Shown: in pieces, positions 1 to 36,298 of the stretch | Position numbering within the stretch: the first letter of the stretch is position 1 | How the letters are laid out: the number at the start of each line of letters is the position of its first letter | Virus record (IMG/VR): IMGVR_UViG_3300037231_000134 | Coordinates: 1-36,298 of that record | Strand: one strand, 5' to 3' | Length of the DNA: 36,298 nucleotides | Source of the DNA: a virus | Translations under genes and position numbers: made by a program | The notes under the pieces: model-generated | Databases searched by the model: none | What the model was told of the DNA's origin: nothing | The model's input: the letters and a program-made list of their open reading frames with translations, nothing else

Positions 1-899
1 GAGGGGGCGGTGGTGGCATAACTACTATAGATGTTGATAACAGCGGATCAGTTACCGGTACTACTATTGATCTCTTTGCCGCTAGCGGATCTGCTCATGC
101 CGGAGGAACGGTGGCATTTATTGCTGCAAGTGCTACCGAAATTGATCTTCAATTTACAACAAACCGAAATACTTGTATTGGAGCTGGAACGGTAACTCCT
201 TCTTCTGGAGTTGCTAATACAGCGCTCGGAAATCTTGCTTTGGCGGCAGGAGCAGGATCTAATTCAAATTCTGCCTTTGGTGATTATGCGCTCAATGTTT
301 TATCTTCTGGAAATGGGAGTAATGTCGGATTTGGACAAGGATCACTAATACAGCTCACTTCTGGTGATTCTAACGTTGCTATTGGTAATTCAGCCGCAAA
401 TGCATATACCGGATCTGAAAGTTCTAACATCATTATCGGAACTCTTAATTTGAGGACTGCTGGTGAATCAAATGTATTATCAATCGGTATTGGAACCGGT
501 ACTTCACAAGGTTATTTAAACAAAGCTTTTATTTGTGGAATTCAAGGAATAACTGTTACAGGCGCTGCCGTTTTAGTTTCTTCTTCTGATCAACTTGGTG
601 TTGCGGTATCTTCCCGAAAATATAAAGAAAATATTGAAGATATGGATTCTTTCAGTTCAGATATATTAAAACTGAAACCTAAGAAATTTAACTATAAAGG
701 CCACGGAGAAAAATCAGGCGGTCTTATTGCTGAAGAAGTACACGAAGTTATGCCTTCTCTTGTTGTTTATGATAAGCAGGGAGATCCGCAGACGGTTAAA
801 TATCATGAACTGCCAGCTCTTTTATTGAATGAACTACAAAAAGCTCTTAAAAGAATTAATGCTCTTGAACTACAAGTTCTTGGTTGTAAGGGGAAATAA
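1..899 (+). CDS. Tail fibre, 3' part, with C-terminal S74 chaperone domain
   Basis: The reading frame is open from base 3 to the TAA at 897-899 (298 residues) and has no true start in the window. Glycine-rich repeats are followed by short beta-roll-like repeats of the type ALGNLAL / AFGDYAL / VGFGQGSL / VAIGNSA, spaced as in trimeric fibre and YadA-like head repeats. The last ~100 residues begin at SSRKYKENIEDMD (about nt 609-650) and match the Peptidase_S74 intramolecular chaperone, which trimerises a fibre and cleaves itself off. Near-identical sequence occurs at 35461-36298, so this is probably the end of the fibre gene that starts at 34851. The stop overlaps the next ATG by one base. Confidence 0.85.
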   Translation, partial: GGGGGITTIDVDNSGSVTGTTIDLFAASGSAHAGGTVAFIAASATEIDLQFTTNRNTCIGAGTVTPSSGVANTALGNLALAAGAGSNSNSAFGDYALNVLSSGNGSNVGFGQGSLIQLTSGDSNVAIGNSAANAYTGSESSNIIIGTLNLRTAGESNVLSIGIGTGTSQGYLNKAFICGIQGITVTGAAVLVSSSDQLGVAVSSRKYKENIEDMDSFSSDILKLKPKKFNYKGHGEKSGGLIAEEVHEVMPSLVVYDKQGDPQTVKYHELPALLLNELQKALKRINALELQVLGCKGK

Positions 900-2287
900 T
901 GGCAACTCAAAACAATCTTCAGCTTACGGGACTTCAACCATTACCTTATAGCGAGATTCCCGCTCAATTATTTCTTGAGTTAAAAGATCCTACTTCAGCC
1001 AATTATAATACGCTTCCTTATAAGAATTTTTCTGTTGGTACCTTCTGGCTTAATACTACTAATCAAAAGCTCTGGTACCTCGCTAGTATTGCTAATAGTC
1101 CAAAAGTTCAAGGTAATTGGGTTTTGCTTTCTTCAGGAATGACCAATACCGAAACTATAACGGGCAATAGTGGTGGCGCAGTTGGCCCAAATCTGAGTTC
1201 AAATATTAACTTTGTAGGTGATGGAACTACTATTACGATAGTTGGTTCTCCATCGACTAATACTCTTACCGCTTCTTTAATAACTCCCGTGACTGTTCCA
1301 AATGGTGGAACAGGCGATATAAGTTTTACTGCTTACGCCCCTATAGTTGGTGGAATCACTACAACAGGAGTACTGCAATCAGCAGCAACCGGAATTTCCA
1401 ATAGCGGCTATGTTTTAACGAGTACTGGTGCTAGTTCACTTCCTACCTGGCAAGCTGCCGCAGTGACTGGAATTACTACTCTTGATGCCGATTCAGGAAG
1501 TGCCACCGGTTCGACTGTTACTATTAGTGGCGGATCAACTGGTCTTACTACTATAGCTTCAGCTGCAACAATGGATTTAACGGGCACTCTGATTGTAGCA
1601 AATGGCGGTACGGGAGATGCAACATTTACCGCTAATGAATTAATTGCTTCCGGAACTACTTCAACCGGAGCATTTCAACAAATTACCAATGGAAGTGCAG
1701 GACAAGTTTTGACTGCTAACGCTTCAGGCCTTCCAAGTTTTAAGAATTCTTCTGGAGGTGCATGGACCTTATTGCAAACACAAAATGCAAGTAATTCTGC
1801 AAGTATTACTTTTGATTCAACCTTAATTACTGCTACCTACAATAACTATGTATTAGTGATAACAGGAGCCTTAAGTGTTGTCGATTTGCCTAATATGCTT
1901 CTCCAATTTTCTACTAACAATGGTAGTTCTTATTTAACCGGTAGTTATGTATATGGAATCAATTCATGGGCCTGGAATACTAACGCAGCAGTCAATGGTT
2001 CAGCTTCTTCTGCTGCTGCTATTGTAATAGGATCTTTAAGAGATCCATCCGCAGCAGTTGGCCCTTTTAATGGTACCTATTGGTTTTATAATATGGTAAG
2101 TGGAGCGAGTTCTACTTTTCCTTATGTCATGGGCGATTATGTAGGAACGGATAACCTCGCAAATACTGCCAGGGCTCTAACTATAGGAACATGGCAAGCC
2201 CCCCTTGTCGTAAACAATTTCCAAATAACTATGGCAAGCGGAAATATCTCTTCAGGAACTTTTTCTCTTTATGGAATATCTCAATAA
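899..2287 (+). CDS. Second tail fibre / receptor-binding protein
   Basis: 462 residues, with AAGGGG just upstream of an ATG that overlaps the previous stop. The N-terminal ~75 residues carry a GTFWLNTTNQKLWYL pattern seen at the start of many phage fibres. Residues ~100-285 are Gly/Ser/Thr-rich and contain modules also found in the 34851 fibre: GGTGDISFTAYAPIVGG...SSLPTWQ and DADSGSATGSTVTISGG...LIVANGGTGD. The C-terminal ~175 residues start WTLLQTQNASNSASITF and end SGTFSLYGISQ, a pattern common to fibre C-terminal domains. It probably forms or decorates the host-contacting tip; its receptor is unknown. Confidence 0.7.
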   Translation: MATQNNLQLTGLQPLPYSEIPAQLFLELKDPTSANYNTLPYKNFSVGTFWLNTTNQKLWYLASIANSPKVQGNWVLLSSGMTNTETITGNSGGAVGPNLSSNINFVGDGTTITIVGSPSTNTLTASLITPVTVPNGGTGDISFTAYAPIVGGITTTGVLQSAATGISNSGYVLTSTGASSLPTWQAAAVTGITTLDADSGSATGSTVTISGGSTGLTTIASAATMDLTGTLIVANGGTGDATFTANELIASGTTSTGAFQQITNGSAGQVLTANASGLPSFKNSSGGAWTLLQTQNASNSASITFDSTLITATYNNYVLVITGALSVVDLPNMLLQFSTNNGSSYLTGSYVYGINSWAWNTNAAVNGSASSAAAIVIGSLRDPSAAVGPFNGTYWFYNMVSGASSTFPYVMGDYVGTDNLANTARALTIGTWQAPLVVNNFQITMASGNISSGTFSLYGISQ

Positions 2288-2308
2288 AAATGCTTCATTT
2301 ATAAAAGA

Positions 2309-2346
2309 ACGCCCACTAGGTAGCAATACCTAGTGGGCGTTTGTCT
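2309..2346. terminator. Bidirectional intrinsic terminator
   Basis: A perfect 14-bp stem (2309-2322 with 2327-2340) closes a GCAA tetraloop. It is followed by TTGTCT on the plus strand and by a T-rich TCTTTTAT on the minus strand. It lies between convergent genes and would end both the late fibre transcript and the 3967-2366 minus-strand operon. Confidence 0.9.
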
Positions 2347-2365
2347 AATGGAAAAAACAGAGCTT

Positions 2366-2644
2366 TTATTTATCTTTAATGATATCGCTGATTTTCTTAT
2401 ACGGTTTATCTTTATTATAACTATAAAGGCGCAGGCATTCATTCATGAATTCACGATCTTCCAATAAATCTGCGAAAACACACTCAAAAAATGATCCCAG
2501 CGATCGCCATTCAGGATTGTTGATATCTTCACTCAGTTGAATGAAATACTTCGAGACGCCTTCATTTACTTCAATCCATCGCGTTCCAAACGGCTCACGA
2601 TCAAATTGACTGGGAGCAACAAACTTCGTTATATACTCTTCCAC
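2366..2644 (-). CDS. Hypothetical protein, last gene of the minus-strand operon
   Basis: 92 residues starting at GTG with GGAGAAGTA upstream. It begins 15 nt after the ERF gene stop and ends ahead of the bidirectional terminator. The protein is soluble and rather acidic with aromatic and charged patches, ending ISDIIKDK. I recognise no domain. Position suggests co-expression with the recombination gene. Confidence 0.6.
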   Translation of the reverse strand: MEEYITKFVAPSQFDREPFGTRWIEVNEGVSKYFIQLSEDINNPEWRSLGSFFECVFADLLEDREFMNECLRLYSYNKDKPYKKISDIIKDK

Positions 2645-2659
2645 TACTTCTCCGCTTTT

Positions 2660-3415
2660 TTATTTATTTCCATTACGCAAGTTAGTAATTTCTCTTATAC
2701 GCGTTATTGCCGCTTGGTATTTACTTTTTGGTATATCCGCCAGTGATTGTATCTTGTAGCCTGTTAAGATCATTTCACCGATATCGGGATACTCTCCCAA
2801 TTCATACTCGATAGCTTCAATCTGTTCGCGGGTAAGCGTTTCAGCTGACTGCTCTTTGGGATTGTATTTGGTGTTTAAAGCAGTTCCCTTAGCGAAACTC
2901 TCGCGCGATTCAGCAACGGCTACTTCACCATCGTCATCTTCTTCACCGGTTACTACACCAACGAGTGACGAATACGCCATTCTTTTAAGATACGTAGTAA
3001 ACGAGCTGACGGTCTGGATATCGGGCTTTGGTGCATTGATGACCATTCGTGATTCAATCCATTCACCTGAGCTGTGTAACAAGATTGTGTGAAGCACGCT
3101 TTGCCCATCATCATTACGTAAAAGATTTTGCACCACCGATAACCCATACTTTGATAATGCCGGCCGCGAAGCAGTTACCACCGAAGTGAAATCAGCATAA
3201 CGAGACTTAAAATAAGGATTTTGCTTATTCAATCCGGCTACGGGCATCTCCCCTTGAGCCTTGCTAAGCGCAGTAGCTAATTGCTTGATCTCTGTAGAGC
3301 GATAACCCCCTGTTGTGGGCTCAATCTTGCTCAGGGCAACGATTTCTTCTTTAAGAGATGCTATGGCTTTAAGGACTTTGCTCAGTTCGTTCTCAATTGA
3401 TATTTGTTCGCTCAT
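2660..3415 (-). CDS. erf: ERF-family single-strand annealing protein
   Basis: 251 residues. After a short coiled N-terminus, residues ~45-165 carry the ERF core: a lysine-rich ALSKAQGEMP stretch, then NPYFKSRYADFTSVV, PALSKYGLSVVQ and later SSFTTYLKRMAYSSLVGVV. ERF proteins anneal complementary single strands and serve phage recombination or genome circularisation. The C-terminal ~85 residues (acidic EEDDDG, then a helical tail) are variable in the family. Start is ATG with AAGGAAG upstream, adjoining the stop of the 3416 gene. A RusA-like resolvase at 6458 would fit the same pathway. Confidence 0.85.
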   Translation of the reverse strand: MSEQISIENELSKVLKAIASLKEEIVALSKIEPTTGGYRSTEIKQLATALSKAQGEMPVAGLNKQNPYFKSRYADFTSVVTASRPALSKYGLSVVQNLLRNDDGQSVLHTILLHSSGEWIESRMVINAPKPDIQTVSSFTTYLKRMAYSSLVGVVTGEEDDDGEVAVAESRESFAKGTALNTKYNPKEQSAETLTREQIEAIEYELGEYPDIGEMILTGYKIQSLADIPKSKYQAAITRIREITNLRNGNK

Positions 3416-3649
3416 TTAATCTTCCTTGCAGCAACAAGAAGATTTTTCTTCTTCATCATCAGAATCATCTTTTGATGTCAGGAGTTCAGTTTGTTCTTCG
3501 ATAGCGTCTTTTATTTCTTGAATGGAATCGTAGATATCTTCAAGGGGATAAACTTCCTCAGCCTTATCATTCTCCCGCTCATTGATCTTTTCAAGTTGTT
3601 CTAAGATAAGCCGGAGCAATTGCCGTTCGTTTGAATTATCGCAAGACAT
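3416..3649 (-). CDS. Small acidic coiled-coil protein with Cys-rich tail
   Basis: 77 residues, predicted largely helical (LLRLILEQLEKINEREND...), followed by an acidic DDSDDEEE run and a SSCCCKED end. It lies directly upstream of the ERF gene with no gap, in the same operon. No family recognised; the three adjacent cysteines could bind metal or form disulfides, which is inference only. Confidence 0.6.
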   Translation of the reverse strand: MSCDNSNERQLLRLILEQLEKINERENDKAEEVYPLEDIYDSIQEIKDAIEEQTELLTSKDDSDDEEEKSSCCCKED

Positions 3650-3661
3650 AGTATTTCCCCT

Positions 3662-3967
3662 TTAGTCGTTAACATGTTTATTAAATTCTTGATCCATTAC
3701 AAACATCAATTTGGTTGTTCGGTCCTGTTGAGCCATGCTCATTTCATATTTTAAAGCTTTTTCTATGAGACTCATATATTCATCAGAATATCGGTTTAGC
3801 CTTTCGAAGTATTCTTTTATGTCCTGGAGAGAAGCTCTGCGATTGCGGTTGAATTCTTTCTTATTATCGATGAGATAGTTTACTTTCTGTTCCACCAAAT
3901 CCAAGAGCGCATCAATCTCCGGTTGATAATACCATTGCTTAGCGGAACGAATTAATGGTGAGATCAT
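3662..3967 (-). CDS. Hypothetical helical protein, first gene of the minus-strand operon
   Basis: I take the ATG at 3967 (MISPLIRSAKQ, 101 residues) because TTAAGGGAAAAG lies just upstream. The longer frame starting at 3997 has no ribosome site and its ATG lies inside the inverted repeat at 3996-4019. The product is charged and helical (ALLDLVEQKVNYLIDNKK; DIKEYFERLNRYSDEYMSL). No domain recognised; as the first gene after the divergent promoter it is probably expressed early. Confidence 0.6.
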   Translation of the reverse strand: MISPLIRSAKQWYYQPEIDALLDLVEQKVNYLIDNKKEFNRNRRASLQDIKEYFERLNRYSDEYMSLIEKALKYEMSMAQQDRTTKLMFVMDQEFNKHVND

Positions 3968-4041
3968 CTTTTCCCTTAATAGACAAATTGTTAACATGTA
4001 TATAAACTATCATATACATATATAAAGTCAACAGGAGATTT
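3968..4041. promoter_or_regulatory. Divergent promoter region with inverted repeat
   Basis: This AT-rich gap separates the minus-strand operon from the plus-strand early operon. An inverted repeat with perfect 8-bp arms (3996-4003 ATGTATAT and 4012-4019 ATATACAT) and an 8-nt spacer is a good operator candidate. On the plus strand TTGTTA is followed 17 nt later by CATATA; on the minus strand TTGACT (near 4025) precedes several TATA-like boxes. Promoter boxes are approximate. Confidence 0.6.
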
Positions 4042-4257
4042 ATGAAATGGATTAGTGTTAAAGAAGAAAAACCGCCGCTGAATAAATTTATTTTAGTAAC
4101 TTTTGATTCTGAAGAATTTGGTGAGTATATTCCCTCAGTAATTGTCGCAAAAACACATGATTACAAATATTTTGGGGGAGATTGTTGTGGAGATAGATCT
4201 CTTCATGGAAGAACAGTAACTCACTGGATGAATTTACCTAAGCGGGCCGGAAGATGA
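4042..4257 (+). CDS. DUF551-like small protein
   Basis: 71 residues with AGGAG before the ATG. It shows the DUF551 signature: an N-terminal WISVKEEKPP, a central ILVTFDS, and a C-terminal TVTHWMNLP. The function of this family is unknown; it is common as small phage accessory proteins. First gene of the plus-strand operon, and overlapping the next DUF551 gene by 4 nt (ATGA). Confidence 0.8.
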   Translation: MKWISVKEEKPPLNKFILVTFDSEEFGEYIPSVIVAKTHDYKYFGGDCCGDRSLHGRTVTHWMNLPKRAGR

Positions 4258-4466
4258 AATGGATTAGCAGAAAAGATGAAGCGCCTCCAAAAGAAACAAT
4301 CTTGGTTTTTGGAAAATGGTGCAAGATGCCGCACGTAGCATTTTATGACTATGGTGATTGGCTTCATGTCGAGGCGTGTTATGACAATGGCGGCCATTTT
4401 TCTGGAGGCCACATTGAATTTGATTACTGGAAACCATTACCAGAACCACCAAAGGATAGTTTATGA
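4254..4466 (+). CDS. DUF551-like small protein, tandem paralogue
   Basis: 70 residues. Starts KWISRKDEAPP, continues TILVFGKW, and ends FDYWKPLPEPP, the DUF551 pattern. It overlaps its neighbours by ATGA on both sides. Probably a diverged tandem copy of the 4042 gene, with the usual THW of the C-terminal motif replaced by FDYW. Confidence 0.75.
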   Translation: MKWISRKDEAPPKETILVFGKWCKMPHVAFYDYGDWLHVEACYDNGGHFSGGHIEFDYWKPLPEPPKDSL

Positions 4467-4666
4467 AGTTTGATGAATATTTACTGAGCACCGAAGCGGC
4501 TAAGTTTATTGGAGTATCGCGTTTAACGTTACTTAACTGGACTAAAGCAGGGAAGATCAAGGCCTATCAACATCCCTTGAACCGTTACAATCTGTTTAAG
4601 AAAGAAGACTTACAAGCATTATTGGATCAGGCCAAGTTACAGATCAAGGAGGAGCATGAAAAATAA
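4463..4666 (+). CDS. MerR/excisionase-type helix-turn-helix protein
   Basis: 67 residues. LLSTEAAKFIGVSRLTLLNWTKAGKIKAYQ is a typical MerR-like or excisionase helix-turn-helix, followed by a wing (HPLNRYNLFKKEDLQALL) and a short helix. The protein is a bare DNA-binding domain without an effector domain, so it is either a small phage regulator or an excisionase-like architectural protein. No integrase is visible, so a regulator is more likely. Confidence 0.8.
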   Translation: MKFDEYLLSTEAAKFIGVSRLTLLNWTKAGKIKAYQHPLNRYNLFKKEDLQALLDQAKLQIKEEHEK

Positions 4667-4877
4667 ATGTCCCTGGACACATGTGATCATAGATCACCGA
4701 GATCCAACTACAAAAGATCTGAGATATACGCCCTTTGTATTCTGGATAAATCTGGAAGAGGGAACTATATGGCACAGAGTCGGTGAACCATCTGATGAAA
4801 AATGGGAACTATTAAAAAAAAATAAAGAAAGACTAGTGTCCAGGTTCGGAAAGGAAAAAGATGAAAGGCCCATTTAA
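4656..4877 (+). CDS. Hypothetical protein
   Basis: 73 residues, overlapping the previous gene by 11 nt with AAGGAGG before the ATG. Begins NKCPWTHVIIDHRDP and contains FVFWINLEEGTIWHRVG. No family recognised. Confidence 0.55.
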   Translation: MKNKCPWTHVIIDHRDPTTKDLRYTPFVFWINLEEGTIWHRVGEPSDEKWELLKKNKERLVSRFGKEKDERPI

Positions 4878-5049
4878 GTCAAAAGACAAAGAAAACGAAG
4901 AAACTGCAGATCAATTTAATAAACTATATTATTTTATATTACTGAAAGAGTTGGAAGAGAAGGAAAAGACCGGCTACCAACACAATTATGTTCGCAAGGT
5001 ATTGATTAAAAAACTACGCTTTGAACTGTATAAGGAACCTCATGAATAG
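4861..5049 (+). CDS. Hypothetical charged helical protein
   Basis: 62 residues, highly charged and helical (LYYFILLKELEEKEKTG). Start ATG at 4861 has GGAAAGG upstream and overlaps the previous gene by 17 nt. No family recognised. Confidence 0.5.
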   Translation: MKGPFKSKDKENEETADQFNKLYYFILLKELEEKEKTGYQHNYVRKVLIKKLRFELYKEPHE

Positions 5050-5392
5050 AGAAGAAAGACGAGCAGCAAAGAAAAACGGAACTCCTGAATCGGACATAAA
5101 AAGGCAAGTATTGTTTGATGGAAGCTATATTCCTATTATGAATGCTCTAATTATTATTGAAAAAGAATTAAAAGAATGTAGTAAATTTTGTGAAGAGAAT
5201 ATAAAAGAAATTCACTCAAAATTAGAAGGAAGGGAAAGTTGCCGAGAAGACTTGATTGTAAGAATTATGGCACTTTCGCCGCTGGTTCAATGGTATGATG
5301 CACGGACAGAACAAATGAAAGACTTAAAAGAATTTCTTAAGCATATTCAAGATCAATCAGATTATAAAGATATGGAATTAAAATATTTCTAG
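5042..5392 (+). CDS. Hypothetical coiled-coil protein
   Basis: 116 residues from the ATG at 5042, chosen because AAGGAAC sits 6-7 nt upstream; a longer frame to 5021 lacks a site. The NREERRAAKKNG start is a basic helical motif seen in several phage small proteins. The rest is helical (IIIEKELKECSKFCEENIKEIHSKL). Last gene before the terminator at 5456. Confidence 0.55.
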   Translation: MNREERRAAKKNGTPESDIKRQVLFDGSYIPIMNALIIIEKELKECSKFCEENIKEIHSKLEGRESCREDLIVRIMALSPLVQWYDARTEQMKDLKEFLKHIQDQSDYKDMELKYF

Positions 5393-5455
5393 CTTCCAGG
5401 TTCGGAATGGAGTAGATTAGAGATCAAATTTGAAAAGTTCTTACTACTAAACCCA

Positions 5456-5490
5456 AGAGCCCGCATCGCTGCGAGCTCTCAGTATTTTTT
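5456..5490 (+). terminator. Probable intrinsic terminator
   Basis: AGAGC..GCA (5456-5465) pairs with TGC..GCTCT (5470-5479) around a TCGC loop, with one 2x2 internal mismatch, and is followed by CAGTATTTTTT. It separates the 4042-5392 genes from the DNA-binding/resolvase genes. Confidence 0.7.
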
Positions 5491-5555
5491 GCGCTTTGTG
5501 GGACTTTAGCTCATCCCCTAAGCTCAATCAATATCTTGCTATAACAAGGTATCTC

Positions 5556-6461
5556 ATGTCCACTTACAATATCTCCAAATTCGCGCTCCGTCAACAGTTT
5601 CAGACAGATTCTCACCTTTTAGTTACGTTTTCTAACATAAAACGTTCCACGAATGAATTAATTTATCCGGCAGAGCGTAAAGTGTGTGGCTGGATGCTCG
5701 GACAAATACTTAAAGACAAAAATGATTATCGCATACAAATCAAGCAAGAAGATATAGCTCGAATTAACGGCGTCTCAATATCTACCGTTAAGAACGCATT
5801 TAAATTAATGCGGCTTTTAAAAATGCTGCAAAGCTACCGTTGGTTTAAACAAGCAAGCGCCCACACCCCAGGATTATTCTTAAAAGACCTGAAAGATTAC
5901 ACCCATTTAATAGAACTATTCCCAAACATAACTTCTATCGTTTCAGACCTGTTATTTAGGAGGAGAATTCTTGACAAACAGTCAAATTGTCTGACTATAA
6001 GTAGTTATAGTTCTATATCTCTTAAAAACTCTTTACTTAGAAACATCAATGTTGATGTAAGAAAAAGTTATGCACCATCCAGCATCGGAAATTTGTTACA
6101 AAAGTTACTCACTCCGCAGATGATTGAGCGAGATGAGGGGAAAACCAACCAAAACTACCTAAAACGGGAAAGTCCGATATCAATCGCGACGAGGCCCGCT
6201 ATTTCTCAAAACAAACAAACCATAGCAGAGCATACCGTGTCAGAAAATACCGAACGCATCGATCTATTGAAAAGCATTAAAAGAAAGATAGAAGCAGAAA
6301 ATGCTGGCTATGATACGTATGAAATGCACCCTACCGATACTAACTACCGCTGGTATCTTTCTTATAAAAAGATTCGAGAGAGAGCCGAACAACGACTCAA
6401 AGAATATGACACAAGAAACGCCCTACCCTTCAAGAAGGCTGAATTTTATGAACGAGAATGA
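5556..6461 (+). CDS. Winged-helix DNA-binding protein, possible replication initiator
   Basis: 301 residues from the ATG at 5556, preceded by AACAAGGTATCTC; a TTG at 5496 would lengthen it but has no ribosome site. Residues ~35-105 form a helix-turn-helix region (YPAERKVCGWMLGQIL, IKQEDIARINGVSISTVKNAFKLM). The C-terminal half is basic and low in recognisable motifs, ending in a charged helix (RERAEQRLKEY). Phage initiator proteins often pair an HTH with a variable tail and sit ahead of recombination genes, as here with RusA. That role is inference; a transcription regulator is the alternative. Confidence 0.6.
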   Translation: MSTYNISKFALRQQFQTDSHLLVTFSNIKRSTNELIYPAERKVCGWMLGQILKDKNDYRIQIKQEDIARINGVSISTVKNAFKLMRLLKMLQSYRWFKQASAHTPGLFLKDLKDYTHLIELFPNITSIVSDLLFRRRILDKQSNCLTISSYSSISLKNSLLRNINVDVRKSYAPSSIGNLLQKLLTPQMIERDEGKTNQNYLKRESPISIATRPAISQNKQTIAEHTVSENTERIDLLKSIKRKIEAENAGYDTYEMHPTDTNYRWYLSYKKIRERAEQRLKEYDTRNALPFKKAEFYERE

Positions 6462-6958
6462 TTGGCATGACAAAAGACTGTAACCGAACTATGCTACTTA
6501 CCAATGGAGGTTTTTACATAATCCTCTTACTTTTTGGAATAACGATGATAGCAGTGCCATCCCCCTCCAAAGTTTATACCCTTCTCGGTGACCCAATTCC
6601 CCTATCTCGCCCACGGCGCGGTATGACTAAGCTCTATGATGCCCAAAAACAACTCAAATTTGCCGTAGGATTGCAGCTCGCTCACCAACACGGGGATTTA
6701 CCCAAGTATCAGGGTCCTCTTGCGTTATACGTCAAATTCTACTTCGCTCTCGCCTCTTCTTGGTCTAAGCAAAAATCACGAGAACGACTCGGCGCACCCC
6801 ATTTGTCACCGCCCGATCTCGACAATTGTATAAAATTTTTAAGCGATGTCGCCCAAGGCGTTCTCTACGATAACGATTGTATAATCTCACAAATCCACGC
6901 TCTCAAGCTCTATGATAATATAGCCAGAGTGGAATTCTATATTGAAAGATTGGTATAA
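6458..6958 (+). CDS. rusA: RusA-family Holliday junction resolvase
   Basis: The RusA core spans YTLLGDPIPLSRPRR to the end. The signature SPPDLDNCIKFLSDVAQGVLYDND (in two parts) supplies the conserved aspartates of the metal-dependent active site. RusA dimers cut four-way junctions and would process ERF-made or replication-made branches before packaging. Start is uncertain. ATG 6458 overlaps the upstream stop (ATGA) but adds a hydrophobic leader (YIILLLFGITMIAV) foreign to RusA. ATG 6545 gives a family-like 137 residues but has only a weak GGA. A strong GGAGG at 6505-6510 is spaced for an ATA codon. Confidence 0.85.
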   Translation: MIGMTKDCNRTMLLTNGGFYIILLLFGITMIAVPSPSKVYTLLGDPIPLSRPRRGMTKLYDAQKQLKFAVGLQLAHQHGDLPKYQGPLALYVKFYFALASSWSKQKSRERLGAPHLSPPDLDNCIKFLSDVAQGVLYDNDCIISQIHALKLYDNIARVEFYIERLV

Positions 6959-6960
6959 AC

Positions 6961-7467
6961 ATGAACAAAGAAATTACCCATCCTAACACAGCTCCAATCA
7001 AGAAAGCCAAACGAAAGAGCCCCGATTCTGCTGATAAAGACATGCTTTTTTGCTTCAAAATGATTCCCATTTCTCAGGCCAAAGTTCAAAAGTTAATCGA
7101 TGAACTTGAAACATGGCCCGAGAAGAATCCTAAAGAGAAAACTATCACTGCTTTTTATAGATCACATGGCTTAACACGATCAACTTTTTATAGTCTTATT
7201 GCTAAGCATCCTGCGCTGAAGGAATCCCATGAAATCGCCATGCGCACCTTGGGTGAACGTTTATGGGGAAAAGCCGTTGATAAAGAAGCGGATTGGAAGC
7301 CTATTCATTTTAACCTACATAACTATGCGCCTGAATTTAAAGAAAATTATGCTTTCCATGCCGCAATGTCTGCCAAAGATCAACAAGCTAACGAAACTAA
7401 GTTTGTAGTAATTGAGCGATTCCCTGAAACTTCTATCGTGCCGGTTAAGATTGTGGATAAGGAATGA
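6961..7467 (+). CDS. Possible small terminase subunit / HTH DNA-binding protein
   Basis: 168 residues. A basic N-terminus (KKAKRKSPD) is followed at ~55-90 by a helix-turn-helix-like stretch (TITAFYRSHGLTRSTFYSLI) and a helical segment LGERLWGKAVDKEADWKPIHFNL with YAPEFKE. This order (HTH, helical oligomerisation region, then a short tail) resembles small terminases, which bind the packaging site and regulate the large subunit. The large terminase lies ~5 kb downstream, farther than usual, so the call is tentative. ATGA overlap with the next gene. Confidence 0.45.
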   Translation: MNKEITHPNTAPIKKAKRKSPDSADKDMLFCFKMIPISQAKVQKLIDELETWPEKNPKEKTITAFYRSHGLTRSTFYSLIAKHPALKESHEIAMRTLGERLWGKAVDKEADWKPIHFNLHNYAPEFKENYAFHAAMSAKDQQANETKFVVIERFPETSIVPVKIVDKE

Positions 7468-7646
7468 ATATAGAACAAGTATGCACGGCGACTATGTGTT
7501 ATCGGTGTTCAAAAGAAACTCGGAATCTTTGTTTGAGTTATTCAGGTTTTGGTCATCCTCGATATTGGCTTTGTAAACTCTGCTGGGGAAAGTTTGAGGC
7601 TAAAATTCTGACAACGGTACACCTCTTTATGAAAAGTGAGAAATAA
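7464..7646 (+). CDS. Small zinc-ribbon protein
   Basis: 60 residues with two CxxC pairs (CYRCSKE and CKLCWGK) separated by ~24 residues, the layout of a treble-clef or zinc-ribbon knuckle. Translationally coupled to the previous gene by ATGA. No further function visible. Confidence 0.6.
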   Translation: MNIEQVCTATMCYRCSKETRNLCLSYSGFGHPRYWLCKLCWGKFEAKILTTVHLFMKSEK

Positions 7647-7647
7647 G

Positions 7648-7743
7648 ATGGAAGAACAAACCTTCTGGGAACTTTTATCGATCTTCTTGCTGGGGGTATT
7701 TATGGCCTGTGTGATAATAGTTGCTTATAAACTTTTTTTTTAG
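7648..7743 (+). CDS. 31-residue single-span membrane protein
   Basis: ATG 7648 opens a frame ending TAG 7741-7743. An acidic, polar start (MEEQTFWEL) leads into one membrane segment (FLLGVFMACVIIVAY) and a short KLFF end. It fills the gap between two genes, and its stop overlaps the TAGGAGG site of the next gene. The upstream site (GTGAG) is weak. A small holin-like or regulatory membrane peptide is possible; no evidence decides this. Confidence 0.45.
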   Translation: MEEQTFWELLSIFLLGVFMACVIIVAYKLFF

Positions 7744-7751
7744 GAGGTCTC

Positions 7752-7988
7752 ATGGCTGAGATATTCGTTCAACAGGCGGTAATAATTTGTTACCATTGTC
7801 AGGCTAAGCGCGACTTAGAGAATCTCCTATGGGCTATCCGAGATCTACGATCACGGCACGTCTGTAACCCTGATTATCTTAAGCCTGAAATGCTTTTAGA
7901 GTATGGACGCAGGTTTCATAATTCCGATCGCAAATGTCCTGACTGCACTCCCAAGGAAACACCAATACAAAGGAGTGAGTCGCAGTGA
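7752..7988 (+). CDS. Small zinc-binding protein
   Basis: 78 residues with a strong TAGGAGG site. CYHCQAK near the N-terminus and CPDCTPK near the C-terminus form two CxxC knuckles around a helical middle. No family recognised. Overlaps the next gene by GTGA. Confidence 0.6.
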   Translation: MAEIFVQQAVIICYHCQAKRDLENLLWAIRDLRSRHVCNPDYLKPEMLLEYGRRFHNSDRKCPDCTPKETPIQRSESQ

Positions 7989-8185
7989 GATTCGTTGGTC
8001 ACATATTTCATGACTGCGTATCGCCGATTACTTCCGATTTCACCTGTTATTATATTGACCGGTCGGACTACCATGATTCGGAAGAGCACCTTGAAGTCAA
8101 AGTTCGGTATGATGATGACAATGAATTAATCTGCGAGGTTAAGTTTTGTCCCTTTTGTGGTCATAAATGTGAAAACTGTAAATAA
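7985..8185 (+). CDS. Small zinc-ribbon protein
   Basis: 66 residues starting GTG inside the upstream stop, with AAAGGAG upstream. The protein is acidic and ends FCPFCGHKCENCK, a compact double CxxC metal site. The beta-rich body (VSPITSDFTCYYIDRSDY) is unassigned. Confidence 0.6.
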   Translation: MRFVGHIFHDCVSPITSDFTCYYIDRSDYHDSEEHLEVKVRYDDDNELICEVKFCPFCGHKCENCK

Positions 8186-8206
8186 TACATCAATAAAGGA
8201 GAAACC

Positions 8207-8491
8207 ATGAAGCGTATATTATTGGCACTCGCCCTCACATTAACTGTCTCTCTTTCAGGCACTCAGACTATCATCGATGCAAACGGTCATCATCATCATG
8301 TTCGCCCACACCATTTCTTTAAGGACTCTCGATTCTATTGGGGTCTTGGCATTGGAACCGTAATGAGCTTAGCTGGAGTAGCTGTGGCTATCTATTACCT
8401 TAATAAGCGATTTGGCAAACAAGAAAGCGAAGCGTGGTATGGATTTAAGTTTGCTGAGGCTATCTTTTCCAGTAATCCCCACAAAAAATAA
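8207..8491 (+). CDS. Exported or membrane His-rich small protein
   Basis: 94 residues with AAAGGAG before the ATG. It has an apparent signal peptide (KRILLALALTLTVSLSGTQT), a histidine-rich stretch (GHHHHVRPHH) and one membrane span (GLGIGTVMSLAGVAVAIYYL) followed by KRFGKQ. The topology suggests a periplasmic His-rich loop and a cytoplasmic tail. Its closeness to the endolysin hints at envelope work, but no family is recognised. Confidence 0.55.
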   Translation: MKRILLALALTLTVSLSGTQTIIDANGHHHHVRPHHFFKDSRFYWGLGIGTVMSLAGVAVAIYYLNKRFGKQESEAWYGFKFAEAIFSSNPHKK

Positions 8492-8498
8492 GGCGCCC

Positions 8499-8750
8499 AT
8501 GCTGCCATCAGTAACATTTTACATTCAGATGTGTTCACACTCTGACTGCGCTAACTGCGTACGTGCTAAGTATGTAGAAGCACTTCGTTTAGCGTGGCGC
8601 AAGATGCATGATGAAGGCATACCAGCAACCAACAAACAAAAGCTAGAAGAGTATGCGCTGAGTGCAGTAAATACTAAACTAAAGTGTTATGAATGCTTGA
8701 TGGCTATGAAGGCAAGTACCGTTGATGATAAGATTTCGGAAAGGATATAA
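8499..8750 (+). CDS. Cys-rich small helical protein
   Basis: 83 residues from the ATG at 8499 (AAGG six nt upstream); a longer TTG-started frame overlaps the previous gene and is unlikely. Four cysteines in CSHSDCANC plus CYEC suggest a metal site, and the middle is helical (KYVEALRLAWRKMHDEG). No family recognised. Confidence 0.5.
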   Translation: MLPSVTFYIQMCSHSDCANCVRAKYVEALRLAWRKMHDEGIPATNKQKLEEYALSAVNTKLKCYECLMAMKASTVDDKISERI

Positions 8751-8753
8751 GAA

Positions 8754-9239
8754 ATGAAAGAAGTATTAGTGGGATTAGGTTTAATTCTTTTAATTCTTAT
8801 GTTCCCCCTTTGCATTTATATGGATTCTCATTGCAAGCACAGACCTACATCTCCCATGATTCTCAAAGATGATCGTTCTTGCCATCGCCATCCGGTTAAA
8901 GAACCTCTGTGGGAGGAACAGGCAGCCTTTGCCCAAGACGTAAGTCTACTATTGGCCTTTGTGTTTAACTCAGGCTATTTATGCACGCTTGGTGAGGCAT
9001 GGCGCTCATGCGAACAGGCAGAGATCTACGCAAAGGAAGGAAAAGGGATTGTTCACTCTCAACATTGTAGGCGATTGGCTATTGATTTAAATCTGTATTC
9101 TAAAGATGGCACTTATTTAAAAGATGATGTTCACTATAGGAAGATTGGTATTTATTGGGAATCGATTGGTAAAAAGAATCGTTGGGGTGGTCACTTTAAA
9201 GGACTCATAGATTTGGATCATTTTGAAAGAAACGTTTAA
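8754..9239 (+). CDS. Membrane-anchored M15-family peptidase, endolysin
   Basis: 161 residues. The N-terminal ~25 form an uncleaved-looking hydrophobic segment (VLVGLGLILLILMFPLCIYM), as in signal-anchor endolysins. The rest is an M15 peptidase: HSQHCRRLAIDLNL gives the first zinc His and Asp, and WGGHFKGLIDLDHFE the final catalytic acid/His region. M15 phage enzymes cut peptidoglycan peptide cross-links (D-Ala-D-Ala or L-Ala-D-Glu type). Export by the anchor could make lysis independent of a large-hole holin. RBS AAAGGATATAAG. Confidence 0.85.
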   Translation: MKEVLVGLGLILLILMFPLCIYMDSHCKHRPTSPMILKDDRSCHRHPVKEPLWEEQAAFAQDVSLLLAFVFNSGYLCTLGEAWRSCEQAEIYAKEGKGIVHSQHCRRLAIDLNLYSKDGTYLKDDVHYRKIGIYWESIGKKNRWGGHFKGLIDLDHFERNV

Positions 9240-9254
9240 TTAAAGGAGCCTATT

Positions 9255-9539
9255 ATGGCAAACGCATTATCAACCTTTGTTCACGAAGATTTATCATCTG
9301 CAGTAGAACACTTTGTAACGCTTCTGGTAAACGATATCGTTGCGCTTAAAGATGAACTACCGGTAGTTGGAGCTGATGCTCACGCCATCATGGTTGAAAT
9401 GGCCTTAATCTGGGCCGATTTGCTCCCTTATGAAAGTATAGTTATAGCTCTATTTCCCGCGATGGCACCCCTATTTGCTGTTCTTTCCAGTGCAGTAGCT
9501 ATTGATCAACAATTCTTGGCGGTTGCGGCGCTTAAATGA
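9255..9539 (+). CDS. Hydrophobic small protein, holin candidate
   Basis: 94 residues with AAAGGAG before the ATG, directly after the endolysin. The second half is strongly hydrophobic (ESIVIALFPAMAPLFAVLSSAVAI) and the first half amphipathic (LVNDIVALKDELPVVGADAH). Position and hydropathy fit a holin or pinholin, but the segments are weaker than typical holin spans, so this is a guess from context. Overlaps the next ATG by four bases (ATGA). Confidence 0.45.
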   Translation: MANALSTFVHEDLSSAVEHFVTLLVNDIVALKDELPVVGADAHAIMVEMALIWADLLPYESIVIALFPAMAPLFAVLSSAVAIDQQFLAVAALK

Positions 9540-9919
9540 ACTATCCCATTGATATTAAATATCTAAAATCATTCGCTGATCAACGGTATTTTCATCTGAT
9601 TGATAATGAAAATCCTCCTTTTCATTCGGGGCCTTATATTGTGGTAAATTTTGATTTAGAGCACGACGAAACGTTCGGGGTAGGCCCAACAAATTTTGCC
9701 TTTGCCTCGTATAATTTAAGCACTAATAAATGGATGTCAGTTGCATATCCAGAAAGAGAGATATCGTACTATGACTTTCGAGATATTAATGCTCATAATG
9801 TAGGTGGTCATAACGGAAAAATAACCCATTATATGGATGATTATGATCTTTCTTGTATGTTAACCGATATGTTAGTAGATAATTTTAAGCTCAAAGAAAA
9901 ACTTAAGGGTAAAGAATGA
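9536..9919 (+). CDS. Hypothetical protein
   Basis: 127 residues, acidic and aromatic-rich (HDETFGVGPTNFAFASYNL, EISYYDFRDINAHNVGGH). KITHYMDDYDL faintly recalls the THWMPLP end of DUF551 proteins, but the remainder does not fit. Coupled by ATGA on both sides. No domain assigned. Confidence 0.5.
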   Translation: MNYPIDIKYLKSFADQRYFHLIDNENPPFHSGPYIVVNFDLEHDETFGVGPTNFAFASYNLSTNKWMSVAYPEREISYYDFRDINAHNVGGHNGKITHYMDDYDLSCMLTDMLVDNFKLKEKLKGKE

Positions 9920-10584
9920 AACATATACTTTTACTCGTTTCCCTTTCAGTATTAGCTAATGAACCATTACCGTCCCCTTCTGTTTCGGTAGCTAGTTCAT
10001 CGGTTCCACTTCCAAGTCCCATCGAACACGGCATGAGTCGTTCAACGCTTCACCTCTCAAGAACTATTACCGATAAGAATGGTGGAGTCAGTCATACATC
10101 ATATGAGACCTGTGATTACTCAGTAGATTTACCTGCATCGGCACAGCTCGCTAATCTTGCTGCTACCATTTACTTTAAGGACGAGCATTACCCGTTGCGT
10201 TCATACATTGAGCCCGCTTTACGCAAGAAGATAGCAGAAGCTAAAATGACTCAAGAAGCGGGAACTAAAACTTCCCTTGCTGCCCTTGAATCATTGGTAG
10301 TTCAAAAGGCTGATGCTAAAACATCAATTAGTTTGGCCCACAAGGATCCTTCTATATCAACGTTTATTCATCATACGGTAATGGGGGCTATTGAGGATGC
10401 TTTTGTTGAAAAGGACAATGAAATAGAGGGTAAAGAGCGTTCTAAGAAAGAGATTGCCGATGCTCTTGTACAGAAAACCAGAGTAGCGCGTCTGGTTGCA
10501 TGGGGGCATATCGGCACTTCATTAGCCTCCGCTGCTATAACTGCGGGAATATTCCTCGTTTCTCATTATGGAAGTAAAATATGA
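9916..10584 (+). CDS. Secreted protein with C-terminal membrane span
   Basis: 222 residues. A short signal peptide (KHILLLVSLSVLANE) is followed by a Pro/Ser/Val-rich linker, a folded middle, helical repeats with many Lys/Ala/Glu, and a C-terminal hydrophobic segment (WGHIGTSLASAAITAGIFLV). Export plus C-terminal anchoring next to lysis genes would fit a spanin-like or superinfection-exclusion role, but no motif proves either. Coupled to 10581 by ATGA. Confidence 0.5.
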   Translation: MKHILLLVSLSVLANEPLPSPSVSVASSSVPLPSPIEHGMSRSTLHLSRTITDKNGGVSHTSYETCDYSVDLPASAQLANLAATIYFKDEHYPLRSYIEPALRKKIAEAKMTQEAGTKTSLAALESLVVQKADAKTSISLAHKDPSISTFIHHTVMGAIEDAFVEKDNEIEGKERSKKEIADALVQKTRVARLVAWGHIGTSLASAAITAGIFLVSHYGSKI

Positions 10585-10781
10585 AGAACGGTTCTCTTAT
10601 TTGGTTTCTGATCATTGTTATCATTTGTCAGGGATCTATGTTGTATTACTTGTCCAACAAGCTGGATAAGCTTATTGAATACAAAGCTAAAGAAGAATCA
10701 GCGGCACTTTCTAAGGCTGCGCGTTGCTGGCGTGACATCGATGATTTAATTAATGAAAAGGGCTGGGAAAAGGTTGAATGA
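10581..10781 (+). CDS. Small N-terminally anchored membrane protein
   Basis: 66 residues with one membrane span at the N-terminus (LIWFLIIVIICQGSMLYYL) followed by a coiled-coil-like charged tail (NKLDKLIEYKAKEES). This layout is shared by inner-membrane spanins and some antiholins. It is coupled by ATGA to the exported protein at 9916 and could be its membrane partner. Confidence 0.5.
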   Translation: MKNGSLIWFLIIVIICQGSMLYYLSNKLDKLIEYKAKEESAALSKAARCWRDIDDLINEKGWEKVE

Positions 10782-10969
10782 GATACCAATGCGATTTTAA
10801 AGACTGTGAAGTTGATGAACGCGAGTTATGGTTCTGTTATCTTTATCCCGATAAAGCGTTTTGCAGAAAGCATTTACCTGAAAATGATATTCCGATTCAG
10901 AATTGTTATGCCCGTAAAATAGACGACGATAAGGATAATAAGGAAAGTTGTGAAAAGAAAATTAAATAA
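10778..10969 (+). CDS. Small zinc-finger-like protein
   Basis: 63 residues, ATGA-coupled to the previous gene. CDFKDCEVDER and CYLYPDKAFCRKHLP provide a Cys4/Cys3His-type set of ligands like a FYVE/RING-type knuckle. The tail is highly charged. No function assigned. Confidence 0.55.
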   Translation: MRYQCDFKDCEVDERELWFCYLYPDKAFCRKHLPENDIPIQNCYARKIDDDKDNKESCEKKIK

Positions 10970-11246
10970 AAAAAAGACAGAGATTATCTTACGGTGTGAT
11001 TGCCCCAACGAAATAAATGATTTGGGAGAAAAATTTAAACAGGAATTCGAATCTTTACATCTTAGAAACCAAACTTATTTGAAAAATATAGAGAATAGAC
11101 TCTTGTACGAAATAGAACATATAAAAAAAGAAGTAGAGAAAGGTTTAAAGATCACCGAAGAGATTCATGAAAGAAACCCTGTTTTTAGAACTCTTTGCAA
11201 ATTAGGTTTTATAAAATATAAACCTATTGAAGAAGATCAGAAATGA
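10950..11246 (+). CDS. Hypothetical coiled-coil protein
   Basis: 98 residues starting GTG with AAGGAAAG upstream, overlapping the previous gene by 20 nt. Basic start, then a long helical region (NIENRLLYEIEHIKKEVEK). No domain recognised. Confidence 0.5.
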   Translation: MKRKLNKKKTEIILRCDCPNEINDLGEKFKQEFESLHLRNQTYLKNIENRLLYEIEHIKKEVEKGLKITEEIHERNPVFRTLCKLGFIKYKPIEEDQK

Positions 11247-11566
11247 TAAATAAGATTCTCTATTACCTTTTTAAGTTTATCTGTCGGTTGTTTCCAGATC
11301 GCGTAATTAAACTTGCTTACCGAGAATACAACCAAAAATGGTCAGACGCACACAATGAATATGTTCTGTACCAAGAACAACTAGAACGCGATAGAAAAAA
11401 GGCGATCGAAGAAAGCTTTCGAGAATGGTTGCTTGAAGAAGCGGCAATCGGAAGAGATCATGTTGCTGATGCTAATTCACGCGATCTTTCTGCGAAGGCA
11501 CCTTTGGGATACTCTGGCATAACACCACCTGAAATGGATCATGAAAAGTTCTGGGGAAAGAAATAA
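11243..11566 (+). CDS. Hypothetical protein with hydrophobic N-terminus
   Basis: 107 residues, ATGA overlap with the previous gene. The N-terminus is hydrophobic and basic (MINKILYYLFKFICRLFPDR), the centre helical and charged (YQEQLERDRKKAIEES), and the end is YSGITPPEMDHEKFWGKK. A peripheral membrane protein is possible. No family recognised. Confidence 0.5.
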   Translation: MINKILYYLFKFICRLFPDRVIKLAYREYNQKWSDAHNEYVLYQEQLERDRKKAIEESFREWLLEEAAIGRDHVADANSRDLSAKAPLGYSGITPPEMDHEKFWGKK

Positions 11567-11850
11567 TGAATTGGGTTGATATAAATATACAAAAGCCAGA
11601 TCTTAATAGGCCTTTTCTAGTTACTGATGGTATTACTATTACAATAGCTGATATAGGAATGTTGTTGCTTTACAATAGCAACGGCCATTACTTTGCCCAT
11701 ATAAATCCCACAGCAACCCATTTTATGTATTTGGATGAAATACGATTACCAGATGGAAATAAAGGAAAAGCTCAGCATAATGAGTTTGCAATTACTGATG
11801 ATGGAACGGTAAGAGTAATTAGTTTCAGGCCAAAGAAAAGCTTCATTTAA
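11566..11850 (+). CDS. Divergent DUF551-like protein
   Basis: 94 residues. NWVDINIQKPDLNRPFLVTDG matches the N-terminal half of DUF551 proteins, and ATHFMYLDEIRLP is a weakened version of the THWMPLP end. The C-terminal ~30 residues are extra. It lies directly ahead of the first terminase copy at 11866. Confidence 0.55.
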   Translation: MNWVDINIQKPDLNRPFLVTDGITITIADIGMLLLYNSNGHYFAHINPTATHFMYLDEIRLPDGNKGKAQHNEFAITDDGTVRVISFRPKKSFI

Positions 11851-11865
11851 TATTTGGATGGCCGC

Positions 11866-12084
11866 GTGAAAATAGAAACACAGATACATCTGAATAAATA
11901 CAAGCCCCGCAGCTACCAGCTTCCTATCCTTGATGCGATCGAGAATAAGGGATATAAACGCGTCATAGCTATTATGCCGCAAAACCTCTACCGTGTTATC
12001 ATGCGTTTCATCCCAATCTGTGTGGGCATGAAGCATATAAAAAATATGGATGTATTTGTAAGAATAAGAAATGAAAATAGATGA
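11866..12084 (+). pseudogene. Truncated copy of the large-terminase N-terminus
   Basis: From GTG 11866 the frame reads KIETQIHLNKYKPRSYQLPI and on to IAIMP, closely matching the start of the 12751 terminase segment. Right after MP, just before the Walker A arginines, it diverges into unrelated sequence (QNLYRVIMRF...) and stops at 12082-12084. It has lost the ATPase and nuclease domains. At DNA level the two copies are diverged, so this is not a recent duplication. It probably marks the original terminase start left behind when the HNH gene and a second N-terminus came in. Confidence 0.65.
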
Positions 12085-12782
12085 ACAATAAAAAAATCAT
12101 TGATCGCACCGGTGAAAAAATAGGTAAATGGAACATCTTAGAAACTGTTATAGTTGATTCTGGTTATCGCCGTCAAACAATGTATAAAGGCCAATGTGAA
12201 TGTGGCGAAATACAACTTATTTATCCATCAAATCTTAATAAGTTTAAAACTAGTCAGTGCAAGCGATGTTATATCAACGGATATACAGTTGATATAATAG
12301 GTCAATCATTTGGACATTTAAAAGTACTCAAATTTATCTCTCAAGATAAAAGATATGATAAATGGTATGAATGTCTTTGTTCCTGTGGAAACATAACTAA
12401 ATGCAGTGGAAGTTCATTAAGATCAGAAAGGCGTAAACGTTGTCAAAAATGTAAAATACAAATACATCAAAAGCAATTGCAAACCCACAAGATGAAGGGC
12501 ACTTCGACTTATAATATTTGGATGGGAATTAAAGCACGTTGTTTAAATCCTTGCAATAAAGCATACAAAAATTACGGAGGTCGAGGGATTAAACTTGATC
12601 CGCGTTGGCATAAGTTTGCATACTTTTTTGAAGACATGGGTGCTAGACCCGAAGGAATGCAAATAGACCGTATTAATAATGACGGCCCGTATACTAAAGA
12701 TAATTGTAGATGGACTACGGCAAAAATAAATTCAAATAACCGGAGAAAAAATGCGAGTAGAGACACAAATAAAATTGAATAA
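12081..12782 (+). CDS. HNH-type homing endonuclease, family A copy 1
   Basis: 233 residues. Two cysteine knuckle sets (CECGE...CKRC and CSCGN...CQKC) precede a C-terminal nuclease region with KNYGGRGIKLDPRW, FEDMGARPEGMQIDRINNDG and NCRWTT, the signature of a common phage HNH family. Its 3' end overlaps the second terminase start by 32 nt, so the last residues after NNRRKN are read from terminase sequence. Sits between two copies of the terminase N-terminus, as expected of a freestanding homing gene that invaded terL. Confidence 0.85.
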   Translation: MNNKKIIDRTGEKIGKWNILETVIVDSGYRRQTMYKGQCECGEIQLIYPSNLNKFKTSQCKRCYINGYTVDIIGQSFGHLKVLKFISQDKRYDKWYECLCSCGNITKCSGSSLRSERRKRCQKCKIQIHQKQLQTHKMKGTSTYNIWMGIKARCLNPCNKAYKNYGGRGIKLDPRWHKFAYFFEDMGARPEGMQIDRINNDGPYTKDNCRWTTAKINSNNRRKNASRDTNKIE

Positions 12783-12876
12783 ATATGTCCCAAGAAGTTA
12801 CCAGCTTCCTATTTTGGATGCTATTGAGAATAAAGGTTATCGTCGCGTAATAGCAATTATGCCGAGACGGGCCTAG
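12751..12876 (+). CDS. terL: Large terminase, N-terminal segment up to Walker A
   Basis: ATG 12751 has CCGGAGAAAAA upstream, a good ribosome site. The product reads MRVETQIKLNKYVPRSYQLP and on to IAIMPRRA, then meets TAG at 12874. The next family residues, GKDVTAFNLM, are encoded from 12897 in another frame after a 23-nt gap. Walker A is thus split between PRRA and GKD. Read alone this is a 41-residue peptide without a nucleotide-binding site. Confidence 0.7.
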   Translation: MRVETQIKLNKYVPRSYQLPILDAIENKGYRRVIAIMPRRA

Positions 12877-12896
12877 CCCTTCGGGGCAAATAAACA
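12874..12896 (+). other. 23-nt interruption of terL with stop codon and UUCG hairpin
   Basis: Removing exactly these 23 nt (TAGCCCTTCGGGG then CAAATAAACA) joins GCC to GGA and restores PRRA-GKD. They begin with an in-frame TAG; GCCC-TTCG-GGGC (12876-12887) forms a C(UUCG)G tetraloop hairpin. A competing hairpin GGGC-CTA-GCCC (12869-12879) is also possible. The downstream frame is closed by TAA at 12891, so a simple -1 frameshift cannot cross. Confidence 0.75.
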
Positions 12897-12923
12897 GGAA
12901 AAGACGTAACCGCCTTCAACTTA

Positions 12924-14129
12924 ATGATACGTGCAGCGCTTAAGAAAATCGCAGTCTATTACTATATATTTCCTACGTATTCACAAGCTAAGAAAGTTAT
13001 ATGGGATGCTATCAACAATGATGGTTTAAAATTTTTAGATTATATTCCTTCTGAGCTCATCGAATCTACCAATTCACAAGAAATGAAGATTCGATTCAAG
13101 AATGGTTCACTTATCCAGTTGGTTGGTTCCGATAACATTGATACGCTTGTGGGGACTAATCCGGTTGGTTTAGTCTTTTCAGAATATGCTCTTCAAGACC
13201 CCCGTGCCTACCAGTTTCTAAGACCAATATTAATAGCAAACGATGGATGGGCTCTATTTATTAGCACTCCACGCGGAAAAAACCATATGTGGGAAATGTA
13301 TAATATCGCCCTGAATTCTAAAGAATGGTTTGCCTATAAACTTACCGTTGAAGATACCCAACATGTTTCTATGCTAGAAATTGAAAAAGACCGAGCTGAA
13401 GGTATGATCTCTGACGATCTTATACAACAGGAGTGGTTTACATCGTTCTCGCTGGGGGTAGAGGGCTCTTATTATGCAAAATATATCGACCGTATGCGCC
13501 TTAAGGGACAAATTGGTATCGTACCATGGGAATCAGCTTTTAAAGTTCATACAGTATGGGATTTGGGTGTTCGCGATTCAACCGCAATAATCTTCTTCCA
13601 AACAATCGGCCAAACGGTTCGCATAATAGACTGTTACGAGAAATCTAAAGAGGGACTTGAGCATTATGTCAAGATCCTTAATAATAAGCCCTATACTTAT
13701 GGAAAACATATCTTTCCGCATGATGTGCGTGTTATGGAACTTGGTTCGGGGATAACTCGTATAGAGAAACTAAGGCAACTTGGAATTCGAGTAACTATTG
13801 CGGAGGATGTTTCTATTGTTGATGGGATTGAAGCGGTTCGCTCATGTCTTGGTAAGGTCTGGATTGATGAAGTAAGCTGCTCAACATTGATAAAAGCGCT
13901 TGAGAACTATCGACAAGAGTACGATGTGAAGCGTAAAGTATACAAAGATCACCCTCTCCATGACATTAATTCACATTTTGCAGACTCTTTTAGGTATCTG
14001 GCGATCTCGTTGCCTAAAACACGTGACGGTCTCAGCCCCGAAGCACTCGAAAAGAGATTCCAAGAAGCCGTTTATGGTGTAAATTCTAATATGCCTTCCA
14101 TTTTCCGCGAAGACCTTCCTCCCTATTGA
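12924..14129 (+). CDS. terL: Large terminase, ATPase/nuclease body
   Basis: The first ATG in frame is 12924, but coding homology begins at GGA 12897 (GKDVTAFNLM). No ribosome site precedes 12924, so this part needs to be joined to the 12751 segment. Visible motifs are Walker B-like VGLVFSEYAL, coupling motif FISTPRGKNH, and RNase H-fold nuclease acids in VWDLGVRDSTAIIFF, FPHDVRVMEL and HDINSHFADSFRYLAI. The enzyme translocates DNA into the prohead and cuts concatemers at the portal. About 401 residues here plus 51 upstream give a normal terminase length. Confidence 0.85.
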   Translation: MIRAALKKIAVYYYIFPTYSQAKKVIWDAINNDGLKFLDYIPSELIESTNSQEMKIRFKNGSLIQLVGSDNIDTLVGTNPVGLVFSEYALQDPRAYQFLRPILIANDGWALFISTPRGKNHMWEMYNIALNSKEWFAYKLTVEDTQHVSMLEIEKDRAEGMISDDLIQQEWFTSFSLGVEGSYYAKYIDRMRLKGQIGIVPWESAFKVHTVWDLGVRDSTAIIFFQTIGQTVRIIDCYEKSKEGLEHYVKILNNKPYTYGKHIFPHDVRVMELGSGITRIEKLRQLGIRVTIAEDVSIVDGIEAVRSCLGKVWIDEVSCSTLIKALENYRQEYDVKRKVYKDHPLHDINSHFADSFRYLAISLPKTRDGLSPEALEKRFQEAVYGVNSNMPSIFREDLPPY

Positions 14130-14162
14130 GTAAGTTTTCAGAGATGATATTATTATCCTATT

Positions 14163-14669
14163 ATGATAGGAACGAAATATAATAAATGGACAGTCATTTC
14201 TGATGCCTCTAAAGACAAATGGGGCGCATATCAATACAAATGCCAATGTGATTGCGGCACGATCAATATTATTAGAAGAAGCGATTTAGCATCTCAAAAA
14301 TCATTGCAATGCCGTTCTTGCGGTTATAAAAACAAGCGACAAGGAATTCCTAAATTAAAATCACCTATTGCTGGCAAGGGAAATAATTATAAACATGGAA
14401 TGAATAAGTCCAGAACTTATAGTAGTTGGGCTTCAATGATAAATAGATGTTCGGGATCGATGAGTGGCAAAAATTATAAGTGGTACGGAATCAAAGGGAT
14501 TAAAGTTTGCGAATCATGGCTAAAGTTTGAATGTTTTTATAGGGACATGGGAAAACGACCTCTAAAAACAGTACTAGATAGAATTGATAATAATAAGGGA
14601 TATGAACCGGGAAATTGTCGTTGGGCTACATATACCGAATCTTCTAGAAACCGTTATTGTTGTAAATAG
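14163..14669 (+). CDS. HNH-type homing endonuclease, family A copy 2
   Basis: 168 residues, in the gap after the terminase. MIGTKYNKWTVISDA opens as in the 15209 copy; CQCDCG...CRSCG is the zinc knuckle; YKWYGIKGIKVCESW, FYRDMGKRP, LDRIDNNKGYEPGNCRWAT give the nuclease signature. No strong ribosome site is seen. Probably freestanding and selfish, with no role in the virion. Confidence 0.8.
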   Translation: MIGTKYNKWTVISDASKDKWGAYQYKCQCDCGTINIIRRSDLASQKSLQCRSCGYKNKRQGIPKLKSPIAGKGNNYKHGMNKSRTYSSWASMINRCSGSMSGKNYKWYGIKGIKVCESWLKFECFYRDMGKRPLKTVLDRIDNNKGYEPGNCRWATYTESSRNRYCCK

Positions 14670-14679
14670 GAAAAATGAT

Positions 14680-14925
14680 ATGAATTTTATAATGTGGCCA
14701 AAATGGATCAGCGTTAAAGATCGATTGCCCAGTTCTGATGAAACAGTTTTGTTTTGTGTAACTCTTTTTGAGGATGAAAAAAGATTTCTTTACTATTTCG
14801 GTCATTATTGCCCAGAAAAAGCCCACTTAAACAAGAATGAACACGCGAAGTTATTTTTAGACGAAGATGAGATTGGACATGGAGCTACCCACTGGCTTCC
14901 GCTTCCCCCAAATCCCAAAGATTAG
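14680..14925 (+). CDS. DUF551-like small protein
   Basis: 81 residues from ATG 14680 (ATAGGAAAAATGAT upstream). PKWISVKDRLPSSDETVLF and the end HGATHWLPLPPNP are the best DUF551 match in the window. A longer TTG start at 14584 would overlap the HNH gene and is rejected. It lies between terminase and portal with other small accessory genes. Confidence 0.75.
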   Translation: MNFIMWPKWISVKDRLPSSDETVLFCVTLFEDEKRFLYYFGHYCPEKAHLNKNEHAKLFLDEDEIGHGATHWLPLPPNPKD

Positions 14926-14989
14926 ACATTAACTTTCACTTTCCCTATCATGTGCATCAACTATCGATCTAATAAAACAGGAGTTCTTT

Positions 14990-15142
14990 ATGTTTGATTG
15001 GAAGAAAGTTTTTTCATCAGATTTACTCTCAACTACCAATAGTATTCTTAAATACAAAGTTATGCCTATCGTAGCAGTACTTGTTGTTGTTTCTCTTTTC
15101 GGAATAGTCTTGTTGCGCATCTTTAATATATTTCCACGATAA
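14990..15142 (+). CDS. 50-residue membrane protein
   Basis: ATG 14990 with ACAGGAG seven nt upstream opens a frame to TAA 15140-15142. Polar N-terminus (MFDWKKVFSSDLLSTTNS), then one strong membrane span (VMPIVAVLVVVSLFGIVLLRIF) and a basic end. The clear ribosome site and hydropathy make it a real gene. A holin or other small phage membrane role is possible but unproven. Confidence 0.65.
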   Translation: MFDWKKVFSSDLLSTTNSILKYKVMPIVAVLVVVSLFGIVLLRIFNIFPR

Positions 15143-15208
15143 ACTTGCGCTTGAAATGTAGCGTACCTAGACTTGTGTCTAACCAGACATAATATTCGAG
15201 GAGTTGCA

Positions 15209-15664
15209 TTGATCGGATCTGTCTTTAATAAATGGACTGTAATTGCCGAAGCGGGATCGCCTTCTTTAGTTAAAGCTCGATGCGAATGCGGAACAACCAA
15301 AATTCATTTAAAGACTCGTTTGGCGGTTGGCGCAACTACAAAATGCCTTTCTTGTTCTAACAAAGAAAATAATACTATTCACGGCAATACCGCTTCTCGT
15401 TCTTATAATATATGGCGCCAGATGATTAGAAGATGTGTAGATCCTACTTTTAAAGGTTATAAAAATTATGGCGGCCGTGGTATAAAAGTTTGTGAGCGTT
15501 GGTATAAGTTTCAAAACTTTTTATTCGATATGGGTGAAAAACCTGAAGGATTACAAATTGACCGCACTAATAATGACGGCAATTATGAACCATCAAATTG
15601 TCGCTGGGTAACGCCTAAGCAAAACTGTGCAAACCGAAGAATAAAAGTTTCAGGGAGAGATTAA
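15209..15664 (+). CDS. HNH-type homing endonuclease, family A copy 3
   Basis: 151 residues. I start it at TTG 15209 because CGAGGAG lies just upstream and the product then opens MIGSVFNKWTVIAEA, like the 14163 copy. CECGTT...CLSCSN is the zinc knuckle; YKNYGGRGIKVCERW, FDMGEKPEGLQIDRTNNDG and NCRWVTP the nuclease signature. It ends one base before the portal start, so insertion was neatly intergenic. Confidence 0.8.
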   Translation: MIGSVFNKWTVIAEAGSPSLVKARCECGTTKIHLKTRLAVGATTKCLSCSNKENNTIHGNTASRSYNIWRQMIRRCVDPTFKGYKNYGGRGIKVCERWYKFQNFLFDMGEKPEGLQIDRTNNDGNYEPSNCRWVTPKQNCANRRIKVSGRD

Positions 15665-15665
15665 A

Positions 15666-17705
15666 GTGTTGTTTCCAGAGCTTGGCCCGCAATATTATTC
15701 AGAAGCCCATAAAGACATATTGTCAAGAATGGAGGCTTTCTACGCAGAGAGCATCACCATAAACCAATCCTTTTGGGGAGAGGCTGATACTGATACTCGT
15801 TTTGAGGCAGGCGATCAGACTTTGTATAACGATCTCTATGGCAATCTACCGGCAAATCGTCGCAGACAATTCAATTTTAATCGTATTAGGCGCGTGCTTC
15901 AGATGATCTCAGGTCATCAACGCCGTAATCGTAAATCAACGATTGTTACTGGTATAGAAAATTTTGATGCTGAGACGGCTGATCAATTTAGCAAGATAAT
16001 GATGTGGGTTAATACGCAAGAAGGCATTCTTGAAACTATTTCAGAATCGTTTCATGGTGCGCTGGTGACTGGTCTTAATTTATTACAGGTATGGGTAGAC
16101 TATCGCTCTGACCCGGTTTCTGGAAATATACGTGTTGATAATTGCAGCTACAACGCGTTCCTCATAGATCCATATTTTCGGAAGCCGGATCTTTCGGATT
16201 GTAATGCTATTTGGAAACGTTCGTTCTTAACCAAGCGCGAAGTGGTATCATTGCTTCCGGATAAGACTGAAGAAATAATTGGTTTAATGGGCAATGATTC
16301 CGGAACCGGGCGTGATGGTAAGTTTCAGTTCATGCCTGAGTCCTATAACTATGGAATGAAAAATTTACTGACTTATGATGAATTCTATTATCGTGATTAC
16401 CGTACGCAACGTATGCTTGTCGATTCACAAACCGGTGAAACAATGGAGTGGCGCTCTACTAACAAAGAAGGGCTTGAAGAATTTCTCCGTTTATATCCTC
16501 AAGTTACCGTTGTTGAACAAGAAATACCGACGGTCCGTGTAGCTCTCGTTGTTCAAGGTAAGGTGATGTATGACGGTCCGAACCCTATGGGAATCGATAA
16601 TTATCCTTTTGTCCCAGTACTCGCATATTATACTCCTCAAATGCCTTATTTTCCTTGGCGTATTCAAGGAGTTGTACGTGGCTTGCGTGATGCTCAATAC
16701 CTTTACAACCGCCGGCGCGTTATTGAGCTGGATATACTCGAAAGTCAAATCACGTCCGGTTTCAAATACAAAGAAAACGCCTTGGTTAATCCGAAAGACA
16801 TATTCTTACAGGGTCAAGGACGTGGACTCGCTCTCAAAGACGAAGCACAAATGAGTGATGTGGAGCAAATAGTTCCTCCACAAATTCCTCCTTCGATGAT
16901 CCAACTTTCAGAATTATTAGCTAAAGAAGTTTCCGAGATCAGTGGGGTAAATGAAGAACTACTCGGCAGTGCGATGGATGACAAAGCAGGCATACTTTCT
17001 ATGCTTCGACAAGGTGCTGGATTAACCACACTGCAAAGCTTATTCGATCAACTTGATCGATCACAGAAACTTCTGGGAAAAATAATTATTGATCTTATTC
17101 AAGCTAATTTTACGCCTGGAAAAGTACAAAAGATTTTAGAAGGCCAAAAGCCAAGCGATCAATTTTATAATAAAGCATTTGGCAAATACGATGCTGTTGT
17201 TGAAGAAGGTCTGAATACTTCTACTCAAAAGCAGATGAACTTTGCGCAACTACTTCAACTACGCGAAGTTGGGGTTCCAATTCCTGATGATCTCTTGCTC
17301 GATGCGGCAACTATTCAGAATAAAAAGAAATTGGTGGATGCGGTTAAAGCGCAAGCACAACAAGCTCAGCAAGCACAGCAAATGCAAATGCAAACGGCAA
17401 TGGAAGAACAAAAAGCGCGAACCGATTTGGCGCACTCACGTGCCCGTGCCGATATTGGATTGGAACAAGAACGCTTATCGCGTATTCCTGAGAATCGTGC
17501 ACTTGCTATACAGAAGATTCACGAAGCGCGCAAAGATGATGAAATTGGATTGCTCAATCTAGTCAAGGCTTTGAAGGAACTTGATAGTATGGACATCGAT
17601 CACATCGAGAAATTCATCACGCTTGCAAATATGATTAAACAACAAGAAACTATTGATACTACTCCGACCAATCCTGAGCAGAATGTATCTGCTCTTGGAA
17701 GTTAG
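15666..17705 (+). CDS. Portal protein, P22-like
   Basis: 679 residues from GTG 15666 with GGGAGA upstream. The N-terminus (AFYAESITINQSFWGEADTDT, NRRRQFNFNRIRRVLQMISGHQRRNRKST) matches P22-type portals. The middle carries PFVPVLAYYTPQMPYFPWRIQGVVRGLRDAQ and EISGVNEELLG, a typical crown/stem region. The C-terminus has a Gln-rich helix (AQQAQQAQQMQMQ) and a charged barrel-like helix. Twelve copies form the head vertex channel where the terminase docks. Confidence 0.9.
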   Translation: MLFPELGPQYYSEAHKDILSRMEAFYAESITINQSFWGEADTDTRFEAGDQTLYNDLYGNLPANRRRQFNFNRIRRVLQMISGHQRRNRKSTIVTGIENFDAETADQFSKIMMWVNTQEGILETISESFHGALVTGLNLLQVWVDYRSDPVSGNIRVDNCSYNAFLIDPYFRKPDLSDCNAIWKRSFLTKREVVSLLPDKTEEIIGLMGNDSGTGRDGKFQFMPESYNYGMKNLLTYDEFYYRDYRTQRMLVDSQTGETMEWRSTNKEGLEEFLRLYPQVTVVEQEIPTVRVALVVQGKVMYDGPNPMGIDNYPFVPVLAYYTPQMPYFPWRIQGVVRGLRDAQYLYNRRRVIELDILESQITSGFKYKENALVNPKDIFLQGQGRGLALKDEAQMSDVEQIVPPQIPPSMIQLSELLAKEVSEISGVNEELLGSAMDDKAGILSMLRQGAGLTTLQSLFDQLDRSQKLLGKIIIDLIQANFTPGKVQKILEGQKPSDQFYNKAFGKYDAVVEEGLNTSTQKQMNFAQLLQLREVGVPIPDDLLLDAATIQNKKKLVDAVKAQAQQAQQAQQMQMQTAMEEQKARTDLAHSRARADIGLEQERLSRIPENRALAIQKIHEARKDDEIGLLNLVKALKELDSMDIDHIEKFITLANMIKQQETIDTTPTNPEQNVSALGS

Positions 17706-17763
17706 AGGTTTTAGACCTTGCGATTAACAAAAGTTAAGTTCGCAGTAACTCAAGGAGCCAATC

Positions 17764-18069
17764 ATGGCCGCTAAAAGACACTATGCATCAGGCAATGGCC
17801 GTTATGCATCAAAGAATGATTCAGATGTTCCAGAAGGTGATTATTCTGGTGAATACGCTCGTCGCACCCAAGAAATGCAAGATGCAGGAATGCTTAGAGA
17901 AGATCGTTCTGCTATTGCTAATCTTCCTCAATCAGTAATGATCAAACCCTATCCAAAGACTGGTCCTTATATGCCAGAAGGTCTTGATGATACTATTGAA
18001 GGTGTGGACAACCAAATGGACTACGATGATTCTCAACGTAGAAAAACTTGGTACCCAAAGAAAGTTTAA
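17764..18069 (+). CDS. Small virion-type protein A
   Basis: 101 residues with CAAGGAGCC before the ATG. Gly/Ser/Tyr-rich start (KRHYASGNGRYASKNDSD), then MLREDRSAIANLPQ and a Pro-rich part (IKPYPKTGPYMPEG). The EDRxAxANLP segment recurs in the 18303 protein. Location between portal and scaffold suggests a head component or internal protein; family unknown. Confidence 0.55.
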   Translation: MAAKRHYASGNGRYASKNDSDVPEGDYSGEYARRTQEMQDAGMLREDRSAIANLPQSVMIKPYPKTGPYMPEGLDDTIEGVDNQMDYDDSQRRKTWYPKKV

Positions 18070-18086
18070 TAAATCCTCTTTCTTTC

Positions 18087-18130
18087 CCAGGGCGCTTACT
18101 ATTTCATGAAAAAGATATTCAGCGCTCTGG
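18087..18130 (+). repeat. Intergenic stem-loop
   Basis: CCAGGGCGCT (18087-18096) pairs with AGCGCTCTGG (18121-18130), 10 bp with one G-U, around a 24-nt loop. No T-tract follows, so it is not an ordinary terminator. It ends shortly before the ribosome site of the 18146 gene and may be a processing or stability element. Confidence 0.45.
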
Positions 18131-18145
18131 ATCTTGGAGAATGTT

Positions 18146-18301
18146 ATGCCAACAATGCCGCGATCAAAAAGAGAAAAGAAAGCAACAAAAGTTGCCTTCG
18201 AGTTGTTGGGGACTCCGCCAAATTTGACTTTTAAGCGATCGAAAGAACAGCAATGGGTTAATAGGCGCCTTGAATACGAAGAAACATTCCGAGTGAGATA
18301 A
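18146..18301 (+). CDS. 51-residue basic protein
   Basis: ATG 18146 has CTTGGAGAATGTT upstream, and the frame ends at TAA 18299-18301, one base before the next ATG. The product (MPTMPRSKREKKATKVAFEL ...) is strongly basic and ends YEETFRVR. The clear ribosome site and tight spacing support a real gene. Possibly a DNA-associated head protein; no family recognised. Confidence 0.6.
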   Translation: MPTMPRSKREKKATKVAFELLGTPPNLTFKRSKEQQWVNRRLEYEETFRVR

Positions 18302-18302
18302 T

Positions 18303-18515
18303 ATGGCAAGAAAAGAATTCAGTGTTGACGGAGTAATGGCAGAAATTTTCTACAGCAATGTTGATCCCCGCAGAAAGCAAGAACGTAATGATGCGCGACT
18401 GGTTTCTGAAGATCACAGAGCTATGGCGAATCTCTCTAATACACCCGTTTATCACGAATGGAATCCTGATAAATCTGTAGAACATCTTAAAATGTACGAT
18501 CAAGATAATCGTTAA
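18303..18515 (+). CDS. Small virion-type protein B, related to protein A
   Basis: 70 residues. LVSEDHRAMANLSNTPVYHEW parallels LREDRSAIANLPQSVMIKPY of the 17764 protein, suggesting common origin. Basic N-terminus (MARKEFSVDG, RRKQERNDAR). Function unknown, likely head-associated by position. Confidence 0.55.
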   Translation: MARKEFSVDGVMAEIFYSNVDPRRKQERNDARLVSEDHRAMANLSNTPVYHEWNPDKSVEHLKMYDQDNR

Positions 18516-18524
18516 GGAGTCTCT

Positions 18525-18596
18525 ATGAAATATAATAAACCATCACCTTCGAAACCGGTACCTCAACCAGGTAGACCAAATCCGATTAAGAAGTAG
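18525..18596 (+). CDS. 23-residue proline-rich mini-protein
   Basis: ATG 18525 follows a very strong TTAAGGAGTCTCT site. The peptide begins MKYNKPSPSKPVPQPGRPNP and ends IKK before TAG 18594-18596. It is Pro/Lys-rich and unlikely to fold by itself, so a linear binding or structural peptide is likely. It fills the gap ahead of a terminator. Confidence 0.55.
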   Translation: MKYNKPSPSKPVPQPGRPNPIKK

Positions 18597-18603
18597 CAAT
18601 TAT

Positions 18604-18633
18604 AAGAGGGGTGAGAAATTACCCCTCTTTTTT
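18604..18633 (+). terminator. Intrinsic terminator
   Basis: AAGAGGGGT (18604-18612) and ACCCCTCTT (18621-18629) form a perfect 9-bp stem with an 8-nt loop, followed by TTTT. The ribosome site of the next gene (TAGGAATACA) begins immediately after, so it may work as an attenuator rather than a full stop. Confidence 0.85.
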
Positions 18634-18642
18634 AGGAATACA

Positions 18643-18834
18643 ATGGCAAAAAAGATGTGGATAAAAGACGCTATAAAAAAACCTGGCGCTTTACACAAAG
18701 AACTTGGCGTAAAGAAAGGTAAAAAAATACCAGCAGCTAAATTAAAAAAGGCTGCTAAAAAGGGCGGAAAAGAAGGAAAACGAGCACGACTCGCTGAAAC
18801 CTTAAAAGGGTTTAAGCATAAAGGGAAAAAGTAA
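18643..18834 (+). CDS. Lys-rich small protein
   Basis: 63 residues, very basic. KKPGALHKELGVKKGKKIPAAKLKKA resembles a widespread phage small-protein motif, and the C-terminus is RLAETLKGF followed by a Lys/Gly tail. The composition suggests DNA binding, perhaps as an internal head protein. Its stop overlaps the next ATG (TAATG). Confidence 0.65.
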   Translation: MAKKMWIKDAIKKPGALHKELGVKKGKKIPAAKLKKAAKKGGKEGKRARLAETLKGFKHKGKK

Positions 18835-19028
18835 TGCCTGTCTTAAAGAAATCCGCTCCTAAAAAAGCTAAAAAGACGCGTATGAAATCGGAAATGCGAA
18901 AGTTTAAATTAGGAAAGTTACATTCAGGTTCCAAGAAAGGACTGGTAGTGTCTAATCCTAAGCAAGCCTTGGCAATTTCTTTGAATGAAGCCGGTCTTTC
19001 CAGAAAAAAGAAATCTAAGAAAAAGTAG
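18834..19028 (+). CDS. DUF6496-like basic protein
   Basis: 64 residues. MRKFKLGKLHSGSKKG then SNPKQALAISLNEAG match the DUF6496 pattern (FKxGKLxSG..., KQAIAIALSEA). Both termini are Lys-rich. Family function is unknown; together with the 18643 product it forms a basic pair next to head genes. Confidence 0.7.
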   Translation: MPVLKKSAPKKAKKTRMKSEMRKFKLGKLHSGSKKGLVVSNPKQALAISLNEAGLSRKKKSKKK

Positions 19029-19065
19029 TAAAAGCACATTGTTGTTCGTGTGTTGCTTTGTTTCA

Positions 19066-19103
19066 TGCCATAGCGGTTACCTTTCCGCTATGGCATTTTT
19101 TGT
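19066..19103 (+). terminator. Intrinsic terminator
   Basis: ATGCCATAGCGG (19066-19077) pairs perfectly with CCGCTATGGCAT (19086-19097), followed by TTTTTG. It separates the basic small-protein genes from the 19139-20497 pair. Confidence 0.9.
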
Positions 19104-19138
19104 ATTTATAGTAAGGTTATGTCAAATATCGGGGAACT

Positions 19139-19612
19139 ATGACAAGACAAACTGTTGGCAAACTATCGAGCGATCTACTTCTAAAAAATTCAGAAGAGGT
19201 TCATGTTCTCGATCAGACCAATGAACAATTGACTGACTACGAGAAGAATCTCTTCGAGACAGTAGATACGTGTCTGACTAAATACTTTGGAAATTTCTAT
19301 ATTGTTGTTTTGACTAAGAAAGAACGGCTCATGCAAAATGTGATCCGTAACTACTTCTTGGGAAGAAAGACATGCCCCACTCCAGAATATGATCAAGTTG
19401 TTTATACCTATGATCGCCCCTCAGACAGTCTTGATTTCTTGTGGGTAGTTCCTTCGAAAGATACTTGTGAATTGTTTAAGAATAATATGTTGCGCATAGA
19501 CCATAAAGAAAAAGAACTACTCGGTTATGTTCTTGATTTTTATGATGGAACATTATTAAACAAATCCAAGAAGTTAAACGGAGAGAAACAAGATACAATC
19601 GAACTTGCTTAA
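19139..19612 (+). CDS. Conserved phage protein of the head module
   Basis: 157 residues with CGGGGAACT before the ATG. YFLGRKTCPTPEYDQVVYTY, DRPSDSLDFLWVVPSKDTCE and KELLGYVLDFYDGTL follow a pattern I associate with a protein found next to N4gp56-type capsid genes in podovirus-like phages. Function unknown; likely a virion or assembly component. Confidence 0.6.
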   Translation: MTRQTVGKLSSDLLLKNSEEVHVLDQTNEQLTDYEKNLFETVDTCLTKYFGNFYIVVLTKKERLMQNVIRNYFLGRKTCPTPEYDQVVYTYDRPSDSLDFLWVVPSKDTCELFKNNMLRIDHKEKELLGYVLDFYDGTLLNKSKKLNGEKQDTIELA

Positions 19613-19633
19613 TGCTATTAAGGGAATGATGTT

Positions 19634-20497
19634 ATGTTTGACATGAAATATGATCGTGATGGAAATCCCATCAAAACTAGTATTCCAACAACTGGCGCTC
19701 CAGTGGTAGAAATAAAAAAAGAATCAGTAGTTGAATCGTTAGCAGATACGCATGAAGAATCTGCTCCAATAGAAGCAACTGAAACAGAATCTCAAGATAA
19801 TTCTCAGGAAGTTCCCGCACCAGAACCACAACCTGCACCGGTACTCCAAGCTGATCCAAAACAGAGTTTTAAAGAACTGCGCGTACAGAAAGAAAAAGCA
19901 GAGCGCGAACGTGATGATCTTATGCGCCGACTACAAGAGATTGAATATCAAAAACAATTGTCGGCTAAACCTGCACCACCGCAACAAGCTTCGGAAGAAG
20001 ATAGCGATTTTACACTCGGTCCTGATGATATTGCTGAAGGAAAGCACCTTTCCAAAGTACAAAGACACGTTAAAAAGCTCGAAGAACAAATCAAACAATT
20101 CCAAAGCCAATCAACAACCTTAACCGCAGAAGCTAAACTCCGCGCACAATATCCGGACTTTGATACCGTTGTAAGTAAAGATAATATCGATACTTTTCGG
20201 GAAACCTATCCTGAATTGGCTCAAACTCTTACCAGTTCAAATGATTTATACTCCAAGGCAGTTTCGGCTTATACCCTTATTAAAAAGCTTGGCATAGCCC
20301 AAAATCCTGCACAATATACGCAAGATGTAGAGCGCGCTAAGACAAACGCTGCAAAGCCTCGTCCTCTTACCAGTATTTCACCCCAACAAGGAGATACACC
20401 ATTATCGCGCGCTAATGCATTTGCGAATGGTGAACTTACTGAAGATATGAAGACGCAATTGCTTAAAGAAATGCATGCTGCAAGAAGAGGATTGTAA
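19634..20497 (+). CDS. Scaffolding protein
   Basis: 287 residues directly upstream of the capsid gene. The N-terminal third is acidic and Pro/Glu-rich (EVPAPEPQPAPVLQ), the centre a coiled coil (QKEKAERERDDLMRRLQEIE; VQRHVKKLEEQIKQF), followed by a helical domain (AKLRAQYPDFDTVV) and a basic C-terminus (LLKEMHAARRGL) typical for binding the capsid protein. Composition and place are classic for a scaffold that shapes the prohead and then leaves. Confidence 0.8.
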   Translation: MFDMKYDRDGNPIKTSIPTTGAPVVEIKKESVVESLADTHEESAPIEATETESQDNSQEVPAPEPQPAPVLQADPKQSFKELRVQKEKAERERDDLMRRLQEIEYQKQLSAKPAPPQQASEEDSDFTLGPDDIAEGKHLSKVQRHVKKLEEQIKQFQSQSTTLTAEAKLRAQYPDFDTVVSKDNIDTFRETYPELAQTLTSSNDLYSKAVSAYTLIKKLGIAQNPAQYTQDVERAKTNAAKPRPLTSISPQQGDTPLSRANAFANGELTEDMKTQLLKEMHAARRGL

Positions 20498-20530
20498 AAT
20501 ATTGATCCCAATTTGTAGAAGTGATACATC

Positions 20531-20570
20531 TGAAGGTGGCGCAAGAGAAGTCTCGCCACCTTCATCATTT
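20531..20570 (+). terminator. Intrinsic terminator between scaffold and capsid genes
   Basis: TGAAGGTGGCG (20531-20541) pairs perfectly with CGCCACCTTCA (20554-20564), followed by TCATTTT. It would reduce readthrough into the capsid gene, which has its own 100-nt leader. Confidence 0.8.
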
Positions 20571-20673
20571 TGAACGCAAACGGGAGTTCGTTCGGCCCAT
20601 CGGACGCAAAAGCCTGTCTAAGACCTCGTCCAGCTTAAAGTTGTTTATTCAAATAGCTTTAAGGAGATAATCG
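20571..20673 (+). promoter_or_regulatory. Structured leader of the capsid gene
   Basis: About 100 nt without a reading frame lie between the terminator and the capsid ATG. GGACG (20602-20606) can pair with CGTCC (20627-20631) around an inner GTC/GAC pairing. A good AAGGAG site precedes the ATG. No convincing -35/-10 pair was found, but a separate capsid promoter or translational leader is plausible. Confidence 0.35.
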
Positions 20674-20956
20674 ATGGCGATAACGACCACATCGACTCTA
20701 CCTGCGCCGGTTCAGCAAAGTTTTAGTTATAAACTTCTCTCCGTGCCAGTTCCCAATATGATTCACAAAATTCCTGCTATGAAGAAATTAATGCCACGCA
20801 ATGGTGGTACTACTCTTCGTATGCGTAGATATAACCCTTTAAGCACTGCAATGGTTCCTTTGGGCAATAGCGGAGTTACTCCTCCTGCTCAAAATCTTAC
20901 CGCAGTTGATATTGATGCGAAGATTTCGTTTTACGGTAAATGTGCCGTAACAGTTT
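20674..20956 (+). CDS. Major capsid protein, exon 1 (N4gp56-like)
   Basis: 94 residues from ATG 20674 (AAGGAGATAATCG). LSVPVPNMIHKIPAMKKLM, TLRMRRYNPLSTAMVPLG, and GVTPPAQNLTAVDIDAKIS then FYGKCAVTV match the N-terminal arm of N4gp56-family capsid proteins. The unspliced frame ends at TAA 20962, in the intron, right where the family continues with ...LQNQDPVLNE. The exact 5' splice site is unresolved but should be a T among 20954-20959. Confidence 0.8.
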
Positions 20957-21104
20957 ACTGCTAAAGACATATGTGCAGTTAAACGAGCAGGTTAACAAAG
21001 TTCTTTGAAATTTCTTGATTTTGCAGATTAATAGCCTGCTTTAAACCCGCGGTGATTGACTTGGAAGCCCTAACGTAAAGACGAGGGTGACAAGGCGCAA
21101 GTGT

Positions 21105-21584
21105 TTAAAGCTTATTAGCATAATTACGAACGTGAAGAGATCGCATTTCATCGAAATATGATTTTCTTAATCGTAAAATTTCTTCGGTAACTGGTTGGCA
21201 TCCAGACTTTCCCTTTACAGCTCCAGTTCCAGAAAAAGTTTTACGCATTTCAGTCATGATTTCAGCTTGGCGTTTCTTAATTATCAAATACGGTTGAAGG
21301 ATATTGCTAAGATCGGTAACCAAATCTCCATGAGCAAGCCAACGATATACATCGCGGCGCGAATTTTTAGGAGTTTGTTTAGGAGTATATTTGCTCTTTC
21401 GGCCACCAATATTTATAGCCAACCAATCGATTAACTTTTCATCAGTATTGGTTACTTCAATATTAGTTTGATAATAAGGAGTTCCAGTTTTTGGATTTCT
21501 ACTAAAATTGCCAATATAGATACTTCCTTCGCCATCGATAATTCCAGCTAAATAAGCGATTTGAGCTATAGTATAATGTTTCAT
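21105..21584 (-). CDS. LAGLIDADG homing endonuclease, antisense within the intron
   Basis: 159 residues. AYLAGIIDGEGSIYIG (residues ~11-26) is the LAGLIDADG helix and catalytic acid of a single-motif enzyme, which would act as a homodimer. YQTNIEVTNTDEKLIDWL and the C-terminal EILRLRKSYFDEMR fit the fold. It is transcribed opposite to the capsid gene, with its own AAGGATCTA site and a plausible promoter. The stop TAA falls in an intron core stem. It probably mediates intron homing into intronless capsid genes. Confidence 0.85.
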   Translation of the reverse strand: MKHYTIAQIAYLAGIIDGEGSIYIGNFSRNPKTGTPYYQTNIEVTNTDEKLIDWLAINIGGRKSKYTPKQTPKNSRRDVYRWLAHGDLVTDLSNILQPYLIIKKRQAEIMTEMRKTFSGTGAVKGKSGCQPVTEEILRLRKSYFDEMRSLHVRNYANKL

Positions 21585-21640
21585 TTAGATCCTTGATTTA
21601 TAATGTACATATACACTATAACTCAAGATAAATAAATGTA
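21585..21640 (-). promoter_or_regulatory. Likely promoter and RBS of the antisense endonuclease
   Basis: Read on the minus strand, TTGAGT is followed 18 nt later by TATAAA, then AAGGATCTAA before the ATG at 21584. This lets the endonuclease be expressed independently of capsid mRNA, whose sense transcript would otherwise be complementary to it. Confidence 0.5.
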
Positions 21641-21765
21641 CAGCGTGAGAGACTAAGTCCATGGGGATTCCATATAGGAATCAAGCGATAGTCCGAGCTA
21701 ATTCGAGAGAATTAGAGGAAGGAATAACAAGACTTCCCGCCAGAAATGGTCATTCAAGTAACAGG

Positions 21766-22429
21766 TATCTGTACCCTACAAAATCAAGATCCCGTTCTCA
21801 ATGAATGCGCAGCTCGTCTGGGTGTTTCTCTTCGTCAAACCGAAGATCAACTTACTCGGGATATGCTTGCTTCAACGGCATCATTCATTAACTGTACGGG
21901 TGGCGTTAATGGCGATGTTCCTACAGAAATTACCCGATCAGATGTTGATACGGTTGTTCGTTCATTGTTAAACAACAATGCATACACAATTATGGATAAC
22001 ATTGAAGGGGAAGATAAGTTCGGAACAGCTCCAGTTCGTGATGCTTTTTTTGCATTATGTTCTACCCAACTAACCGGAAATTTGGATAACGTTGCTGGCT
22101 TCATTCAAAAGAACCAATATCCCGCACCTATGAATGCTTTACGTTCAGAATGGGGCGCGATCGGAAATCTACGGTTCCTAATTTCTAGCATCGGTTCTCA
22201 AAGTCCTAATGCGTCATCATTGGGTAACAATGTCTATAATATTTTTTGCGTAGGTATGGAAGCGTATGCCTGCATTGAACAAGATGGATACAGCGCGAGC
22301 TTTATTTATCGTCCACCGATCTATGACGGTCCGTTGGCTCTGAATGCGTCAGTTGGGTATAAATTTGCCGAAGTCCCACGAATTACCAATGATTTGTGGA
22401 TTATTAACTTGCGCGCAACCCAAGCGTAA
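21766..22429 (+). CDS. Major capsid protein, exon 2 (N4gp56-like)
   Basis: From about ATC TGT ACC (21767) the frame reads ICTLQNQDPVLNECAARLGV and continues with QTEDQLTRDMLASTAS, NIEGEDKFGTAPVRDAFFAL, LRSEWGAIGNLRFLISS, YIYRPPIYDG-like IYRPPIYDGPLALNASVGY and DLWIINLRATQA, the body of N4gp56-family capsids. Joined to exon 1 it gives about 315 residues. An ATG at 21746 is in frame, but lies in the intron's 3' end and is not a credible start. The protein forms the icosahedral shell. Confidence 0.85.
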
Positions 22430-22441
22430 TAAGGAGAAAAC

Positions 22442-23668
22442 ATGGACGGAACTATATTAGGTCAAGGTACGTTTGTATCAAGCTTTGCTGGACTGGCAAA
22501 TCCTAGTCCAGGAAATGCTGAAGTTGGCCAAGCAAATCAAACTATAATTCAAATACCTTCTGGGGCTGATTGGCTTGTAGTTAGAGACTACACTCAATAT
22601 GGTACAGCGGGTAATAGTGGCGCTTATTTTAACGGTTCAGCTACTGCTAATACTGCTATTGAATGGTATTGGCAACGTGGTATGCCTGCAGGACAAGCAT
22701 TAGTTAAATACTATTCAAATGCTGCTGCTAGCGTTAATGGTGATCTGTTGTTGACCGGTGGATTTACTTTATATGATCCATCTGCTCAAACTGTTGGTGC
22801 ACAACCAATACTTTCAGCTCCGGTTGCTACTACTGCTACAACTAACGTAACACGGCCAGTTGTTTCAACAGCAAGTACTGCTGGTGTTCAAGTTGGTAGT
22901 GTTGTTCGTTTAAGTAATACGGCTCAAACGGATGTTAATGGTATCGATTTTGCTGTTGGTGCAGTTACTCTCAACACAAGTTTTACCTTAACGGGTAATG
23001 CTGGTGCTGCGTTGGCTACTGCTCCGGGAGCAATTGGTGGCGCTGGATTCTATAGAATTGTGAATGTTGATCCTCTTTTCTATCCACGTCGTCGTTTTAT
23101 TACCAATATCTCACAAGCTACAAATGCTGTGGTGAGTACATCGGTAGCGCATAACTATACGGTAGGACAAGAACTGCGATTCAATATTCCTCTGGTTTCT
23201 GGAATGACTCAATTGAATCCAGATCCATTGAATAGCCAATATCCAACAGGGTCTACGGTTAATCCAATTGTTCTTTCAGTTATAGATGCGTATAACTTTA
23301 CGATCAATATTAATACTACGACCTATACTGCATTTACTTTCCCAACAATTGCACAACAACCAAGTTCATTCCCAATTGTTGTTCCTGTTGGTGAAGATAC
23401 TGCGACATCACTCTCAGTTAATGCAGCACAATTACCACTTGATCAATACAACAATCCTATCTTCAATGCTAACAGTGGCCTGCTTGCTGACTCAACAGTA
23501 AACGTTGGCTACCTCGGTCTGATTTTAGGTGCGGGTGGTCTAGGTAAAATACTTTCTACAACCTATGTCTATGGACCTGCTGGTTCTGTGGCATGGAGTG
23601 CAGGAAACGCTGCTACTGGTGACGTTCTGTACTGGGTAGCGGGTAAATCTACTTATGGCGGTCTTTAA
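22442..23668 (+). CDS. Virion protein downstream of capsid, decoration or head-tail
   Basis: 408 residues with AAGGAGAAAAC before the ATG, 12 nt after the capsid stop. Ala/Thr/Gly-rich and beta-type. WLVVRDYTQYGTAG... WYWQRGMPAG forms the N-terminal domain. A domain at ~225-330 (ITNISQATNAVVSTSVAHNY, LRFNIPLVSGM, PIVVPVGED) is shared with the 24171 protein. Its location suggests a capsid decoration or closely head-bound structural protein; the precise role is unknown. Confidence 0.6.
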   Translation: MDGTILGQGTFVSSFAGLANPSPGNAEVGQANQTIIQIPSGADWLVVRDYTQYGTAGNSGAYFNGSATANTAIEWYWQRGMPAGQALVKYYSNAAASVNGDLLLTGGFTLYDPSAQTVGAQPILSAPVATTATTNVTRPVVSTASTAGVQVGSVVRLSNTAQTDVNGIDFAVGAVTLNTSFTLTGNAGAALATAPGAIGGAGFYRIVNVDPLFYPRRRFITNISQATNAVVSTSVAHNYTVGQELRFNIPLVSGMTQLNPDPLNSQYPTGSTVNPIVLSVIDAYNFTININTTTYTAFTFPTIAQQPSSFPIVVPVGEDTATSLSVNAAQLPLDQYNNPIFNANSGLLADSTVNVGYLGLILGAGGLGKILSTTYVYGPAGSVAWSAGNAATGDVLYWVAGKSTYGGL

Positions 23669-23683
23669 TACTTGAACTTTAAT

Positions 23684-23712
23684 GGGGCAGGCAGAAATGT
23701 TTGCCCCTCTTT
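23684..23712 (+). terminator. Hairpin terminator or attenuator
   Basis: GGGGCAGGCA (23684-23693) pairs with TGTTTGCCCC (23698-23707), 10 bp with two G-U, around a GAAA tetraloop, followed by TCTTT. The ribosome site of the next gene starts at once, so partial termination is likely. Confidence 0.65.
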
Positions 23713-23724
23713 GAAAGGGATTCT

Positions 23725-24171
23725 ATGGCACACATTCAAGAAAAAAAACCAACAACCGTTACTGAACCGATATTGGTTCCAGAAACAAAAAAACCTCTTA
23801 ATTTAAAATATCAGCGTGATAAAGATCGTGAAAAGGTAAAGGGAATTTTCCGATTCCATGAAGTACCAGGCGGATCGATGAGCTTTGTATTTAAAGCGTA
23901 TAAAGAAGATCAAGTAGAACGCTTCGATCTTATTGATGGCCAGGTATATACATTGCCGTTAGGTGTTGCAAAGCATTTAAATAGAAATGTATGGTATCCG
24001 GTTCATGCGCATCTTCAAGATGAAAGTGGAAACCAATCGATGAAGATCAATCAGAAGGTACGACGTTGCTCATTCCAAAGTTTGGAATTTGTTGATGTTG
24101 ATGATTTGAGTCCTATTGGTTCACCATTAGTCGGCGTTGAATTTACGAATCAAGGAATGTCAGGCTTCTAA
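23725..24171 (+). CDS. Conserved virion-module protein
   Basis: 148 residues from ATG 23725 (GAAAGGGATTCT upstream); the frame extends to a TTG at 23701 within a hairpin and is not used. FRFHEVPGGSMSFVFKAYKE, DLIDGQVYTLPLGVAKHLN, VWYPVHAH and VRRCSFQSLEF form a compact beta-type domain seen near capsid genes of similar phages. Function unknown. Its stop overlaps the next ATG (TAATG). Confidence 0.6.
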   Translation: MAHIQEKKPTTVTEPILVPETKKPLNLKYQRDKDREKVKGIFRFHEVPGGSMSFVFKAYKEDQVERFDLIDGQVYTLPLGVAKHLNRNVWYPVHAHLQDESGNQSMKINQKVRRCSFQSLEFVDVDDLSPIGSPLVGVEFTNQGMSGF

Positions 24172-24542
24172 TGGCGTATATCATATCCTATGCGAATCCT
24201 CATCCCATTTATCAACCGGCGATGCGCATTATATCGGCTATGACTCTTTCATATCCGATGATAGTTACAACCACCTTTGCGCATCAATATATAACCGGAA
24301 CAATAGTGAGATTAGATATTCCGCTAGGACAGGGAATGCAACAAGCAAATCAACAGATAGGACCGATAACGGTTACATCAGCTACAACGTTTACCATTCC
24401 CATTGATTCTATTACATTTGATCCCTTGATAACGCCTACCGAATATCCCTTTACGGCGCAAAACCCTCAAGTGGTACCGGTAGGCGAATTAAACAGTCAG
24501 TTAACAGCGGCGACACTTAATATTTTGAATCCCAATAACTAG
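24171..24542 (+). CDS. Small beta-domain virion protein
   Basis: 123 residues. TTTFAHQYITGTIVRLDIPLG, ATTFTIPIDSITFDPL and NPQVVPVGEL match the domain near residues 225-330 of the 22442 protein, so the two probably share a fold and interface. HNH insertion follows immediately. Role unknown, likely structural. Confidence 0.55.
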   Translation: MAYIISYANPHPIYQPAMRIISAMTLSYPMIVTTTFAHQYITGTIVRLDIPLGQGMQQANQQIGPITVTSATTFTIPIDSITFDPLITPTEYPFTAQNPQVVPVGELNSQLTAATLNILNPNN

Positions 24543-24550
24543 GAGTTCCT

Positions 24551-25003
24551 ATGCCAACATTTACTGACATAGTTGCATGCATAAAGCCTTATTACGAAAA
24601 AAAAGTAATTAAATCTGACGGTTGTTGGGGTTGGAAATCATGTACTACAGGAACTACAGGTAGAGGAAAAGTTCATTTCAAAAGAAAAGTTATAGAGGCA
24701 CATCGCGCTAGTTGGATGATTCATTTTGGCGAGATACCTGAAGATAAAATTATTTGCCATACATGTGATAATCCCGTTTGCTCAAATCCCAATCATTTAT
24801 TTTTAGGAACTTATTCTGAAAATGCTATTGATATGGTTAAAAAAGACAGAAGTGGCACTGCTATATTAAATGTTGAAAAAGTAAGAGAGATTAAAAAACT
24901 TTTGACGATGGGCTTATCTCAAAAGGAGATAGCAAATATGTTTAATGTTAAACCATTGCGTATCAGCGAAATAAATACCAACAGATCATGGAGGTATATA
25001 TAA
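24551..25003 (+). CDS. HNH endonuclease, family B copy 1
   Basis: 150 residues with TAGGAGTTCCT before the ATG. IEAHRASWMIHFGEIPEDKI, ICHTCDNPVCSNPNHLFLGT is an HNH_3-type core, followed by NAIDMVKKDR and a C-terminal helix-turn-helix (MGLSQKEIANMFNVKPLRI) that would add DNA specificity. It sits between 24171 and 25005 with gaps under 10 nt, a clean intergenic homing insertion. Confidence 0.85.
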   Translation: MPTFTDIVACIKPYYEKKVIKSDGCWGWKSCTTGTTGRGKVHFKRKVIEAHRASWMIHFGEIPEDKIICHTCDNPVCSNPNHLFLGTYSENAIDMVKKDRSGTAILNVEKVREIKKLLTMGLSQKEIANMFNVKPLRISEINTNRSWRYI

Positions 25004-25004
25004 A

Positions 25005-26243
25005 ATGGCACCAACATATCCAACAGCACCTCCGGGCAATACTCTTGCGGATATTCAAACGAAAGTTCGCCGATTAACCCGATCACCTTCTGAAGCACAA
25101 CTCACAACGGATGACTTAAATAATTACATCAATACGTTTGTGATCTATGACTTTCCCGAGCATTTAAGAACATTCAATCTACGCAAGCAATTCACTTTTA
25201 CGTGTAATCCATTTCAGGATGTTTACCCAACCAATATATTTGGCTTTGGTGGTGTCGCGAGTGCAGATGTTAATGAGCTTTACAACTTTCAGAACAAATA
25301 TTTAACAATACATCCACCGGTATACATTGCTGGATATCAAAGCTTTTTCACACAAAGTCGTGAACAATTCTATGGTATCTATCCGATGGTCAACAATATT
25401 CAATCTATTTCTCACTTTGGTGATGGTACTACGACCAATTTCAGTGGATTTATTAACATGCTTAATAATCCATTTCCTCCAATTCCTACTCCTTCTCCCA
25501 ATGGCCAAGGTGGCGCAGTATTGGTTAAGGGAGAAGTTCTTTTTTCTTCTGTTGATACGAATGGAAATGGTTTAGCACTCGTTGATGTTCCGTGTCTTGA
25601 TTCAGATACAGGAAATCCAACACAATGGGGACAGTTATATAACCCAAACAGCCAAGCATATATTAATGCAACAAAGAATACGGTTGGCGTTGCTCCAGCA
25701 CCGGTTATTCTTACGGCACCTTATAACACATTAGCAAAAGCAACTACCGGAATTAATGATGGTAAGCTTTCACCAACAAATTTCATTAACTATATTACCG
25801 GACAATTTTCACTAATCTTTCCTGTTGCACCATTTGGTGGAGCAGCAATTAATAGTCAATCGGTGCCCAGCATTGTTTCAATTCCTCAGGCGCTTTTGTG
25901 GTATCAAGATCAATTTGTTTTACGACCTATTCCCGATCAACCCTATGATATTAACTTTGAAGTATACGTCAGACCAACTCAGTTGTTTTTAGAAGGTTCT
26001 GTACCGGCTCTTGAAGAATACTGGCAGTACATTGCCTATGGTTCTTGCATCAAAATCTTTCAAGACAGAATGGATTTAGATAGTGTACAATTAGTCATGC
26101 CAGAGTTCAAAACACAAGAGAGACTTGTTTTGAGACGTACTCTAGTTCAACATACAAACGAAAGAACTGCCACTATCTACACCGAGCAAGTTGGAAACAC
26201 TGGATACACCGGAGGATGGGGATCAGGAGGCGGTCTATTTTAA
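25005..26243 (+). CDS. Head-tail adaptor / tail connector protein
   Basis: 412 residues. LADIQTKVRRLTRSPSEAQL, DLNNYINTFVIYDFPEHLRT and the C-terminal EYWQYIAYGSCIKIFQDRMD, PEFKTQERLVLRRTLVQHTN, ERTATIYTEQ match a widespread family in podovirus-like phages next to portal and capsid genes. The helical ends flanking a beta domain fit a ring that joins the portal to the tail. The closest functional analogue (P22 gp4-type) is inference. Confidence 0.65.
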   Translation: MAPTYPTAPPGNTLADIQTKVRRLTRSPSEAQLTTDDLNNYINTFVIYDFPEHLRTFNLRKQFTFTCNPFQDVYPTNIFGFGGVASADVNELYNFQNKYLTIHPPVYIAGYQSFFTQSREQFYGIYPMVNNIQSISHFGDGTTTNFSGFINMLNNPFPPIPTPSPNGQGGAVLVKGEVLFSSVDTNGNGLALVDVPCLDSDTGNPTQWGQLYNPNSQAYINATKNTVGVAPAPVILTAPYNTLAKATTGINDGKLSPTNFINYITGQFSLIFPVAPFGGAAINSQSVPSIVSIPQALLWYQDQFVLRPIPDQPYDINFEVYVRPTQLFLEGSVPALEEYWQYIAYGSCIKIFQDRMDLDSVQLVMPEFKTQERLVLRRTLVQHTNERTATIYTEQVGNTGYTGGWGSGGGLF

Positions 26244-26253
26244 AAGGAAAAAG

Positions 26254-26907
26254 ATGGTTACTGCGTGTAAATTTTGCAATATCGAATTAACGGAGTTAAA
26301 TAGATCGGGCAAAAGAAAATCATGCAAGCCATGTCGAAGTAAAGAAGTAATCGAATTTCAGAAAAAAAATAGTGATTGGCGTAAAAAATATGCAAATGAA
26401 TATGCGCGTAAAACAGGAAAAGTAAAGGAATATCCCTGTGAAGTTTGTAATAAATTGTGCTACAAAAAATACGCAAAAGCATTTTGCTCAGACAGATGTC
26501 GCTTTATGTCGCATGTTGAAATTACTAATCAATGTTGGTTATGGAAATCTGGAAAAAATAGACGTGGTTATGGGAAAAGCAACAAAGGGTCTAAAATGAT
26601 TACTGCGCATAGACTTTCTTATGAGTTATTTATTGATGAAATTCCTGATGGATTATTTGTTTGTCATACCTGCGATATTCCTTCCTGCGTTAGACCTGCT
26701 CATTTATGGCTAGGAACTACGCAAGATAATAAATTTGATCAACTTGAAAAAGATCGCGGTGGAAAAAAATTAAATACAAAAAATGTTATTCAAATTAGAA
26801 AGTTATCTAATGAAGGAATGGGATCTCAAAAGATTGCATATTTATTTAATGTTTCCTGTTCCGCTATAACAAATATTATCAAACGTAGAATCTGGAAGCA
26901 CGTTTAG
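26254..26907 (+). CDS. HNH endonuclease, family B copy 2
   Basis: 217 residues from ATG 26254 (AAAAGGAAAAAG upstream); a longer frame would start inside the 25005 gene. An N-terminal zinc ribbon (CKFCN...CKPCRSK) and a second one (CEVCNKLCYKK) precede the HNH core ITAHRLSYELFIDEIPDGLF, VCHTCDIPSCVRPAHLWLGT. The C-terminal helix-turn-helix (GMGSQKIAYLFNVSCSAI) parallels the 24551 copy, to which it is clearly related. Confidence 0.85.
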   Translation: MVTACKFCNIELTELNRSGKRKSCKPCRSKEVIEFQKKNSDWRKKYANEYARKTGKVKEYPCEVCNKLCYKKYAKAFCSDRCRFMSHVEITNQCWLWKSGKNRRGYGKSNKGSKMITAHRLSYELFIDEIPDGLFVCHTCDIPSCVRPAHLWLGTTQDNKFDQLEKDRGGKKLNTKNVIQIRKLSNEGMGSQKIAYLFNVSCSAITNIIKRRIWKHV

Positions 26908-26915
26908 GAGATATA

Positions 26916-27500
26916 ATGGCATTTTTACCCTTAATCCCGCAGAGTACCGATCTATTATCGATATCTCAGGGAAATATTCTTAATAACTTTACGATCCTTG
27001 GTGCAATTGCAGGAAATGGTAATGCATCGAGTGCAAGTTTAAATTCGAGTTCGGGATTTAATTGGGTTTATCTACCGCCTCAAGGAGCTACTCCTCCGGC
27101 TGGAGCTAGTTTTACAAGTGGTAATGTAGGAATTTATTCAGCAACCAATTCATCAACTTCCTACAATGAATTGTATGTTAATAAACAGACAAATTTTGGT
27201 TCAGGTACCGTAACTGCACAAATTCCTTTTACTGCGGGAAGTATCGGTGCCAATCCGGGTTGGAGTTATTTACCTTCGGGATTGATTATTCAATTTGGAG
27301 CTCTTCCCTCTACTACTTCTGGTGGATCTAATACTGTTAATTTTCCTTTAGCATTTCCTACTGGGGCTTATAGTGGCTATTTAACAGTTGGTTCAGGAAC
27401 AAGTGCCGTAGTTGCCAATGTTACAAGTTTAAGTTCTACACAAATTGTTTTTTACACTTCTGCTAACGTAAAAATTTATTGGTTTGCTATAGGAAGATAA
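26916..27500 (+). CDS. Tail or fibre-like protein
   Basis: 194 residues. After a Gly/Ser/Asn-rich N-terminus the C-terminal half reads GWSYLPSGLIIQFGALP ... VNFPLAFPTG ... VKIYWFAIG, the pattern of the gp53-like tail-fibre C-terminal domain. Such domains form trimeric tips that contact the host surface. Its place before the large tail gene is unusual for a receptor binder, so a short spike is also possible. Confidence 0.6.
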   Translation: MAFLPLIPQSTDLLSISQGNILNNFTILGAIAGNGNASSASLNSSSGFNWVYLPPQGATPPAGASFTSGNVGIYSATNSSTSYNELYVNKQTNFGSGTVTAQIPFTAGSIGANPGWSYLPSGLIIQFGALPSTTSGGSNTVNFPLAFPTGAYSGYLTVGSGTSAVVANVTSLSSTQIVFYTSANVKIYWFAIGR

Positions 27501-27501
27501 A

Positions 27502-29892
27502 ATGCCATTTGATCGTTTTTTAATTGCTCCCCTAAATTCTGGTCTTGAAACCGATCTTAAGAAATGGCAGATCATGGATGATGCCTTCACGCTATTGCAA
27601 AATGCTTATCAGTTTCGAGGAAGAATTAGAAAACGATTTGGCTCAAAATGGATGGGAACTACCCAGGCATCTACCCGGTTAGCTATTTCCCGAGGAACTA
27701 ACGAAGGAAGCGCCCTTAATTTACCGGCTAATACGAGTGTTCACACTCCACAACTAGCAGTAGGACAGACATTCTCACTGGGTGGCGATTATTTTTATGT
27801 GTATCAATTGGGAAATGGCGTTGCTACATATTCTACGAATGCATCAGTATCTGCTTCTATTAATAGTACTTCGTCACCTAATACAGTTACTTTTACAGGA
27901 GGCGCAGCGTCACCTGTTTTTTGGTATCCTTCATTGCCAGTTATGGGTATTACGCAATATGAATCGGGAGCCGTTAATAATCATCCCAGTTATGCTTTTG
28001 ATACTGAATTTGCCTATGTATGGAATGGTTCATGGTCTCGATCAGGAGCAGCTGTATGGCACGGGAATTTTCAGAATTTCTTCTGGACTACTAACTGGCA
28101 GGGTGTTTCATCTGACGCAGCAAGTCAACCTATAATGTGGGTGACTAATTTTAATGCAACTATTGGATCGGGTGCTCCGGGTACCAGTGATGATCCCATT
28201 TGGACTTTCGATGGTACTACATGGACTGCACATCCCGGAAGTTCAACTTCAAACGGAATTTTCTTTTTGCCCGCTGGCGGAGCAGTTGGTGCTGGTCCTT
28301 TTGTTCAAACAGCTCGTATAATTGTGGTGTTTAAGAATCGTTTGATTTTGCTTAATACGGTTGAAAATGATAACAGTGGAGGTTCTGGAACAGGAGTAGC
28401 TAATGCTTTTGTTAATAGAGCGCGCTTTTCATGGAATGGTTCACCATTAGCCGTAAATGCTTGGTATGAACCCGGACAAACAGACGGATCGGGTAATGTT
28501 GCTCAAGGCGGCGATTATGTGGATGCTTCTACTGAAGAACAAATTATATCTGCTGAGTTTATAAAAGATCGTTTGATTGTTTATTTTGAACGATCTACCT
28601 GGGAATTGGTTTTTTTGGGAGACTTTCAAAAGCCTTTTACATTTCAAAAGATAAACACCGAATTAGGATCACAATCAACTTTTAGTACTGTTCCATTTGA
28701 TAAGGCCGTATTAACGGTTGGCCAAAGCGGGATCCATGCGTGCTCAGGATCGAATGTGGAACGGATTGATAATAAGATACCAGATGAAATATTTGATGCC
28801 TTCAGAACTGAAAGTCTTGCAACTACCCAGACCTGCGGTATCCGTGATTACTATACAGAGATGGTTTATTGGTCGTTTGTTGATATTCAGATAAATCCCA
28901 ATACCCAAAGTTTCCCAACTCAAGTTTTAGTATATAACTACAAAACGGGAACATGGGCCTTGAATGATGATTGCTTTACAGCCTTTGGCTATTTTGAGCA
29001 GTTAACTGATATGACATGGGCTTCATCATTTCCTTTAACGTGGGCTTCTTTTGATGGTGATTGGATAAGTAATTTAGGGGATGCCAATCGTAGACAGATA
29101 CTGGCTGGAACTCCTGAAGGATTTGTTCTTATTGTAGCACCCGATATTGCCCGCAATGCTCCTTCGATGCAGGTTACTAATGTTACTATTCCAAGTACTG
29201 GATCTGGAGTTGGATTTGTTGATCTACAAGTTATTAATCATAATTTATATGCCGAAGATTATGATGGAATGCCTGCAGTGGTAGCTTTTGAAAATGCGGT
29301 AGGTATAACCGCTACGCAAAAATTCTATCCTATTTATGCCATTATTGATGAAAACAATATAACCATTGCGGATAATCCAACAGGAACTCAGACCATTGTG
29401 GGAACATATCTTGGTGGTGGAACTCTTGCTCGGGTAAGCAACATTCAAATTCAAAGTAAACAATGGAACCCGTATGATAAAGAAGGTAGAAATGTCTATT
29501 TAGCGCGTATTGATTTTATTGTTCAGAATACCGGCCAATATCCAACAGGAGGCGCTATAACCGTTGATTATCTCCCATCAGCAAGTCCTGTTTCAATGAT
29601 TGATGGCGGAATGGCAAGCGGTTCAATAATGGGAAATAGTGTTCTGGAAACAGGCGCTTATAATCCATCACTGTATCCATTAGAGAATTACCAAGAGCGA
29701 TTGGTTCATCCGATTTATTTCCAATCAAGTGGAGAATGCATTCAGTTAGACATGTATTTTTCTTCGGCTTTAGAGATTGACCCCAAAAATTTAGCGGCAT
29801 CTCAAATGCTTTTACAAAATGTTGTATGGAGCGATTTTGAACTTGAAGCGCTTATTCTTTTTACACAGAAAACTTCTGCGAGGCTTCAATAA
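27502..29892 (+). CDS. Large tail hub or stabilisation protein
   Basis: 796 residues, the largest gene. IAPLNSGLETDLKKWQIMDD, AFTLLQNAYQFRGRIRKRFG at the N-terminus, repeated beta strands with W-rich segments (FDGTTWTAHPG, VWNGSWSRSGA), LIVYFERSTWELVFLGDF and VYNYKTGTWALNDDCFT suggest a beta-propeller. Similar proteins act as tail hub or stabilisation rings (P22 gp10-like) below the connector. Assignment is from pattern and position. Its stop overlaps the next ATG. Confidence 0.6.
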   Translation: MPFDRFLIAPLNSGLETDLKKWQIMDDAFTLLQNAYQFRGRIRKRFGSKWMGTTQASTRLAISRGTNEGSALNLPANTSVHTPQLAVGQTFSLGGDYFYVYQLGNGVATYSTNASVSASINSTSSPNTVTFTGGAASPVFWYPSLPVMGITQYESGAVNNHPSYAFDTEFAYVWNGSWSRSGAAVWHGNFQNFFWTTNWQGVSSDAASQPIMWVTNFNATIGSGAPGTSDDPIWTFDGTTWTAHPGSSTSNGIFFLPAGGAVGAGPFVQTARIIVVFKNRLILLNTVENDNSGGSGTGVANAFVNRARFSWNGSPLAVNAWYEPGQTDGSGNVAQGGDYVDASTEEQIISAEFIKDRLIVYFERSTWELVFLGDFQKPFTFQKINTELGSQSTFSTVPFDKAVLTVGQSGIHACSGSNVERIDNKIPDEIFDAFRTESLATTQTCGIRDYYTEMVYWSFVDIQINPNTQSFPTQVLVYNYKTGTWALNDDCFTAFGYFEQLTDMTWASSFPLTWASFDGDWISNLGDANRRQILAGTPEGFVLIVAPDIARNAPSMQVTNVTIPSTGSGVGFVDLQVINHNLYAEDYDGMPAVVAFENAVGITATQKFYPIYAIIDENNITIADNPTGTQTIVGTYLGGGTLARVSNIQIQSKQWNPYDKEGRNVYLARIDFIVQNTGQYPTGGAITVDYLPSASPVSMIDGGMASGSIMGNSVLETGAYNPSLYPLENYQERLVHPIYFQSSGECIQLDMYFSSALEIDPKNLAASQMLLQNVVWSDFELEALILFTQKTSARLQ

Positions 29893-30419
29893 TGGCAGCA
29901 CCAAGTAATCAAGGCGCCAGTTTACCATCCAATTATATATGGGACATACAGGAAATTCAGCAAGTTAATGTAGACCCTCGATTGAAGGAATTGCTGATTC
30001 GTTTGTATCAGAATCTGAATATCATGGCACTTACAATTAACATGAAAGATACTGCTATTTATCAGTTGATTGAAGTCATGAATGGACAATCTTATTTTCC
30101 TAATCCACTCAATAACTCAACAACACCCGTAGCTGCATCAAACAGAACAGTATTTAGAAAAACCTTCCTGATTAATAATATGGGGGCATCAGCTACCATT
30201 CTCCATAATATAACCGTTACGAGTCTCACTACTTTTACCCGTATATATGGTGTAGCAAATGATACGAGTGGCAATAATTATTACCCTATACCATGGGCTT
30301 CGGCAGCCGGAGCTACTAATATTGAAATAAAGGTGAATGCTACACAGATTGTTATTACCAATAATAGCACTATCACTTTCTCAACGGTGTACGTAGTTCT
30401 CGAGTATATCCAGACATAG
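29892..30419 (+). CDS. Virion-associated protein
   Basis: 175 residues. A helical N-terminus (DPRLKELLIRLYQNLNIMAL) is followed by a beta sandwich-like region (FRKTFLINNMGASATILHNI, FTRIYGVANDTSGNNYYPIP, STVYVVLEYIQT). The N-terminal helix may dock on the tail and the C-terminal domain may be exposed. Coupled to the 27502 gene by one base (TAATG). Function not known. Confidence 0.55.
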   Translation: MAAPSNQGASLPSNYIWDIQEIQQVNVDPRLKELLIRLYQNLNIMALTINMKDTAIYQLIEVMNGQSYFPNPLNNSTTPVAASNRTVFRKTFLINNMGASATILHNITVTSLTTFTRIYGVANDTSGNNYYPIPWASAAGATNIEIKVNATQIVITNNSTITFSTVYVVLEYIQT

Positions 30420-30542
30420 AATGTGATGGATCTATCAGCGAAATTGAACCCGGTGTTTGGCAATCATTATAAAAACTAGAAACCATTGTGCATTCGGTCT
30501 AAGATATTTTCTAAACAGAATATTTTACTACCGGAGAATACT

Positions 30543-31388
30543 ATGCCTTTTCCAGCATTAGCCGCTTTAGCTCCCTATGCTGTACCCGCTGCTATTAGCG
30601 CAGCTGGTGCAGTGGCAGGGCATTTTTTAAAGAATAACAATAAGAATGACCAGAGAACTCCCCGTTTTACGCCACAAAATACTCAAGCATTGAATCAATT
30701 GATTGGTCAGTTACAAAAGACACCAACATCATTTGCACCAATTGCTGATAAAGCTCGTTATGATTTTCAAACGGAAACTGTTCCTTCTTTGATGAATGCT
30801 TATGGTAGTAATGACCGGGGAAGTGGTGCTCTCTTTAATCGCCTAAGTTCTGGTGGTGCTGATCTTCAAAAGACTCTTGCTGCATTAGAATCTCAGCATA
30901 ATGTGAGTCAGCAAGATCTCTTATCGCGATTATTAACGACCCCTCAAAGTGATGCCTATCAACAAGACCAAGCACCAGGATTGTTGGAAAGTCTTATTAG
31001 TAAATTGACTCCTGAACTGAGCAAGCAATCCGGAAATTATTTTCAATCGAGACTAGATCAAGGGGGAGACAAAGATTTTGGACTTGCGCAAAAGTTTTCT
31101 CAAATGCAAAACAACAACCAGTCGCAATCTCAACCACAAGAAAGACAACAAGTATTGGGAGGCGTTTCTTCAACCGCTAATAATGCAACATCAAGCAATA
31201 ACGCTCAACAATTCTCATTACAGGATATTTTACAATTGCTTTCACAGTCCCATTTCCCTCAAGGATTATCACAACCGACACAACAGTCATACGGTTCTGC
31301 TAATCAATCACAACAATCACCCGGATCGGCCAATCAAATTTCTCTTCAAGATATATTGAGTATGTTGTCACAATCTAAATTTGCTTAA
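30543..31388 (+). CDS. Probable DNA-ejection / internal virion protein
   Basis: 281 residues from ATG 30543 (CCGGAGAATACT upstream); the frame extends to 30486 without a ribosome site. A hydrophobic N-terminal helix (LAALAPYAVPAAISAAGAVA) could insert in a membrane. The rest is Gln/Ser/Asn-rich and low complexity, with a repeated motif FSLQDILQLLSQSHF / ISLQDILSMLSQSKF near the C-terminus. Such proteins with an Ala-rich membrane helix are typical of short-tailed phage ejection proteins. Confidence 0.55.
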   Translation: MPFPALAALAPYAVPAAISAAGAVAGHFLKNNNKNDQRTPRFTPQNTQALNQLIGQLQKTPTSFAPIADKARYDFQTETVPSLMNAYGSNDRGSGALFNRLSSGGADLQKTLAALESQHNVSQQDLLSRLLTTPQSDAYQQDQAPGLLESLISKLTPELSKQSGNYFQSRLDQGGDKDFGLAQKFSQMQNNNQSQSQPQERQQVLGGVSSTANNATSSNNAQQFSLQDILQLLSQSHFPQGLSQPTQQSYGSANQSQQSPGSANQISLQDILSMLSQSKFA

Positions 31389-31397
31389 AGGATAACA

Positions 31398-32432
31398 ATG
31401 GCTATACAACTTCTGCCACCGCGTAGTACCCCACAATCCCGTATCGCCGAATCAATATCGACCGGATTAGCTGATACTTTACGCGGACTGGGCGAGCAAA
31501 AAGCAAATCAACTGGCTAAAGCTCAAAAGATTCATTCTTTGCAGGCCTTCGGATTGAATCCAGAAGAATCCCGAGCAATACTATCACTTCCGGAAAAGAC
31601 TCAAGGACAATTGCTCATGTCTTATTTGGAAAAAGGTGGTGGTGCGCCAGAAAAACAAGACTTTGGCGGCGTTGGAGGATTTATATCTCCGCAACAACAA
31701 ATGAGTCCTGAAGGGCAAAATTTGTTGGCCCAAGCACAAGAAGTTCAATCACAACCTGAATCAGAACGGTCTCAGCAATTACGCGCACAAAGAACGAATA
31801 AACCTTCTATAGCAGAAGTCTTATCTCGTCCTAGTAAGGCAGAAACAGCTAAAGAACAAGTTCGGATAGATAAAGAAACGTTGCCGGCATATACCGAAAC
31901 ATTAAAGAATCAACGTGCGGCAAAAGATAATGATAAACGCCTTTCTAGAATGGAAGAATTGTTACATAAAGGAGATCTAGGAGCACCTATCAGAAATAGT
32001 ATTATAAAAACTATTTCTGAAGGAGTATTTGGACAGCATGGACCAAAACTAGATTTAAAATTTTTAATGAGTGCAGATGCTCAAGAATTTGAAAAACTTA
32101 GCGCAGATTTTGCAAGATCTGCTTCAGACTTTTTCCCGGGCCGTTTAACCGATACAGATCTTCGAACTTTTATGGCTGCTATACCAACTCTTTCTTTAAC
32201 TAAAGCGGGAAATTTGCGCCTTATAAATAGTATGAAATCAGCTAATAAAGCAGCTGAACTAAAATATTCTGCATTAAAACAGATAATTCAAGAAAATGGC
32301 GGACGAAGACCTGCAAATTTAGATATTTTAATAGAAGAAAGAATTGGCCCACAATTAGATAATTTGTCTAAGGAATTTATTAAAGCACCTTTATTGCCAG
32401 AAAATTTTGGTGGCGGAGTAGTGAGATATTAA
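31398..32432 (+). CDS. Probable second ejection / internal virion protein
   Basis: 344 residues, helical. IAESISTGLADTLRGLGEQKANQL, a Gln-rich middle (ISPQQQMSPEGQNLLAQAQE), a long coiled coil and a conserved-looking C-terminal part (SADFARSASDFFPGRLTDTD). Follows the 30543 gene by nine bases. Composition fits a partner ejection protein that leaves the head with the DNA; no catalytic motif seen. Confidence 0.5.
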   Translation: MAIQLLPPRSTPQSRIAESISTGLADTLRGLGEQKANQLAKAQKIHSLQAFGLNPEESRAILSLPEKTQGQLLMSYLEKGGGAPEKQDFGGVGGFISPQQQMSPEGQNLLAQAQEVQSQPESERSQQLRAQRTNKPSIAEVLSRPSKAETAKEQVRIDKETLPAYTETLKNQRAAKDNDKRLSRMEELLHKGDLGAPIRNSIIKTISEGVFGQHGPKLDLKFLMSADAQEFEKLSADFARSASDFFPGRLTDTDLRTFMAAIPTLSLTKAGNLRLINSMKSANKAAELKYSALKQIIQENGGRRPANLDILIEERIGPQLDNLSKEFIKAPLLPENFGGGVVRY

Positions 32433-32621
32433 TTTTTATATTATATGCATGTTTCAATTAATTTTATTAAAAATAAAACTAAAATTGGCATAGTTATATA
32501 AAATAATAAAAATTTAGAAATATTCATTTAGACTCCATTTTCTTGTTTTTCTTTTTCTTTCGTTCATGTTTTAAGAATTGCAGAATTGCTTTTCTGCATT
32601 ATTGTAGAAGTGTTGCTCGTT
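32433..32621. other. AT-rich non-coding gap between convergent genes
   Basis: No credible gene. The segment is extremely AT-rich, with an AT-only stem (TTTTATT/AATAAAA near 32462-32480). A TGCAGAA/TTCTGCA hairpin (32579-32598) could end minus-strand transcription from 33014. Only peptides under 20 residues are open. Confidence 0.5.
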
Positions 32622-32819
32622 TCATGTTGTTCTCTTTAAGCAATTATCGCAGACGGCTTCTTTATCACCTTCATAATTTATAATCGTAAATTTGCCATTA
32701 ATTAGAGAAAAAAATCCTCTAAGATTTTTATCAGAGATAGTTTCTATATTGTTATCGCAATAATGACACGATATAGTAAATTCTTTATTTTTATCTGTTT
32801 GTATCGATGTATTCTTCAT
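32622..32819 (-). CDS. Small zinc-ribbon protein
   Basis: 65 residues with AAGGACG upstream of the ATG. CHYCDNN and CDNCLKR form two CxxC pairs around a beta-rich middle (FFSLINGKFTIINYEGDKEA). It is the second gene of the repressor unit, 24 nt after the 32844 stop. Role unknown. Confidence 0.6.
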   Translation of the reverse strand: MKNTSIQTDKNKEFTISCHYCDNNIETISDKNLRGFFSLINGKFTIINYEGDKEAVCDNCLKRTT

Positions 32820-32843
32820 GTTGTTCGTCCTTGTTGTAGTTAG

Positions 32844-33014
32844 TTACTTAGATTCGTCCCGTTGTTTTTCATTATTTATAAGAGTAAAAATCACATCGTG
32901 AATAAGTTTTGAAATAGTCATATTATATTTCGCTGCTGTTATTTTTAAACCTTGATGCAATTCCAATGGTATATCTATAGATAATCGTTTTACTTTAGGC
33001 TTTTCTTTTAACAT
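32844..33014 (-). CDS. Ribbon-helix-helix (Arc/CopG-like) repressor
   Basis: 56 residues from ATG 33014, chosen for the TACAGGAGAAAAG site. VKRLSIDIPLELHQGLKITAA and KYNMTISKLIHDVIFTLINN give the beta-strand, helix, turn, helix pattern of Arc/CopG DNA-binding dimers. It is divergent from the 33140 fibre operon and next to a 20-bp inverted repeat, so autoregulation and control of the fibre genes is likely. Confidence 0.75.
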   Translation of the reverse strand: MLKEKPKVKRLSIDIPLELHQGLKITAAKYNMTISKLIHDVIFTLINNEKQRDESK

Positions 33015-33139
33015 CTTTTCTCCTGTACATTTCCACAATACCACATATGTTGAACTATTGCAACATTTCACTTGATTCCAATATGTAGAAGGTATTTACT
33101 TCAATTGATTACATAAAACTTTCTTAAAGGAGATTAACG
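33015..33139. promoter_or_regulatory. Divergent control region with operator-like inverted repeat
   Basis: ATGTTG (33047-33052) and CAACAT (33061-33066) are perfect inverted arms separated by 8 nt. TTGCAA (33058-33063) followed 18 nt later by TATGTA could be a plus-strand promoter overlapped by that repeat, placing the fibre genes under the repressor at 33014. Confidence 0.5.
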
Positions 33140-33901
33140 ATGGCATCGGTTAGAAATAAAGTTGGTTATGGATTAAGTGACGCACTGCCGGTATTAGCGC
33201 CGACGCCTATTGTAGCTTTAAGAGCTCCTACTACGAACGATATAAATTATGCTCTTGGAACTTTATGGATTGAGCCAAAAAATACATCCAGTGTTGCGGT
33301 TAATGGAGCATGGGTTTTAACCAGTGTAATTAGCAATTCAGCAACATGGGAATCTATTACTGGCGGCTCTGGTAGTTTTACTTCATTAGTCGTAACTCCT
33401 GGTCCAATTTCACTTACCGGCACAACAGGAATTAATACCTCTGGCGCAGCAGTTACTACCATTAATACCGGTGGAACTGGCGCATTGAATCTTGGTAATG
33501 CTACGGGTAATACCGCAGTGACCGGATCTCTTTCAACAACAACTTCTTTAAGTGCTACAACTACTGTTACTGGTGGAACCGGTGTGACTGCTACAACTGG
33601 TAACATTGTTGCAACTGCTGGCGCTGTTAATGCTGGTACTACCATGACTGCCGGAACCGGACTCACAGTAACTCTAGGAAATGCAACTCTTACCAATGGT
33701 AATTTAGTTCTTTCAACAGCTGCTACTTATATTTCTCTTCCAGGCCCTGTATTTATCTATTCTGGTGCTGGTGCTCCGTCTGCAGGTCTTGCGTTGCATG
33801 TGGGCGACATGTATATCAATACTACTGCTGCAAGCGCAACAACACGTATATATGTGGCCACCGCTGCGTCGACTTGGACAAATTTAACGTGCGCTGCATA
33901 G
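33140..33901 (+). CDS. Fibre-like low-complexity tail protein
   Basis: 253 residues with AAAGGAGATTAACG before the ATG. ALRAPTTNDINYALGTLWIE resembles N-terminal adaptor regions of phage fibres. Residues ~80-190 are almost only Gly, Thr, Ala, Ser, Asn and Val in short repeats (TVTGGTGVTATTGNIVATAG). The end (GDMYINTTAASATTRIYVAT, STWTNLTCA) is a folded beta tip. First gene of the fibre operon. Confidence 0.65.
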   Translation: MASVRNKVGYGLSDALPVLAPTPIVALRAPTTNDINYALGTLWIEPKNTSSVAVNGAWVLTSVISNSATWESITGGSGSFTSLVVTPGPISLTGTTGINTSGAAVTTINTGGTGALNLGNATGNTAVTGSLSTTTSLSATTTVTGGTGVTATTGNIVATAGAVNAGTTMTAGTGLTVTLGNATLTNGNLVLSTAATYISLPGPVFIYSGAGAPSAGLALHVGDMYINTTAASATTRIYVATAASTWTNLTCAA

Positions 33902-33918
33902 TCTAAAATTGAAATATA

Positions 33919-33951
33919 GGGGTATAATTACATAATAGTTATACCCCCTTT
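33919..33951 (+). terminator. Hairpin terminator or attenuator
   Basis: GGGGTATAA (33919-33927) pairs perfectly with TTATACCCC (33939-33947) and is followed by CTTT. The T-tract is weak and the next ribosome site comes 8 nt later, so it may be only partial. Confidence 0.6.
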
Positions 33952-33964
33952 ATCAGGAGATCTT

Positions 33965-34171
33965 ATGAATGCACGTGCATATATAGCACTAGAAGTAGTT
34001 AAAAACGAACGTTTTTACCGATTAGAAATGCCCGTAGGCGCACCATTTGTTGATTGCCATGAAGTAGTATTACAATTATCAAAAGATATTTCTGATCTGG
34101 AAGAACAGGCAAAAAAGTCTACTCCAGTTGAAAAGACTCCTGAAGGAGAAGTAAATGGCAGTAAAGAATAG
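33965..34171 (+). CDS. Small hypothetical protein of the fibre operon
   Basis: 68 residues with CAGGAGATCTT before the ATG. RFYRLEMPVGAPFVDCHEVV then a helical acidic tail (ISDLEEQAKKST). It overlaps the next gene by 17 nt. Possibly a fibre chaperone, by size and position only. Confidence 0.5.
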   Translation: MNARAYIALEVVKNERFYRLEMPVGAPFVDCHEVVLQLSKDISDLEEQAKKSTPVEKTPEGEVNGSKE

Positions 34172-34490
34172 TGTCAAAGCTATCCCCTTAACGAATATTG
34201 AATCAACCGCTGTCACGGGAACTTATGCCTTGGCAACAACATTGCCCAACGCTTGCTTCCTTTTGAAGATTATCAATAACTCAGATGAAGATATTACAGT
34301 AAGTTTTGATGGTGTTAATGATGCTGATTTTATTCCTACATTAGCTACAGCGCTATATAACGCTCAAACAAATTCACAACCGAATAACTTTATAGCAAAT
34401 TTTGCCCAAGGAACTCCTGTTTGGGTTAAAGGAACTACGGGAACAGGTTATGTATATATTTCTGGCCTTTATTCACCAAGCGCTGGTTAA
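34155..34490 (+). CDS. Small beta-domain tail protein 1
   Basis: 111 residues with GAAGGAGAAGTA before the ATG. ITVSFDGVNDADFIP and TPVWVKGTTGTGYVYISGLY are shared in outline with the 34500 protein (LTFSLDGVNDHFVV, QIYVKGSPSLGSVYLSVFY), so the two are paralogues. Such domains usually form rings or collars attaching fibres. Confidence 0.6.
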   Translation: MAVKNSVKAIPLTNIESTAVTGTYALATTLPNACFLLKIINNSDEDITVSFDGVNDADFIPTLATALYNAQTNSQPNNFIANFAQGTPVWVKGTTGTGYVYISGLYSPSAG

Positions 34491-34499
34491 GGAAATTAT

Positions 34500-34841
34500 A
34501 TGTCTAATTTAGCCGTACGACTTTTATGCGAAACACTCAGAACGTTGGCATTTGGTTCAGTTTCAGGGACCTATGCAAGATTGGGAACGCCTTTTTTAAA
34601 TCCTGCCCGCTTAATGTATATCGTTAATACCACCGATGTTTTACTGACCTTTAGCCTCGATGGTGTTAACGATCATTTTGTGGTGGCTTCAAATGCGTAT
34701 CTTATTGTTGATGTAACCACCAATAGAAGTGATACTGGTGGCGCATTAGCGATATCCCAAGGACAACAAATTTACGTTAAAGGTTCTCCCTCATTGGGAT
34801 CTGTTTATTTATCAGTATTTTATGGTGCCTTTGGCAACTAG
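34500..34841 (+). CDS. Small beta-domain tail protein 2
   Basis: 113 residues, TTAAGGAAATTAT upstream. The SLDGVNDHF and YVKG...GSVYLSVFYG motifs pair it with the 34155 protein. It lies directly before the long fibre gene, consistent with a baseplate or fibre-adaptor role. Confidence 0.6.
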   Translation: MSNLAVRLLCETLRTLAFGSVSGTYARLGTPFLNPARLMYIVNTTDVLLTFSLDGVNDHFVVASNAYLIVDVTTNRSDTGGALAISQGQQIYVKGSPSLGSVYLSVFYGAFGN

Positions 34842-34850
34842 GAGCTAACC

Positions 34851-36298
34851 GTGTCCCAAGCAGCCGGATTTTTACCACATAATTTTCCTGGTGGTTTTGT
34901 TCAGACTATAACCGGTAATACCGGAGGACCAGTTCCTCCTGCTGGTGGCAATATAAATTTCGTTGGTGATGGAACTACTATTACCGTTGCTGGAAGTCCG
35001 AGTACCAATACCCTTACTATTTCTACGGGCAGCGATGTTGCAACTGACTATGTTACTGATTCCGGAACAGCAACGCCTGCATTAGGTGTATTAAATATTA
35101 TTGGTGGCACCGATGTTTCAACCAGCGGTTCAGGAAATACCATAACTATTACCTCTAGTAGCTCTTCGGGAATTGTAACCCTTGATGCCGATTCAGGAAG
35201 TGCTACCGGTTCTACGGTAACCATAAGTGGTGGCTCAACGGGACTGACGACAAGCGCATCTTCAGCAACAATGGATTTAACCGGAACTCTGATTGTAGCC
35301 CATGGCGGAACTGGCGATTCAAGTTTTACTGCATATGCCCCCATAGTGGGTGGCACTACGACTACTGGAGTATTGCAATCAGCAGCAACAGGAATCTCTA
35401 ATAGTGGGTACGTTTTAACGAGTACTGGTGCTAGTTCACTTCCTACTTGGCAAGCGAGTGGAGGGGGCGGTGGTGGCATAACTACTATAGATGTTGATAA
35501 CAGCGGATCAGTTACCGGTACTACTATTGATCTCTTTGCCGCTAGCGGATCTGCTCATGCCGGAGGAACGGTGGCATTTATTGCTGCCAGTGCTACCGAA
35601 ATTGATCTTCAAGTTACAACAAACCGAAATACTTGTATTGGAGCTGGAACAGTAACTCCTTCTTCTGGAGTTGCTAATACAGCGGTCGGAAATCTTGCTT
35701 TGGCGGCAGGAGCAGGATCTAATTCAAATTCTGCATTTGGTGATTCTGCACTTACTGCTTTATCTTCTGGAAATGGATCTAATGTCGCATGTGGACAAGG
35801 ATCACTACTACAGCTCACTTCTGGTGATTCTAACGTTGCTCTTGGAGAGGGAGCCGCAAATGCATATACCGGATCTGAAAGTTCTAACATCATTATCGGA
35901 ACCATTAATTTACGAACTGCTGGTGAATCAAATGTTTTATCCATTGGTAATGGCACAGGAACCGGTCAGGGTAATTTAAACCAAGCTTTTATTTGCGGAA
36001 TTGATGGAGTAGCTCTTACAACAGCTAATGTAGTAACTGAAGTATCAAATCAATTAGGAACAGCGGTACTTACTGCGGGAACTAATATGACCATTGATTC
36101 TACTTCTACGCCAAACCAGATTATTTTTAATGCAACCGGCGGTGGAGGTGGCGGAATAACTACTATAAACGTTGATAACAGCGGATCAGTTACCGGTACT
36201 ACTATTGATCTTTATGCGGCTAGCGGATCTGCTCATGCCGGAGGAACGGTGGCATTTATTGCTGCAAGTGCTACCGAAATTGATCTTCAATTTACAAC
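34851..36298 (+). CDS. Long tail fibre, 5' part, running off the window
   Basis: GTG 34851 (TAGGAGCTAACC upstream) opens a frame that stays open to the end, 482 codons plus two bases. N-terminus SQAAGFLPHNFPGGFVQTIT, then NFVGDGTTITVAGSPSTNTL, DADSGSATGSTVTISGG, GGTGDSSFTAYAPIVGG and SLPTWQASGGGGGG, then the beta-roll repeat region seen at base 1. A 678-nt tandem unit begins again near 36139. If joined to base 161 through the 80-bp overlap, the fibre is 728 residues and ends with the S74 domain. Confidence 0.8.
   Translation, partial: MSQAAGFLPHNFPGGFVQTITGNTGGPVPPAGGNINFVGDGTTITVAGSPSTNTLTISTGSDVATDYVTDSGTATPALGVLNIIGGTDVSTSGSGNTITITSSSSSGIVTLDADSGSATGSTVTISGGSTGLTTSASSATMDLTGTLIVAHGGTGDSSFTAYAPIVGGTTTTGVLQSAATGISNSGYVLTSTGASSLPTWQASGGGGGGITTIDVDNSGSVTGTTIDLFAASGSAHAGGTVAFIAASATEIDLQVTTNRNTCIGAGTVTPSSGVANTAVGNLALAAGAGSNSNSAFGDSALTALSSGNGSNVACGQGSLLQLTSGDSNVALGEGAANAYTGSESSNIIIGTINLRTAGESNVLSIGNGTGTGQGNLNQAFICGIDGVALTTANVVTEVSNQLGTAVLTAGTNMTIDSTSTPNQIIFNATGGGGGGITTINVDNSGSVTGTTIDLYAASGSAHAGGTVAFIAASATEIDLQFT
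35461..36298 (+). repeat. Fibre tandem repeat and terminal overlap
   Basis: 35461-35587 is identical to 1-127, and 36219-36298 is identical to 81-160. GTTGATAACAGCGG recurs at 35493 and 36171, an in-frame period of 678 nt. Short assemblies break in such repeats, so the copy number is uncertain. Confidence 0.85.

What the first reader, a model, noticed from the sequence alone, without database searches (positions are those of the whole stretch)
12751..12926. Large terminase split inside Walker A by 23 nt with stop codon and UUCG hairpin
Seen: PRRA ends at GCC 12871-12873, TAG follows at once, and GKDVTAFN resumes at GGA 12897 in another frame. The 23 nt contain GCCC-TTCG-GGGC. Removing exactly them restores a normal Walker A. 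TAA at 12891 closes the lower frame, so one frameshift cannot cross. Known: phage T4 gene 60 is read across a non-coding gap that starts with a stop next to a hairpin, and that gap is linked to a homing endonuclease gene; here an HNH gene abuts terL. Against bypassing: no matching take-off and landing codon (GCC recurs only at 12912, which would delete GKDVTA). Alternatives: recombination scar with a dead terL, RNA removal by an unknown route, mixed population, or assembly error.
Basis: partly seen in the sequence, partly recalled or inferred. Interest (0 to 1): 0.8.

Follow-up and report, generated by a model that had tools for sequence, protein, structure and literature searches.

The report
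Recurrent break in phage packaging gene
A phage's DNA-packaging motor gene is cut by a 23-base insert, with a stop codon and a tight hairpin, inside its ATP-binding motif; six related phages have different small breaks in the same seven codons, mostly at sites known to make ribosomes slip, which points to ribosomes reading through the breaks, perhaps because the breaks block selfish DNA-cutting genes that target this spot.

Summary
In detail: terL runs to PRRA (12871-12873), then TAG; GKD resumes at 12897 after 23 nt. Two things were missed. (1) A second, truncated terL start lies upstream (11866-11979). It stops three codons before the break, with an HNH gene between the copies, so a homing-type rearrangement used this site. 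(2) In 189 distinct relatives covering the site, six more phages have different small breaks in the same seven codons: L180 +1, L185 +1, L275 +1, L307-309 +1, L214 +6, L311 -1. About three occur in the remaining ~1.2 kb (Poisson P ~2e-13). Two of the breaks recur in separate assemblies. Inteins sit at the same spot in five relatives. Each of the six can be restored to exact PRR[A/S]GKD by one textbook recoding event, more often than random lesions allow. I therefore favour a homing-hotspot insert tolerated by ribosomal recoding, like T4 gene 60 bypassing. For the window itself this is the least secure case: take-off GCC does not match landing ACA, and the insert is unique. A fresh, lethal repair scar is the main rival. 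Protein or read data are needed.

The parts
11866..11979 (+). Truncated upstream terL N-terminus, MKIETQIHLNKYKPRSYQLPILDAIENKGYKRVIAIMP (first codon GTG; the frame is open from TTG 11854), cut off three codons before the Walker A break
   Evidence: direct repeat D2, 77% over 107 nt; 87% identical protein over the aligned part
11980..12080 (+). Stretch between the cut-off terL copy and the HNH gene, origin unknown; one frame reads KPLPCYHAFHPNLCGHEAYKKYGCICKNKK*
   Evidence: no convincing relative in the fetched loci or in annotated phages
12081..12782 (+). HNH endonuclease gene, free-standing homing type; its 3' end overlaps the start of terL
   Evidence: phrog_374 HNH endonuclease 9.4e-58; relative L005 has an HNH gene overlapping a continuous terL
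12751..12873 (+). terL N-part, 41 codons, MRVETQ...IMPRRA, followed at once by TAG
12874..12896 (+). 23-nt insert: in-phase TAG, GCCC-UUCG-GGGC hairpin (12876-12887), TAA 12891-12893 in the downstream frame; its reverse complement reads VYLPRRA
12897..14129 (+). terL C-part, GKDVTAFN... to the stop: rest of the ATPase plus nuclease domain; no ATG before 12924
   Evidence: phrog_2 terminase large subunit; no departure from columns conserved in at least 97% of relatives
14163..14669 (+). Second HNH endonuclease gene, directly downstream of terL
   Evidence: phrog_374, 1.2e-44

Best explanation
The Walker A coding site of terL is a homing hotspot in this phage family. In the window, an HNH-linked rearrangement displaced the old terL start and left a new terL start plus a 23-nt insert that breaks the gene between codons 41 and 42. 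I propose that the insert is kept because it spoils the target of a homing endonuclease, and that full TerL is still made at reduced level because some ribosomes leave the GCC codon at the TAG, pass the UUCG hairpin and resume at GGA 12897, as T4 ribosomes do in gene 60. Six relatives carry other breaks in the same seven codons that +1 or -1 frameshifting or a stop-hop would repair exactly. Shown: the anatomy, the truncated copy, the hotspot, the recodable sequence contexts, and sequence constraint on the C-part. Inferred: cleavage of this site by the HNH enzyme or by intein nucleases, protection by the insert, and the recoding itself.
For: Hotspot: 7 distinct phages with small breaks in codons 38-44 among 189 covering loci, against about 3 in the remaining ~1.2 kb (Poisson P 2e-13). 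Real DNA: the L307, L308 and L309 break is in three metagenome records (99.9% identical) and the L275 break also in L367. Recodable contexts: L275 CCC UAG (slip to CCU), L185 GGG UAA (slip to GGU), L308 AAA AGA (slip to AAA), L180 GCC AGG C, L214 GGU UAA GGC stop-hop, L311 -1 heptamer G GGA AAG; each gives exact PRR[AS]GKD. Random 1-nt insertions have a stop, AGA or AGG in the A site in 15% (21% for 1-nt duplications), seen in 4 of 4; canonical heptamer in 1.3% of deletions; matched stop-hop in 0.5% of 6-nt inserts. Homing: the upstream copy is cut at the same site, five relatives have inteins there, HNH genes on both sides. Window terL C-part shows no decay. T4 gap DNA has the same TAG-UUCG start, and its origin is ascribed to homing protection (PMC5009743).
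Against: In the window the landing codon in the right frame is ACA, not an Ala codon; T4-type bypassing needs matched codons. The stem is 4 bp against 10 in T4. Every break is confined to one phage; the closest intact sister of L214, L218, shows no shared break, and L214 has more amino-acid changes than L218 (8 against 1, P 0.005). HNH genes are not clearly enriched beside the broken genes: L275 has one, L214 a partial match, L180, L185, L308 and L311 none. The slow-codon criterion was applied after the breaks had been seen. Other intein sites (123, 164, 222) show no small breaks.
Confidence: 0.42

Rival explanations
1. Fresh lethal repair scar: a homing endonuclease cut Walker A, the ends were joined with a short filler (possibly an inverted piece of another terL allele), and TerL is dead in this genome, which persists only by co-infection or as a dying lineage.
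For: The truncated copy and the insert lie within 9 nt of the same codons. The reverse complement of the insert reads VYLPRRA; with adjacent exon it forms a quasi-palindrome whose three mismatches are all synonymous for MPRRA; best match to the terL family beats all but 0.03% of shuffles. The upstream relic is undecayed, so the event is recent.
Against: A random UUCG hairpin gives the antisense signal in 1-8% of cases, and the match covers only 16 of 23 nt. It does not explain why the other breaks sit at recodable contexts, or why the broken L308 and L275 phages recur across records.
Confidence: 0.36
2. Assembly error or mixed population: strains with and without an element at a conserved motif were joined wrongly, producing false small indels.
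For: The window's insert is seen in one record only; Walker A is highly conserved among co-occurring phages; the consensus comes from a metagenome.
Against: Other breaks at this site are repeated in separate records. Other conserved intein sites show none. The 23 nt have no source in the window. A false join does not predict recodable contexts.
Confidence: 0.17
3. The 23 nt are removed from the RNA, as a degenerate intron or other processed element, before translation.
For: Exact removal restores terL; [quoted passage not shown]
Against: No Rfam family matches, introns included. 23 nt is too short for a self-splicing intron, and I saw no exon-exon pairing of the bulge-helix-bulge type.
Confidence: 0.05

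Closest known systems
Phage T4 gene 60 coding gap with mobA (programmed translational bypassing)
   Same: HNH gene 5' of a split essential gene; re-started short N-part; in-phase TAG followed by a UUCG hairpin; gap length 2 mod 3 (50 and 23); break at a catalytic motif; gap absent from relatives (PMC3014915, PMC5009743)
   Different: Different gene; 23 nt instead of 50; [quoted passage not shown] 4-bp instead of 10-bp stem; here other breaks recur in relatives; no functional data
Bacterial RF2-type +1 frameshift, Ty1-type CUU AGG C, and -1 XXXYYYZ frameshift sites
   Same: Relatives L275, L185, L308 and L180 have a stop, AGA or AGG in the A site; L311 has G GGA AAG
   Different: Here the sites coincide with breaks in Walker A of terL and differ between phages; stimulators were not identified
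TerL inteins in the Walker A motif (mycobacteriophages, PMC5050341)
   Same: Same protein motif is the insertion target; five relatives here have inteins at PRR|[AS]GKD
   Different: The window has no intein; mycobacteriophage sites a and b lie a few residues away
Streptomyces phage Hau3 terminase, candidate bypassing (cited in PMC5009743)
   Same: Proposed bypassing in a phage terminase gene
   Different: Linked to host decoding of UUA, not to an insert or a homing gene

Membership tests
T4 gene 60-type programmed bypassing | Matched (cognate) take-off and landing codons | tested here: not met
   Take-off GCC, only frame-correct landing codon ACA; GCC at 12912 would delete GKDVTA
T4 gene 60-type programmed bypassing | Stop codon directly 3' of the take-off codon | tested here: met
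   TAG 12874-12876; 4.6% of random 23-nt inserts
T4 gene 60-type programmed bypassing | Take-off stem-loop that includes the take-off codon, with stable tetraloop | tested here: inconclusive
   UUCG hairpin present but 4 bp and starting after the take-off codon; T4 10 bp
T4 gene 60-type programmed bypassing | Nascent peptide signal about 30 residues upstream (KKYK in T4) | tested here: inconclusive
   NKYV lies about 30 residues before A41, but the region is conserved in intact relatives and NKYK is in the relic
T4 gene 60-type programmed bypassing | Ribosomes resume and make the full protein | not testable with these tools
   needs reporter or peptide data
Homing endonuclease plus protective-insert cassette (mobA type) | HNH endonuclease gene beside the broken gene | tested here: met
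   12081-12782, phrog_374
Homing endonuclease plus protective-insert cassette (mobA type) | Enzyme cuts the insert-free site and not the insert-bearing one | not testable with these tools
   inferred only from the truncated upstream copy ending at the site
Group I or other known intron | Covariance-model match | tested here: not met
   no match
Intein | In-frame splicing domain at the site | tested here: not met
   23 nt, out of frame; true inteins only in relatives
Large terminase (TerL) | Conserved ATPase and nuclease sequence | tested here: met
   phrog_2, 76% to nearest relative, no conserved column broken

The most novel reading that the evidence does not exclude
Phages evade homing elements at the Walker A site of terL by breaking their own reading frame there and repairing it at the ribosome, by frameshifting, stop-hopping or bypassing. 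T4 gene 60 would then be one case of a general class: recoding-rescued resistance alleles at homing targets, with the window as a 23-nt bypass that tolerates an imperfect landing codon.
Probability: 0.3. Interest if true: 0.92.

Novelty: new variant of a known kind. Interest (0 to 1): 0.76.

Why it matters
The T4 gene 60 bypass has been described as unique to T4 among its relatives (PMC3014915), and its origin has been tied to protection against a homing nuclease. A family in which the catalytic motif of an essential packaging enzyme is broken again and again at the same codons, each time in a way a ribosome could repair, would give this idea a natural comparative test, would show how hosts of selfish DNA escape it without losing an essential protein, and would add natural stop-hop and bypass candidates. 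The review cited says no natural in-frame stop-hop is known. It also warns that such terL genes are split or missed by annotation pipelines.

Tried and rejected
Single +1 or -1 frameshift across the window insert: blocked by TAG and TAA; two +1 shifts would add extra residues in the P-loop. Hop from GCC 12871 to GCA 12886: wrong frame, ends at TAA. CGG 12868 to CGG 12882: in the right frame but runs into TAA 12891. Splicing from the upstream copy: it lacks RRA. Group I or other RNA family: none. Archaeal-type bulge-helix-bulge intron: no pairing seen. Independent start for the C-part: first ATG 12924, after the Walker A lysine. A second terL in the window: only these copies; one terL per broken relative record. 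Source of the insert elsewhere in the window: none. Direct search for the assumed source allele TTGCCCCGAAGGGC-NGGNAARGAY in viral contigs: none. Cultured relatives: no broken place among the 60 listed; 42 not looked at. Shared ancestral stop in L185 and L214: rejected, since L218 between them is intact. A second start at Hau3 literature gave no mechanism for this case.

Full report
Observation. The terL N-part (12751-12873) ends with GCC and is followed by TAG; the GKD frame resumes at 12897 and carries TAA at 12891. Removing 12874-12896 (or equally 12873-12895) would give PRRAGKDVTAFN, the sequence found in relatives. The hairpin GCCC-UUCG-GGGC is unique in the window but is of ordinary stability by itself; with the upstream exon another stem wins.

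Surroundings. A second copy of the terL start lies at 11866-11979. It is 77% identical over 107 nt, 87% in protein over the aligned part, and stops after IMP, three codons before the break. Then come about 100 nt of unknown origin, and an HNH endonuclease gene (12081-12782) whose end overlaps the second terL start. A relative, L005, has an HNH gene overlapping a continuous terL in the same way. So the HNH unit together with a new terL start appears to have landed at the Walker A site and displaced the old start (inference). Comparable relics exist in relatives: L204 has a truncated terL ending at residue 225, an intein site; L002 and L061 keep pieces of terL downstream. Five relatives carry inteins at PRR|[AS]GKD: L014/L015 (one phage type), L016, L106, L181, L246.

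Relatives. About 190 distinct terL loci were compared. The set was chosen by whole-gene score and so favours unbroken genes; those were not chosen on the integrity of Walker A. Besides the window, six phages have small breaks in codons 38-44: L180 (+1, GCC A GGC), L185 (+1, GGG TAA), L214 (+6, GGT TAA GGC), L275 (+1, CCC TAG), L307/L308/L309 (+1, AAA AGA), L311 (-1, TCG GGA AAG). Elsewhere in the gene only L145, L289 and L330 showed breaks (L289 was not resolved in detail). With a background of 3 in 189 x 1200 nt, 0.05 are expected in the 21 nt; 7 were seen. The L308 break is in three metagenome records and the L275 break in two, although some of these may stem from related samples.

Are the breaks recodable? 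For random 1-nt insertions in 154 real alleles of this site, 15% could be restored exactly by a +1 shift with a stop, AGA or AGG in the A site (21% for single-base duplications); all four +1 cases qualify, and three of them also allow the P-site tRNA to re-pair. A canonical XXXYYYZ heptamer arises from 1.3% of deletions; the single -1 case has it. A stop flanked by cognate codons arises from 0.5% of 6-nt inserts; the single +6 case has it. The criteria are textbook ones but were applied after the breaks were seen, so the combined strength should be taken with caution. The C-parts are under constraint: dN/dS 0.033 for L214-L218, 0.063 for L214-L185 and 0.030 for L275-L274, with no relaxation on the L275 branch but some on the L214 branch. 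The window C-part breaks no conserved column. None of the breaks is shared by diverged relatives, so age and persistence are not shown.

The window insert. It resembles the start of the T4 gene 60 gap: in-phase TAG, then a UUCG hairpin, 5' HNH gene, 2 mod 3 length. It fails the matched-codon rule: the frame-correct landing codon is ACA. Its reverse complement reads VYLPRRA, that is, the very motif that is broken, with codons different from those beside it; this would fit an inverted filler from another terL allele. The signal is strong against shuffles (0.03%) but 1-8% of random UUCG hairpins reach it too, and it covers only 16 of 23 nt. Origin as a repair filler and later use as a bypassed gap are compatible.

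Judgement. The hotspot is well supported. The homing cause is likely but indirect: the HNH gene and relic in the window and inteins at the site speak for it, while HNH genes are not clearly enriched beside the other broken genes and other intein sites show no breaks. Recoding in the family is the best reading of the sequence contexts. For the window it remains the less secure half, with a lethal repair scar close behind. Confidence in the statement as a whole is 0.42.

Noticed in passing
L311:2490-2510: terL with a 1-nt loss that creates the -1 slippery heptamer G GGA AAG exactly at SGKD; a clean candidate for -1 frameshifting.
   Followed up: partly
L214:2160-2180: GGT TAA GGC between PRRA and KD: natural stop-hop geometry with cognate glycine codons.
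   Followed up: partly
L308, L307, L309; L275, L367: The same Walker A break in separate metagenome records of nearly identical phages.
   Followed up: yes
L204:2501-5123: Truncated terL copy ending at residue 225 followed by a second, nearly complete copy that carries an insert, probably an intein, at residues 222-224.
   Followed up: partly
L002:5714-5887 and L061:2506-2694: Relic pieces of terL downstream of intact terL, beside inserted genes.
   Followed up: partly
window 14163-14669 and 15173-15664: Two further HNH genes around terL, related to the first.
   Followed up: no
terL family, residues 40, 123, 164, 222, 265, 402-428: Several sites with large in-frame inserts (probable inteins); 123 is the commonest.
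   Followed up: partly
L145:3250-3262: CCC TTG +1 break at about residue 249 of terL, one of few outside Walker A.
   Followed up: no
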